From assembly GCA_028284325.1 (NCBI GenBank), contig JANQRX010000005.1, positions 310,001-374,000 of the forward strand: DNA of 64,000 nucleotides, given 5' to 3'. The notes under the pieces were generated by a model, which was given only the letters and a program-made list of their open reading frames with translations, was not told the DNA's origin and did not search any database. Position numbers and translations under genes: made by a program. Of this stretch, positions 1 to 64,000 are shown one piece after another (within the stretch, counting starts at the first letter, position 1; each line of letters begins with the position of its first letter). The stretch comes from Bauldia sp. (GTDB taxonomy: Bacteria > Pseudomonadota > Alphaproteobacteria > Rhizobiales > Kaistiaceae).

Positions 1-1473
1 CGTGCGCGGTAGATCGTCCTCGACGTGGAAGCTCTTCGGCACCTTGTAGGCCGCCAGCCGTTCGCGGCACCAGGCGTCGAGGCTGCCGGTGTCGATGGTG
101 TGATCGGGGCGCGCCAGCAGGAACGCCGCGCCGACCTCGCCCCATCTGGCGTCGGCGACGCCGACGACCGCGGCTTCGAGAATGTCGGGATGGTTGTCGA
201 GCACGCGCTCGACTTCGGCGGGGTACACGTTCTCGCCGCCGGAGATGTACATGTCCTTGATGCGGTCGACGATGAAGAAATAGCCGTCCTTGTCGCGCCG
301 TGCGACGTCACCGCTTCGCAACCAGCCGTCTTCGGTGAACGCCGCGGCCGTCGCCTCCGGGTTCCGGTAGTAGCCGGGCGTGATCGCCGGTCCGCGCAGG
401 AGAAGCTCGCCCGGCCCGTCGCCACTGTGGCTGGTGTCTTCGGTGCCATCGCCGCCATCGATGCGGACCTCGGTCAGCATCTGGGCCTTGCCGATCGAAC
501 CGATCTTGTCGGTCGCCGAGTCGCGATCGACCAGGAATGCCGTCGGCCCGGTCTCGGTCATGCCGAAACCGTTGCAGATCAGCGCGCCGCGTTCGGCGAA
601 GAACGTGATCAGCGGTTCCGGCAACGGCGCACCGCCGCAGCCGCAGCGGATCGCCGACCAGTCGACCTCGTCGATGTCGGCGTGGAGGCTGAACGCCTGG
701 TAGATCGCCGGCACGCCGAAGAACTGGTTGACGGTGCCCGACTTCAAGGTTGCCAGGATGCCGTCGGGATCGAACTTCGCGAAGACGGTCGAGTGTCCGC
801 CGAACAGGAAGATCGGCAGGGTGTAGAGATTGATGCCCGCCGTGTGGAACAGCGGCAGGAAGTTGAGCGAGCTGTCGGTGCTCGTCATGTCGACGGCCTG
901 GCCGATGTTGACGGCGTTGGCCCAGGCCATGCGCGGCGTCTGGATGACCGCCTTGGGCGTGCCGGTCGTGCCGGAGGTGAGCATGAGGTACCAGATGTCG
1001 TCCGACGGAATGCGTCGCGGCGGCATCGGCACATGGTCGCGCCGGAGGTCGTCCAGCGACGGTGTGTCCGGCTCGGCATCCATGGCGAGCGTGGTCAGCC
1101 CGCGCATCTTCGCGAGCGCTCGCGCGGTGTCGCGATTGGCGTCGTCGTAGAGGATCGCGTTGGGGGCGAACGCCTCGGACACGCTGTCGAGTTCGCTCGC
1201 CGGCTGCCGCCAGTTCAGCGGCGCCATCACCAGTTCGGCCTTCTGGCAGGTGAATAGGGCGAGGAAGAAGTCGATGCGGTTCAGCGACAGGACGGCCAGA
1301 CGATCGCCCGGCGCCAGGCCGGCCGTGCGGAAGCCGGTGGCGATGCGGGCGGCCGCGTCGTCGACCTCGGCGAAGGTCAGGTGCTGTCCGCTCGCGTGTT
1401 CGGTGAAGGCGACGCGATCCGGCGTGAGCTCGGCGCGTTTCGCCGTCATGTCGGGAAGGGCGTCGGGGTTCAT
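1..1473 (-). CDS. Class I AMP-dependent acyl-CoA synthetase/ligase (partial, runs off left edge)
   Basis: Minus-strand frame from ATG at 1473 reads MNPDALPDMTAKRAELTPDRVAF..., with the AMP-binding motif LTSGTTGTPKAV and the GGENVYPAEVE motif; no stop before window start. Confidence 0.9.
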   Translation of the reverse strand, partial: MNPDALPDMTAKRAELTPDRVAFTEHASGQHLTFAEVDDAAARIATGFRTAGLAPGDRLAVLSLNRIDFFLALFTCQKAELVMAPLNWRQPASELDSVSEAFAPNAILYDDANRDTARALAKMRGLTTLAMDAEPDTPSLDDLRRDHVPMPPRRIPSDDIWYLMLTSGTTGTPKAVIQTPRMAWANAVNIGQAVDMTSTDSSLNFLPLFHTAGINLYTLPIFLFGGHSTVFAKFDPDGILATLKSGTVNQFFGVPAIYQAFSLHADIDEVDWSAIRCGCGGAPLPEPLITFFAERGALICNGFGMTETGPTAFLVDRDSATDKIGSIGKAQMLTEVRIDGGDGTEDTSHSGDGPGELLLRGPAITPGYYRNPEATAAAFTEDGWLRSGDVARRDKDGYFFIVDRIKDMYISGGENVYPAEVERVLDNHPDILEAAVVGVADARWGEVGAAFLLARPDHTIDTGSLDAWCRERLAAYKVPKSFHVEDDLPRT

Positions 1474-2258
1474 CGCGTCGCTTTGATGTTGGCGACGAAG
1501 CGGCGCATGCCGGCATCGACGGCAGGGCGCGTCACGTTACGGCAGAACGCGGCTTCCTCCGCGACAAGGCGACGGTGGATGACGTCCAGCCGCGGCGAGT
1601 CCCACACGAGCTGTTTGGCCGCGATCATCGCGTCGAGGTCGCGGGTTGCATAGGACGCAATGAGATCGTCGTGGGCGGCTTCGAGGGTGTCGGACGGCGC
1701 GACCGCAACGGCCAGCCCTTCGGCGACGGCCTCGTCGGCGGTGAGGCGGCGGTTGGCGTACTGCCAGGCAAGGGCGCGGCGCGGTCCGACGAGATCCGGC
1801 AGCAGCGCGGTCCAGCCGCCGTCGGGCGAAAAGCCAACCTCGGCGAAGTAGGGCTGGATGAACGCGTCGTCGGCGAGGAGGACCACGTCGGAGGCAAAGA
1901 GCAGGCCGGCGCTGCCGCCGGTCACCGCACCGCGCGCCGCGGTCACGATCACGGCCGGGAAATCGAGCATTCGTACGATGAGCGCCTGCAGCGCGCCCAC
2001 GACCTTATGTGCGTAGTCCTCGAGGTCGCCGGCGTCGCTGGCGGCGATGAAGCGGCCGAGATCGCCGCCGGAGGAAAAGTTGCGTCCCGCGGCGCTGAGG
2101 CGGACGATCGGCGTTTCCGCGGCCTCGGCCACGTCGAGCGCGTTGACGAGGTCGTCGAGCAACGCCGGTTCAAGGCTGTTGGCGCGTGGTGCGTCGAAGC
2201 CGATCTGCGTCGCCATGAGGTCATCGTGCAGACGCTGCCAGCTGACCGTCACCGTCAT
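1470..2258 (-). CDS. Enoyl-CoA hydratase/isomerase family protein
   Basis: MTVTVSWQRLHDDLMATQIGFDAPRANSLEPALLDDLVNAL...SSGGDLGRF...RGAVTGGSAGLLFASDVVLLADDA; crotonase fold motifs; 4-bp ATGA overlap with the ligase. Confidence 0.9.
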   Translation of the reverse strand: MTVTVSWQRLHDDLMATQIGFDAPRANSLEPALLDDLVNALDVAEAAETPIVRLSAAGRNFSSGGDLGRFIAASDAGDLEDYAHKVVGALQALIVRMLDFPAVIVTAARGAVTGGSAGLLFASDVVLLADDAFIQPYFAEVGFSPDGGWTALLPDLVGPRRALAWQYANRRLTADEAVAEGLAVAVAPSDTLEAAHDDLIASYATRDLDAMIAAKQLVWDSPRLDVIHRRLVAEEAAFCRNVTRPAVDAGMRRFVANIKATR

Positions 2259-2842
2259 CGCGGGCCCTCCAGGCCATCGCGGATAAGACGGTAGGCCTGC
2301 TCGGCGACGGCATCGAGCCCGTCCGTCGATCGCTGGAGCGCGAAACGTTCGCCGAGCGACTTGGCCATGCCCATCAGCGCCCAGGCGCGCACCTCGGCGT
2401 CGCCGGGTCGGATCTCGCCGGCGTCGGCGGCGCGCTGGAGCTGGCGGGCATAGGCGGCGGCGAAGCCGGTGAAGTAGTCCCGATAGGCGGCGGGGTCGAC
2501 GAACCGCGCTTCCTCGACGATGCGGTAGAGCGCCGGCCGTTCGGCGACGAAACGAAGGAAGGCGCGCAGGCCCAGGTGCTCGGCTTCCAGACGGTCGCCG
2601 GCGCCGGCCGCCGCCTCGGACAGGACCGTGCGGGTCATGCGCCCCATCTCGGCAACGAGCTCGCTGAAGGCGGCTTCCTTGCTGTCGAAATAGATGTAGA
2701 ACGTGCCCTGGGCCGTGCCCGCCTGGCGCGTGATCTCCGAGATCGACGCCTCGGAGTAGCCGAGCTCGCCGAACACGGTCTCCGCCGCCCTCAGAATCTG
2801 CTCGCGGCGGTCTTTGCCTCTCTGGGTCTTGGGAACTGCCAT
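2255..2842 (-). CDS. TetR/AcrR family transcriptional regulator
   Basis: MAVPKTQRGKDRREQILRAAETVFGELGYSEASISEITRQAGTAQGTFYIYFDSKEAAF: TetR HTH. Confidence 0.9.
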   Translation of the reverse strand: MAVPKTQRGKDRREQILRAAETVFGELGYSEASISEITRQAGTAQGTFYIYFDSKEAAFSELVAEMGRMTRTVLSEAAAGAGDRLEAEHLGLRAFLRFVAERPALYRIVEEARFVDPAAYRDYFTGFAAAYARQLQRAADAGEIRPGDAEVRAWALMGMAKSLGERFALQRSTDGLDAVAEQAYRLIRDGLEGPR

Positions 2843-2875
2843 ACGTAAACATGAACCTCGGTTCATGTTTACGTA
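2842..2875. promoter_or_regulatory. Perfect 16-bp-arm inverted repeat, probable autoregulatory TetR operator
   Basis: TACGTAAACATGAACC-TC-GGTTCATGTTTACGTA, abutting the tetR start codon. Confidence 0.8.
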
Positions 2876-3052
2876 GCACCGGCGTTCGGCCGGGTCAATT
2901 TGGCTGACGGCGGGCCCTGACGTTCACCCGCCCGCGGGCGGCGGCCGTACTCGGTTCCCGATGTCCATTGATCACGGCGTCGGCCGCACGCCGTCCACCT
3001 GCGTCGCCGCACACAGGCAACGCCGGGAACACCTCTGCCGTGACGGGTCGGC

Positions 3053-3394
3053 CTATTCGACGGCGTCCTTGATCAGCCTGACGATTGCCTGCTTGATCTT
3101 CGGATTGGGTATTTCCGAGAAGCTCCGCGCGAACTCGATGTCCAGCCTTCCGAACATCTCGTCGGCGCTGCTGCCATCGTCAATTCCGGCAAAGAAGGAC
3201 GACACCTCGGAATCCAGCACTTTTGCGAAGTCGTACAACCTGCTGGCGCTGATCCGGTTCTTGCCGGTCTCGTACTTTTGCACCTGCTGAAACGTGATTC
3301 CAGTTGCTTCGGCCAGCCGCACTTGCGTGAAGCCTCGCAGTATCCGCAAGGCTCGAAGTTGGGCGCCAACGTGTACGTCGACGTGATGCGGCAT
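3053..3394 (-). CDS. XRE-family HTH transcriptional regulator
   Basis: VGAQLRALRILRGFTQVRLAEATGITFQQVQKYETGKNRISASRLYDFAKVL: canonical XRE HTH. Confidence 0.9.
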   Translation of the reverse strand: MPHHVDVHVGAQLRALRILRGFTQVRLAEATGITFQQVQKYETGKNRISASRLYDFAKVLDSEVSSFFAGIDDGSSADEMFGRLDIEFARSFSEIPNPKIKQAIVRLIKDAVE

Positions 3395-3473
3395 GCATGC
3401 CTCTCCTGTTCGGTTTCAACTCATGAGGGGACCACACAGACAGGCATACTTCAACTGGTATTTGCAGAATTGA

Positions 3474-4502
3474 TTAGAAATTCGGCAACGTGTCACTGGG
3501 CTGAAATGCGGGGGAAGCGGCGAACTTCGACGGTGGTATGTACTCGTCTCTGAACCATGGAAACTGCTTGCTGTCGAACGACTCCTTCAGCCATCGGCGC
3601 ACGGCAGCCACGCGCTTGGTCTTCCCGGTGTCGGGATGATACGTCATCCAGATATCGAATTGCGTCTGCAGGCCGATGTCTTCCAGGGGTTCCACCTGGG
3701 CCGACAGCGCGGACAGGTAGGTCGGAAGCATCCCCAGGCCGGCGCCGTTGGCCACGGCCCAGTAATGCGCCGTGCTGGTGTTGGTGCGGACGGCAATGAA
3801 GCCCTCGCGCGGCACGTCGGGGAACAGCACGTCGACCTGATCGTTGTAGAGCTGCGGGGACAGTTGCTCGACGATGCGATGCCGGGTGATCTCGTCGACG
3901 CTCTTTGGACGTCCATAGGTGTCCAGATATGAGCGCGAAGCATAGGGAATTGCGTGCAGCCTGCCGACCTTGACCGCCTTCAGTTCGGGATTGGCGGGCT
4001 GTGAGATCTGGATCCCGATGTCCGTCTCCAGCCGGATGGGATCGGACGGGCGCATGGTGCAGTTGAGTTCCATGATGAGTTTGGGGTGCGCGCGCTGGAA
4101 CTCCGCAACACGGGGCATCAGCCAGAACGCACCGATCCCCTCCGTCACCGAGACCCGCACCTCGCCCGACAATCCGATGGTCGCACCCGGGGCAGGCCGC
4201 CGCAGATCGAACGTCGCCCGCTCCATCCGCAGCGCGCGCTCGTACACGACGAGACCGTCAGTTGTCGGCTTGGCCCCCGAAGCGCCCCGCGTGACCAGCG
4301 GTGCGCCGATCTGGTGTTCAAGCATGTCGACGTGGCTGCGGACCGTGTTGGTGGCGACCCCAAGACGTTTCGCGGCGGCGCGGAAACTTCCCGCCTGAAC
4401 CAGGCGGAGAAACACGCGAACAGCGTCCCAACTCAGATCCCTCGGATCGGTCTCCGTCGGGTGTTCGAAATACGGAACGCTCTTGCTCAAACTCTTAGCC
4501 AT
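3474..4502 (-). CDS. LysR-family transcriptional regulator
   Basis: SWDAVRVFLRLVQAGSFRAAAKRLGVATNTVRSHVDMLEHQIGAPLVTR: LysR HTH plus substrate-binding domain. Confidence 0.88.
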   Translation of the reverse strand: MAKSLSKSVPYFEHPTETDPRDLSWDAVRVFLRLVQAGSFRAAAKRLGVATNTVRSHVDMLEHQIGAPLVTRGASGAKPTTDGLVVYERALRMERATFDLRRPAPGATIGLSGEVRVSVTEGIGAFWLMPRVAEFQRAHPKLIMELNCTMRPSDPIRLETDIGIQISQPANPELKAVKVGRLHAIPYASRSYLDTYGRPKSVDEITRHRIVEQLSPQLYNDQVDVLFPDVPREGFIAVRTNTSTAHYWAVANGAGLGMLPTYLSALSAQVEPLEDIGLQTQFDIWMTYHPDTGKTKRVAAVRRWLKESFDSKQFPWFRDEYIPPSKFAASPAFQPSDTLPNF

Positions 4503-4607
4503 CGAAACCTCGGATTACTTGATAGCATTTTAGCTGCTCGCGTGTCTCTACTCGCCTATCGCGGGCATAAGTCGGCGTTTTTGGCAAGAACGGCGGGCGT
4601 TGTAGCT

Positions 4608-5846
4608 ATGAACGACATGTCAAGACAACCGATGGCGGACCCTACACGCGGACGGAAGGGTGTTCATTCACTCGACCACTTGGATATGCATGGCCTGTGC
4701 AAGCAGCTCACCGTGTTCAATCCAACCCGTGTGCAGATCGGTGAGCTGATGGATCGTGCCCGCGTCGATCTGCCGAAGATCGCAAGCAACGACGTCGTGC
4801 GCCGGGTCGTGCTCCGGAACCCCGATTCCTTCTGGGCCATCAGGCGCAACTCGGCGAATGAGCCTTCGGAGCCGCGGGGATTCGCGGCCTTCCTGATGCT
4901 GTCGGCGGACGGTGCGGATGCACTCGTGCGGGGCGAGCTGGACGCCACTGATCCGGCGCCGGAGTTTCTCGTTCGGCAGAACGAGAAGCCGGCGGCGATC
5001 TACGTCTGGCTCGTGCACGCCAAGGGGCGCCTTGCGCCGGCCCTCGGTCTGATCATGGAGAAGCTGCAGACGCCGTTGTACCGCGACGTCGACCTGATCG
5101 CCCGCGCCGTGACCAAGGAAGGCTATCAGTTCAATGACAGCCTCGGCTTCCAGCGCGGGCTGTGGTGGGATGGCCGGTTTCACCCGGCGATCCACCATTA
5201 CAGGCGGGCCGGCGTGGCCGGCGACGAGGCCCCGCTGATCGACATCCGCGCGCCCTACGACAGTTTCGGCGGTCGCAGCGACGAAACGACGGTGAAGGTC
5301 GTTCACTCCCTGGACGAGCTGTTGCAGGCGCATTCGATCCGCTCGTCGGTCTATATCGGCGAACAGGACTGCCCCTATTCGGAGGAGTTCGACGGCAACG
5401 ATTGTTCGGGCACCCATCTGCTGGCCTTTCACGACGGCGAGCCCGTGGGGTGCCTCCGCATTCGCTACTTCGCGGACTTCGCAAAGATCGAGCGCCTGGC
5501 GGTGCTCTCCAGGCACAGGCGACGCGGCGTCGGCCGGCGTCTGGTCCTGGCGGCGATCGAGTTCTGCCAGACGAAGGGATACAGCCACCTGGTCGCGCAT
5601 GCGCGCGTCGAGCTCGTGAACTTCTGGGACGGCCTCGGCTTCGCGCGGTGTCCGGACACGGCGGAGTTCTCGTTCTCGGGGCAGGCCTACATCGAGATCG
5701 AAAAGAGCATCACGCCTTCGGCCGAGGCTCTCAGCCGCGCAAGCGACCCCTACATCCTGATTCGTCCCGAAGGACGCTGGGACCGCCCGGGAGTCCTGGA
5801 ACGCTCGGTGGTTCCCAGGCGCGGACGCATGGCATTGGCGGCTTGA
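4608..5846 (+). CDS. GNAT-family N-acetyltransferase (413 codons, long N-terminal extension)
   Basis: C-terminal GNAT motif GCLRIRYFADFAKIERLAVLSRHRRRGVGRRLVLAAIEFCQTKGYSHLVAHARVELVNFWDGLGF; start chosen at MNDMSRQPMADP. Confidence 0.8.
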   Translation: MNDMSRQPMADPTRGRKGVHSLDHLDMHGLCKQLTVFNPTRVQIGELMDRARVDLPKIASNDVVRRVVLRNPDSFWAIRRNSANEPSEPRGFAAFLMLSADGADALVRGELDATDPAPEFLVRQNEKPAAIYVWLVHAKGRLAPALGLIMEKLQTPLYRDVDLIARAVTKEGYQFNDSLGFQRGLWWDGRFHPAIHHYRRAGVAGDEAPLIDIRAPYDSFGGRSDETTVKVVHSLDELLQAHSIRSSVYIGEQDCPYSEEFDGNDCSGTHLLAFHDGEPVGCLRIRYFADFAKIERLAVLSRHRRRGVGRRLVLAAIEFCQTKGYSHLVAHARVELVNFWDGLGFARCPDTAEFSFSGQAYIEIEKSITPSAEALSRASDPYILIRPEGRWDRPGVLERSVVPRRGRMALAA

Positions 5847-5848
5847 CC

Positions 5849-6445
5849 ATGGGCGTTGTCGATCTGCGGACATACCGGGACTCGTCGGCCACGCCGCTCC
5901 TGATCCTGGTCGACCCGCAACTTGAGTATCAGTGCGAGGACCGGGCGCTTCGCCTTGATTGCGCCGACGAGGCGATCGCCAACTGCCAGGCCCTCCTGTC
6001 GTTCGCCCGCGCCAGCCGTTTTCCGGTCGCGTTCGTGCGCTGGATCCAGAAGGGGAAGTTCTTCGGGCACATGTCGGCCGGGAGTGGCTGGATCGACGGC
6101 CTGGGACCTCGCGGTTCCGATATGATCTTCGATCGCGACATGCCGTCCTGCTACGCGAGTCGCGACTTCGCCGACATGATGGAACAGGGCGGCGGTTCGA
6201 ACGCCGTTATTGCCGGCTTCACCGGCACCATCGCGTGCCTGTCGACCATCATCGATGCCTTTCACCGGGGTCACCGGGTGATGTTCATCTCCGACGCCTC
6301 GGCGAGTCACCAGACCGTGGACGCATCGCATGCCGATGCCCATCGGGCCGCGGTCGGCATCGCCCGTCTCTATTGTCCGGTGGAGACCACCGCGAGGTGG
6401 ATCGCACGCCACCGGTCGAACGAACCGATGAAGGTCGGAGCATGA
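5849..6445 (+). CDS. Isochorismatase-family cysteine hydrolase
   Basis: PLLILVDPQLEYQCED...FPVAFVRW...VIAGFTGTIACLSTIIDAFHRGHRVMFISDASAS: isochorismatase fold with a non-canonical Thr-Gly-Thr-Ile-Ala-Cys catalytic loop. Confidence 0.8.
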   Translation: MGVVDLRTYRDSSATPLLILVDPQLEYQCEDRALRLDCADEAIANCQALLSFARASRFPVAFVRWIQKGKFFGHMSAGSGWIDGLGPRGSDMIFDRDMPSCYASRDFADMMEQGGGSNAVIAGFTGTIACLSTIIDAFHRGHRVMFISDASASHQTVDASHADAHRAAVGIARLYCPVETTARWIARHRSNEPMKVGA

Positions 6446-6654
6446 CCTTCAACAAATCGTCTCGCGCCGACATCGAAGCGCTGGTCAGGCTGCTCCTGTA
6501 CGCGGAGAGCGAGGCGGAACGTCTCGGATTGGCCCAGACGGCCAAGCTGGCGCGCATTCCGGCCCGCGCGGGAATTCGCGAGGCGCGGGAGAAGTTCGGG
6601 ATTGGCGTCGGCCTCGAAACCGAACCCGATTCGGTGAAGCCGACATGCCACTAG
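6442..6654 (+). CDS. Small hypothetical protein, 70 aa
   Basis: ATGA overlap with the isochorismatase gene; MTFNKSSRADIEALVRLLLYAESEAERLGLAQTAKLARIPARAGIREAREKFGIGV. Confidence 0.6.
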   Translation: MTFNKSSRADIEALVRLLLYAESEAERLGLAQTAKLARIPARAGIREAREKFGIGVGLETEPDSVKPTCH

Positions 6655-6665
6655 AACGGACCGGT

Positions 6666-7451
6666 TCAGGGAAAGCTGTCGGCAAGAACGCGATCGAAGT
6701 GTTGGGCACACTCGGCGAAGGGGAAGTGGCCGACACCGGGCATCCACGCCACCGATCTGGCCGCGTCAGTCAGCTCCGGAACGAGGTCGCGGGTCGTGAA
6801 ATCGTGCTCCGCGAGCAGGATGTCGACCGGGATGTCGTCGCCGACCGCGCCACGGAAATCGAAGTTCCCCAGACTGTCCATCACACCTTGGAAGGTGTCC
6901 ATCCGGATCGAGAGACCGGGGACGGTCGCCGTCGAGTCCGGACCCAGGTAGTAGGGCAGCATCAGCGACACAAGCCGGTCGCTCTCGCCGGTCGCGGCAA
7001 GGCTTGCAAACCGTGCCGCGATGTCGGCCGGGATGCGCGAGAACAGCCTTTCGCGACAGGTCGTGTACGTCTCCAGCGTCAGCGGCATGGGCGTGATGTA
7101 CAGCCCTTCAGCGAATTTCACGCCGCTGCCGACCGCGACCAGCGCTCCCCAGGAGTGCGCGCAGACGCCCACGGGGTTCCCGTCCGACACCATCCCGGCG
7201 AGTTCACGAACCTGCGTGAAGATCGCTTCGGCGGTCGTCGGGCCAGGCTCGGATGCCGGTCCGTTGCCCGATCCGATCTGGTCGAAGAAGGCAAGCGTCC
7301 GGCGCGTTTCCAGCCGCGACAGCGGCTTCCGCAGATACCTGTGGTCGAAGCCCGGACCACCGTGGAGGACCATCACCAACGGCCCATGGCCGCTGAGGTG
7401 GACGCGCGTCGGGCCGACGCTGGTTTCCAGATCTAGGACGCGACTGGCCAT
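6666..7451 (-). CDS. Alpha/beta-fold hydrolase (proline-iminopeptidase-like)
   Basis: LVMVLHGGPGFDHRYL...RTLAFFDQIGSGNGP...GVCAHSWGALVAV...LLAEHDF...MPGVGHFPF. Confidence 0.88.
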   Translation of the reverse strand: MASRVLDLETSVGPTRVHLSGHGPLVMVLHGGPGFDHRYLRKPLSRLETRRTLAFFDQIGSGNGPASEPGPTTAEAIFTQVRELAGMVSDGNPVGVCAHSWGALVAVGSGVKFAEGLYITPMPLTLETYTTCRERLFSRIPADIAARFASLAATGESDRLVSLMLPYYLGPDSTATVPGLSIRMDTFQGVMDSLGNFDFRGAVGDDIPVDILLAEHDFTTRDLVPELTDAARSVAWMPGVGHFPFAECAQHFDRVLADSFP

Positions 7452-8334
7452 GTCATCGCAAACTCAACCGCAAACCGACCCGAAAAGGCAAGCGCCGCGT
7501 CCCTCGGCGGCAATGGTCCAACTGTCGGACTCCACCGATCCGGTCCTCTCCACCGAGTCCCGGGAATCCGGTCATCGTTGGGCCGATCTGCTGGCTCGGC
7601 AAGTCGAAGCGTTCACGCCGCACGAGATATCCTACCTCGATGACTGCCCGACCTGGTCGGGCGCAACCACGGTTCTCGATGTCGGATGCGGCGACGGGAG
7701 CTTCATGCGCACGCTGGGCCGGGCCTACCCCGACAAGCGCTTCACGGGGATCGATGTGTCCGCGGACCTGCTGGCGTTCGCCCGCGACGCCGATCCGGAG
7801 GGCGCCTACCGCCACGCGGATTTCTCGGGCTTCGACAGCGCGCATCGATTCGACGTCATCCTGCTGCGCTTCGTCGTGCAGCATCTGACCGACTTCGGTG
7901 CGGTGCTTGCAAGCTGCGAGCGCCTTCTCGCGCCCGGCGGCGCTGTTCTCATCATCGAATCGGACCTCGGCGCAAGCACGACGACCGTGGCGTTGCCGAC
8001 GGTTCTGGGTGCGCTCACGGATTTCGAGGCGCGCCGCGAACAGGATCAACGGCTGAAGATCGCCGTGAAGGATCCTCGCGCCCTGTTGCGCAACCATCCG
8101 CAATGGGACGTGACGTTCAGTGATCAGATCAACGTGCCGCTCGCCGGGCCGGTCGCGTCGGACCTGTGCGAAAAGTGGCTGGACGTCATTCGGGAAAGCG
8201 ACCTCGTCCGCTGGTCGGCCGACGACGCTCTTGCCGAGCTGGCCGATCTGCGCGCCGGCGGCGCCATCAATGCCGTGTTGCGGGCCACCTGCATTCATCG
8301 AACCGGCGACGCGCCGAGCCGCGGCGCCAACTGA
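7450..8334 (+). CDS. Class I SAM-dependent methyltransferase
   Basis: TTVLDVGCGDGSFMRTLGRAYPDKRFTGIDVSADLLAFARD...FDVILLRFVVQHL; start could also be the ATG at 7513. Confidence 0.85.
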   Translation: MSSQTQPQTDPKRQAPRPSAAMVQLSDSTDPVLSTESRESGHRWADLLARQVEAFTPHEISYLDDCPTWSGATTVLDVGCGDGSFMRTLGRAYPDKRFTGIDVSADLLAFARDADPEGAYRHADFSGFDSAHRFDVILLRFVVQHLTDFGAVLASCERLLAPGGAVLIIESDLGASTTTVALPTVLGALTDFEARREQDQRLKIAVKDPRALLRNHPQWDVTFSDQINVPLAGPVASDLCEKWLDVIRESDLVRWSADDALAELADLRAGGAINAVLRATCIHRTGDAPSRGAN

Positions 8335-8339
8335 CGCGC

Positions 8340-8605
8340 ACGCGAACCCCCGGGTGGAATGCTATCCAGGCGTCGGAGCAGTTCCTGCCCGGCCGCCAGC
8401 GGACGGGTTGCCGTTCCGCGCAAGGAAAATGGAAGCTCAGTCGTCTCCTCAGGCTCGCGGCGGCGTGGACGGCGTCCGCAAGCGAACTCCCGGCGACAAG
8501 CAGCCCGTGATTGGCCAGCAGCACGGTGTGGTGATCTCACGCCGTTAGGCCGACGGCCTCGGCCAAGTCGAGAGCACCGGGGCAAGACGACCGCGGATGA
8601 ACGGG
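8340..8605 (-). pseudogene. Decayed fragment of a class II aldolase/adducin-family gene
   Basis: Minus strand reads GALDLAEAVGLTA*DHHTVLLANHGLLVAGSSLADAVHAAASL, with an in-frame stop, then an apparent frameshift to TRPLAAGQELLRRLDSI. Confidence 0.45.
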
Positions 8606-8614
8606 ACAGCGAAC

Positions 8615-9907
8615 TCACCCTCCACTTCCCGGGAGAAAAAGGGCTATCTGCGGAAACGTGGCGAGCAGGGCGACGCCGACCAGCATGGCGAACCAGAACG
8701 GCAAGGCGGCGACCGCGGCCTGGGAGATGGAGACCTCTCCCTTCGTGATTCCGCAGAGGACGAAGAGATTGGCGCCTACGGGCGGTGTCAGCATGCCGAT
8801 CTCGATACAGACGACGATGACGACCCCGAGCCAGACCGGATCGAATCCAAATCCCGTCATCACCGGGAAGACGACCGGCACGGTCATGAGAAGCAGCGAC
8901 AGGCCGTCAAAGAAACAGCCAAGGACGATGTAGATCAGCACCATGCCGATCAGCACCTGCGTGGCCGACAGATTCATCTCGGTCAGTGACCGCATGACGT
9001 CGCGCGGAATTCCGAGCGCGCTGAACGCCTGAGCGAGCACCAGAGCACCAAGCGCGACGAACATGACGGCACCGAACGTGCGTGTCGCTCCGTAGAAGGC
9101 CTTGACGAGCTGCGGCCAACGGAGATCACCCCAGAACGCACCGATCGCGATCGCGGCAATGACACCCAGGCCGGCGGCCTCGGTGGGCGTGGCGAGGCCC
9201 AGATAGATTGTTCCCAGAACGCAGAAGATCAGCGCGAACAGCGGCCAGATACCGACAAGCCGCCTGAGGCGGTCGGTGTCAGGTGGTTGATCGTCGCTCC
9301 TCCGGGGCGTTTTCTCCGGCTGCAGGAGGGCCGTCACGGCAATGATGGCGCTGAACATCAAGGCGAGCATCAGCCCGGGGACGATCCCCGCCATGAACAG
9401 GGCCGTGATGGAAACACCCTGGGTCGCGCCGTAGATGATGAAGCCGAGACTCGGTGGAATGAGAAGACCGAGTGTGCCACCTGCGGCCAAGGTTCCGACG
9501 ACGAACGGACGGTGATAGCCGCGACGGGCCAACTCCGGATAGGCGACCGTGCCCACTGCTGCGGCGGTCGACATGCTAGCGCCGCTGACCGCGCTGAACA
9601 GCGTGCAAACTGCGATGTTGGTATGCAGCAATTGTCCCGGAACGAAGCGGAACAGGGGCGAGAACGCCTCATAGACCCGGTAGCTGACACCGCTGCGCAG
9701 CAGGATCTCGCCCATCAGGATGTAGAGCGGAACCGCGCTGAGCGTGAACTCGTTGAAGACGTTCCACACCGCGATGAAGCCGAGATTGCTGGCGCCGCCG
9801 AGGAGAAAATGCAGCACCAGTAAGCCGGAAAGCGCGAGCCCGATTCCCAGGGGCGCTGCGGTCAACGCGGTAATCGCCAGGCCGCCGATGAAGAAGACCC
9901 AGATCAT
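8615..9907 (-). CDS. dctM: TRAP transporter large permease (DctM-type)
   Basis: Multi-TM protein with ...SGASMSTAAAVGTVAYPELARRGY...GTLGLLIPPSLGFIIYG...ATPTEAAGLGV; DctM signatures. Confidence 0.93.
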   Translation of the reverse strand: MIWVFFIGGLAITALTAAPLGIGLALSGLLVLHFLLGGASNLGFIAVWNVFNEFTLSAVPLYILMGEILLRSGVSYRVYEAFSPLFRFVPGQLLHTNIAVCTLFSAVSGASMSTAAAVGTVAYPELARRGYHRPFVVGTLAAGGTLGLLIPPSLGFIIYGATQGVSITALFMAGIVPGLMLALMFSAIIAVTALLQPEKTPRRSDDQPPDTDRLRRLVGIWPLFALIFCVLGTIYLGLATPTEAAGLGVIAAIAIGAFWGDLRWPQLVKAFYGATRTFGAVMFVALGALVLAQAFSALGIPRDVMRSLTEMNLSATQVLIGMVLIYIVLGCFFDGLSLLLMTVPVVFPVMTGFGFDPVWLGVVIVVCIEIGMLTPPVGANLFVLCGITKGEVSISQAAVAALPFWFAMLVGVALLATFPQIALFLPGSGG

Positions 9908-9912
9908 GCGCT

Positions 9913-10428
9913 TCAGCTGTCGTCGCCGGAGTGCGCGGCCTTACCGCCGCGGATCAGCCTGGCAACAGCAATCGCAAAGGCGGCAATCAGGCAAAGGATG
10001 ATCAGGCCGACCCATGGATAGAGCGGCAGCTTGCCGATGACGGTTGCGGAGCCGGATCGATAGACGAAGGAGAAATACTGCAGCGCTTCATATGCGAACC
10101 ACAGATAGAATGCGGCTGCGAGCAGGTGTCGACATGCCGATTGGATGGCCGCCATATGGTCGCCGAACAAACTGTCGAGAAGATCGATGCGAATATGCCG
10201 GCTCTCGAATTCGACATTGGCCAAAGCGGAAAAGACAATGCCACAGAAGAGCAGACCGACGATGTCTTCGGTGAAAGCGAAGGGGGCGCTGAAGGCGTAG
10301 CGCATGATTGCGCTCAGGGCGACGAACCCGGCCATGATTGCCATCATCGCGACGGCCAGCAGTTCAAGCCCGCGCGAGGTGAACGACAAGACCCTCCAGG
10401 CAGCATTCATTGCCGCAGCACCGACCAC
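9913..10428 (-). CDS. dctQ: TRAP transporter small permease (DctQ-type)
   Basis: ~170 aa, four TM segments, between dctM and dctP; FTEDIVGLLFCGIVFSALANVEFESRHIRIDLL. Confidence 0.88.
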   Translation of the reverse strand: MVGAAAMNAAWRVLSFTSRGLELLAVAMMAIMAGFVALSAIMRYAFSAPFAFTEDIVGLLFCGIVFSALANVEFESRHIRIDLLDSLFGDHMAAIQSACRHLLAAAFYLWFAYEALQYFSFVYRSGSATVIGKLPLYPWVGLIILCLIAAFAIAVARLIRGGKAAHSGDDS

Positions 10429-10490
10429 GCTTGAGTTTCGGCGCGCCCCGCAGCGCGCAAGCTAGAGCAAGTGCGAGGCGCGCCGGTTGA

Positions 10491-11525
10491 TCATTGCAGA
10501 CCGACGGTTTCCGTAACAGCCGTGATATCGGCAACGGCCTGGTCGCCGATCTCGCTTGCCTTGTCGCGCCAGACCCTGAGCGCCGCCTCGGTGAAGGCGG
10601 CCTGATCCTCCGCGCTGAAATCGGGAAGCATCGTCAGCCCGTTTTCCTTCAACCGTTCTATGGCCGGTGCGTCGTAGCGTGCGGCGACATAGGCCTCGAA
10701 ACTGCGCTCAGTAGCCTCTTGGGCCGCGCTTTCGAGCGCCGATTTCTGAGCGTCGTCCAGCTTCTCGTAGGCGCTTTCCGACACGACAATCGTCAACGGA
10801 TGCAGCACAAACGGAAAGAGATAGCTCGCATTGGGTGCCACTTCCTGAAGAGAAATCGTCTCGGCGGCTTGTGCAGGGTAGACGGCGCAATCGACCACGC
10901 CGGTGCTCAGCGCGACGTAGAGATCGTTCTGCCCGATGATCTGGGCCGCGATGCCCAGTTCGCTGAACGTGGCGATCTGAAACTCTTCCCAAACCCGAAG
11001 TTTGCGCGAACGCAGGTCGTCCAGCGAATTGACCGGCTCGCGGCAGAAGATGTGCGTCTGCGACGCCGCATGGCCGATAAACCCGACAAGACGAATTCCG
11101 GCGGCGTTGTAGACCCGGTCGTAGATCGTCTTCAGCGTGGTCAGCGCCTCCTGCACCATGGACGCCTGCGACAAGACGCCGGGCGGCAGCGTCACCGCAT
11201 ACTCGGCCGCGTCTCTTGCAAGGTAGCCCGGGTAGAGCAAGGCGGCTTGAACGACGTTGCCGGGCGGCAGGGTTTGCAGCATGTCGGCGTCTTTCACACC
11301 CAGCGCGCCACCGGGGTAGAAATCGACCTTGATCCCTCCGCCGGAGATTTCACCCACCCGGTCGGCAAACCACTGTGTATTCTGAATCTCAATGCGCGTT
11401 TCGGCGGCAGCTGCGTGCATGCGCCAAACAGCGTCATCTGCCGAAACGGCCCGAGGCGACAGCACCAAGCCGGCAGTCAAACCGGCCAAGACTGCCAAGC
11501 CAACTTTCATTCTTCCAACTCTCAT
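10491..11525 (-). CDS. dctP: TRAP transporter periplasmic substrate-binding protein (DctP-type)
   Basis: Signal peptide MRVGRMKVGLAVLAGLTAGLVLSPRAVSADD; DctP fold: VDFYPGGALGVKDADMLQ...LDDLRSRKLRVWEEF. Confidence 0.9.
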   Translation of the reverse strand: MRVGRMKVGLAVLAGLTAGLVLSPRAVSADDAVWRMHAAAAETRIEIQNTQWFADRVGEISGGGIKVDFYPGGALGVKDADMLQTLPPGNVVQAALLYPGYLARDAAEYAVTLPPGVLSQASMVQEALTTLKTIYDRVYNAAGIRLVGFIGHAASQTHIFCREPVNSLDDLRSRKLRVWEEFQIATFSELGIAAQIIGQNDLYVALSTGVVDCAVYPAQAAETISLQEVAPNASYLFPFVLHPLTIVVSESAYEKLDDAQKSALESAAQEATERSFEAYVAARYDAPAIERLKENGLTMLPDFSAEDQAAFTEAALRVWRDKASEIGDQAVADITAVTETVGLQ

Positions 11526-11650
11526 GACCGACCTCCCTTTTGCTCCATCGATCCGGCGTGTCTGGTTTGATGCGCAGCAGGAATTTGGGTCTTGTTGCCA
11601 AGACGTTTCATTCATGTTCCGTGCACGGGTCACGCCTTATAAAAAAGAAA

Positions 11651-11681
11651 CATTATATGTAGAATGTTTATTGTCAACCTC
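11651..11681 (-). promoter_or_regulatory. AT-rich TTGACA-plus-palindrome element upstream of dctPQM (copy 2)
   Basis: Minus strand GAGGTTGACAATAAACATTCTACATATAATG, with AAACATT-N8-AATGTTT inverted repeat; near-duplicate of 15458-15487. Confidence 0.7.
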
Positions 11682-11723
11682 ACAACGCCCCTCGAATGTC
11701 GATTCAGGGGCTGATCGGCGCAC

Positions 11724-12968
11724 CTATCCGCAGACCTCTCGAAAGACCCTGAGGAAGTTTTCTCCGAGAACGCCCCTGATATCCCGGTCCGCGAAACCGC
11801 GGGCCACCAGACCGCGCGTGATGTTGGGCAGATCCCGGTAGTCGTCGAAGCCGCGAAGGGTCGACGGTGCGTCGAAGCCGTCCGACGATGAGAAACCGAG
11901 GCCGTAGAGCCAATCGCGCAGGCGGGCCATGCCCCAATCAGGCGACTGCAGGGGCCAATCCGTCCCGATGCCGACATGATCGATGCCGATCAGATCGGCA
12001 ACATATTCGACGTGGTCGAGGAAGTGCTGGATGGTCGGTTCGGCCGCATCGGTCAGAAATTGCGGCACGCAGAAGATCCCGACATATCCTCCGGTTTCCG
12101 CAACGGCCTTCAGTGTATCGTCGGAATGGTTGCGGGGGTTGTCCAGCAGAGCGCACGCGCCCGTGTGGGAGATAACGACCGGGTCGCGCGAAAGCCTGCA
12201 CGCATCGAGCGTGGTCGCCTCTCCACAATGGCTGACGTCGACGATGATACCGCGTTCGTTCATTCGGCCGATCACCTCGGCGCCGAAACTCGTTACCCCA
12301 CAATCGGTGCGATCCATGCAGCCGCCGCCGACGAAGTTGACGGTGTTGTAGGTCAGCTGGATCATACGCATGCCGAACATGTGGAACTGATCGACGCGAT
12401 CGACATTGGTGCCAAGATCGAGCGTGTTCTGTGTGTTCAGGAAACCGACTCTTGTCCCGGAGTCCTTGGCGCGGATGAAATCATCGGCGGTCAGCGCTTT
12501 GTCCAGCCAGTCAAAGCGGTCGAACTGTGCCTGGTGCAGCGCGAACCAGGGCATCGTCTCGACGTAGGCGTCAGCATCCGGCGTACTCTTGAAGCCAATC
12601 GTTTGACGGGAGGCGCCGGTGAGACCTGACGCCTCCCAGGCGTGCCGCAGATCCGGGAACGACCCTGCAAGCGCGAGACGATTGGGAAGGCTCCAGGCGT
12701 CGAGCACCGCCTTCTGCGCGTTGCGATGCTGATCATATTCGGCCTGGAGCCGCTCGATCATCGCCGGCGTGAAGGACCGTCGCCCGCACGGGCCCTGGCA
12801 CAGCGTATCCACGATGATGGCGTCCGCATGCAGCCGGCGCGCCCGGTCTTCCTGTTCACGTGACAGCCCGAAATCGAATATCCCGAAGCGCTCGCCCTTC
12901 GTCTCCGGGAGTGCAGCCGCCGCTGCTGATGCGGGCGTGGAGTTTCCGCTCTTGATCGACCTAGACAT
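11724..12968 (-). CDS. Membrane dipeptidase (peptidase family M19, renal dipeptidase-like)
   Basis: HADAIIVDTLCQGP...GMRMIQLTYNTVNFVGGGCMDR...GIIVDVSHCGEATTLDA...PVVISHTGACAL...IGIDHVGIGTDWP. Confidence 0.93.
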   Translation of the reverse strand: MSRSIKSGNSTPASAAAAALPETKGERFGIFDFGLSREQEDRARRLHADAIIVDTLCQGPCGRRSFTPAMIERLQAEYDQHRNAQKAVLDAWSLPNRLALAGSFPDLRHAWEASGLTGASRQTIGFKSTPDADAYVETMPWFALHQAQFDRFDWLDKALTADDFIRAKDSGTRVGFLNTQNTLDLGTNVDRVDQFHMFGMRMIQLTYNTVNFVGGGCMDRTDCGVTSFGAEVIGRMNERGIIVDVSHCGEATTLDACRLSRDPVVISHTGACALLDNPRNHSDDTLKAVAETGGYVGIFCVPQFLTDAAEPTIQHFLDHVEYVADLIGIDHVGIGTDWPLQSPDWGMARLRDWLYGLGFSSSDGFDAPSTLRGFDDYRDLPNITRGLVARGFADRDIRGVLGENFLRVFREVCG

Positions 12969-14256
12969 GAAGGCGGTCCAGGATGCGGTACCAGATCAGG
13001 ACGGTTTCCAGTCCAAGGCGGCGCGCCGGGTAGAATGGAATCGGGCGGATGTCGGTCAGCGGAAGCGGCGGGTCCACCCGCTCCTTCTCACCAGCCATAT
13101 CGCCGAGCAGCCGGCCGAGTTGCGACATCATCGCGACGCCGCGCCCATTGCAGCCGGCGACGACGAACAGGCCAGGCGCGGGGTGGTGGAGGTGCGGCAA
13201 GAAATCCGCCGTCAGGCAGAACAGGCCGCCCCACGCATCCTCCCATTCGACATCCTTGATCTGTGGGAAAAGCCGCGCGGCCGCATGGCGTAGCTGTGCG
13301 TAATCGCTTGACGGTTCGTGCAGGCCGAACGAGCCCCTCGCACCGATCAGCAGCCTGCCGGCCGAATCGAAGCGAACGTAGTTCATGATTCGACGCGCAT
13401 CCGAGATGGGCAGCCTCGACGGCATGACCTGTTTCCGCACCGCGTGCGGAAGCGGTTTTGTCGAGGCCATGACGCTCGATGCCGGAACAAGGCTGCGGTC
13501 CAGGCCGTCGATCGCGCCGCTTGCATAACCGTTCGTGCAGATGAGAACGGAGCTCGATCGGACGGAATGCCCGTTAACGTCGGTTTCCCATCGTCCGTCC
13601 AGGTATTGCGGGCGTCCGGCGCGGGACCGTGAAAATACCCGACCACCGCGATCGCCGACGACGCGAGCGAGTTCGCGCGCATAGCTCAGCGGCTGCAACT
13701 GGCCTCCGCGCGGATCGATCCAGCCTCCGCAGTAGGACCGGCTTCCGGTCAGTCTTTCGATTTCCGTCCGATCGACAAGGCGCGGCGCCGTCCCGGTGAT
13801 GTCGGCCCACGCCCGCGCCCGCCTCGTGACCAAAGCCATGGTCTTTTCGTTGACGGCCGGTTGGAGCCAACCGCCTTGCTCGGCGTCGCATTTGAGACCG
13901 TAGGACTTGATGAGCTCGAACGTGGCGTCGGCGACGCCACCTGCGAACTCGACGAGACGTCGTCCCGGCACCTCGCCGAGCATGGAGAAAAGCGTCGCGG
14001 GATCGTGCTTGAGGCCGGCGATGACCTGCCCGCCATTTCTGCCGGACCCGCCAAAGCCGGGCTCGTGCGCATCCACAACCACGACATCGATCGACTGCTC
14101 CAGCAGCCGCAGGGCCGCGTTCAGACCGGCATAGCCGGCACCGATGACCAGGGCTTGGGTTTGTGTTGGGCGATCGAGCGTCGATGTTGCCGCGAGCGGC
14201 TTGGCCGTGCGCAACCATGCGGATCGCTGTGGCGACCATGTCGTCGACTGAAGCAT
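12961..14256 (-). CDS. FAD-dependent amino-acid oxidoreductase (DadA/PuuB/OoxB-like)
   Basis: QALVIGAGYAGLNAALRLLEQSIDVVVVDAHEPGFGGSGRNGGQVIAGLKHDP: Rossmann dinucleotide motif and GGSGRNGGQ motif of the DAO superfamily. Confidence 0.9.
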   Translation of the reverse strand: MLQSTTWSPQRSAWLRTAKPLAATSTLDRPTQTQALVIGAGYAGLNAALRLLEQSIDVVVVDAHEPGFGGSGRNGGQVIAGLKHDPATLFSMLGEVPGRRLVEFAGGVADATFELIKSYGLKCDAEQGGWLQPAVNEKTMALVTRRARAWADITGTAPRLVDRTEIERLTGSRSYCGGWIDPRGGQLQPLSYARELARVVGDRGGRVFSRSRAGRPQYLDGRWETDVNGHSVRSSSVLICTNGYASGAIDGLDRSLVPASSVMASTKPLPHAVRKQVMPSRLPISDARRIMNYVRFDSAGRLLIGARGSFGLHEPSSDYAQLRHAAARLFPQIKDVEWEDAWGGLFCLTADFLPHLHHPAPGLFVVAGCNGRGVAMMSQLGRLLGDMAGEKERVDPPLPLTDIRPIPFYPARRLGLETVLIWYRILDRLHV

Positions 14257-15428
14257 CACGAGGCGAACGCGTTGACCGGCCGATTCCGATATCGTTCCAG
14301 CGCCGCGGGAAGAGCGTGCAACATCTCGAGGCATTGCCGGAGCTGGGCTTCATCGACATGTTCGTCGGGACGGTGGGCCTGCTCGATCGACCCGGGCCCG
14401 CAGACGACCGACGGCCAGCCGGCCTGCTGGAAGAAGCCCGCTTCGGTGGCGTAGGACACGCAATCGCCGGTGGCCGGCGGACACAGGTCGGCAAGCAGTT
14501 CCGAGGCCGGGCAGGGGGCTTCGGGCTCAAGCGGCGGCATGAATGTCAGCTGTTGCGTTGCGCATGAGGCGGCGCGGTGCGGCTTAACCAGTTCGGTTCG
14601 ACAGAAGTCATCCACCCGCGCCTGAATGTCAGCCGGGTGCTGTCCCGGCATGAGGCGGCAATCCCACTCGACATCGCAGGAATCGGCGACGATGTTGCGC
14701 GCGCTCCCGCCACGGATCATGCCCGGGTTGATGGTTGCGAAAGGCGGTTCGAAGTTGGAAGCGCTTGCTGGCGAGGAGGCGAATTGACGTTGCAACGCTT
14801 CGAGGAACAGGAGCAATCTCGCGGCCGCGAAGTTCGCGTTCACGCCATTTCCCGGATCGGAGGAGTGGGCCGCGCGGCCCGTAATACACGTCCGCGCGCC
14901 AAACGTTCCCTTGTGCCCGCGTACGATCTGCATGTCGGTCGGCTCGCCGACAACGACCAACTCAGGCTCAACGCCGTGACTCTTCATGTCGGCGATAAGC
15001 GACGGCAGGCGTTGTGAGCCCGTCTCCTCATCGCTTGACAATGCGACATAGATCGGCGCGCCCAAGTCAGGGGCGCCCCAGGCGTGTGCTGCCGTAAGGA
15101 CGCTCGCTACGAACCCCTTCATGTCGCAGGTTCCGCGGCCATAGAGCCGTCCGCCTTCGGCGCTGACCTGCCAGGGATCGCCGGACCAGCCGGCGCCAGG
15201 CGGCACCACGTCGAGATGCCCGGATAGAAGCAACCCGCCAGACGCCACCGGGCCGAACCGCATCCAGATCGACCGAAGCGGCGGGTCGCCGGCGACAACA
15301 ATACGGATATCGCTGGCGACCTCTCCCGCGTCTGCGGCGATCCAGTCGACGATGTCACCGTTGCCGTCGGCGCCGACCGTGGGGAAACGCACCAGCGCAT
15401 TCAATCTCTCGATGACGTGATCCAGCAT
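14256..15428 (-). CDS. M20 metallopeptidase, acetylornithine deacetylase/N-acyl-amino-acid deacylase (ArgE-like)
   Basis: LLLSGHLDVVPPGAGWSGDPWQVSAEGGRLYGRGTCDMKGFVASVLTA...LSSDEETGSQR...VVGEPTDMQIVRGHKG. Confidence 0.92.
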   Translation of the reverse strand: MLDHVIERLNALVRFPTVGADGNGDIVDWIAADAGEVASDIRIVVAGDPPLRSIWMRFGPVASGGLLLSGHLDVVPPGAGWSGDPWQVSAEGGRLYGRGTCDMKGFVASVLTAAHAWGAPDLGAPIYVALSSDEETGSQRLPSLIADMKSHGVEPELVVVGEPTDMQIVRGHKGTFGARTCITGRAAHSSDPGNGVNANFAAARLLLFLEALQRQFASSPASASNFEPPFATINPGMIRGGSARNIVADSCDVEWDCRLMPGQHPADIQARVDDFCRTELVKPHRAASCATQQLTFMPPLEPEAPCPASELLADLCPPATGDCVSYATEAGFFQQAGWPSVVCGPGSIEQAHRPDEHVDEAQLRQCLEMLHALPAALERYRNRPVNAFAS

Positions 15429-15457
15429 CGCACGACCTTTACCGTTTAATAAACATG

Positions 15458-15487
15458 CATTACATTTAAAATGTAATTGTCAAGCTC
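15458..15487 (-). promoter_or_regulatory. AT-rich TTGACA-plus-palindrome element upstream of argE-like gene (copy 1)
   Basis: Minus strand GAGCTTGACAATTACATTTTAAATGTAATG; contains ATTACATTT-A-AAATGTAAT on the + strand (15459-15477). Confidence 0.75.
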
Positions 15488-15555
15488 TGCCTCTTTTCCT
15501 TGCGACATGCGTGTCCTAAAGCGAGCATCATGGCAGCTGCTAAGAGAGGCTCGGG

Positions 15556-16203
15556 ATGGGCAACAGTGCTGTAGAAGACACGAAGCCCGCAAAGCACGAA
15601 CGCCGTCCGAACGCCCTGCGCACGGCTGAAACGCGCAAGGCGCTGATCGAAGCGACCATCGACTGCCTTTGTGAGATCGGCTACTCGAGAACCACAACGC
15701 TTCAGATTTCGCGCCGCGCGAACATCACGCCGGGCGCGCTCCAGCACCATTTCGGCAAGAAAGACGAACTGATCCTCGCTGCGCTGGATGCGCTGATGAT
15801 CGAGATGTCATTCGTGCTCGATCGCGCCGCGCTCGTGAAGGGCACGGTTCGACAGAAGATCGATGCGTTTGTCGACCATCTTTGGTCGGAGTTCTATGCC
15901 GACCGTCGCTATATGGCGGTTTGGGAGATCGTGATTGGAAGCCGAGGCGAACCCGATCTTCACCCACGCGTGGCGACGCATCGACAGGCGTCCGTGGAAA
16001 AATGCGAGGATGTCTGGTGTCGCGCGTTCAACCTGCCTAGGGACAGCGACGATCCTCGCGTGAAGGCCCTCCACTTCGCCCTCAACTATCTGCGCGGCAG
16101 TGCGATGCTGCCCATCGTTCCCTCCGACAGCGCAGATGCCGACGGTACGCAGCATGCGCTGAAGGACTTTCTGGCGCACCGGTTCGCAAAACACGACGCA
16201 TAG
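15556..16203 (+). CDS. TetR-family regulator, candidate local regulator of the TRAP/dipeptidase locus
   Basis: RTAETRKALIEATIDCLCEIGYSRTTTLQISRRANITPGALQHHFGKKDELILAAL: TetR HTH; divergent from the argE-like gene. Confidence 0.9.
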   Translation: MGNSAVEDTKPAKHERRPNALRTAETRKALIEATIDCLCEIGYSRTTTLQISRRANITPGALQHHFGKKDELILAALDALMIEMSFVLDRAALVKGTVRQKIDAFVDHLWSEFYADRRYMAVWEIVIGSRGEPDLHPRVATHRQASVEKCEDVWCRAFNLPRDSDDPRVKALHFALNYLRGSAMLPIVPSDSADADGTQHALKDFLAHRFAKHDA

Positions 16204-16216
16204 CCGGCACAAATGA

Positions 16217-16292
16217 TGGTGCCGCATGCCGGACTCGAACCAGCGACCCACGCATTACGAATGCGTTGCTCTACCACCTGAGCTAATGCGGC
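16217..16292 (-). tRNA. tRNA-Thr(CGT)
   Basis: GCCGCATTAGCTCAGGTGGTAGAGCAACGCATTCGTAATGCGTGGGTCGCTGGTTCGAGTCCGGCATGCGGCACCA; cloverleaf closes, anticodon CGT in loop TTCGTAA, CCA encoded. Confidence 0.96.
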
Positions 16293-16388
16293 TTCTGCCG
16301 ATGCGCGGTCGCTGATGCGCCGCGCCGGACGACGCCTTGATACGCGGGCCGGCGTCGCTGTTCAAGCGGCCCGATCCGTGGGCCGCCG

Positions 16389-17918
16389 TCAGCCGCCGCG
16401 GCGTTCGTCGTCGGTGAGCGGGCCCGGGCCCGGATCGTCAGGCGGCGGCGGTGTCACCGGTTCGACCTCCGTCGGCGCGTCGCTCCCGGCCGGCGTAGTG
16501 GGCGCTTCGGTGACTTCGGTGTCGTCTGCCGGCGCGGCGATCAGCGCGGGCGCGTCCGCCGCTTCACCCGCATCGGGCACGTCCTCGGCAACCTCGGCAA
16601 GGTCGCCCGCAAGGTCGATGGCGCGGGGGCGCGGCGTGGGGGCCGGCGGCGGTTTCCACTCGAAGGCATCGACCCGCCCGGTGACGGGCGAGACCGGCGC
16701 CCAGGCGTCGAAGACCTCGCCGTCGGCGGTCCACACGGCATCCGGCGGGGCGTAGTGGGCCCGCGCCACCCAGGCCCGGACGCGGCCGATGTCGCCGTGT
16801 TCGCCTTCCTCGACATCGGCCATTAGCAGGCACACGCGCTCGCTCGGATGTGCTCGCAGCAATCCGTCCAGGGTTTCGCGCGCCAGCGGCCAGTCGCGGG
16901 CGGCGATCGCGGCATGGGCGACGGCGATCCCGGACTCGGCGCTGCCCGGCTGCAGGGCGGCGAGCTTGCGCATGCGGGCGAGACGATCCAGCGCGGAATC
17001 GCCCGGCCTGACGGCGGCATAGGCTTCGGCGAGATCGGGATGCGGCCCGGTCTTCCACGCGGTTTCGAGGATGCGCGTGGCGCGCCGCAGATCGCCCGCA
17101 CGCGTCAGAAGCCGCGCGGCCAGGACTGCGGCCGGCACCAGATCGGCGGCGAGCTTGCAGGCCTCCAGCGCGGCTGTACGCGCCTCGTCGGGTTCGCCGC
17201 CTTCAAGTTCCATCGCCTTGCCGGTCAAGAGGACGGCGCGCAGGCGGACGGCGCGGTCGCGGGCGATGAGACCGGCCCGCTCGTTGGCCGCCAGGGTGTC
17301 CAGCGCGCCCGCGAAATCGCCACCCCGCGCCCGGTAGTCGAACACCGCCTGGCCGGCCCAGGGGATCTGCGGCGCCAGATGGTGCGCCTCCTCGGCGAAG
17401 TGCAGGGCGGCGGCCGGTTCGGCCTGCCGCTCGGCCTCGACGAACAGGCCGTGGAGGCCAAGGATGCGGGTGTCGGGATTGTCGGCGAGCTGCTCGAAAT
17501 TGCTGCGCGCTGCGGACGGATCGCCGGTGATCTGCGCCGTCTGGGCGGCCAGCAGCATCACGAGGGGATCGTCGCCGAGCAGCTTGCGCGCCTCGCTCGC
17601 CGCCCGCCGGGCGCCGTCGGTGTCGCCGGCGCCGACCGCGATCATGCCGCGGGTGAGCGACCGGTAGCCGCGGTCGCGCTTGCGGGCGGTCAGCGCGCGA
17701 CGAACGTTGCCGGGGGCGTGCAGGATCAGCCGGACCAGCCATACGAGCAGCGCCAGCGCGATGAAGATCGCGATGAGCGCGATGACGGCGGCCATCAGCG
17801 AGGTTTCGATCTCGTAACCCTGCCAGGTCAGGAGGACGTCGCCGGGCCGGTCGACCAGCCACACGAAGCCGAGCGACAGCAGGAAGACGATGGCGAGGAA
17901 GATGAGAAGCCGGATCAT
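16389..17918 (-). CDS. hemY: HemY-like TPR membrane protein
   Basis: N-terminal TM pair MIRLLIFLAIVFLLSLGFVWLVDRPGDVLLTWQGYEIETSLMAAVIALIAI followed by TPR region; next to hemD/hemC. Confidence 0.85.
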   Translation of the reverse strand: MIRLLIFLAIVFLLSLGFVWLVDRPGDVLLTWQGYEIETSLMAAVIALIAIFIALALLVWLVRLILHAPGNVRRALTARKRDRGYRSLTRGMIAVGAGDTDGARRAASEARKLLGDDPLVMLLAAQTAQITGDPSAARSNFEQLADNPDTRILGLHGLFVEAERQAEPAAALHFAEEAHHLAPQIPWAGQAVFDYRARGGDFAGALDTLAANERAGLIARDRAVRLRAVLLTGKAMELEGGEPDEARTAALEACKLAADLVPAAVLAARLLTRAGDLRRATRILETAWKTGPHPDLAEAYAAVRPGDSALDRLARMRKLAALQPGSAESGIAVAHAAIAARDWPLARETLDGLLRAHPSERVCLLMADVEEGEHGDIGRVRAWVARAHYAPPDAVWTADGEVFDAWAPVSPVTGRVDAFEWKPPPAPTPRPRAIDLAGDLAEVAEDVPDAGEAADAPALIAAPADDTEVTEAPTTPAGSDAPTEVEPVTPPPPDDPGPGPLTDDERRGG

Positions 17919-17939
17919 TGCGTTGTCTCGGTCGCCGTC

Positions 17940-19214
17940 TCAGTTGCCGGCAGCGGGCGCTGCCGCGGCGATCTCGCCCACCAGCCGGTCGATCTTGAGC
18001 CGCCGCCGGACGTCGTCGGCCCAGTCATCGGTGGCGGCGCGGGCGGCGTCGTCGAGCTGGGCGCGACGGGTGAGCGCCAGATCGTAATCATCGGCAGCGA
18101 CCGCCTCGGCCACGCCCGCGAGCGCCGACGTGCCGGTTGCGCCGCCGCTCCCGCCTCCTTCGGGGCGAATGCTGACGATGCCGCTGACGAGATCGGTGAA
18201 CCAGGCGCCGGCGCCATCGGTGTCGCCGCTCCCGGGCTGGTCGGCATCCGCGGCGATCGCCGCGAACCGCGCCGCGAGATCGGCCCGTGTCGCAACGCCG
18301 GTCGCCGCCAGCGGTTCAAGCTCGGCGACTGAGTCGGTGGCGATGGACAGCGGCCCGGCGACTGCCAGCACGTCGGCAAACGGCGCGTTGCCGCGCGACG
18401 CCCGCGCGAGCATCAGTATCACGACCTCGCGGACCGGGCGGACCGAGTCCGGCAGGGCGGTTGAGGGCGTCGTTGCGTCGCGCTCCAGCGATGCGAGACG
18501 AGCCTCGATGGCCGCAGGCGTCGCACCTTCGGCAGCGGCCAGGGCGCTGAGGTCGCTCTGCAGTTGCGCCTGCAGGTCGGCGATGGCGGCGGCAAGATCG
18601 GCCTCGGTGATATTGGCGGCGCCGGCCTCCGTCAGCGTGGCAAGCGTTGCCTGCGCCTCGGCAAGCTCGGCCGCGAGTGCCTCAAGGTCGGCGACGGTCG
18701 CCGTGCCGGCGGTAGTGGAGGATAGCCGGTCGAGGCCTGCGCGGATCGCGTTGGTTTCGATCTCCAGCGCTTCGATCTGACCGGCCTGGGCCTCGGCGCG
18801 CGTCAGCGCGGTCTCGGCCTCGCCGCGTCCGGGCGCCGGCCAGATGCCGAACCCCTGCAGGATGGCCACGAGGACAAGGGCCACGATGCCGCCGCCAACG
18901 GCTGCGGTGATCAGCGGCGTGGCGGCCATGCCGGCGTCCGAGCGCGGACCCGGCGGCGGGGGAGGCTCCGGCGGTTCCGGTGTGGGCGGTGGCTCGGGCG
19001 TCGGCGGTTCAGGAGGCGTCGGTGGTTCCGGCGCCGACGCCTCGGCGGCCGGTTCGGCTTCCGCGGGCTTGGGCGGTTCCGCCTCGAGATCGATCGTCAC
19101 TGGCTTGCGCCCCGCCGGCCGCTTCGCGCCGGCCGTCTTGCGCGCGGTCTTGCGGGCCGTCTTCTTCGCGGCCGTCCCGGCGGTCTTCTTGGGTTGCGGC
19201 GTATCCTCGGCCAT
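17940..19214 (-). CDS. Mitofilin/Mic60-like membrane protein
   Basis: Pro-rich N terminus, single TM (PLITAAVGGGIVALVLVAILQGFGIWP), coiled coil, conserved C-terminal region; between hemD and hemY. Confidence 0.75.
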   Translation of the reverse strand: MAEDTPQPKKTAGTAAKKTARKTARKTAGAKRPAGRKPVTIDLEAEPPKPAEAEPAAEASAPEPPTPPEPPTPEPPPTPEPPEPPPPPGPRSDAGMAATPLITAAVGGGIVALVLVAILQGFGIWPAPGRGEAETALTRAEAQAGQIEALEIETNAIRAGLDRLSSTTAGTATVADLEALAAELAEAQATLATLTEAGAANITEADLAAAIADLQAQLQSDLSALAAAEGATPAAIEARLASLERDATTPSTALPDSVRPVREVVILMLARASRGNAPFADVLAVAGPLSIATDSVAELEPLAATGVATRADLAARFAAIAADADQPGSGDTDGAGAWFTDLVSGIVSIRPEGGGSGGATGTSALAGVAEAVAADDYDLALTRRAQLDDAARAATDDWADDVRRRLKIDRLVGEIAAAAPAAGN

Positions 19215-19296
19215 GTCGTCCTGTCCGGCTCTCCCGTGCCTCGCGGCGAGAATACACGGCTTTGGCGCTTGCGGTAGGCGCAGGCGCGCCGCACCC

Positions 19297-20019
19297 CTAA
19301 CCCGCCGACGCGAGCGCCTCGATCACCTCGAACACGGCGTCTTCGTCCGGGTGCGCGGCGATCCGCACACTGCTCCACGCCCGCGCTGCAAGGGGCGCGG
19401 CGGCGGCCTCGGAGATCGCGACCAGATGGGTCCGCGCGAGGTTGGCCGGCGGTCCGCGGTCGAGTACGTCGGCGAAGGCAGCGGCGGTGCGGGCCGAGTA
19501 GACGAGTACGGCGTCATAGCCGCCGTCGGCGAGCCGCGCGCGGACAGCGTCGTCGAGGGTGGTCACCGCCTCCGCGTGGTAGGCCTCGGTCCGGATCACG
19601 TCGAAGCCCTTTGCCGACAATGCGGCGGCGAGATCGCCGGCGGTGTCACGCGCTGCCGGATAGAGGAGGGCACCGTCGTCCGGCCGTGCGCGTTCGGCAA
19701 TGCGCGCGGTCAGGGCGGCAACGTTGCCAGCGGCGCTGTCGACATGCACGAAACCGGCCGCACGTGCTTCGCGGGCGGTGGCGTCGCCCACGGCGTAGAC
19801 ACTGATCTCCCGCCATTGTGCCGCGGTTGCCCATTGGCGCATGGCCCGCACGGCGTTGGCGCTGGTCGCCACGATGGCGGCGGGCGGGCGCGGCAGATTG
19901 GGCTCGGGATGGACCACGATGCGCAGCATCGGCGTCGTGTCGACCGCGTGGCCGCGTTCGGAGAGCCTGGCCGTGGTGGCGCTGGCGTCGGGCTCCGGCC
20001 GGGTGACGAGCAGGCGCAT
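19297..20019 (-). CDS. hemD: Uroporphyrinogen-III synthase
   Basis: MRLLVTRPEPDASATTARLSERGHAVDTTPMLRI...ATSANAVRAM...VYSARTAAAF; directly downstream of hemC. Confidence 0.9.
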   Translation of the reverse strand: MRLLVTRPEPDASATTARLSERGHAVDTTPMLRIVVHPEPNLPRPPAAIVATSANAVRAMRQWATAAQWREISVYAVGDATAREARAAGFVHVDSAAGNVAALTARIAERARPDDGALLYPAARDTAGDLAAALSAKGFDVIRTEAYHAEAVTTLDDAVRARLADGGYDAVLVYSARTAAAFADVLDRGPPANLARTHLVAISEAAAAPLAARAWSSVRIAAHPDEDAVFEVIEALASAG

Positions 20020-20025
20020 GGCGGT

Positions 20026-20988
20026 TCACGCGTCGGCGAAGAAGGACGGCCCGCCGCGGGCCGCAAGGTCTTCGCCGGCGGCGCGGCCGATCTTCCCGGC
20101 ATCTGCGGCGGGACCATCCAACCGCACGCGGTAGGCGTCGCTGCCGTCGGGGCGGACGATCAGGCCGTCGAACGTCAGCTCCTTGTCGCGAAGCACTGCC
20201 AGGCCGCCGATCGGGGTGCGGCAGGAACCGTCGAGAGCGGCGAGGAAAGCGCGCTCGGCGGTGAGGGTGGTCGCGGTCGGGCCGTGGTCGATCGCTGCCA
20301 GCCGCCCGATCACGGCCGCATCGTCGGCGCGCGCGGTGATGGCGATGGTGCCCTGGCCGGCGGCGGGAAGCCAGGTATCGACATCGAGGGGCGTGGCGTC
20401 GTCGAGATGGAGGCCGAGACGGTGGAGGCCGGCCGCGGCCAGCAATGTCGCCGCCACCTCGCCGTCGTGCAGCTTGCGCAGCCGCGTCTGGACGTTGCCG
20501 CGCAGGCCGACGATCTCGAGGTCCGGCCGCAGGTGCTTCAACAGGGCGGCGCGGCGCACCGACGAGGTGCCGATCCGGGCGCCCTGCGGCAGGTCCTCTG
20601 GCCGGCGCGCGACCGGCGAGATGAAGACATCGCGCACGTCCTCGCGTGGCAGGCAGGCGGCGATCGCGATCCCGTCCGGCAGCCGGGTTTCCAGGTCCTT
20701 GGCCGAGTTCACCGCCAGGTCGATGCGGCCGTCGAGCAGGGCGGCGTCGATCTCCTTGGTGAACAGGCCCTTGCCGCCGATGTCGGCGAGCGGCCGGTCG
20801 AGAATGCGGTCGCCGGTGGTGGTGATGGTGACGATCTCGGTCGCCGTGGCAGCGCCCGGATCGGCCGCGGCGAGTGCGTCGGCCGCCTGCTGCGCCTGGG
20901 CCAGCGCCAGCGGACTGCCGCGGGTTCCGATGCGAAGGGCGGGCGTTTGCAAAGCCTGGGGTCCGGGTGTAGAGGCAGCGCGTGACAC
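20026..20988 (-). CDS. hemC: Hydroxymethylbilane synthase
   Basis: [22 protein letters not shown]...[36 protein letters not shown]...[11 protein letters not shown]...[19 protein letters not shown]. Confidence 0.96.
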
Positions 20989-21017
20989 CCGCCGGTCTTG
21001 GCCGATTAGACGACGCG

Positions 21018-22126
<1,109 letters not shown>

Positions 22127-22130
<4 letters not shown>

Positions 22131-23104
22131 CGGACAGGGTGGCCGTGCTCGGCGGCGGCGCCTGGGGCACGGCGCTGGCACTCGCCGCGGCGCGGGCGGG
22201 GCGCGACGTGCTCCTGTGGGCACGCTCGGCGGCCACGGTGACCGCCATCAACGCGACCCACGAAAACAGCGCGCGCCTTCCCGGCGTCCGCCTGCCGCCG
22301 GCGATCGCCGCCACCGACGATCTCGCCGCTGCGGTCACGGACCGCGTGGTGCTGGTGGTGGTGCCCATGCAACAGACGCGGTCGGTGGTCCGGGCCATGG
22401 CGCCTAACGTCGCGGCGGGGACACCGGTGGTGATGTGCGCCAAGGGACTGGAGGCGGCGACGCGCCTGCGCGCCACGGAGATCCTGGCGGAGGAGGCGCC
22501 GCAGGCGCTGCCGGCGGTGCTCGCCGGTCCGAGCTTCGCGACCGAGGTGGCGGCCGGCCTGCCGACGGCGGTGACCATCGCCGCCGCCGATGATGATCTG
22601 GCCGCGCGCCTTTGCACGCTCCTCGCCGGACCGGGATTCCGGCCTTACGCCGAAACCGACATGATCGGCGTGGAACTCGGCGGGGCGATCAAGAACGTGC
22701 TCGCCATTGCCGCCGGCATCGTCGTCGGCCGCCGGCTCGGCGGCAGCGCCCAGGCGGCGCTGATCGCCCGCGGCTTCGCCGAGATGCAGCGCCTGGGCCT
22801 GGCGGCGGGTGCGGAAGCCGGGACCCTGATCGGGCTTTCCGGCCTCGGCGATCTGGTGCTCACCTGCACCTCCGGCCTGTCCCGCAACTATGCCTACGGC
22901 CTGTGTCTGGGCGAAGGCCGGCCGGCCGGTGCGGCGCTGGCCGAGGGTGTCGCCACGGCGCAGGCGGTGGTCGACCTCGCCGAAGCCGCCGGAGTCGAAA
23001 CGCCGATCGCCGCGGCCGTCGCCGCGATCGTCGCCGGGCGTCTCGATGTCGACGCGGCGATCGCCGACCTCATGGCGCGGCCGCTCAGGCGCGAGCGCGA
23101 TTGA
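22127..23104 (+). CDS. gpsA: NAD(P)-dependent glycerol-3-phosphate dehydrogenase
   Basis: [29 protein letters not shown]...[21 protein letters not shown]...[19 protein letters not shown]. Confidence 0.97.
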
Positions 23105-23155
23105 CGCTGGACCCTCCGGGACCCTAGCCTTCAACGGTATGTCGAGCGGGAGAGG

Positions 23156-23575
23156 ATGATGGCGTACTGGCTGTTCAAGTCCGAGCCGGGCACCTGGTCG
23201 TGGGACGATCAGGTCAAGGAGGGCAAGAAGGGAACCGAGTGGGACGGTGTGCGCAACTACACCGCGCGCAACAACATGCGGGCGATGAAGATCGGTGACC
23301 GCGGCTTCTTCTACCACTCCGGTGCCGACCGCGAGATCGTCGGGCTGGTCGAGGTGGTGGCCGAGGCCCATCCTGATTCCACCACCGACGACGAACGCTG
23401 GGCGTGCGTGGACATCGCCGCCACGGGCGCGGTGCCGAAGCCGGTGACCTTGCAGCAGATCAAGGACGACCCGCGTCTCGCTGATATGGCGTTGGTGCGC
23501 CTCGGACGTTTGTCGGTCCAGCCGGTCACGGCCGCGGAATGGAAGATCGTCTGCAAGATGGGCGGTGTGACCTAG
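23156..23575 (+). CDS. EVE domain-containing protein
   Basis: MAYWLFKSEPGTWSWDDQVKEGKKGTEWDGVRNYTARNNMRAMKIGDRGFFYHSG: canonical EVE/PUA-like fold. Confidence 0.93.
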   Translation: MMAYWLFKSEPGTWSWDDQVKEGKKGTEWDGVRNYTARNNMRAMKIGDRGFFYHSGADREIVGLVEVVAEAHPDSTTDDERWACVDIAATGAVPKPVTLQQIKDDPRLADMALVRLGRLSVQPVTAAEWKIVCKMGGVT

Positions 23576-23693
23576 GCGCGCCCGACGGTCGCCTTGCGCG
23601 GCGGCCGGCGGTTCGGTTTAACGGCGGTGTCGTGCCGGGACCTGCGCGACAACCGCGGAGCCACACGGGACCAACACGGGGACAAGCAAGACC

Positions 23694-25634
<1,941 letters not shown>

Positions 25635-25690
25635 GGACTATTCCGGTTGCTATGCGCGTCACATGACTTCATGCTCGGCGCGTGGTCAGG

Positions 25691-25912
25691 ATGATCCAGA
25701 TCCGCAACGTTCCCGACAGCCTCCATGCGACCATGAAGGCGCGCGCTGCCTCGGCGGGGATGTCGTTGTCCGACTACCTGCTGCGCGAAATTCGCGAGCT
25801 CGCCGAGCGGCCGACGCTTGAGGAGATACGTAGGCGTCTGGAAGCGCTGCCGAAGATCGAGCCCGAGGTGTCGTCGGCAGATATCATCCGTGCCGAGCGC
25901 GATCGCCGCTGA
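25691..25912 (+). CDS. FitA/VapB-like ribbon-helix-helix antitoxin, apparently orphan
   Basis: MIQIRNVPDSLHATMKARAASAGMSLSDYLLREIRELAERPTLEEIRRRLEALPKIEPEVSSADIIRAERDRR; no intact PIN toxin follows. Confidence 0.85.
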   Translation: MIQIRNVPDSLHATMKARAASAGMSLSDYLLREIRELAERPTLEEIRRRLEALPKIEPEVSSADIIRAERDRR

Positions 25913-26067
25913 TCGATGCCCTACTGCAGCCGGCAGACGCCCGCCGCGCGACGGACCATGTTCTCTAAGCCGGTGCAGCGGGACCTTGCGGGGTGCCGTC
26001 CGCCACCCCAGATTTCACGGATCGGGAAAGGCTGAATCTCAACGGTCCCACGCGAAACGGCGGAGCT

Positions 26068-26988
26068 ATGAACACCCTCAGAACGGCCATGCTGCTGGCG
26101 GCGCTGACCGCCATTTTCATGGGCGCCGGCTTCCTGATCGGCGGCACCACCGGCGCGGTGATCGCCTTCGGCCTCGCCGCGGCCATGAACCTGTTCAGCT
26201 ACTGGAACGCCGACAAGCTGGTGTTGCGCATGTCCAATGCGCGCGAGGTCGACGCGCGCTCGGCGCCCGAGTTCTACGGCATGGTGCGCGATCTGGCGGC
26301 CCGCGCCGATCTGCCCATGCCCAAGGTCTACATCGCCGACAACCTGCAGCCGAACGCGTTCGCCACCGGGCGCAACCCGGACAACGCCGCCGTGTGCGCG
26401 ACCACCGGCCTGCTGCAAACGCTGAACCGCGACGAGATCGCCGCCGTCATGGCCCACGAGCTCGCGCATGTGAAGAATCGCGACACGCTGATCATGACGA
26501 TCACCGCGACCATTGCCGGTGCCGTATCGATGCTCGCCAATTTCGCCTTCTTCTTCGGCGGGGCGAGCCGCAACAACAATCCGCTCGGCCTGATCGGCGT
26601 GCTGGTGGCCGCGATCGTCGCGCCGCTCGCGGCGTTGCTGGTGCAGATGGCCATCAGCCGGACCCGCGAGTACGCCGCCGACCGCGGCGGGGCGGAGATC
26701 AGCGGCGATCCGGCCGCGCTCGCCTCGGCGCTGCGACGCATCTCGCAAGGGGTGCGGCTGGTGCGCAACGATGCCGCGGAACGCAACCCCGCCACCGCGC
26801 CCCTGTTCATCATCAATCCCCTGTCCGGCGAACGTATGGACAACCTCTTCTCCACCCATCCGGCGACCGAGAACCGGATCAAGGCGTTGATGGCGATGCG
26901 AGCCGAGATGGGCGGCGCCCCGGCCGTCTCGTCGGTCGCGGTGCCGCAGGTCGGCCGCAGCCGGCCTTCGTCCGGCCCATGGGGCTGA
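26068..26988 (+). CDS. htpX: Zinc metalloprotease HtpX
   Basis: [26 protein letters not shown]...[32 protein letters not shown] and TM pattern. Confidence 0.96.
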
Positions 26989-28313
26989 CCGCCTCGCGAC
27001 AATCGCGGAAGGGGACTCGCGTCCGTGCGGCCCCGGCAGGCCTCGAAACCCGGCTGGTCGCGGCCGACCTCCTGGCCGGTGTTCTCGATCGCCACCAGTC
27101 CCTCGACGCCCAGTTGACCGGCGCATCTTTCGGCAAGCTCGCACCGCGCGACCGTGCACTCGCCCGCGCCATGGTCGGCGTGGCGCTGCGTCGCTTGGGC
27201 GAGATCGATGCGGTGCTCGATGGGCTGCTTGACCGGCGGCCGGGAGCAGCGGAGGTGGTCCGGGCGCTGCAAATCGGGGTGGCGCAGATCCTGTTCATGG
27301 AGGTTCCCGACCACGCCGCGGTCTCGCTCGCGGTCGAGACGGTTGGACGCAAACGGCAACTGAAGGGCTTTCGCGGGCTGACCAATGCGGTCCTGCGGCG
27401 TGTCGCCCGCGAGCGACCGGCGCCCGAGGCGAAGGCGGGTATCAATCAGCCGGATTGGCTGTGGACGCGATGGGTCGCCGCGTACGGCCCTGAAACGGCA
27501 GAGACAATCGCCGCGGCGCTCACCGTCGAACCCTATCTCGATCTCACCGCCAAGGCCGATCCGGAGGCGGTCGCCGATGCGGTCGGTGGCGCACTCTTGT
27601 CCACGGGGAGCATTCGCCTCGATGCCGGCGGCCCGGTCGAGGATCTGCCGGGCTTCGACGACGGCACATGGTGGGTGCAGGACGCCGCGGCTTCCCTCCC
27701 GGCCCGGCTGCTCGGGCCTGTGGCCGGTAGGAAGATCGCCGATCTCTGCGCCGCCCCGGGTGGCAAGACCGCCCAGCTTGCGGCGGCCGGCGCCGAGGTG
27801 ACCGCCGTCGACATCTCCGCCGATCGCCTGGACCGGCTTGCCGGCAACCTCCGGCGCCTCGGGCTGGCGGCGGAGACCGTCGTCGCCGATCTCCTCGCTT
27901 GGGCGCCGACTGAGCGCTTCGACGTCGTCCTGCTCGATGCGCCCTGCACCGCGACGGGAACGATCCGCCGACACCCCGACGTCGCCTATCTGAAGCGTGA
28001 GGCCGACATCGCGGCGTTGGCGAAGGTGCAGGCGGCAATGATCGCGAAGGCCGCGGACCTTCTCAAGCCCGGCGGAACCCTGGTGTATTGCACCTGTTCG
28101 CTGGAGCCGGAGGAGGGCGAGCGGCAGGCGTCCGTCGCCCGCGAGGCGGGGCTCACGACGTGGCCGCTTGACGCCAGCGACCTGCCGGAGCTGCCCGAGG
28201 CGATCACCGCGGACGGGCATTTGCGGACATTGCCCCATTTCATGGCGCTTGATAGGCCACGTATGTCGGGCCTCGACGGGTTCTTCGTCATGCGCATGCG
28301 GCGGCCGGCCTGA
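26979..28313 (+). CDS. rsmB: 16S rRNA (cytosine-5) methyltransferase RsmB/Sun family
   Basis: NusB-like N-terminal domain; [30 protein letters not shown]...[22 protein letters not shown]...[14 protein letters not shown]. Confidence 0.93.
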
Positions 28314-28396
28314 TTGCCCGGCGCCGGCCTTCGGGCGATAGTCCGAGGGCGCGATTCGGCGGCGCGCCGGTAACATAAAGGAGCTGGACGACGGGC

Positions 28397-30160
28397 ATGG
28401 CGATCGGGTCGGCCTCCGGCGCGGGACGGCGCGTTCGATTTGCAGTGGGAGCGTTCAGGCGGAGCCTGAACTTCCGGCTGCACGCGAGCGCCCTTTATGC
28501 ATGGCGCTACGCCGGCCCCATCCCCGAACGCCTGACCATCGCGCCGATCGACCTCAGGACCGCCGATCCCACGGCAGCCCACGATATCTTCGGCGGACGC
28601 TGGGTGTTCGGCGGCGAGGGACTCGATATCGAGGGCTTCTCGGTCTTCGACGCCGTCGCCCCCAGCGAGCAGTGGGCACATGAGCTGCACGCCTTCGGCT
28701 GGCTGCGGCATCTTCGGGCCATCGAGCCGCAGGACGCGCGGCGACGCGCGCGCATTCTGGTCGATGAGTGGATCAACTTCAGCTCGCACCACGATGCCAT
28801 CGCCTGGGACCCGGAGGTGACGGCGCGGCGGCTGATCGCCTGGTTCTCGCAGGCGCCGATGATCCTGGCGGATTGCGACTACAGCTTCTACCGCCGTTTC
28901 ATGCGTTCGGTGACCAAGCAGGTGCGCTATCTGCGGCGGGTCGCCTATGACAGCCCTCCCGGCCTGCCGCGCCTCAGGATCATGATCGCGCTGGCCACCG
29001 CGGCGCTGTCGATGTCGGACCAGCCGCGCTTCCTGCGCCAGGCGCGCCGGCGCCTCGATCTCGAACTCGTCAACCAGGTGCTGCCGGACGGCGGGCATGT
29101 CAGCCGCAATCCGGGCGCCGTCCTTGAGGCGCTGACCGATCTCCTGCCGTTGCGTCAGGCGTTCTCGATGCAGGGCAACCAGCCGTCGCACGTGCTGGTT
29201 TCGGCGGTCGACCGCATGATGCCGATGCTGCGCTTCTTCCGTCTCGGCGACGGTGGTCTTGCTCGCTTCAACGGTCACAGCGACCGGCCGGGCGACCTCG
29301 CGGCGACGGTGCTCGCCTATGACGACGTGCGTGGCGCCCTGCCCGAGGCGGCGGCGCAGAGCGGCTTCCACAAGGTCGTCGCCAACACCACGGCGCTGAT
29401 CGTCGACACCGGACGGCCGCCGCAGATCGACTTCAGCGTCCAGGCCCATGCCAGTTGCTTGGCCTTCGAGATGAGCGTCGGCCACCAGATGCTCATCGTG
29501 AATTGCGGCGTGCCGTCGCCGGCCGCCCGCTCGCTCAGCCGGCTGGCGCGCACCTCCGCCGCCCATTCCACCGTTTCGATCAACGACACCTCCTCCTGCC
29601 GCTTCCTGCACTCGTCCTCGTCGGACGACTGGATGGGCGACGTGATCGTGGCCGGGCCCGAGCGGGTCGATGTCGACCGGCGGCGTGCCGGCGACGGGAC
29701 CGCGCTTACGGCCCAGCACGACGGCTGGCTCAACCGCTTCGGCCTCGTCCATCGCCGCGCCTTGCGCCTGACGGACGAAGGCGACATGCTCGAGGGGCGC
29801 GATTCCTTCGTCTCGCCGTCCGGGTCGCCCGCCCAGCGGTCCGGCAAGGACCTCTTCACCATCCGCTTCCACGTCCATCCCAACGTCCAGGTGCGCGAGA
29901 TGCGCGAAACCCGCAGCGTGATCCTGGAGATGCCGGGCGGCGAGCGCTGGGAGTTCGAGGCCGATGCCGGGGACCTGCGGATCGAGGAAAGCATCCTCAT
30001 GTCGGTCAACCGCGGCAATCGCGAAACCGATCAGATCGTCATCCACGGGCGCGTCCAGCACACCCCCCAGGTGAGCTGGCGGCTCTACCGCACCGGCCTC
30101 GGCCGCCACCGCGGCCAGCCCCGACCCGAGCCCGAAACCCACGACGCGCCCGAGGAGTGA
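28397..30160 (+). CDS. Heparinase II/III family protein
   Basis: Helical N-terminal domain then GHMSRNPGAVLEALTDLLPLRQAF-like and LARFNGHSDR motifs; located between rsmB and purH. Confidence 0.85.
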   Translation: MAIGSASGAGRRVRFAVGAFRRSLNFRLHASALYAWRYAGPIPERLTIAPIDLRTADPTAAHDIFGGRWVFGGEGLDIEGFSVFDAVAPSEQWAHELHAFGWLRHLRAIEPQDARRRARILVDEWINFSSHHDAIAWDPEVTARRLIAWFSQAPMILADCDYSFYRRFMRSVTKQVRYLRRVAYDSPPGLPRLRIMIALATAALSMSDQPRFLRQARRRLDLELVNQVLPDGGHVSRNPGAVLEALTDLLPLRQAFSMQGNQPSHVLVSAVDRMMPMLRFFRLGDGGLARFNGHSDRPGDLAATVLAYDDVRGALPEAAAQSGFHKVVANTTALIVDTGRPPQIDFSVQAHASCLAFEMSVGHQMLIVNCGVPSPAARSLSRLARTSAAHSTVSINDTSSCRFLHSSSSDDWMGDVIVAGPERVDVDRRRAGDGTALTAQHDGWLNRFGLVHRRALRLTDEGDMLEGRDSFVSPSGSPAQRSGKDLFTIRFHVHPNVQVREMRETRSVILEMPGGERWEFEADAGDLRIEESILMSVNRGNRETDQIVIHGRVQHTPQVSWRLYRTGLGRHRGQPRPEPETHDAPEE

Positions 30161-30234
30161 GGCCGCCGGTCGCGTTTCGTGCGCGCGGCAAATCGTGATA
30201 AGCGGCGCGCGCCGCTTCCCCTGGATCTCACGCC

Positions 30235-31842
30235 ATGGCCGTCACTCCCGGTACTTCTCCCATTCCCGATCGCGTGACCGTTCGCCGCGCCCTTCTGTCG
30301 GTGTTCGACAAGACGGGTCTCGTCGACTTCGCCCGGGCGCTGCACGAGCGCGGGGTGACCCTGGTCTCGTCCGGCGGCACCAAGCGGGCGCTCGACGAAG
30401 CCGGCCTGCCGTCGACGGAGGTCTCCGAGGTGACGGGCTTCCCGGAGATCATGGGCGGGCGCGTGAAGACGCTCCATCCGCTCATCCATGGCGGGCTGCT
30501 TGGCGAGCGCAACGATCCCGACCATGCCGCCGCCATGGAGCGGCACGGCATTGCCGGGATCGATCTCCTGGTCGTGAACCTCTATCCGTTCGAGGCGACG
30601 CTGGCGGCCGCGGCCGACCCCCGCACGATCGTGGAGAACATCGATATCGGCGGCCCGGCGCTCATCCGTGCGGCGGCCAAGAACCACGCCTATGTCGCGG
30701 TGGCGACCGATCCGGACGACTATGACGGCCTGCTTGCCGCCCTCGACGCGGACGACAACGCCACCTCGCTGGAGCTTCGCCAAACGCTCGCTGCCCGTGC
30801 CTTTGCCCGCACCGCCGCCTATGATGCGGCCATTGCCGGCTGGTTCGCCGGCCAGACCGGGTCGCGCGACAGCTTCAGTCTCGCGGGACAGCGGCAGGGC
30901 GACCTGCGGTATGGCGAAAACCCGCACCAGGCGGCGGCGCTCTACCTCACCGGCGAGGATCGTCCCGGTGCGGCGACCGCGCGACAGGTGCAGGGCAAGC
31001 AGCTCTCCTACAACAACATCAACGACACCGACGCGGCCTACGAACTGGTCGGCGAGTTCGACCCCGACGAGCGGGCTGCCGTCGCCATCATCAAGCACGC
31101 CAACCCGTGCGGCGTGGCGGTCGGCGAAACGCTGGCCGACGCCTATCGCCTGGCGCTGCGCTGCGATCCGGTCTCGGCCTTTGGCGGCATCGTCGCGCTC
31201 AACCGGACCATCGACGAAGACGTGGCGGCGGCAATCGTGGAGGTGTTCACCGAGGTGGTGATCGCGCCGGACGCGACCGACGCGGCGCTGGATATCTTTG
31301 CCGCAAAGAAGAACCTGCGGCTGCTTCTTGCCGGCCGCCTGCCCGGTGGCGACGCCCGCTGGACAGTGAGGACCGTAGCCGGCGGCTTCCTCGCCCAGGC
31401 GCGTGACGCCCATCGCGTTGCCGCCACGGATGTGCGGGTCGTGACCAAACGCGCGCCGTCGGAAGGGGAACTGGCCGACCTGATGTTCGCCTGGCGGGTC
31501 GCCAAGCACGTCAAGTCCAACGCCATCGTCTATGCCCGCGAAGGGGCGACGGCCGGGATCGGTGCCGGGCAGATGAGCCGACTCGATTCGGCTCGTATCG
31601 CCGCGCGCAAGGCCGAGGAGGCGGCCGCGGCAGCGGGGCTGCCCGAGACGCTCGCCGCCGGTTCGGTCTGCGCCTCGGACGCGTTCTTTCCCTTCGCCGA
31701 CGGGCTGATCGCGGCCGTCGAGGCCGGTGCCACGGCGGTGATCCAGCCCGGCGGATCGATGCGCGACGAGGAGGTGATCGCCGCGGCCGACGAGCGCGAC
31801 CTCGCCATGGTGTTCACCGGCATCCGCCATTTCCGCCATTAG
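30235..31842 (+). CDS. purH: Bifunctional AICAR transformylase/IMP cyclohydrolase
   Basis: [73 protein letters not shown]...[11 protein letters not shown]. Confidence 0.97.
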
Positions 31843-31872
31843 GCGACGGCTTCTGCGCGCGGCAACCTCCCG

Positions 31873-32000
31873 CCGTCGTCCCGCACGCGGTGCGGCATCT
31901 TGATGACGCTCCGCAGATGCGGGACCTGATACTAGGACCGTGAAAGGGTCCCGTGTCTGCGCAGCACCGCTGACGCGCTGCGGTGCGTACGGGACGACGG
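31873..32000. repeat. Intergenic interspersed palindromic repeat (copy A)
   Basis: Terminal inverted repeat CCGTCGTCCCG...CGGGACGACGG; first 28 nt nearly identical to 46376-46403. Confidence 0.7.
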
Positions 32001-32019
32001 AGAGGGTTTGGTACCGACG

Positions 32020-34035
32020 TCAGACGGGATTGCCCGCGCCGGCCATGCGCGCCCTTAGCGCATCGGCGATCTCCTCGAACACCGGCAGCCAGGCGCCTCG
32101 TTCCTTCTGACGGAACAGGCGCATGGTCGGATACCACGGCGATTCGGTGCCTTCGTTCATCCACCGCCAGTCGGGCCGGTTGCGCAGCGCCACCCACACC
32201 GGCAGCGCCATGGCGCCGGCGAGATGGGCCGGGCCGGTGTCGGAGGTGACGATCAGGTCGAGATTGGCCATGGCGCCGGTGACCTCGCGATAGCCGCTCG
32301 GATTGTTGGTGATCTCCTCGCCGAGCCGCTCGACCTCCATGCCCGACGGCAGGTCGTCGAGCTGGTCGAGGCCGTGGAAGACCTGAAGGCTGATCAGTCG
32401 CACGCCCTCGACCGCCGCCAGCGGCGCGTAGTTGGTGAGCGGAATGGAGCGGTGGATGTCGGGGCCGTATTTGGGGTTGCCCTGCCAGATGATGCCGACC
32501 CGGAACCCCTCATCGCCGATCCGTTCGCGCCACTTGTCGGCGTACTCGGGGGCGGGGCGGAGATAGGGCACGTCCCGCGGCAGCGTTTCCCAGGTGGTCG
32601 CGAACACCGACGGGAGGCTCATCAGCGGAATCTGGAAATCGTAGGTCACGCCGAGGCCGGCGCGTTCGGCGATGGTGAGCCACGGATAGTTGCGGCTGAA
32701 CAGGGTGATGAGCGGCTTCGGCGCGATGAAGGTGATGTCGGCGCCGCTCTCGCGCAGCGGATCGAGGAATCGCAGGAACTGGATCGTGTCGCCGTGACCC
32801 TGCTCGCAATAGACGAGCAGGCGCTTGCCGGTGAGGTCCTCGCCCTGCCATTTCGATGCCGCGCGGCCATGCTCGATCGCCGGATGGTGGGGGCTCAGAA
32901 GCCGCCACTCGTGCTCTGGCCACGCCTCCGCCAGCAGGCCCGTGGAGAAGTAGGCCATGGCCAGATTCTGGTGGGCTTCGAACGCGTTGGGTTCGAGGTC
33001 GATGGTCTCGCGGTTGGCGGCGATCGCCGCCTCGTAGTCGCCTTGCTCGACATAGACCATGGCCCGCGAGAACAGGAGCGCGCCGCCAGAGGCGCCGAGT
33101 TTCTCGGCACGGGCAATGGCCGCGACCTGTTCGTCGAAACGGCCAACCTCGCCCAGCACCAGGCTCCTGGTGACATGGGCGTCGGCGAGGCGCGGCTCGA
33201 GCTCGATCGCGCGGTCGGCGGCGGCCAGGGCGTCGTCGAAGCGCGACATCTGCGACAGGGTGCGGGCGCGGGCGACATGGGCGCGGGCGGTGTCGGGGTG
33301 AAGCGCAAGCAGGTGGTCGAGCGCGGCCAGCGCGTCGTCGTAGGCCTGGCCGTCCGACAGGAGCTGATGCTTCAGCATCAGTGCATCGATGTGGTCCGGC
33401 TCGATCTCGAGGGCCTGCTCCACCGAAACAAGCGCGTCGCCGCCGCTGCCCATCTGCCTGAGGGCGGACGCCCGCCCGAGCATGGAGGCGACCGAGCGGG
33501 GGTTGTGGGTGAGCGCGGCGCGGAAATCGGCCATGGCCATGGCCGGCTGGTCGAGGTCCAGATAGGTGTAGGCGCGGTTCTGTAGCGCCTCGGCGAAGTT
33601 GGCGCGGCCGGCGATCGCGGCGTCGTAGGCGGCGAGCGCGTCCTTGTGGCGCTCCAGGTCGCGCAGGATGTTGCCGCGATTGAAATGGGCGGTGGTGTAG
33701 CCTGCGCGCAGGCGCAGCGCCTTGTCCTCGGCGCGCAGCGCTTCCCTCAGGCGACCCAGATCCTGAAGCGCAACGCCGCGGTTGCAGTGCGCCTCGGGAA
33801 AACCCGGCGCCATCTTGATGGCGCGGTCGAAGGCCTTCAGCGCCTCGCGCGCGCGGCCGGCCTTGAGGTGGATGTCACCCAGGACGTTCCAGCCGACCGG
33901 CGTCTTGAGCGCGATCTTGCCGTCGGCCTGCAACGCCTTCTCGGCCTCGTCCAGACGGCCGGCGGTGATGTGGCCGGTCGCCCTCTTGAGGATGGCGACG
34001 ATCGCGGCCTGCTGGGGTGGTGCCTTCACGTTCAC
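32020..34035 (-). CDS. TPR-repeat protein with C-terminal glycosyltransferase-like (ADP-heptose/O-GlcNAc transferase-type) domain
   Basis: Multiple TPRs (AHCNRGVALQDLGRLREAL, AHFNRGNILRDLERHKDAL...) and GKRLLVYCEQGHGDTIQFLRFL...DLIVTSDTGPAHLAGAMALPVWVAL; GTG start assumed. Confidence 0.85.
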   Translation of the reverse strand: MNVKAPPQQAAIVAILKRATGHITAGRLDEAEKALQADGKIALKTPVGWNVLGDIHLKAGRAREALKAFDRAIKMAPGFPEAHCNRGVALQDLGRLREALRAEDKALRLRAGYTTAHFNRGNILRDLERHKDALAAYDAAIAGRANFAEALQNRAYTYLDLDQPAMAMADFRAALTHNPRSVASMLGRASALRQMGSGGDALVSVEQALEIEPDHIDALMLKHQLLSDGQAYDDALAALDHLLALHPDTARAHVARARTLSQMSRFDDALAAADRAIELEPRLADAHVTRSLVLGEVGRFDEQVAAIARAEKLGASGGALLFSRAMVYVEQGDYEAAIAANRETIDLEPNAFEAHQNLAMAYFSTGLLAEAWPEHEWRLLSPHHPAIEHGRAASKWQGEDLTGKRLLVYCEQGHGDTIQFLRFLDPLRESGADITFIAPKPLITLFSRNYPWLTIAERAGLGVTYDFQIPLMSLPSVFATTWETLPRDVPYLRPAPEYADKWRERIGDEGFRVGIIWQGNPKYGPDIHRSIPLTNYAPLAAVEGVRLISLQVFHGLDQLDDLPSGMEVERLGEEITNNPSGYREVTGAMANLDLIVTSDTGPAHLAGAMALPVWVALRNRPDWRWMNEGTESPWYPTMRLFRQKERGAWLPVFEEIADALRARMAGAGNPV

Positions 34036-34063
34036 GTGGTGCCGGGTCCGGTGGGACGTTCTC

Positions 34064-37000
34064 TCACGAAGCGCGGCCGCGGCAGAAATCGGCGAGCAGG
34101 CCCGAGGCCACCGACAAGCGCGAGACCGTAAGGTCGTCGGATTCGGTGACCGACTGGACGGTCTCCAGCACACGGCCGGCACCGTCGCCACCGGCGTCGA
34201 TCCACGTCTCGATGGCGTCGACGCCTGACCCGTTCGCGAGCACGGATTCGGTCAGGCGGCGGTGGGTCTGGCCGAGCTGTTCCACGGCACGCTCCATGGC
34301 GAGGCCATCATAGTAGTCCGTGAGCGCAAGCGCTGCGGCCTGTTCGGCCATGCGCGCGATGCGGAACCGCTCGCCGACGGCGAAATAGACCCGTGCGGCG
34401 TTGTCGAGCCTGGCGTCGGCGGCGCGTGCGGCGAGCGCGATATCGAGGGCCTCGGCGAGCGCCGGCAGGCGCGCAATCCGTCCGGCGAGGTCGGCCGGTA
34501 CACCTTCGCCGACGAGGTCCTCGCTGACCGCCGCGATGCGTCCCGTCAGCCGCTCGGGAAGGACCTTGTCCAGTATGGCGGACAGGCCCTCGACCGACGG
34601 CCGGAAGGTGTCGACCAGCGGCGCAATGCCCGTGGCGACCGTCGTGTTCTCCAGGAACCAGATGGTTCGGCCGTGCGCCAGTTGCCGTAGCGCCTGGTAG
34701 AGCCGAAGCTGGACCTTGCCGGCGAGCCTGTTGTCGAGCGCGTCGATCTTGGCGGTGAGGTCACCAAGGGCGAACACCTCGCGGGCCACGACATAGGCGC
34801 GGGCGATGGACCCGGCGTCGGCGCCGGTGCGGTCCGACACCTGCATGGCGAAGGTGGAGCCGCAATTGTTGACCAGCGCATTGCTGAGGCTGGTGACGAT
34901 GATCTCACCGCGCAGGCGATGGCCGGCGATGGTGTCGGCGTATTTCGTCCGCATGCGCGCGGGGAAATAGCGCATCAGCTCTTCAGCCAGTGCCGGATCG
35001 TCGGCGATATCGGTTGCCATCAGATCCTCGAACAGGGTGATCTTGGCATAGGCCATGAGAACGCCGAGTTCGGCCCGGCTCAGGGGCATGCCGGCCGCAT
35101 GGCGTTCGGCCATCTCCACGTCGTCGGGCAGCAATTCCACCTCGCGGTCGAGACGGTCGGCGCGTTCCAGCGCCTGCATGAAGCGCTGCTGGTGGCCGAA
35201 GGCGGCCAGTCCGCGGGCATGCGACAGGGAGATCGCCAGCGTCTGGCGGTAGTTGTTGTCGAGCGCCAGCTCCCCGACCGCGTCGGTCATGGCGCTGAGC
35301 AGCCGGTTGCGTTGCGCCTGGCGGAGACGTCCGTCGCGGACGGCCGCACCGAGAGCGATCTTGATGTTGACCTCGATGTCGGAGGTGTTGACGCCGGCGG
35401 AGTTGTCGATGGCGTCGGAGTTGCAGCGTCCGCCGGCGAGCCCGTAGGCGATCCGCGCCCGCTGGGTGAAACCGAGATTGGCGCCTTCGCCGACCACCCG
35501 GGCGCGCACCCTGTCGGCTGTGATCCGTACGGGATCGTTGCTGCGGTCGCCGACCTCGTCGTTGCGCTCGTCCGGCGCCTTCACGAAGGTGCCGACGCCG
35601 CCGAACCAGAGCAGATCGACGTTGGCGGCGAGGATCGCCTTGATGACCTCGGCCGGTGTCGCGCGCGCGCCGGTCAGCCCCAGGAGGTCGCGCATCTCGC
35701 GGCTGAGCGGGATCGACTTGTCGCGTCGGGAGAACACGCCGCCGCCAGTGGAGATCAGATCGGCCTTGTAGTCCGCCCAACTGGAACGCGGCCTGTCGAA
35801 CAGGCGCTTCCGTTCCTTGAGCGCGGCCGCCGGATCGGGGTCGGGATCGATGAAGATGTCGCGATGGTCGAAGGCCGCCACCAGGCGGGTGACCGGCGAC
35901 AGCATCATGCCGTTGCCGAAGACGTCGCCGGACATGTCACCGACGCCCACGGTGGTGAACGGGGCCGTCTGGATGTCGACATCCATCTCGCGGAAGTGCC
36001 GCTTGACCGCCTCCCAGGCCCCGCGGGCGGTGATGCCCATCTTCTTGTGGTCGTAGCCCTGCGACCCGCCGCTGGCGAAGGCATCGCCGAGCCAGAAACC
36101 GCGCGCGACGGCGATCTCGTTGGCAATGTCGGAGAAGGTCGCCGTGCCCTTGTCGGCCGCCACCACCAGGTAGGGATCGTCGCCGTCGCGGCGCACCACC
36201 GCCTTCGGCGGCACCACCGTTTCGCCGTCGAGGTTGTCGGTGATGTCGAGAAGGCTGGCGATGAACAGGCGATAGGTGGCCTCGCCCTCGGCGAGGAAGT
36301 CTTCGCGGCTCATGCCCGGCCGCAGCCATTTGGCGACGAAGCCGCCCTTGGCCCCGACGGGGACGATTACCGCGTTCTTGACCTGCTGCGCCTTGACGAG
36401 ACCGAGGATCTCGGTGCGGAAATCCTGCGGCCGGTCCGACCAACGCAGGCCGCCGCGCGCCACCTCGCCGAAACGCAGATGCACGCCTTCGAGCCGCGGC
36501 GCGTAGACATAGATCTCGCGGAACGGACGCGGCTCGGGCAGGAAGTCGATCCGTTGCGGATCGAACTTGAAGACGATCTCGGCCCGCGGCGCGCCTTCGG
36601 AATCGGTCTGGTAGAAATTGGTCCTGAGCACCGCGTCGAGCAGGGCGTAGAGGCGCCGGGCGACGAGGTCCTGTTCCAGGGTCGCCACGTCCTCCAGCGC
36701 CGCCGTGAACTTCCCGCTCAGCGCCTCCGCGGCCTTCGCGTCATGGCCGGCGGGATCGAAGCGGGCGGCGAACAGGTCGACATAGAGGCGCGGCAGGTCC
36801 GGATAGCGGAGCAGGGTCTCCCACATCGATCGCTGGGAATAGGGGGTGCCGGTCTGCTGCAGGTAGCGGCCGAAGGCGCGGATCAGGGCGACGCTGCGCC
36901 AGTCGAGACCGGCCACCAGCACCAGCGCATTGAAGCCGTCGTTCTCGGCCCGCCGCTCCCAGATGGCCATCAGCGCGTCGGTCAGCCGCTCGCGGGCGCC

Positions 37001-38878
37001 GTCGAGGTCGATCTCGCCGCCGTCGGCACGCCGCAGCGTCATGTCGTGGATGTAGCCGATCGTCGCTTCGCCGGCGCCGATCTCGAAGGTCTGCTCGGCG
37101 ACCACATGGAAGCCCATGTTTTCGAGGATCGGCACCCGTTCGGAGAGGCTGAGCGGGCTCGCGAGATGAAGCAGCTTCAGGCCCAGTTCATCGGGCGCGT
37201 CGGCGTTGGTGTCGTGGAAGATGGCCGCCAGCGGCCCCTCCGGCGTCAGGCTCTCGAACGTGGCGATGTCGTCGACCGCGATCCGTGGCGCGAAGACCTC
37301 GCGATAGGCGGCGGGAAAGGCCGCTTCATACTTGCCGGCGCGCTTCCGTGCCTCCGCCTCCGGCAGGCGCTCCCTGAGCCGCTCACGCAGATGGTCGGTC
37401 CAGGTGCGGGTGAGGTCGGTGACGCCGGCCTCGAGCACGGCCTGGTCGACCGACGGCGTGCGGCCCTCGGGGCGGCCGATGATGAAGTGCACCCGGGCGA
37501 GCGCCATGTCGGCGGGGTAGGACGGGTCGTAGGCCGAGACGCGCCCCTCGAACCGTTCGGCCAGGTAGTCGCCGATGGCGATGCGGACGTCGGTGTTGTA
37601 GCGCTCGCGCGGCACGAACACGATCACCGACACGTAGCGGTCGAAGCGGTCGGGCCGGACGAGGACGCGCACGCGCGGACGTTCGTGCAGTTCGAGGATG
37701 GCGAGCGCGAAGTCGTGCAGCGTCTCGTCATCGGTGTGGAACAGTTCGTCGCGCGGATAGGATTCCAGCACGTTGACCAGCGCCTTGCCCGAATGGCCGT
37801 GGGGATCGAAACCGGCCAGCGCCAGCACGCGCTCGGACTTGCGGCGCAGATAGGGGATCGTGCGGGTGGAACGGTTGTAGGCGGTCGAGGTGAACAGGCC
37901 GACGATCCGCAGTTCGCCGGCCAGCTTGCCGCTGCTGCCGAACAGCTTGACGCCGATGTAGTCCATGTAGACGCGACGATGGACGCGCGACCGGATGTTG
38001 GCCTTGGTGATGAACAGGGGTTCCGGGCGCATCAGGAATGCGCGGATGGCCGGTGTGGTGGTGTAGGCCTGACGGCCGCGCCGGAGCACGCGGATATCGG
38101 GGTCGGCGAGAATGCCGAGGGCCTTGGTGTCCCTGCGCTTGAGGCGTCCCTGGGTGCGGCCGCCGAGGAAATCGTATTCGCGCATGCCCAGCAGCGTGAA
38201 GTTGTCGTCGAGCAGCCAGGTCAGGAAGGCGATCGCCTCCTCGCGGTCTTCGTCGCTGAAGCCGGCGGCGCCGAAGCGGAAGTCGTCGATGGCGCGTTCG
38301 AGCCGCGCACGCATGGCGCGCCAGTCGGTCACCGCGCGCCGCACTTCGGTCATCAGGCTGTCGAGCCGGCGGGCCATCTCGTCGACGTGTGCGTCGTCAA
38401 CGCGGTCGACGTGGATCTGGAGCAGGCTTTCGCGCGTGCCGGCGCTGCTGGTGCCGCGCACAAGGCCGCCGTGGAAGCGTTTCATGTCGCCGTCGGCGCT
38501 GCGCGTCACGACGATGACGGGATGGATGACAAGGCGGATGTCGACGCCGAAGGCCTCAAGCTCGCCGATGATCGAGTCGACGATGAAGGGCATGTTGTCG
38601 GTAACGATCTCGATCAGGGTGGTGGAGGCGAGGATCGCGCCATTGTCGATCGCGTCGGGTTGGACGAGGCGGACCTTGTGGGCGCCGACGTCGCGGTGGC
38701 GGACGAAATCGGTGATGGAGGTCGCCGCGGCGGCCAGTTCGGCGACGGTGTAGGCCTCCAGATCCTCCAGGCTGGCGTCGGCCAGGAGAACGGCGGCAAG
38801 CTCCCTGGTGGGGGTGCGGGCCTTGGCCAGGCGTCGGCGGACGGCGGTGACGAGTTGCTTGCGTTGGTCGTGATCCAC
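34064..38878 (-). CDS. gdhB: NAD-specific glutamate dehydrogenase (large ~180-kDa type)
   Basis: ~1600 aa; GGLRWSDRPQDFRTEILGLVKAQQVKNAVIVPVGAKGGFV...GSQGYDHKKMGITARGAWEAVKRHFREMDVDIQT...GVGDMSGDVFGNGMMLS; GTG start assumed. Confidence 0.95.
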   Translation of the reverse strand: MDHDQRKQLVTAVRRRLAKARTPTRELAAVLLADASLEDLEAYTVAELAAAATSITDFVRHRDVGAHKVRLVQPDAIDNGAILASTTLIEIVTDNMPFIVDSIIGELEAFGVDIRLVIHPVIVVTRSADGDMKRFHGGLVRGTSSAGTRESLLQIHVDRVDDAHVDEMARRLDSLMTEVRRAVTDWRAMRARLERAIDDFRFGAAGFSDEDREEAIAFLTWLLDDNFTLLGMREYDFLGGRTQGRLKRRDTKALGILADPDIRVLRRGRQAYTTTPAIRAFLMRPEPLFITKANIRSRVHRRVYMDYIGVKLFGSSGKLAGELRIVGLFTSTAYNRSTRTIPYLRRKSERVLALAGFDPHGHSGKALVNVLESYPRDELFHTDDETLHDFALAILELHERPRVRVLVRPDRFDRYVSVIVFVPRERYNTDVRIAIGDYLAERFEGRVSAYDPSYPADMALARVHFIIGRPEGRTPSVDQAVLEAGVTDLTRTWTDHLRERLRERLPEAEARKRAGKYEAAFPAAYREVFAPRIAVDDIATFESLTPEGPLAAIFHDTNADAPDELGLKLLHLASPLSLSERVPILENMGFHVVAEQTFEIGAGEATIGYIHDMTLRRADGGEIDLDGARERLTDALMAIWERRAENDGFNALVLVAGLDWRSVALIRAFGRYLQQTGTPYSQRSMWETLLRYPDLPRLYVDLFAARFDPAGHDAKAAEALSGKFTAALEDVATLEQDLVARRLYALLDAVLRTNFYQTDSEGAPRAEIVFKFDPQRIDFLPEPRPFREIYVYAPRLEGVHLRFGEVARGGLRWSDRPQDFRTEILGLVKAQQVKNAVIVPVGAKGGFVAKWLRPGMSREDFLAEGEATYRLFIASLLDITDNLDGETVVPPKAVVRRDGDDPYLVVAADKGTATFSDIANEIAVARGFWLGDAFASGGSQGYDHKKMGITARGAWEAVKRHFREMDVDIQTAPFTTVGVGDMSGDVFGNGMMLSPVTRLVAAFDHRDIFIDPDPDPAAALKERKRLFDRPRSSWADYKADLISTGGGVFSRRDKSIPLSREMRDLLGLTGARATPAEVIKAILAANVDLLWFGGVGTFVKAPDERNDEVGDRSNDPVRITADRVRARVVGEGANLGFTQRARIAYGLAGGRCNSDAIDNSAGVNTSDIEVNIKIALGAAVRDGRLRQAQRNRLLSAMTDAVGELALDNNYRQTLAISLSHARGLAAFGHQQRFMQALERADRLDREVELLPDDVEMAERHAAGMPLSRAELGVLMAYAKITLFEDLMATDIADDPALAEELMRYFPARMRTKYADTIAGHRLRGEIIVTSLSNALVNNCGSTFAMQVSDRTGADAGSIARAYVVAREVFALGDLTAKIDALDNRLAGKVQLRLYQALRQLAHGRTIWFLENTTVATGIAPLVDTFRPSVEGLSAILDKVLPERLTGRIAAVSEDLVGEGVPADLAGRIARLPALAEALDIALAARAADARLDNAARVYFAVGERFRIARMAEQAAALALTDYYDGLAMERAVEQLGQTHRRLTESVLANGSGVDAIETWIDAGGDGAGRVLETVQSVTESDDLTVSRLSVASGLLADFCRGRAS

Positions 38879-39022
38879 GGGGCTCGTGCCCTCCCTGCCG
38901 CCGCGCCGGTTGATCCGCCCACCTCTGTCACGGGCCTGCACGCGTGGCAAGCACAAGCGCCCCGTCTTTCTGCCGTCTGGCCGGCGGTCGCTTGACTCCC
39001 GACCGGTTCTTCGGAATCATAA

Positions 39023-39037
39023 GAACAAAACATGAAC
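39023..39037 (+). promoter_or_regulatory. Alphaproteobacterial LexA/SOS box upstream of imuA
   Basis: GAAC-AAAACAT-GAAC (exact GAACN7GAAC); overlaps the first ATG of the imuA ORF. Confidence 0.85.
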
Positions 39038-39973
39038 ATTGGGTCTATGATGACCAGCATGTCCGCCATGTCCGGCGCCAACGTCGCCGTCGACGGCCGT
39101 CTCGTCCAGCTTCGCCGCCGGATCGCGATCCTTGAGGGGCGCGGCCTCCTGCCCGGCGCGCTTGCCGGCGGCCTGCGGGCGCGCGATCCCGACACCCCGG
39201 CGGGACAGTCGCTGTCGCCGCGGCGCGGCCGTCCGGTCCTGCCGTTCGGTCTTGCCCCCCTCGATGCCTGTCTCGGCGGCGGGCTGCGGCGCAACGCCCT
39301 TCACGAACTGCGCGGGATGGCCAGCCGCAACGGTGCCGCCACCGGTTTCGCCCTGGCCCTGCTCGCCAGGCTGTCCCGTGATGACGACCGTCCGGTCCTG
39401 TGGATCATGGAGGCCGCGGCCGCACGCGAGGCCGGCGCGCTCTACGGCGTCGGCCTCGACCGTTTCGGGCTTGCGGCCCGGCAGGTTGTGCTTGTCAACG
39501 TTCGTACCCCCGCCGAGGCGCTCTGGACCTTCGAGGAGGCGCTGCGCTGCCGCGGACTTGCCGCGGTCATGGCCGAAATCCGCGGACATCCGCGCCTCCT
39601 CGATCTGACCGCCAGCCGCCGGCTGGCGCTCCGGGCCCGTGACAGCGGGGTGATGGCGCTGCTCCTGCGCCAGGTCGAGCAGCCCGAGCCGGGGGCGGCG
39701 CTCACCCGCTGGCAGGTGGTGCCGCGGCCGACCCGGCATCCCGAGCTCTATCCCGCCGGCATCGGTCCGCCGGCCTGGCAGGTGACCCTTGAGCGCAACC
39801 GGCGCGGCGCCACCGGTGTCTTTGATCTGGAGTGGGATCATGCAACGCGTACCTTCGCAGCGATCGACCGCGCCCGCGCGGCGGCTTCTGGCCCTGTGGC
39901 TGCCGCGCCTGTCGACCGATCGTCTGCACCGTCAGGCGCTCGGACGGTCGTGGCGCTCCGGGACGCCTCCTGA
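39032..39973 (+). CDS. imuA: ImuA, SOS mutagenesis protein (start probably downstream, e.g. 39047 to 39068)
   Basis: LRRRIAILEGRGLLP...LPFGLAPLDACLGGGLRRNALHELRG...; RecA-like fold; followed by imuB. Confidence 0.9.
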   Translation: MNIGSMMTSMSAMSGANVAVDGRLVQLRRRIAILEGRGLLPGALAGGLRARDPDTPAGQSLSPRRGRPVLPFGLAPLDACLGGGLRRNALHELRGMASRNGAATGFALALLARLSRDDDRPVLWIMEAAAAREAGALYGVGLDRFGLAARQVVLVNVRTPAEALWTFEEALRCRGLAAVMAEIRGHPRLLDLTASRRLALRARDSGVMALLLRQVEQPEPGAALTRWQVVPRPTRHPELYPAGIGPPAWQVTLERNRRGATGVFDLEWDHATRTFAAIDRARAAASGPVAAAPVDRSSAPSGARTVVALRDAS

Positions 39974-41441
39974 GGCGCCGCTTGCCGTCGTCGCCAAGGT
40001 CAGGAACGCCATGCGGCTCGTGGCGACCGACGCGGTTGCCGAGCGTCATGGCCTGACCCGCGGGCAGTCGCTGGCCGATGCCCGTGCCATCCTGCCGGCG
40101 CTCGATGCCGTCGACGACGATCCCGAAGCCGACGCCCGGCTTCTCGCCGTCACCGCCGACTGGGCGGAACGCTACACCCCCCTGGTCGCGCTCTCCGGCG
40201 CCGACGATCTGATGCTCGACATCACCGGGTGCGCCCATCTGTTCGGCGGCGAGGCCGCGCTCCTTGCCGATGTGCAGGCACGGATCGGCGACCAGGGCTT
40301 CGCCGGTCGCGCGGCCATCGCCGATACGCCCGGCGGGGCGTGGGCGCTGTCGCGCTACGGGGCGCCCACAGTGGTGCCGGTCGGCGGCCTTGCGGCGGCC
40401 CTCGAACCCTTGCCGATGGCCGCACTTCGTCTCGACGTGGAGACCGTGGCGGCCATGGACCGGGTCGGGCTCAAGACCATCGGACAGGTCATCGCGATGC
40501 CGCGCGCGCCGCTGGCCGCCCGTTTCGGCGCCGCCCTGATCCGGCAGCTCGACCGGGCGCTCGGCCACGACGAGGAGGCGATCAGTCCCCGCCGGCCGAC
40601 ACCGTCGCTGATGAGCGAACGTCGCTTTGCCGAGCCGATCGCGCGCGAGGAGGATATCGCCGCGACGCTGGCCGCCCTCGCGGCGTCGCTGGCCGAGGCC
40701 CTGGAGCGTCACGGCCAGGGCGCGCGGCTGCTCGACTACAGCCTGTTCCGGGTCGACGGCGTGGTGGCCCGCATCCGGGTCGGGGCCAGCCGGCCGGTCC
40801 GATCGCCGAAGCTGATCCTCTCGCTCTTCCGCGAAAAGTTTGCTGCCCTCGGCGACAGCCTCGACGCCGGCTTCGGTTTCGATACCGCGCGCCTGTCGGT
40901 GCTCGAAGCCGCCGTCACCACCGGGGCACAGGTCGATCTTGCCGGCGACGCGGCCGGGGAAGCCGATCTGGAGCAGCTCGTCGACCGGATCGGCGCCAGG
41001 CTCGGGGCCGGCAGCGTCAGGACGATTCGACGACACGGCAGCCATGTGCCGGAACGCGCCGTCGTCCATCGCTCGTGGAGCGAAGGGGGGACGGCAACGG
41101 CCGCCATGCCCGGCTTCCGCGAGGCCCCCGACGACGCCCCGGATGATGGGCCGCTCGAACGGCCGGTCCGCCTGTTTGCGCATCCCGAGCCGGTGGAGGC
41201 GCTGGCCGAGGTGCCGGACGGTCCGCCGGTGCGCTTCCGCTGGCGCCGGGCCGTCTTCCAGGTCGCCCGCGCCGAAGGGCCGGAGCGGATCGCCTCGGAA
41301 TGGTGGCGCGAGGACAGCCTCACCCGCGACTATTTCCGCGTCGAGGACCCGACCGGCCACCGCTTCTGGCTCTATCGCGAGGGGCTCTACGGACGCGAGA
41401 CGGCCGCCCCGCGCTGGTTCCTGCACGGGGTGTTCGCATGA
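39840..41441 (+). CDS. imuB: ImuB, Y-family DNA polymerase-like protein
   Basis: RRLLALWLPRLSTDRL...HGLTRGQSLADARAILPAL...DDLMLDITGCAHLFGGEAALLADVQARI...MDRVGLKTIGQVIAMPRAPLAARFG. Confidence 0.95.
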   Translation: MQRVPSQRSTAPARRLLALWLPRLSTDRLHRQALGRSWRSGTPPEAPLAVVAKVRNAMRLVATDAVAERHGLTRGQSLADARAILPALDAVDDDPEADARLLAVTADWAERYTPLVALSGADDLMLDITGCAHLFGGEAALLADVQARIGDQGFAGRAAIADTPGGAWALSRYGAPTVVPVGGLAAALEPLPMAALRLDVETVAAMDRVGLKTIGQVIAMPRAPLAARFGAALIRQLDRALGHDEEAISPRRPTPSLMSERRFAEPIAREEDIAATLAALAASLAEALERHGQGARLLDYSLFRVDGVVARIRVGASRPVRSPKLILSLFREKFAALGDSLDAGFGFDTARLSVLEAAVTTGAQVDLAGDAAGEADLEQLVDRIGARLGAGSVRTIRRHGSHVPERAVVHRSWSEGGTATAAMPGFREAPDDAPDDGPLERPVRLFAHPEPVEALAEVPDGPPVRFRWRRAVFQVARAEGPERIASEWWREDSLTRDYFRVEDPTGHRFWLYREGLYGRETAAPRWFLHGVFA

Positions 41442-41455
41442 GCGGCGTGAGGGCG

Positions 41456-41869
41456 TCAGCCGGTGATCTTTTCGCGCGCCGCCTGGGCGAGAAACGCCGA
41501 GCGGGTGAGGCCGCGCGAATCCGCTGCCTCGTCGATCTGTTCAAGCAGGCCGCGTTCGACCGTGACGTTGACGCGTACGGTGCGGCCGGGATCGGCCAGC
41601 AAGGGAACGAGCAAGGTCGTCGCGCCGCGTTTCAGGGCCTTGCGAACCTCCCGGTCGCTCATGGCATCCGCGATCGCGCGGGGCGTCGGCACATCGCGGC
41701 CGTTGCTCTCCAGCGCTTCGACGTGCTGGCGGAGCATCTCCGCCGCGACGCGGGGAAGATCGTCAAAATCGTCGGCGGCCGGAAAGCAGCCGGACATGTC
41801 GGGAAACCACATGCCGAAGGCGCTGTCCGCGTCCTTTTCGACGACGCCGAGATAGTAGGTGGTGGCCAT
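41456..41869 (-). CDS. hicB: HicB-family antitoxin
   Basis: MATTYYLGVVEKDADSAFGMWFPDMSGCFPAADDFDDLPRVAAEMLRQHVEALESNG...RVNVTVERGLLEQIDEAADSRGLTRSAFLAQAAREKI: HicB fold plus RHH C-terminus. Confidence 0.92.
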   Translation of the reverse strand: MATTYYLGVVEKDADSAFGMWFPDMSGCFPAADDFDDLPRVAAEMLRQHVEALESNGRDVPTPRAIADAMSDREVRKALKRGATTLLVPLLADPGRTVRVNVTVERGLLEQIDEAADSRGLTRSAFLAQAAREKITG

Positions 41870-41881
41870 TCAACTCATGAC

Positions 41882-42073
41882 TCAGGTTTTCCATCCGGCG
41901 ATCCGATAGATCGACCTGACCTGGCCGACCGGCAGGTCCTTCTTCGGATGGGTGATGGTGATCAACTCCATCTTATCGGGGTGTTTGAACGTGTGGTGGT
42001 CGCCCTTCACACGATCGAGTTCCCATCCGTCCCGCCGAAGCATCCGCAGAAGTTTGCGGCTGTTCGATTCCAT
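41882..42073 (-). CDS. hicA: HicA-family mRNA interferase toxin
   Basis: MESNSRKLLRMLRRDGWELDRVKGDHHTFKHPDKMELITITHPKKDLPVGQVRSIYRIAGWKT: G-D-H-H catalytic region and dsRBD-like fold of HicA. Confidence 0.93.
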   Translation of the reverse strand: MESNSRKLLRMLRRDGWELDRVKGDHHTFKHPDKMELITITHPKKDLPVGQVRSIYRIAGWKT

Positions 42074-42169
42074 GCGCGCCTCCGAAAGGCTCTGTTCTCA
42101 ACCATGGCCAATGTCCCGTTCCATTGATGTGTATAAAAATAGCGATGATTCGACGAGGAGGTCAACCCC

Positions 42170-45100
42170 ATGACCACCTTCGCCGAACTCGCCGTCACCA
42201 CCAATTTCTCCTTCCTGCGCGGAGCCTCGCACCCCGAGGAGCTGGTGTTCGAGGCGGCGAAGCTGGGGCTTGCCGGCGTCGCCGTGGCCGACCGCAATTC
42301 GCTCGCCGGTGTCGTGCGCGGCCATCTGGCGGCGAAGGAAGCGGGGCTCCGCTACGCCGTCGGCTGCCGGCTGGTCTTTCGTGACGGTACCCCCGACATC
42401 CTCGTCTGGCCCACCGACCGGATCGCCTATGGCCGCCTCTGCCGGCTGCTCACCCTCGGCAACCGGCGCGCCGAGAAGGGCGATTGCCACCTCGATCTCG
42501 GCGATCTCCTGACCTGGGGGCAGGGCCTGATCCTCGGCGTCTGTCCGCCGACATCCGTCGACGACCGCCTGCGCACGGTGCTGCGGCGTCTCGCCGACGC
42601 CTTTCCCGGCCAGGTGCGCTTGATGGCGGCCATGACCTACGGGGCGGGCGATCATCGACGGCTGGCGATGCTGGCGGATCTCGCCCGGCGCTGCCGCACG
42701 CCGCTGATGGCGAGCAATCTGCCGCTCTACCACGTACCGGAGCGCCGGCAGATGCAGGACGTGGTCACCTGCATCCGCGAGCACACCACGCTTGCCGAGG
42801 CCGGCTATCTCCTGGCCGCCAACGCCGAACGTCATCTGAAGGACGCGGCGGAGATGGCGCGCCTGTTCCGCGCCTGGCCGGACGCGGTGGCGGAGACCCG
42901 GGCGGTCCTGGAGAAGCTGGCCTTCAGCCTGGAGGAGCTGCGCTACCAGTATCCGGACGAACCGACCGGGGCCGGACGGACGCCCCAGGAGGCGCTGGAG
43001 GTGCTGACCGAGGAGGGGGCCGACAGGCGCTACCCCGACGGGGTGCCGGACAAGGTGCGCGCCGCCCTCGATCACGAACTGAAGCTGATCGGCGAGCTCG
43101 ACTACGCCCCCTACTTCCTCACTGTCTACGACGTCGTCCGTTTCGCCCGCGAGAACGGCATCCTGGTGCAGGGCCGGGGTTCGGCCGCCAATTCGGCCGT
43201 GTGCTTCGCCCTCGGCATCACCGAGGTCGATCCCGACCGGGTCGATCTCCTGTTCGAGCGCTTCGTTTCGGCGGAGCGCAACGAGCCGCCCGACATCGAC
43301 GTCGATTTCGAGCACGAGCGGCGCGAGGAGGTGATGCAGTACATCTACAAGAAGTACGGCCGCGAGCGCGCCGGGTTGGCCGCCACCGTCATCACCTACC
43401 GCTCGCGCTCGGCGGTGCGCGAGGTCGGCAAGGCGTTCGGCCTCTCGGAAGATGCCGTCGGCGCCCTGTCGGGCACCGTGTGGGGCTGGTCCGATGGCGG
43501 CGTGCGCGAGGTCGACGTGAAACGCGTCGGGCTCGATCCGGACGAGCGCACCGTGGCGCAGGTGATGGCGCTGACGCAGGAGATTTCCGGTTTCCCTCGC
43601 CACCTGTCACAGCATGTCGGCGGCTTCGTCATCACCCGCGACCGGCTCGACGAAGTCTGCCCGATCATGAACGCGGCGATGGACGACCGCACCACCGTCG
43701 AGTGGGACAAGGACGACCTCGACGCCCTCGGCATCCTCAAGATCGATGTGCTGGCGCTTGGCATGCTGTCCTGCATCCGCCGCGCCTTCGACTTCATGGA
43801 CAAGCACTACGGCGCCGCGCCGACGCTTGCCTCGATCCCACCCGACGACCAGGCCGTCTACCGCATGCTCCACCGCGCCGATTCGCTAGGTGTGTTCCAG
43901 GTCGAGAGTCGGGCGCAGATGTCGATGCTGCCGCGGCTGAAGCCGAAGACCTTCTACGACCTCGTGATCGAGGTGGCGATCGTGCGGCCGGGGCCGATCC
44001 AGGGCGACATGGTCCATCCCTATCTGCGGCGGCGCAGCGGTCTGGAGACCGTCACCTATCCGGCGCCGTCGCCCGAACACGGACCGCCCGACGAACTGGA
44101 GCGGGTGCTCGGCAAGACCCTCGGGGTGCCGCTGTTCCAGGAGCAGGCGATGCGGATCGCCATCGTCGCCGCCGGCTTCACGCCCGGCGAGGCCGACAAG
44201 CTGCGCCGCGCCATGGCCACCTTCCGCCGGGTCGGCACCATCGGCAACTTTCGCAACAAGATGGTGGAGGGCATGGCCGCCCGCGGCTATGAGCGCGACT
44301 TCGCCGAACGCTGCTTCCGCCAGATCGAGGGCTTCGGCGATTATGGCTTTCCCGAAAGCCACGCGGCGAGCTTCGCGTTGCTGGTCTACGCCTCGTGCTG
44401 GCTCAAGTGCCACTACCCGGACGTCTTCTGCGCCGCCCTGCTCAACGCCCAGCCCATGGGCTTCTACGCCCCTGCGCAGATCGTCCGCGACGCGGAGCGC
44501 CACGGCGTCCAGGTGCTCGCCCCCGACATCAACCGGTCCGACTGGGATGCGACGCTGGAGAAATCCGACGATCCGCCGCCGCCCCTTCACCCGACCCATG
44601 CCGAGATGAAAGACGACATCCGCAGCACCCACGCGGTGCGGCTCGGGTTGCGGCAGGTCAAGGGGCTGCGCGAGGAGGATGTGCAGGTCCTGATGGAGCG
44701 GCGCGCCGGCGGCTATGATTCGGTGCGCGACCTGTGGCTGCGCTCGGGCCTGGCGCGGGCGACGATCGAACGGCTGGCCGATGCGGACGCCTTCCGTTCC
44801 ATCGGGCTCGATCGCCGGGACGCGCTGTGGGCGGCGCGGGCGCTCGGAACGAAAGGCAAGCGGACCGGCGCAACCGACCGGCTGCCGTTGTTCGATGTCG
44901 CTGCCCGGTCGGAGGTGACGAACGAACCCGATGTCGACCTGCCGCCAATGCCGGTCGGCGAGCATGTGGTCAACGACTACCGCTTCCTCGGCCTGTCCCT
45001 GAAGACGCATCCGCTGGCGCTGCTGCGCGACCGCCTCGCCGAACGCCGGGTCGTGCCCAATGCGACGCTGCGCGCGACGCCGAACGGCCGGCGCGTGGCG

Positions 45101-45541
45101 ATCGCCGGGCTGGTGATCATCCGCCAGCGTCCCGGCACCGCCAAGGGTGTCATCTTCGAGACGCTGGAGGACGAAACCGACATCGCCAACATCATCGTCT
45201 GGCCCAAGACCTTCGAGCGCTACCGGCCGGTGGTGCTCGGGGCGCGGCTCATCAGGGTGACCGGCAGGGTGCAGAGCGAGAGCGGCGTCATCCATGTCGT
45301 CGCCGACCACCTGGAGGACCTGACCCCGATGCTGGCGGTGCTCGCCGCCGACCACGGGGGCGTGGAGGCCCATGCGCGGGCCGATGAGGTCAAGCACCCG
45401 CCGACCGATATTCGCTCCAAGAACGGCCCACGCTCGCGCCTCGACCCCCGGCCACGGATCGCCCCGGCGATCGTCAGCGACCCGGCCGCCGTCGCCGCGG
45501 CCAACCACAAGGTGATGCCGAAGGGCCGCAACTTCCACTAG
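42170..45541 (+). CDS. dnaE2: Error-prone DNA polymerase DnaE2
   Basis: FAELAVTTNFSFLRGASHPEELVFEAAKLGLAGVAVADRNSLAGVVRGH...; AGGAGG ribosome-binding site upstream; C-family polymerase; downstream of imuAB. Confidence 0.96.
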   Translation: MTTFAELAVTTNFSFLRGASHPEELVFEAAKLGLAGVAVADRNSLAGVVRGHLAAKEAGLRYAVGCRLVFRDGTPDILVWPTDRIAYGRLCRLLTLGNRRAEKGDCHLDLGDLLTWGQGLILGVCPPTSVDDRLRTVLRRLADAFPGQVRLMAAMTYGAGDHRRLAMLADLARRCRTPLMASNLPLYHVPERRQMQDVVTCIREHTTLAEAGYLLAANAERHLKDAAEMARLFRAWPDAVAETRAVLEKLAFSLEELRYQYPDEPTGAGRTPQEALEVLTEEGADRRYPDGVPDKVRAALDHELKLIGELDYAPYFLTVYDVVRFARENGILVQGRGSAANSAVCFALGITEVDPDRVDLLFERFVSAERNEPPDIDVDFEHERREEVMQYIYKKYGRERAGLAATVITYRSRSAVREVGKAFGLSEDAVGALSGTVWGWSDGGVREVDVKRVGLDPDERTVAQVMALTQEISGFPRHLSQHVGGFVITRDRLDEVCPIMNAAMDDRTTVEWDKDDLDALGILKIDVLALGMLSCIRRAFDFMDKHYGAAPTLASIPPDDQAVYRMLHRADSLGVFQVESRAQMSMLPRLKPKTFYDLVIEVAIVRPGPIQGDMVHPYLRRRSGLETVTYPAPSPEHGPPDELERVLGKTLGVPLFQEQAMRIAIVAAGFTPGEADKLRRAMATFRRVGTIGNFRNKMVEGMAARGYERDFAERCFRQIEGFGDYGFPESHAASFALLVYASCWLKCHYPDVFCAALLNAQPMGFYAPAQIVRDAERHGVQVLAPDINRSDWDATLEKSDDPPPPLHPTHAEMKDDIRSTHAVRLGLRQVKGLREEDVQVLMERRAGGYDSVRDLWLRSGLARATIERLADADAFRSIGLDRRDALWAARALGTKGKRTGATDRLPLFDVAARSEVTNEPDVDLPPMPVGEHVVNDYRFLGLSLKTHPLALLRDRLAERRVVPNATLRATPNGRRVAIAGLVIIRQRPGTAKGVIFETLEDETDIANIIVWPKTFERYRPVVLGARLIRVTGRVQSESGVIHVVADHLEDLTPMLAVLAADHGGVEAHARADEVKHPPTDIRSKNGPRSRLDPRPRIAPAIVSDPAAVAAANHKVMPKGRNFH

Positions 45542-45606
45542 AGCCGGCAATGGCTTCAAACCGCGCGCCGGCAATGCTATGGCCCTCTTTTGGAGCGTGT
45601 TGCGTC

Positions 45607-46356
45607 ATGATTGTCCGGCTTCTCTTCGCCATTGCGCTGCTTTTGTCCGCGCCCGCCTTTGCCGCCGATCCGGCCGGCCGGGCGGTCAAGGTCACCCAGA
45701 CCGCGCGGGTCCTGGCCGCTGCGGACGCCAGTGTTCGCCTGCTCGAGGTTCCGGGCAAGGTGTTCACCGGCGACCTCATCACCACCGACGACCAGGGGGA
45801 GGCCCAGCTCGAATTCCGCGACGACACCCGCCTCGTCGTCGGCCCCAACTCCCGCCTGTCGATCGACACCTTCATCTATGCCGGCCGTGCCACCGCCAGG
45901 GAAGTCACCATCGACGCGGTGGTCGGGGCGTTCCGGTTCCTGTCCGGCCGCAGCAGCAAAGAGGCCTACCGGATCAACTTCCCCGCCGGCACGATCGGTA
46001 TCCGCGGCACCGAGTTCGACCTGACGGTCGACGCCAACGGTGACGGGATCGTCGCCCTGTGGGGCGGCACGGCCATCGTCTGCGACCAGTCCGGACGCTG
46101 CGCCGAACTGACCGGGCGTTGCAGCATGCTGCGCCTCTCTGTCGGAGGCGATTTCGACTGGGAGCAGAACGCCTACGATCGCACGATCGTGCTGGAGGAG
46201 GCGTTCCCCTACGCCTTCCAGCAGGGCGGGCTGGACCCGCGCTTCCGGGTGCAGACGGCCTTCGGGTGCGAGATCCGCGATTTCAATCAGACCGACCCGC
46301 TGACGCAGGGCGGCGGCGTCGTATCGCCGGGAACCACGACCGTCATCATCAAGTGA
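45607..46356 (+). CDS. Secreted FecR-domain protein
   Basis: Signal peptide MIVRLLFAIALLLSAPAFAA; VFTGDLITTDDQGEAQLEFRDDTRLVVGPNSRLSIDTFIY...FPAGTIGIRGTEFDL: FecR core. Confidence 0.88.
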   Translation: MIVRLLFAIALLLSAPAFAADPAGRAVKVTQTARVLAAADASVRLLEVPGKVFTGDLITTDDQGEAQLEFRDDTRLVVGPNSRLSIDTFIYAGRATAREVTIDAVVGAFRFLSGRSSKEAYRINFPAGTIGIRGTEFDLTVDANGDGIVALWGGTAIVCDQSGRCAELTGRCSMLRLSVGGDFDWEQNAYDRTIVLEEAFPYAFQQGGLDPRFRVQTAFGCEIRDFNQTDPLTQGGGVVSPGTTTVIIK

Positions 46357-46375
46357 CGGGGTTCGACGCCCGCGA

Positions 46376-46520
46376 CGTCGTCCCGCACGCGGTGCAGCAT
46401 CTTAGATGATCGCCCAGATGCAGGGCCTCTGACCTCGGCTGCGGCTTGTCGTCAGCCTTCCTGCGAGAGATTCCGTGTCTGCGACGCATCACTTCGTGCT
46501 GCATCGCGCACGGAATGACG
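46376..46520. repeat. Intergenic interspersed palindromic repeat (copy B), with partial third copy at 46588-46611
   Basis: CGTCGTCCCGCACGCGGTGCAGCATCTT start matches copy A; shared core CCGTGTCTGCG and terminal GACGGAGA. Confidence 0.65.
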
Positions 46521-46619
46521 GAGAAGTGGTCGGGCGATCCACTCGGCGTCGTCGCACACCCCACACCGTCAGTGCCTACACCCGCGCCGTCATCCGCACG
46601 CGGTGCGTGCACGGCGGCG

Positions 46620-47567
46620 TCAGCGCTCCAGTTGCGTCATGTCGAGGATGCCGCGCTCAAGCAGCGTGCGGAAGCGGTCCACGGTCTCACTGACGCCGTC
46701 GGCGATCGGCGTGTGGTCGAAGTCGCCGAGAAAGTCGCGGATCGGGGTGTCCGAAACGTCGGGCGGGAACGGCAGTTCGGCACCTTCGCTGGACACCTCG
46801 GCGCCGGGGACGGCGGCGCGGACGAGGTTTACCACCTCGTCGACGGCGTGGTCGTCGCCGTTGAGATCGAAGATGTGCGCGCCCTCGCGATCCTGCGAAA
46901 CGGCGGTCAGGAAGGCATCGGCCACGTCACCGGCGTAGAGGAAGGCGGCCCGGCCGCCGAAGGGGATGGTGTAGGCGCGTCCGGCGGTGGCGGCGAGCAT
47001 TGCCTTGGTCGGCGCCGATGTCATGCCCTGGTCGCGGCCGACGCCGTAGACGACGCCCGGACGGATGACGACGCTCGGCACCTCCCAGTCCTGCCAATAG
47101 ACGCGCGCCATCTCCTCGTTGGCGGCCTTGTAGGCGCCGTAGAGGGTGCCGAGATACGGATTGCCGGGTGCGGCGCTGCCCAGCGCGGCGATGGAGCTGG
47201 CGAGCGCGAAGCGCTTCACGCCGGCCTCGCGCACGGCCTCCATGACGTTGGCGGTGCCGACCACGTTGACGCGCGCGCCGGCCACGGGATCGGCCTTGCA
47301 GAACGGCACCTGCAAGGCACCGAGATGCACCACTGCCTCGACACCGGCGTCGATCACGGCGTGGCGTACGGTCTCGGTATCGGCGACGTCGCCCTGCCGC
47401 CAGTCGATGGTCGCCAGGGCATCGTCGTCGAGGAGCAGGCGCGGGCGGGTCGGCGCGTCGGCGAGGTCGAGCACGACCGCGCGCCAGCCGCGATCAAGGG
47501 CATGCTTCAGGACCCAGCTGCCAATGCAACCATTGGCGCCGGTGACGAGGACGGACGATTCGGGCAT
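46620..47567 (-). CDS. NAD-dependent epimerase/dehydratase (extended SDR)
   Basis: SSVLVTGANGCIGSWVLKHAL...VVHLGALQVP...YGAYKAANEEMARVYWQD: GXXGXXG and YxxxK motifs. Confidence 0.9.
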   Translation of the reverse strand: MPESSVLVTGANGCIGSWVLKHALDRGWRAVVLDLADAPTRPRLLLDDDALATIDWRQGDVADTETVRHAVIDAGVEAVVHLGALQVPFCKADPVAGARVNVVGTANVMEAVREAGVKRFALASSIAALGSAAPGNPYLGTLYGAYKAANEEMARVYWQDWEVPSVVIRPGVVYGVGRDQGMTSAPTKAMLAATAGRAYTIPFGGRAAFLYAGDVADAFLTAVSQDREGAHIFDLNGDDHAVDEVVNLVRAAVPGAEVSSEGAELPFPPDVSDTPIRDFLGDFDHTPIADGVSETVDRFRTLLERGILDMTQLER

Positions 47568-47653
47568 GGGGCGATCCTGCGAGGCGACAGTGCGGGGCAA
47601 CGCCCGAGACCGGGCGCGATGACGGCGCCACCATGCCGCTGCGCCCGGTCAAG

Positions 47654-48658
47654 TCAAGCAGCGGACGGGTAGCCCGTGAGGATGCGGATGTACTGGGCCC
47701 GGAGATAGGCTTCCGGATCGGCAAGGCGTGAGGCGGCGAGCCGGCCGCGGAGGTCGGCGACCGAGGCGAAACCGCGCGTTTCCATCCATTGCTCGAGCCC
47801 GGCGCGGAGCGTGCCGAGATACCCCGCGCCGTTGCGCAGGAGCGCCGAGGTCGTCATCACCACGTCGGCCCCGACCAGGAGATATTTGACGACCTCCTCG
47901 TGGGTAGTCACGCCGGAGGTGGCGGCGATGGCGGCCTTTTCGCGGCCCGCCAGCAACGCGATCCACATCAGCGCCTGCCGGATCTCGCCGGGCGAACTCA
48001 GCTCCAGCCCGGCGGTCGGCAGCAAGGTCTCCAGATCGATGTCCGGCTGGTAGAAGCGGTTGAACAGAACCAGGCCATCGGCGCCCGCCGTCACCGCCTC
48101 GCCGGCGAAATGCAGGGGCGCGCTCAGCCACGGACCGAACTTCACCGCGAGCGGGATCCCGATCGCGTCCTTGACGATGCGAACGGTCTCCAGCCAGCGC
48201 TTCTCGACGTCGGCGCCGCTGGCGCCGCGCTCGGCCGGGACGCGGTAGAGGTTGAGTTCGATGGCGGCCGCGCCGGCGTTCTCCATCTCATGGGCGAATT
48301 CGACCCACCCGTTCGGCGTCGAACCGTTGAGGCTGGCGACGATCGGCACGGCGCAGGATTCGGCTGCCCGGCGCAGGGTTTCCAGGCGCGATTCCAGCCC
48401 GCCGACCGGTTGCACCCGATCGGAGAAGTAGCCGGAGGCTTCGGGCTGCGCGAAACTGCCGGTCTCGAACAGCTCCACCATCGCAGCGTCGTCGGCCTCG
48501 ATCTCCTCCTCGTAGATCGAGGGCAGGACGATCGCTGCCGCGCCGGCATCCTCAAGCTGGCGGACGCCGTCGATGTCGCGCCCGAACGGCGATGCGGAGG
48601 CGACGATCGGATGCTTGAGGTCAAGGCCGAGATAGGTGGTTGCGAGGTCGATGGCCAT
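47654..48658 (-). CDS. Dihydroorotate dehydrogenase-like flavoprotein (PyrD-like, PFOR-associated)
   Basis: MAIDLATTYLGLDLKHPIVASASPFGRDIDGVRQLEDAGAAAIVLPSIYEEEI...; DHOD TIM barrel; 12 bp downstream of the PFOR gene. Confidence 0.88.
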   Translation of the reverse strand: MAIDLATTYLGLDLKHPIVASASPFGRDIDGVRQLEDAGAAAIVLPSIYEEEIEADDAAMVELFETGSFAQPEASGYFSDRVQPVGGLESRLETLRRAAESCAVPIVASLNGSTPNGWVEFAHEMENAGAAAIELNLYRVPAERGASGADVEKRWLETVRIVKDAIGIPLAVKFGPWLSAPLHFAGEAVTAGADGLVLFNRFYQPDIDLETLLPTAGLELSSPGEIRQALMWIALLAGREKAAIAATSGVTTHEEVVKYLLVGADVVMTTSALLRNGAGYLGTLRAGLEQWMETRGFASVADLRGRLAASRLADPEAYLRAQYIRILTGYPSAA

Positions 48659-48670
48659 CGGAAAGCCCTC

Positions 48671-51600
48671 CTAAACGTCTTCCCAATTGGGCAGGAAACG
48701 GCTGCCGTCCCGCGCGGCCAGATCCTCGTAGACACGATAGCGCTCGTCGACCACGGCCTGGGCCTGTCGCAGCATGTGTTCGGCGCGCTCCGGCTGGGTG
48801 CGGGCGAGCGAGGTGTAGCGCAGTTCGTTGTAGGCGAAGTCCTTGAGCTTCAGCCGCGGGCGCGGGCTGTCGAGGCGGAACGGATTCTGTCCCCGCCGCC
48901 GCCGCGTCGGGTCGTAGCGGAACAGCGGCCAGTAGCCGGACGCCGCCGCCCGCGCCTGCTGACGCAGGCCGTTCTTCATGTCGTAGCCATGGGCGATGCA
49001 GTGGGAATAGGCGAGCAGGATCGACGGACCGGGATAGGCCTCGGCCTCGCGAAACGCCACCAGCGCCTGCTCGGCGTTGGCGCCCAGCGCGATCTGGGCG
49101 ACATAGGCGTAGCCGTAGGCGATCGCCTGCATGGCGAGATCCTTGCGGGGGATTTCCTTGCCGCCGGCGGCGAATTTGGCGGTGGCCGCGAGCGGCGTTG
49201 CCTTCGACGACTGGCCGCCGGTGTTGGAGTAAACCTCGGTGTCGAGCACCAGGATGTTGACGTCGCGGTCCTGCGCCAGCACGTGGTCGAGGCCGCCATA
49301 GCCGATGTCGTAGGCCCAGCCGTCGCCGCCGACCAGCCACACGCTGCGGCGGACGAGGAAATCGGCAAGCGCCCTGAGGTTGACGGCCTCGTCATCGTCG
49401 TCGCCGTCGAGCCTGGCGAGCATCTCGGCCACCCGCCCATGCTGGGCGGCGAGTTCGCTTTCGGTCACCTGCGAGGCGGTCAGGATTTCCGCGGCGAGAT
49501 CCTCGCCGATCCGCCCGGCGCAGGCCTGCACGAGGCTGCGCGCGATCTCCACCTGCTTGTCGATGGCGAGACGGTAGCCGAGGCCGAACTCCGCATTGTC
49601 CTCGAACAGCGAGTTGGACCACGCCGGCCCGCGGCCGTCGGCGCCGACTTTCCACGGCGTCGTCGGCAGATTGCCGCCGTAGATCGACGAGCAGCCGGTG
49701 GCGTTGGCGATCTGGAGGCGATCACCGAACAACTGGCTGAGGAGCTTGACGTAAGGCGTCTCGCCGCAGCCGGCGCAGGCGCCGTTGAACTCGAAGCGCG
49801 GCTCCAGGAACTGCACGCCGCGGACATTGGCGAAGTTGACCCGTGATCGCTCGGGAACGGGCAGGGATTCGAAGAACGCGATGTTGTCGCGCTCGCGTTC
49901 GACCAGGCCGGCCTTGTCCGTCATGTTGATGGCGCGGCGGCCGGATTCGGTGGGGTTGTGGATCGGGCAGTTCTCGACGCAGAGCGCGCAGCCCGTGCAG
50001 TCCTCAACATAGATTTGCAGGGTGAAGCGGCTGCCGGGAAAGCCGCGGGCGTTGACCGGCGCCGACGGGAACGTCTCCGGCGCGTCGTCGAGGGCGTCGT
50101 CCTCGTAGTACTTGGCGCGGATGACGCTGTGCGGACACACGATCGAGCACTGGCCGCACTGGATGCAGAGATCGGAGTCCCAGACCGGCACTTCGGCGGC
50201 AATGTTGCGCTTCTCGAACGCGGTGGTGCCGGGGGGAAAGGTCCCGTCCACGGGCAGGGCGCTGACGGGAATCGTGTCGCCCTCGCCGGCGAGCATCCGG
50301 GCGGTGACCCGCTTCACGAACTCCGGGGCGTCGTCGGGCACCAGTTGCGGGGCTGCGACATCCTCGGGCTCCGTGTCCGGTACCGTCACTTCGTGGAGAT
50401 GCTCCAGTGCGGCGTCGACGGCGGCGAAGTTCTTCTTCACCACCGCGCTGCCCTTGCGGCCGTAGGCCTTGCGAATGGAGTCCTTGATGGCGTCGACCGC
50501 TTCGTCGCGCGGCAGGACGCCGGAGATGGCGAAGAAGCAGGTCTGCAGGATGGTGTTGACGCGCTGGCCGAGGCCGAGCTCGCGCGCCACCCGCGTCGCG
50601 TCGATGACGAACAGTTTGAGGCCCTTGTCGACGATGTGCTTCTGCACGCGGCCGGGCAGCGTCGCCCACACGTCGTCCGGCCCGGACGGGGCGTTGAGCA
50701 GGAAGACGGCGCCCGGCCGGGCGGTTTCGAGAACGTCGAGACGGTGCAGGAACTCGAACTTGTGACAGGCGACGAAATCGGCGTGGCGGATCAGATAGGG
50801 CGCGTGGATGGGCTCCTCGCCGAAGCGGAGGTGGGAAATCGTCTCGGCCCCGGATTTGTGGGAGTCGTAGACGAAATAGCCTTGCGCGTAGCGGCCGGGG
50901 TCGGCGGCGAGAATCTTGACGCTGTTCTTGTTGGCCCCGACCGTGCCGTCGGCGCCGAGACCGTAGAAGACGGCGCGCGTGGTCGCGGCCGGCTCGATGT
51001 CGTAGTCGCGGTCGAAGTCGAGGCTGGTGTTGGCGACGTCGTCGTCGATGCCGATGGTGAAGCCGCTTCGCGGCGTCTCGCGCCCGATCTCGTCGAACAC
51101 GGCCTTGACCATGCCCGGGGTGAAGTCCTTGGACGACAGGCCGTAGCGGCCGCCGACGATCCGCGGCGCATTGGCATGGCCGGCATAGGCCATGACCACG
51201 TCCTGGAACAGCGGCTCGCCGGAGGCGCCGGGCTCCTTGCAGCGGTCGAGCACGGCGACCGTCTTCACGGTCGCGGGCATGGCGGCGAGGAAATGCTCAA
51301 CCGAGAAGGGCCGGAACAGAAGCACCTGCAGCGCCCCGACCTTCTCACCGTCGGCCTGCAGATGGCGCGCGGTCTCGCGCACCACCTCGGCGCCGGAGCC
51401 CATGGAGACGATCACCCGCTCGGCGTCGGGGGCGCCGTCGTAGCGGAACAGGCTGTAGCTGCGGCCGCAAAACTCGGCGAGGCGATCCATCGCTGCCTGG
51501 ACGATGCCGGGAACGGCGGCGTGGAACGGATTGGTGGCTTCGCGCGCCTGGAAGAAGGTATCGGGATTATGGGCCGTGCCGCGGACAAAGGGCTTGGCCG

Positions 51601-52228
51601 GGCTCAGGGCCCGGGCCCGGTGGGCGCGCACGAGGTCGTCGTCGATCATCGCCCGGATGGTCGTGTCGGGCAGCAGCGACAGAGTGTTGACCTCGTGCGA
51701 GGTGCGGAAGCCGTCCATGAAGTGGAGGAAGGGCACCCGCGATTCCAGCGTCGCCGCCTGGGCGACGAGAGCGAGGTCGTGGGCCTCCTGCGCCGAGCAC
51801 GCGCCAAGCATGGCGTAGCCGGTCGAGCGGGCGGCCATGACGTCCTGGTGGTCGCCGAAGATCGACAGGGCCTGGGTCGCCACGGAACGCGCGGCGACGT
51901 GGATGACGTTCGGCGTCAGTTCGCCTGCGATCTTGAACATGTTGGGCAGCATCAGGAGCAGCCCCTGCGACGCGGTGAAGGTCGTGGTCAGGGCGCCGCT
52001 CTGCAGCGCGCCGTGCATGGCGCCGGCAGCGCCGGCCTCGGACTGCATCTCCTGCACGACCGGCGCGTTGCCCCAGATGTTGCGAATGCCGGCGCTCGAC
52101 CATTCGTCGGCGAACTCGGCCATCGGCGACGACGGCGTGATGGGATAGATCGCGCAGATCTCGTTGACCCGGTAGGCGACGTGGGCGACCGCGGCGTTGC
52201 CGTCGATCGTGATGCTGGCGTTGTCCAT
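48671..52228 (-). CDS. nifJ: Pyruvate:ferredoxin (flavodoxin) oxidoreductase
   Basis: ~1185 aa; MDNASITIDGNAAVAHVAYRVNEICAIYPITPSSPMAE...CIQCGQCSIVCPHSVIR...CTGCALCVENCP...FNGACAGCGETPYVKLLSQLFGDR. Confidence 0.97.
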   Translation of the reverse strand: MDNASITIDGNAAVAHVAYRVNEICAIYPITPSSPMAEFADEWSSAGIRNIWGNAPVVQEMQSEAGAAGAMHGALQSGALTTTFTASQGLLLMLPNMFKIAGELTPNVIHVAARSVATQALSIFGDHQDVMAARSTGYAMLGACSAQEAHDLALVAQAATLESRVPFLHFMDGFRTSHEVNTLSLLPDTTIRAMIDDDLVRAHRARALSPAKPFVRGTAHNPDTFFQAREATNPFHAAVPGIVQAAMDRLAEFCGRSYSLFRYDGAPDAERVIVSMGSGAEVVRETARHLQADGEKVGALQVLLFRPFSVEHFLAAMPATVKTVAVLDRCKEPGASGEPLFQDVVMAYAGHANAPRIVGGRYGLSSKDFTPGMVKAVFDEIGRETPRSGFTIGIDDDVANTSLDFDRDYDIEPAATTRAVFYGLGADGTVGANKNSVKILAADPGRYAQGYFVYDSHKSGAETISHLRFGEEPIHAPYLIRHADFVACHKFEFLHRLDVLETARPGAVFLLNAPSGPDDVWATLPGRVQKHIVDKGLKLFVIDATRVARELGLGQRVNTILQTCFFAISGVLPRDEAVDAIKDSIRKAYGRKGSAVVKKNFAAVDAALEHLHEVTVPDTEPEDVAAPQLVPDDAPEFVKRVTARMLAGEGDTIPVSALPVDGTFPPGTTAFEKRNIAAEVPVWDSDLCIQCGQCSIVCPHSVIRAKYYEDDALDDAPETFPSAPVNARGFPGSRFTLQIYVEDCTGCALCVENCPIHNPTESGRRAINMTDKAGLVERERDNIAFFESLPVPERSRVNFANVRGVQFLEPRFEFNGACAGCGETPYVKLLSQLFGDRLQIANATGCSSIYGGNLPTTPWKVGADGRGPAWSNSLFEDNAEFGLGYRLAIDKQVEIARSLVQACAGRIGEDLAAEILTASQVTESELAAQHGRVAEMLARLDGDDDDEAVNLRALADFLVRRSVWLVGGDGWAYDIGYGGLDHVLAQDRDVNILVLDTEVYSNTGGQSSKATPLAATAKFAAGGKEIPRKDLAMQAIAYGYAYVAQIALGANAEQALVAFREAEAYPGPSILLAYSHCIAHGYDMKNGLRQQARAAASGYWPLFRYDPTRRRRGQNPFRLDSPRPRLKLKDFAYNELRYTSLARTQPERAEHMLRQAQAVVDERYRVYEDLAARDGSRFLPNWEDV

Positions 52229-52250
52229 CGACGGGTTTCTCTCGTCTAGC

Positions 52251-53927
52251 CTAGGCCCGGGCCCGGAAGCGGTGGGGGATGCGCGTGGCCTCGGCCGCGG
52301 CGGTCGCCTCGGCGGATTCCATGGTGATGGCGTGGCACGGGCACTGGTCGAAGCAGACCGCACAGCCGGTGCAGAGATCGAGGTTGACGGCGTAATGCTC
52401 GCCGCCGTCGCGGCGCTCGATCGCCTGTTCCGGGCAGGCCGCCAGGCAGTTGTCGCACTCGAAACAGTTGCCGCAGGAGAGACACCGGTCGGCCTCGTAG
52501 CGGGCGTCGCGCTCGCTGATGGTCGCCACCACCTCGTCGAAGCCGGTGCGACGCTCCACCGGCAGCACGCTCGGCCGCGACTGGTCGGCGTCGAGGAACA
52601 TCGGCAGGTTGAGGTCGGCGAACCTGACCGTCTGATGCTTCTCCTTGGCCGGGAGGCGGGCGCCGCGCATCCAGGCGTCGATGGCCCGCGCCGCCTTCCT
52701 GCCGTGGCCGGTGGCCGCGGTCATGGTGCGGGCGCCGCCGATCAGATCGCCGCCGGCGAAAATGCCGGGTTCGCCGGTCATCAGGTCGGCGTCGACGACG
52801 ACGCTGCCGTCCTGGGTGAACGAGATGCCGGGCTCGCTGGCGAGGAAACTCGATTCGGCATGCTGGCCGAGCGCCAGCACCAGGGCGTCCACCGGCAGGG
52901 TTTCGAACTCGCCGGTGGGCGTCAGGTTGCCATCCTCTTCAAGCCGGATGCTCTCGACCCTGACCCCCTCGGCGCCGTAGCTCACCGGCGCCGACAGCCA
53001 TTTCGCCTTGACCCCTTCAAGAAACGCCTCGTCCGCCTCGTAGGGGTCGGCACGCATGTGGGCGCGGTCGCGGCGGTAGATCAGGATCGCCTCCTCGGCG
53101 CCGAGACGCTGGGCGACACGGGCCGCGTCCATCGCCGTGTTGCCGCCGCCGATCACGCCGACGACGCGGCCGAGCAGCGGGGCCTTGCCGGCCTCGACCT
53201 GTTCGAACATGGTGATCGCGTCGACCATCTTGCGGCCGTCGGCGGCGGGAATGTCGAGATGGTTGCCGGCGTGGGTGCCGATGGCGACGAAACAGGCGTC
53301 GAAGCCGCCGCCGACCATGGCCGCCTTCACGTCGTCGACGCGGGTGTTCATGGTGAGCGTCACGCCCATGGCCTCGATGCGCCTGATCTCGGCCATCAGG
53401 TCGTCGCGCGGCAAGCGGTAGGCGGGGATCCCGAAATGCAACATCCCGCCGGGCCGATCCTGCTCGTCGCGGATTTCGACGGCGTGGCCCATGCGGCGCA
53501 GATGCCAGGCGCAGGAGAGGCCGGCGGGGCCGGCGCCGATCACCAGCACCTTGCGCCCGGTCGGGCCGCCGGCAGCAACGGTCCAGCCTTCGGCGGTGGC
53601 GCGGTCGCCCAGCAGCCGCTCCACCGCGTGGATGGAGACCGTCTCGTCCAGTTCGGCGCGGTTGCACTTGCTCTCGCACGGGTGATAGCAGGCACGCCCG
53701 TGGGTCGCCGGCATCGGATTGTCGGCGACGAGGAGACGCCAGGCGCCCTCGAAATCGCCCTCGCGGGCGCGGGCCAGCCACGCCTGGATGTTCTCGCCGG
53801 CCGGACAGGCCTGATTGCAGGGGGGCAGGCGGTCGATCCACGCCGGGTGTTGCCAGCGTACCGGGCCGGCGCCGCGCTGGATGGTCGCCTGCAGGACCGG
53901 CGTGAGGTCTTTCGGTATCAGGCTCAT
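52251..53927 (-). CDS. Glutamate-synthase-small-subunit-like NAD(P)H:ferredoxin-type oxidoreductase with two C-terminal 4Fe-4S motifs
   Basis: CNQACPAGENIQAWLARAREGDFEGAW...KVLVIGAGPAGLSCAWHLRRMGH...GVIGGGNTAMDAARVAQRLGA...CLSCGNCFECDNCLAACPEQAI...CTGCAVCFDQCPCHAI. Confidence 0.93.
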   Translation of the reverse strand: MSLIPKDLTPVLQATIQRGAGPVRWQHPAWIDRLPPCNQACPAGENIQAWLARAREGDFEGAWRLLVADNPMPATHGRACYHPCESKCNRAELDETVSIHAVERLLGDRATAEGWTVAAGGPTGRKVLVIGAGPAGLSCAWHLRRMGHAVEIRDEQDRPGGMLHFGIPAYRLPRDDLMAEIRRIEAMGVTLTMNTRVDDVKAAMVGGGFDACFVAIGTHAGNHLDIPAADGRKMVDAITMFEQVEAGKAPLLGRVVGVIGGGNTAMDAARVAQRLGAEEAILIYRRDRAHMRADPYEADEAFLEGVKAKWLSAPVSYGAEGVRVESIRLEEDGNLTPTGEFETLPVDALVLALGQHAESSFLASEPGISFTQDGSVVVDADLMTGEPGIFAGGDLIGGARTMTAATGHGRKAARAIDAWMRGARLPAKEKHQTVRFADLNLPMFLDADQSRPSVLPVERRTGFDEVVATISERDARYEADRCLSCGNCFECDNCLAACPEQAIERRDGGEHYAVNLDLCTGCAVCFDQCPCHAITMESAEATAAAEATRIPHRFRARA

Positions 53928-54011
53928 GGGGGACCTCCCGCCGGCTGGATCGACGCCGCGGGGCGTCGGAAACGTGAACCACGATCACGTCAGCCGGCCG
54001 GGCGCGGCGCA

Positions 54012-54025
54012 TTGATGCTGATCAA
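54012..54025. promoter_or_regulatory. FNR/FixK/FnrL-type box
   Basis: TTGAT-GCTG-ATCAA, exact TTGATN4ATCAA, ~85 bp upstream of the GltD-like start codon (53927). Confidence 0.82.
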
Positions 54026-54120
54026 GGAAACCCGTTACGGCCCCACGACCCGGGCCGGGTCAGGCCAAGCCATGCTCGTTGTCTTGAGCCGCGATACGCG
54101 TCATAGTTGCTCGGGCGAGT

Positions 54121-55245
54121 ATGGCGGTACTTGGATCAGGCGATCGACATGCGCGGCAGTTCGGGCCGCTCGCCCGAACCGATCTGATCGTCAGTACGTT
54201 TCCCCCGACAAGATGCGGCGTTGCCGCCTACGCGTTCCAATCGTTTCTCTCCAGAGAACAACGCGGACGCCAGGTCCGTCGCATCGCTCTGAAGGAAGGC
54301 GAAGGCGACGCCAATCTCCTCATCAACGACACGCGGTCCATCGTCCGCCTCTTCGCCTTTGTCCTCGTCCGCCGCTTCGACGAGACCGACGTCCAGTATG
54401 TCGACGCGTTCTTTCAGGTGACCGAGCACGGCGTTCGGCGGCGCCTGAATTCAGCGTTGCTCATCGTCCTGCTGGCGCTGATCAGGCTCAGAAGCCGGCG
54501 CATGACGACGATCGTCCATGAGTTCATCGACACCGACGAAATCCATCTGCTGCACTATCGGCGGGCGATCTTTCTGATTGCGGGGACCATCCTGTTCCAC
54601 ACCGAGCCGGAGCGGCAGAGATTCCTCGACTTCCATGACGGGCGATTCGCGGGCAAGGCCGTTGTCGCCGACCATGGCAGGGATCTGCTTCTCTTCGCTG
54701 ATGAGGGGCGGCACGCCGCCAGACGTCGTCTCGACCTCGACGAAGGCGCGTGTGTGTTCCTCTGCATCGGTTTCTTCACGCCTCTCAAGGGTGTCGACGA
54801 AGCCGTCACCGTCTTCCGCGAAGCGGCGCTTGACGATGCCGTCCTTCACGTGATCGGCAGTTGCCGGACGGGCAGTGCCCGCGAGATCGCGGTCCGCGAC
54901 GAACTCCGCGATCTGTCGGCTGCCGCGGACAACATCGTCTTCGAGGATCGATATGTGTCGGATGACGAGTTCGATCGCTGGATTGTCGCCGCCGATGCGG
55001 TGGTCATTCCCTACACCCGGATGTGGAGCTCGGGCGTGGCGGCGCGGGCGAAGCTGGCCGGAACCAGGGTCATCGGACGCGCCTTGCCGAGCCTGGAGCG
55101 ACAGCTCCACGGTCACGCGCTGACGACATTCCGTTCAACCGACGATCTCGCCGGCGCCTTTCGCCGGGTTCACGCGAGAACCATGCAGGCGCGCAGCCTG
55201 CTTGCGCCGGTCACGCCGGGGAGGCAATCTGGTCGCGACGGCTGA
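54121..55245 (+). CDS. Glycosyltransferase (GT4-like)
   Basis: DLIVSTFPPTRCGVAAYAFQSFLS...FLCIGFFTPLKGVDEAVTVFREAALDDAVLHVIGS...YVSDDEFDRWIVAADAVVIPYTRMWSSGVAARAKLAGTRVI. Confidence 0.82.
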   Translation: MAVLGSGDRHARQFGPLARTDLIVSTFPPTRCGVAAYAFQSFLSREQRGRQVRRIALKEGEGDANLLINDTRSIVRLFAFVLVRRFDETDVQYVDAFFQVTEHGVRRRLNSALLIVLLALIRLRSRRMTTIVHEFIDTDEIHLLHYRRAIFLIAGTILFHTEPERQRFLDFHDGRFAGKAVVADHGRDLLLFADEGRHAARRRLDLDEGACVFLCIGFFTPLKGVDEAVTVFREAALDDAVLHVIGSCRTGSAREIAVRDELRDLSAAADNIVFEDRYVSDDEFDRWIVAADAVVIPYTRMWSSGVAARAKLAGTRVIGRALPSLERQLHGHALTTFRSTDDLAGAFRRVHARTMQARSLLAPVTPGRQSGRDG

Positions 55246-55262
55246 ACGAGGCAGGTGATCCC

Positions 55263-55577
55263 ATGACCAACGTGTCTTCGACCGACTGGCGCAGGATGGC
55301 GGACGCGCCGCGGGACGGGCAGCGCATCCTGGTCGCGGTCCATGCGAGCGAACAGGGGCCGGCCCAGATGGATGTGGTCGCCTGGGTCACGCCGGCGCAC
55401 GGCGCCGACGAGGCGTGGCTGGCGGCCGATTCCCGGCCCGACCTGGAGGTGACCTACGCCGAGGGGGAACTGGCCGGCTGGATGCCGCTTCCCGACGACC
55501 TGCCGCCATTGCGCTCCGGACGCGCTGTGCTCGCCGCCGATGACGCCGACGGTGAACAGGACGGCTCGTCGATCTGA
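55263..55577 (+). CDS. Hypothetical protein, 104 aa (DUF551-like)
   Basis: MTNVSSTDWRRMADAPRDGQRILVAVHASEQGPAQMDVVAWVTP...GWMPLPDDLPP. Confidence 0.6.
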   Translation: MTNVSSTDWRRMADAPRDGQRILVAVHASEQGPAQMDVVAWVTPAHGADEAWLAADSRPDLEVTYAEGELAGWMPLPDDLPPLRSGRAVLAADDADGEQDGSSI

Positions 55578-55586
55578 CGTCCGATT

Positions 55587-55940
55587 CTAGCGGCGGAAGA
55601 GACCGGCCAACAGGTTGCCGCCGCCGGCGCCGCGCTCCACCGGGAGGCCGGCGCGCTGCCAGGCCATGATTCCGCCCTGCAGGACATAGGCGTCCGCACC
55701 GTTCGCGCGCGCGGCCAGCGCCGCCGCATTGACGTTGGTGCGGGTGCCGCTGGCACAGAGATAGACGATCTTCCCGGCGGCCGGCATATCGGTTGCGGTG
55801 AAGCGGCTGAGCGCGATGTTGTGCGATCCGGCGATGTGGGTGCGGGCGTATTCGTGCGGCTCGCGAATGTCGACCAGCACTGCGCCATCGTCCTTCATGC
55901 GGGCGGCTTCGGGGGCGTCAACGGGTTTCAGTCCACTCAT
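55587..55940 (-). CDS. Rhodanese-like domain protein
   Basis: VLVDIREPHEYARTHIAGSHNIALSRF...KIVYLCASGTRTNVNAAALAARANGADAYVLQGGIMAWQRAGLPV: active-site loop CASGTRT. Confidence 0.93.
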   Translation of the reverse strand: MSGLKPVDAPEAARMKDDGAVLVDIREPHEYARTHIAGSHNIALSRFTATDMPAAGKIVYLCASGTRTNVNAAALAARANGADAYVLQGGIMAWQRAGLPVERGAGGGNLLAGLFRR

Positions 55941-55993
55941 GGTGCCGGGTTCCTTGCTGGGAGGTTGGGGAGGTTGTGCGTTTCGGAGGCGTT

Positions 55994-56308
55994 TCAGGGG
56001 CAGTAGATGGCCTTCAGCGTGCCCAGCACCTGAACGGCGTTGGGATCGGTGACCCGGTAGTTCACGACCTGACCGTCGCGTCGGGTCGCCACCAGGCCGT
56101 CGGCGCGCAGCCGCGCCAGATGCTGGGAGACGGCCGACTGGCTGAGCCCGATCGCCGCTTCCAGCCGCCCGACCGAGGCCTCGCCGTGGCGCAGGAGCTC
56201 GCACAGGATCAGAAGGCGGTTGCGGTTGGCGAGAAGGCCGAGCAGACGCGCGGCCTCCGCTGCGTTACCCTCCAGTTCGGCAATGCCGTCGACCTGCAGA
56301 CCGTTCAC
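55994..56308 (-). CDS. ArsR/SmtB-family regulator, BigR/SqrR-like persulfide sensor
   Basis: ARLLGLLANRNRLLILCELLRHGEASVGRLEAAIGLSQSAVSQHLARLRADGLVATRRDGQVVNYRV...LGTLKAIYCP; two Cys placed as in BigR/SqrR. Confidence 0.87.
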   Translation of the reverse strand: MNGLQVDGIAELEGNAAEAARLLGLLANRNRLLILCELLRHGEASVGRLEAAIGLSQSAVSQHLARLRADGLVATRRDGQVVNYRVTDPNAVQVLGTLKAIYCP

Positions 56309-56327
56309 CTTGCCTCGCGCCTCTTGG

Positions 56328-56349
56328 TATATTAGGATTTGCTAATATA
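56328..56349. promoter_or_regulatory. Probable BigR/SqrR operator
   Basis: TATATTAG-GATTTG-CTAATATA perfect inverted repeat in the divergent intergenic region. Confidence 0.8.
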
Positions 56350-56381
56350 TAGACGGACGACGCAACAAAGCAAGACGAGGA

Positions 56382-57275
56382 ATGAAAGCCATGGCCGGTC
56401 AGCTTGAGATCAAGGCCTTTTTCGACGAGGCCACCAACACGATCAGCTACCTGGTGTGGGACGGAACCACCATGCGCGGGGCCGTGATCGACCCGGTGCT
56501 CGACTACGACCCCAACGCCGGCGAGGTCGATACGGCATCGGTCGAGGGAATCCTGCACGCGGCCGCCGATGCCGGGATCACCATCGACTGGGCGCTGGAG
56601 ACCCACGCCCATGCCGATCATCTGTCGGGCGCCCCGTACATCAAGCAGAAGACCGGCGCGACGGTGGGCATCGGCGAGCGCATCAAGGATGTGCAGCGGA
56701 TCTTCCGGCCGATCTTCAACGCCACCGACCTGCAGCCGGACGGGGGCGATTTCGACCGCCTGTTCGCCGACGGCGAGACGTTCTGGATCGGCGACCTGGA
56801 GGTCGAGGTGCTCTACACGCCGGGGCACACGCCGGCCGACATCAGCTACAGGATCGGCGATACCGTGTTTGTCGGCGATACGCTGTTCATGCCCGATTTC
56901 GGCACCGCGCGCGTCGATTTCCCGGGCGGCGATGCCCACCAGCTCTTCAACTCGATCCAGCGGCTCCTGACCCTCCCGCCGGAGACCCGCCTCTTCATGT
57001 GCCACGACTACAAGGCGCCGGGTCGCGACCACTATGCGTGGGAAACGACGGTCGCCGAGCAGAAGGCGTCGAGCGTGCATGTGAGCGACGGCGTCCGCGC
57101 AGAGGATTTCGTGGCGATGCGCACCGAGCGCGACGCCAAGCTGGCGGCCCCGCGCCTGCTCCTGCCGTCGATCCAGGTCAACATCCGGGCCGGGCGCTTC
57201 CCGCCGGCGGAAGCCAACGGCGTCCAGTACCTGATGATTCCGGTGAAGCCGAAGACGCAGGCGCCCGCCGCCTGA
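56382..57275 (+). CDS. MBL-fold persulfide dioxygenase-like (ETHE1/Blh-type)
   Basis: THAHADHLSGAPYIKQKTGATVGIGERIKDVQ...TPGHTPADISYRIGDTVFVGDTLFMPDFGTARVDFPGGDA...MCHDYKAPGRD. Confidence 0.9.
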   Translation: MKAMAGQLEIKAFFDEATNTISYLVWDGTTMRGAVIDPVLDYDPNAGEVDTASVEGILHAAADAGITIDWALETHAHADHLSGAPYIKQKTGATVGIGERIKDVQRIFRPIFNATDLQPDGGDFDRLFADGETFWIGDLEVEVLYTPGHTPADISYRIGDTVFVGDTLFMPDFGTARVDFPGGDAHQLFNSIQRLLTLPPETRLFMCHDYKAPGRDHYAWETTVAEQKASSVHVSDGVRAEDFVAMRTERDAKLAAPRLLLPSIQVNIRAGRFPPAEANGVQYLMIPVKPKTQAPAA

Positions 57276-57340
57276 TCGTCCACCCCTGCCGGCCGTGCTA
57301 GGTGTTCAAGCTGCAAACGGCCGACAGGAGCGAACAGACG

Positions 57341-58024
57341 GTGCGCCTTTACGAACTTTGCGGGGCGGACCCCGACATCCGGTTCTCGCCCCATTGCTGG
57401 AAGGCGCGGCTGGCGCTCGCCCACAAGGGGCTCGCCTTCGAGGGGCGCCCGGTTCCGTTCACCGCCATCGGTGACATCGACGGCGGTGGACACAAGCGGG
57501 TGCCTGTGCTCGACGACGACGGCGTCATCACCCGCGATTCGTTTCAGATCGCCCGTTATCTCGACGCGCACCATCCGGAGCGCCCGCTGTTTGCGCCGGA
57601 AAGTGCGGCGATCGTGCGCCTGGTCGAAGCTGTCGGCGCGCCGGCCTACGCGGTCATCACCCGGATGATCGTCAAGGATATCCACGATCTTCTCGCCCCG
57701 GCCGACCAGGCCTATTTCCGCGAGAGCCGCGAGCGCCGTCTCGGCGCCAAGCTGGAGGAGGCGCAGGAGGGCATCGAGGCGCTCGCCGACGATCTGGCGC
57801 AGGCTTATCGTCCGGTGCGCCTGGCGCTCAAGGAGAGCGACTTCCTCGGTGGCGGCACCCCGCTGTTCGTCGATTACGTTGCCGCGGCCCCGCTGCTGTG
57901 GCTCCACTTCGTCGCCGGGCGCATCCCGTTCGATCCGGCCGAGGGCGTGGGCGCCTGGTTCGCCCGCATCGGCGACCTCCATGGCGGCGAGGTCGACCGG
58001 GCGCCGACCGGCGCGGCGGCCTGA
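57341..58024 (+). CDS. Glutathione S-transferase family protein
   Basis: VRLYELCGADPDIRFSPHCWKARLALAHKGLAFEGRPV...KRVPVLDDDGVITRDSFQIARYLDAHHP; GTG start with AGGAG upstream. Confidence 0.87.
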   Translation: MRLYELCGADPDIRFSPHCWKARLALAHKGLAFEGRPVPFTAIGDIDGGGHKRVPVLDDDGVITRDSFQIARYLDAHHPERPLFAPESAAIVRLVEAVGAPAYAVITRMIVKDIHDLLAPADQAYFRESRERRLGAKLEEAQEGIEALADDLAQAYRPVRLALKESDFLGGGTPLFVDYVAAAPLLWLHFVAGRIPFDPAEGVGAWFARIGDLHGGEVDRAPTGAAA

Positions 58025-58034
58025 GGTGCCGGAG

Positions 58035-58586
58035 ATGACGACCTGGGTCGCGCTGCTCCGGTCGGTCAATGTCGGCGGGCACAACATCCTGCCGATGAAG
58101 GCGCTGGCCAACGCTGCCGGCAACGCCGGTTTCACAGGCTTCGCGACCTACATCCAGAGCGGCAACTGCGTCTTCCTTGCGGGCGACGACGATCCCCAGG
58201 ATCTGGCCGGCCGGCTGGCGCAGGTGATCGAGGACGATTTTGGTTTCAGGCCGCCGACACTGGTGATGCGCGCGGGCGCGTTCGCGGCAGTGGTCGCCGC
58301 CAATCCGTTCGATGTCGCCGACGCCGACGCCAACACCGTCCACATTCACTTTGCCTGGCAGACGGTGCGCGCGCCCAAACCGGCCGAGGTCGCGGCCGTG
58401 GCGCAGGCGGATGAGGCGATCCGGCTGATCGGCAACACGCTCTATCTGCACGCACCGGCCGGCATCGGGCGCAGCAAGCTGGCCGAGAAGCTGCCGTCGA
58501 TGCTGGGTGCGGAGGTGACGGTGCGGAATCTGCGCACGGCGCGAAAGATTGTGGCGCTGGCGGAGACCGTCGCCGCGGCCGGTTAG
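58035..58586 (+). CDS. DUF1697 family protein
   Basis: MTTWVALLRSVNVGGHNILPMKALANAAGNAGFTGFATYIQSGNCVF: DUF1697 signature. Confidence 0.93.
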   Translation: MTTWVALLRSVNVGGHNILPMKALANAAGNAGFTGFATYIQSGNCVFLAGDDDPQDLAGRLAQVIEDDFGFRPPTLVMRAGAFAAVVAANPFDVADADANTVHIHFAWQTVRAPKPAEVAAVAQADEAIRLIGNTLYLHAPAGIGRSKLAEKLPSMLGAEVTVRNLRTARKIVALAETVAAAG

Positions 58587-59101
58587 TTGGGCCGGGTGCC
58601 CCAGACGAAGGCGATCTTCTGCAGCGAGGTGCCGCCGAAGCGCTCATGGGCGCGGGCGACCTGGCGTCCGCCGGCATTGGCGTAGAAGCGACAGGCGAGG
58701 TCGTTGTCGGCCAGCGCCCACACCACCATGGTGTCGAAGCCGAAGCGACGCAGTTCGCGGCGGGCGGACAGGAACAGGCGCGTGCCGAGACCGATGCCCT
58801 GGTATTCGGGCAGCAGGTAGATTTCGTAGACCTCGCCCTTCTGGCGCAGGTTGCGGGCGCGGTTGGCGCCGAACGTGGCGTAGCCGCAGACCACGCCGCC
58901 CACTTCGAGGACGAGGATCGCCGTGCCGCGGCGGATCGCCCGCGACCACCAGTCGGGCCCGCGCCGGGCGACGATCCGCGAGAGTTCCTGGGCCGGGATC
59001 AGGCCGTCATAGGCCAGACGCCACGAGGCGTCGTGCACGGCGGTGATCGCCTCCGCATCGTCGGTCTCGGCCCGCCTGACTTCGATCTCCAGGGTACTCA
59101 T
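58583..59101 (-). CDS. GNAT-family N-acetyltransferase
   Basis: IEVRRAETDDAEAITAVHDASWRLAYDGLIP...VYEIYLLPEYQGIGLGTRLFLSARRELRRFG. Confidence 0.92.
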   Translation of the reverse strand: MSTLEIEVRRAETDDAEAITAVHDASWRLAYDGLIPAQELSRIVARRGPDWWSRAIRRGTAILVLEVGGVVCGYATFGANRARNLRQKGEVYEIYLLPEYQGIGLGTRLFLSARRELRRFGFDTMVVWALADNDLACRFYANAGGRQVARAHERFGGTSLQKIAFVWGTRPN

Positions 59102-59184
59102 GGAAACCAGCTTACCACCGGCCGGACGCTTGCCTAGGGGGCGGCCCGCAAAAGCACGTGATTTTTTCGCCGCCGCGCGGCCGG

Positions 59185-60999
<1,815 letters not shown>

Positions 61000-61068
61000 G
61001 ACTCTCTCGGGCCGCGGGGCGCGCGCACTATAGGCAGGAGCCGGGCGAACGCAATCGCGCGAACCGCC

Positions 61069-62517
61069 CTACATGCGCCGGGCGACGATGGCGGCAAGCC
61101 TTTGGGCTGCCGGTGCGATCTCTTCCAGATGGGGCAGGGCGAAGCCGAGGAGAAGCCCCGGCCGCGGGGTTTCGACGCAGATCGGCGACAGCGGCACGGC
61201 CGCCAGGTCGGCGTCGGCCAGATCCTCCACCAGCCTCAGATCATCGACGTGATCCGGCAGGCGTACCAGCAACTGCAGACCGCCACGGGGTGCTGCGACC
61301 GTAGCGCCTTCCGGCAGATGGGTCCTGAGTGCAGCGACGAGGGCGTCGCGCTTGGCCGCGTAGAGCGGGCGGGTGCGGCCGACATGGGCGGCGAGGTAGC
61401 CTTCGTTGATGAAGTCGGCCACCGCGGCCTGCACATGATGGGAGACGACCTGGCCGAGCGCGGCGGTGATGTCGGCCATGCGCGCGGCCAACCGCGGCGG
61501 CGCGACGATGAAGGCGATGCGGATGCCCGGCGCCAGAAGCTTGGAGAAGGTGCCGACATAGACCACATGGCGACCGCCATCGATGCCCTGGAGGGAGGCG
61601 ATCGGCCGTTCGGCGTAGCGGAACTCGCTGTCGTAGTCGTCCTCGAGCACGACCGCGCCTCGGCGACGGGCGGCCTCCAGAAGCGCGAGCCGCCGGCGCA
61701 GCGTCATGGTGACGCCGGTCGGGTAGTGGTGGGAGGGGGTGACCGCGATGAGACGCAGCCGTTCCACGCCCTCCAGCGCCGCCGCCACCAGCCCCTCGTT
61801 GTCGACCGGCACCGGCGCCACATTGGCCGCGGCGGCGGCGAAGACGTGGCGGGCGCCGGGATAGCCGGGATCCTCGACCGCCACCGTGTCGCCGGGGTCG
61901 GTGCAGCACAGGACGATCGCGTCGAAGGCGGCCTGCGCCGACGGCACGATGACGATCTGGCCGGGGTCGGCGACGACCCCGCGGGCGCGGTTCAGGTGCC
62001 CGGCCAGCGCTTCCTGCAACAGCGGCAGGCCGTCGGCGTGGTGGTAGGAGAGATCGTCGCGGCGCAGCGTGCGGGCGCGGGCAGCGAGACAGCGCGACCA
62101 CTCCTTCTGCGGAAAGTCGGCCAGCGACGGCAAACCGGGCCGAAAGCAGCGCGGCCACGGCGGGTTGTTGGCAGCGGCGCGGCCGAAGGTCTCGGCGCGC
62201 GCGGACGGGGCCGGTCCCTCTGTCGTCGGCAGCGACTTGAGGGCGACGTCCGACATCGCCGCCACGATCGTCCCGCGTCCGGTCCGGGCATCGAGATAGC
62301 CCTCGGCCGCGAGCTGCTCGTAGGCGGCGACGACGGTGCCGCGACTCACACCGAGGCGTTCGGCCATGCGGCGGGTGGCGGGCAGCCGCGCGCCCGGCGC
62401 CAGCCGCCGGGCCAGGATCGCGTCGCGCAGGCCGCGATAGATCTGACGCTCGCGATTGCCCGCGGTCGGGTCGAAGGGAAAGGCCCAGGCGTAGTCGTCG
62501 CTGCCGGATTGGACCAA
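61069..62517 (-). CDS. MocR/PdxR-like GntR regulator with aminotransferase domain
   Basis: ERQIYRGLRDAILARRLAPGARLPATRRMAERLGVSRGTVVAAYEQLAAEGYLDARTGRGTIVA (wHTH) plus fold-I PLP domain; only TTG start available in frame at 62517. Confidence 0.9.
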   Translation of the reverse strand: MVQSGSDDYAWAFPFDPTAGNRERQIYRGLRDAILARRLAPGARLPATRRMAERLGVSRGTVVAAYEQLAAEGYLDARTGRGTIVAAMSDVALKSLPTTEGPAPSARAETFGRAAANNPPWPRCFRPGLPSLADFPQKEWSRCLAARARTLRRDDLSYHHADGLPLLQEALAGHLNRARGVVADPGQIVIVPSAQAAFDAIVLCCTDPGDTVAVEDPGYPGARHVFAAAAANVAPVPVDNEGLVAAALEGVERLRLIAVTPSHHYPTGVTMTLRRRLALLEAARRRGAVVLEDDYDSEFRYAERPIASLQGIDGGRHVVYVGTFSKLLAPGIRIAFIVAPPRLAARMADITAALGQVVSHHVQAAVADFINEGYLAAHVGRTRPLYAAKRDALVAALRTHLPEGATVAAPRGGLQLLVRLPDHVDDLRLVEDLADADLAAVPLSPICVETPRPGLLLGFALPHLEEIAPAAQRLAAIVARRM

Positions 62518-62554
62518 TAGATAATCTCCAAATGGACCTCAGAACCGGTCCAAT
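62508..62554. promoter_or_regulatory. Candidate MocR boxes, set 1
   Basis: ATTGGACCAAT (62508-62518), ATGGACC (62532-62538), GGTCCAAT (62547-62554). Confidence 0.6.
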
Positions 62555-62594
62555 AAGAGCCTATCTTGGAAGCAGGTCAAGAGAGGAGGACACC

Positions 62595-62777
62595 ATGCTC
62601 GTTCCCGGCTTCGTCTTCAGATTCGGCAAGGATCGTCAACGGCCGGCGGCGCGGCCGCTGCCGCCTCTGACGCCCGCGCAGCGGGTCGATCTGGGCCTCG
62701 ACGCCGGCGCACCGGCGATCGACAGCCTTTATGATCGTGAAGCGCTGGCGCGCTTCAACGTCGAACGTCTGCGGTAA
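62595..62777 (+). CDS. DUF1127-like miniprotein A, 60 aa
   Basis: MLVPGFVFRFGKDRQRPAARPLPPLTPAQRVDLGLDAGAPAIDSLYDREALARFNVERLR; AGGAGG just upstream. Confidence 0.72.
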   Translation: MLVPGFVFRFGKDRQRPAARPLPPLTPAQRVDLGLDAGAPAIDSLYDREALARFNVERLR

Positions 62778-62814
62778 GCGCGGCGCTGACGCCTTCGCCG
62801 CTATCTGTCTTTCA

Positions 62815-62861
62815 ATTGGACCATCAGGAATGCGGAAATTGGCTCCAATGACAGGGCCAAT
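62815..62861. promoter_or_regulatory. Candidate MocR boxes, set 2
   Basis: ATTGGACCAT (62815-62824), ATTGGCTCCAAT (62838-62849), GGGCCAAT (62854-62861). Confidence 0.6.
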
Positions 62862-62906
62862 CAGGGGGTATCCCGAACGTCCGTCCACCAGATTTGGAGA
62901 CCAGCC

Positions 62907-63092
62907 GTGAATCGTTCGAGCCTTGGAAAGTGGGTCGCAGGGGTGGCCCGGCGCCGTCGCGACAGGCGGACGATCGACGCCATGACACCGGCGCAGCGGC
63001 GCGATGTCGGTCTCGGCGCCGGTGCGGCGATGAAGAACGCGCTGTTCGACCGGGCGGCGGCGACGCAGATCTATCTCGACAGCCTCAAGTAA
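62907..63092 (+). CDS. DUF1127-like miniprotein B, 61 aa (paralogue of A)
   Basis: MNRSSLGKWVAGVARRRRDRRTIDAMTPAQRRDVGLGAGAAMKNALFDRAAATQIYLDSLK; shares TPAQRxDxGLxAGA...LxDRxA with A. Confidence 0.72.
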   Translation: MNRSSLGKWVAGVARRRRDRRTIDAMTPAQRRDVGLGAGAAMKNALFDRAAATQIYLDSLK

Positions 63093-63095
63093 CGA

Positions 63096-64000
63096 TCAGT
63101 CCTGTCGCGCAGCGCCCTGCCACGGCGAGGCGTCGGGCGACGGTGGGCCGGCGTCCTCGATCATCATGAACTCGGCGAGATTCTCGCGGCTGACATAGCC
63201 GACCAGCCGCTGGTCGCGGTCGACCACGCCGACTTCGGCCGCCTGGGCTTCGTTCATGAGCTTCAGGGCCGCGTCGAGGCTCTGGCCCTGCCAGACCACC
63301 GGCACGTCGCGGGCCATGACGTCGATCACCGGCGTCGTCGGCCCGCTCGCCTTCAGCGCCCCGATCATGGCGTCGCGGCCGAGGAAGCCGCGCAGGCGCC
63401 CGCCGCCGTCGACGACCGGAAACTCCCGCTGGGTGGTGCGGATCAGCGCCTCGGTGGCGTCGTCGATGGTGGCCTGCATGTTCAGCGTCTCGTAGGCCCG
63501 CACCATGGCGCTGTCGACGGTGACGCCGCGCACCGTCTCGCGCATGCCGACCTGGCCCGCCTCGCCGGCCGCGGCCAGGAACACGAAGATGGCGATGAAC
63601 ACGAGGATGGCGTTGCCGCTGATCAGGCCGAGAAAGCCGAAGACGAACGCGAGGCCCTGGCCGATCCGCGCCGCGATCTCGGTCGCCTGCCGGCGGCCCA
63701 TGCGGAAGGCGAGCAGCGCCCGCAGGACCCGGCCGCCGTCCATGGGAAAGGCGGGAATGAGGTTGAACACCACCAGGAAGATGTTGACCGCGGCGAGCCG
63801 CGTGAGGAAGCCCGGCTCAGGGTTCTCGATCTCGGCCACGGCCATGGGGTCGACCTGACCGCCGAGATAGAGGATCAGCACGGCGGCGATCACCACGTTG
63901 ACCAGCGGGCCGGCGATGGCGATGACGATCTCCTCCGACGGCTTCTCGGGCATGCGCGACAGGCGCGCCAGACCGCCGATGGGGAGCAGCGTGATGTCGG
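63096..64000 (-). CDS. Site-2 protease-family (M50) metalloprotease with CBS domains (partial, runs off right edge)
   Basis: IAIAGPLVNVVIAAVLILYLGG...NLIPAFPMDGGRVLRALLAFRMGRRQATEIAARIGQ plus two CBS repeats; frame open to window end (DITLLPIGGLARLSRMPEKPSEE). Confidence 0.93.
   Translation of the reverse strand, partial: DITLLPIGGLARLSRMPEKPSEEIVIAIAGPLVNVVIAAVLILYLGGQVDPMAVAEIENPEPGFLTRLAAVNIFLVVFNLIPAFPMDGGRVLRALLAFRMGRRQATEIAARIGQGLAFVFGFLGLISGNAILVFIAIFVFLAAAGEAGQVGMRETVRGVTVDSAMVRAYETLNMQATIDDATEALIRTTQREFPVVDGGGRLRGFLGRDAMIGALKASGPTTPVIDVMARDVPVVWQGQSLDAALKLMNEAQAAEVGVVDRDQRLVGYVSRENLAEFMMIEDAGPPSPDASPWQGAARQD

Follow-up and report, generated by a model that had tools for sequence, protein, structure and literature searches.

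An intact hicAB toxin-antitoxin (TA) module lies on the antisense strand between imuB and dnaE2 of an imuA-imuB-dnaE2 SOS mutagenesis cassette in the 3.58-Mb genome of Bauldia sp. (G000; Kaistiaceae, Hyphomicrobiales). It probably acts as a resident addiction module of this cassette, with dnaE2 expressed in the SOS response by read-through from the imuA promoter. The window, which is the whole stretch of 64,000 nucleotides analysed here (G000:C9:310001-374000), contains the following features around the insertion.

39023-39037, + strand: LexA-type SOS box GAACAAAACATGAAC, the sole perfect GTTCN7GTTC in the cassette, at the imuA start
39032-39973, + strand: imuA (NF033429 ImuA_translesion, E 5e-14, below the curated cut-off)
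39840-41441, + strand: imuB (PF00817, PF11799)
41438-42127, + strand: bridging ORF, 229 codons from a vestigial ATGA through the antisense hicAB, ending in TGATG 42 nt before dnaE2
41456-41869, - strand: hicB antitoxin (PF15919 HicB_lk_antitox, E 1e-24, 87.5 bits; RHH_1 at the C-terminus)
41882-42073, - strand: hicA toxin of the dsRBD-like RNase family (PF07927 HicA_toxin, E 7e-20)
42129-42145, no strand assigned: AT-rich element GTGTATAAAAATAGCGA
42136-42165, - strand: hicA promoter-like site TTGACC-18-TATTTT, its -35 over the dnaE2 Shine-Dalgarno sequence (0.2 sites expected)
42155-42161, + strand: dnaE2 Shine-Dalgarno sequence GAGGAGG, read from the sequence
42170-45541, + strand: dnaE2 error-prone polymerase (PRK05672, 1432.9 bits, cut-off 939)

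The hicAB insertion in the mutasome

The three mutasome genes lie on one strand in the expected order, and imuB and dnaE2 are separated by 728 bp that include the antisense hicAB. The true start of imuA is probably slightly downstream of 39032, because the LexA box covers the ATG at this position. Both hic genes are intact and score far above the Pfam cut-offs (71.3 bits for HicA in the profile search against PF07927, cut-off 27), and structure matches link HicA to PDB 6g26 (E 1e-19) and HicB to PDB 4p78 (E 3e-12). The original prediction of a HicA toxin and a HicB antitoxin opposite in strand to imuAB-dnaE2 is thus borne out by the Pfam and structure matches, and the coordinates agree with the distances that it gave, which are 14 bp between the stops of hicB and imuB (41441) and 96 bp between the starts of hicA and dnaE2. 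The HicA-family toxin and the HicB protein, which has a partial RNase-H-like and a DNA-binding domain, are encoded in the same operon on one strand with a 12-bp spacer. His26 of HicA aligns to position 29 of chain 6g26_E, where the residue is Ala. We take this Ala to be an inactivating His-to-Ala change, which would make His26 the catalytic histidine of HicA. The same genome also contains a second full hicAB (G000:C11:292980-293556) and a brnTA module (G000:C5:60536-60784), both outside the mutasome.

All 28 genomes of the family in the dataset were searched, and imuB was matched in 27 of them. In most loci with both genes, the dnaE2 ATGA or GTGA overlaps the imuB stop by 4 bp. This confirms the assumption that dnaE2 directly follows imuB in the usual cassette, and the proposed synteny check in relatives indeed recovered hicAB-free junctions, typically with the 4-bp ATGA overlap. 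The window retains a vestigial ATGA over the imuB stop at 41438. Together with the usual overlap in the relatives, this remnant identifies hicAB as an insertion. In four relatives (G004 (C17), G012, G017, and G006), dnaE2 itself consists of separate matching pieces within one open frame, which suggests in-frame insertions inside this gene; one matching piece of the G006 dnaE2 contains an internal stop.

Recurrence of TA modules at the imuB-dnaE2 junction

Another genus of the family (G001) carries an antisense hicAB at the same junction, with hicB and hicA 56% and 62% identical to those of the window. The neighbouring imuB and dnaE2 share about 54-59% identity between the two genomes, and the similar values for the hic genes are as expected if these genes were kept under selection. 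The same slot is occupied by antisense brnT-brnA in G002, G004, G005, and G010 and by antisense brnTA with an adjoining hicB fragment in G012, and in G013 brnA alone remains. The Pfam models PF04365 and PF14384 score above cut-off in G002, G004, and G012, as do BrnT in G005 and BrnA in G013. Wherever a TA module is found at the junction, it is antisense, and since hicAB recurs in other genomes, its arrangement in the window is not an assembly artefact. The G012 locus argues that brnTA succeeded hicAB in this lineage, a case to be read with caution because its sequence comes from a metagenome-assembled genome, as a contig of 3.5 kb.

Most mutasome cassettes have no TA module. The junctions of G003, G015, and G017 contain little or no insert, and genus g9 (on the Kaistia side) has either the overlap or repeat-like inserts, which measure 148-412 bp in seven g9 genomes. 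Among the sampled Hyphomicrobiales beyond the family, no TA module was found at the junction in the loci examined, except on a plasmid of Rhodoplanes serenus (NZ_LR026982.1, 53.8 kb). This plasmid contains the best plasmid match of HicB, which sits antisense between imuB and dnaE2. Its region NZ_LR026982.1:1-14000 (L280) encodes a phage tail gene of the TipJ family, and the replicon may be a phage-plasmid. Of the five plasmid cassettes looked at, the other four had no TA module at the junction. Three Roseibium/Labrenzia junctions (L075, L076, and L084) contain repeat-rich inserts of 0.27, 1.5, and 3.0 kb, respectively. The sense frame is open up to the dnaE2 ATGA in L075 and in L076, where a 514-aa ORF is present, and the L084 insert has a 536-aa sense ORF that is Fic-like in appearance. 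Judged by titles and abstracts, none of the candidate papers searched appears to describe a TA module inside imuB-dnaE2.

Origin of the inserted modules

Such recurrence might simply reflect an insertion hot spot, a junction that accepts any insert and at which TA modules landed repeatedly by chance, with no role in or effect on the mutasome. The repeat-like inserts of the seven g9 genomes would fit this explanation, as would the imuB tree, in which G000 adjoins G006 and is far from G001, and a larger HicB tree, in which the junction copies require at least two label changes and a non-junction copy from G385 is nested among them. The latter copy, situated between argC-like and phaC-like genes (read from translations by eye), is also nested with G000 and G012 in the HicB-only tree. 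A clade of junction HicB only was present with 13 rows and was gone once G385 and more rows had been added. However, the junction hicAB form one clade with G385 (93/92) and the junction brnTA form another (89/93), the antisense orientation is without exception, and G012 points to a succession at one site. A pure hot spot thus appears quite unlikely. The modules may go back to an old insertion that some lineages later lost, may have been transferred together with the cassette, or may have been inserted repeatedly. The recurrence in slot and orientation is compatible with a coupling of the TA module to the SOS response, and also with inheritance, joint cassette transfer, or site constraints.

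Sense reading frames through the antisense genes

At all six junctions that contain brn genes (brn-type), the sense frame is stop-free from the ATGA or GTGA at the imuB stop and ends exactly at the ATGA or GTGA of dnaE2. The gaps of 664, 640, 616, 613, 940, and 358 nt are all 1 mod 3, and the spacers differ only by multiples of three on the imuB side (38, 35, 14, 17, and 14) as well as on the dnaE2 side (68, 59, 59, 50, and 41). The brnA-only allele of G013 is 255 nt shorter than that of its sister G010. The same antisense phase is stop-free in 5/5 brnTA modules at the junction versus 1/18 distinct modules of similar G+C elsewhere (L178 and L204 counted as one module; L186 is the G004 junction itself), which corresponds to a hypergeometric probability of ~2e-4 by hand arithmetic for junction copies that share ancestry. 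A conservative codon-resampling null gave a P product of 0.004 over the six loci, which are not independent because of their shared ancestry. Inserts of 90 nt or more are present in 28 distinct loci, some of them also of shared ancestry; 17 of these gaps are 1 mod 3, and about nine would be expected.

The window's own bridging ORF was considered too, and by codon resampling it is not above chance. Its openness is unremarkable because both hic genes occupy the codon-aligned antisense phase, in which few stops occur. The corresponding frame of G001 ends 207 nt early. As the bridges of the hic-type loci (the window, G001, and the Rhodoplanes plasmid) are inexact, the strict bridge characterises the brn-type junctions only. 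Judging from sequence, translation of dnaE2 in the hic-type loci appears to begin at a local ribosome-binding site.

LexA boxes and the expression of dnaE2

In the family, imuA has a GAACN7GAAC box upstream at 25 of the 26 loci, and the 26th is cut by the locus end. For dnaE2, the original prediction that neither GAACN7GAAC nor GTTCN7GTTC occurs in front of the gene held in a pattern search of the window, which found no LexA box upstream of dnaE2 even with one mismatch allowed. None of the TA-bearing junctions has a perfect LexA box before dnaE2, and G001 contains one-mismatch matches only. As a degenerate LexA site, the best candidate was GTTCCATTGATGTGT, which was rejected with two mismatches; the GTGTATA element fits hicA instead. 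Elsewhere in the genome, GTTCATGTTTTGTTC, a LexA-type box identical to that of imuA, occurs at G000:C5:267215-267229 (L245), ~200 nt upstream of a replicative dnaE1-like gene. Three perfect GTTCN7GTTC boxes are found in G000:C11:161468-166318 (L247, L248) together with ORFs that resemble uvrA, a Ku-like gene, and ssb (named by eye), as expected for an SOS regulon.

The insertion could also have uncoupled dnaE2 from the SOS response and placed it under a constitutive promoter near 42130, as the original prediction had offered as its alternative. The AT-rich GTGTATAAAAATAGCGA, which is located upstream of dnaE2 in both G000 and G001, and the strong Shine-Dalgarno sequence of the window's dnaE2 would be in line with this possibility. 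However, the imuB-dnaE2 interval of the window contains neither a promoter nor a terminator that could be found on the sense strand, and the only promoter-like site within 41300-42400 is the one on the minus strand at 42136-42165. Moreover, GTGTATAAAAATAGCGA resembles elements before other hicA genes, several of which have TATACAC/GTGTATA-like elements upstream, and thus likely represents the hicA promoter or HicB operator, a function deduced from this resemblance. The preserved frame of the brn-type junctions further implies that dnaE2 still depends on imuAB and is most likely read through from there. Uncoupling is therefore not favoured and, in our assessment, very unlikely. Read-through across the antisense hicAB, which had been proposed for the SOS induction of dnaE2, would be the likeliest supply, given the missing sense promoter and terminator and the stop-free sense frame across the insert.

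According to the read-through model, a HicAB module with its own promoter would have been inserted antisense at the imuB-dnaE2 ATGA overlap, either in an ancestor or in a cassette copy that was moving horizontally. It would then have been kept with the cassette as a resident stabilising (addiction) module, or BrnTA took its place in this role. In the SOS response, read-through from the imuA promoter, which LexA controls, would supply dnaE2. Over the insert, the sense RNA may be translated via the bridging ORF, which would lessen Rho-dependent polarity (protection from Rho by translation: PMC10135430, on E. coli in vitro). In the brn-type loci, the ATGA or GTGA overlap at the end of the bridge would pass ribosomes on to dnaE2, and in the window dnaE2 would instead use its own strong Shine-Dalgarno sequence.

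A more far-reaching possibility is that the damage-induced imuAB-dnaE2 transcript meets hicAB head-on. Collision or antisense RNA would then cut hicAB expression, the labile HicB would drop, and the freed HicA would arrest growth during mutagenic repair. The head-on arrangement, in which the hicA promoter lies immediately at dnaE2, the second TA family in the same orientation in relatives, and the antisense hicAB on a plasmid are consistent with such coupling, but several relatives have the same mutasome without a TA module, and site constraints or common ancestry can account for the orientation. We regard this scenario as doubtful. The same applies to the wider proposal, which seems rather improbable to us, that the junction permanently hosts antisense TA modules which can be exchanged for one another, that SOS transcription and translation couple mutagenesis to a growth-arresting RNase, and that the sense frame is selected for translation. 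If read-through across a resident module is true, an SOS mutagenesis operon outlives invasion by TA modules via a translatable bridge on their antisense strand, and the TA module travels with the mutagenesis cassette on chromosome and plasmid. The effect of the SOS response on the embedded TA module and the stabilisation of mutagenesis cassettes by TA modules are directly testable now.

Comparison with known systems

The Caulobacter-type imuA-imuB-dnaE2 (imuABC) of alphaproteobacteria is an SOS mutagenesis cassette (PMC1839093, which cites Galhardo et al. 2005) and shares with the window the gene order, the direction, the GTTCN7GTTC box at imuA, and the absence of such a box at dnaE2. The window differs by the 728 bp with antisense hicAB that split imuB from dnaE2. 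Closest in layout is imuAB-hicBA-dnaE2 on NZ_LR026982.1, which has the same junction and orientation and whose hicA and hicB are 68% and 57% identical to those of the window; unlike the window, it is plasmid-borne and has a 915-nt insert with stops in every frame and thus no open bridge. The BrnT-BrnA type II modules (PF04365, PF14384) of the relatives occupy the same slot in the same orientation as the window's hicAB, but belong to different toxin and antitoxin families, and their through-running sense frame joins dnaE2 exactly. Compared to HicAB type II modules (PF07927; PF15919 with RHH; 6g26, 4p78), the module in the window is alike in its toxin-first order, short spacer, domains, and the TATACAC/GTGTATA element 5' of hicA, and differs in location only, as it resides within an SOS operon and antisense to it.
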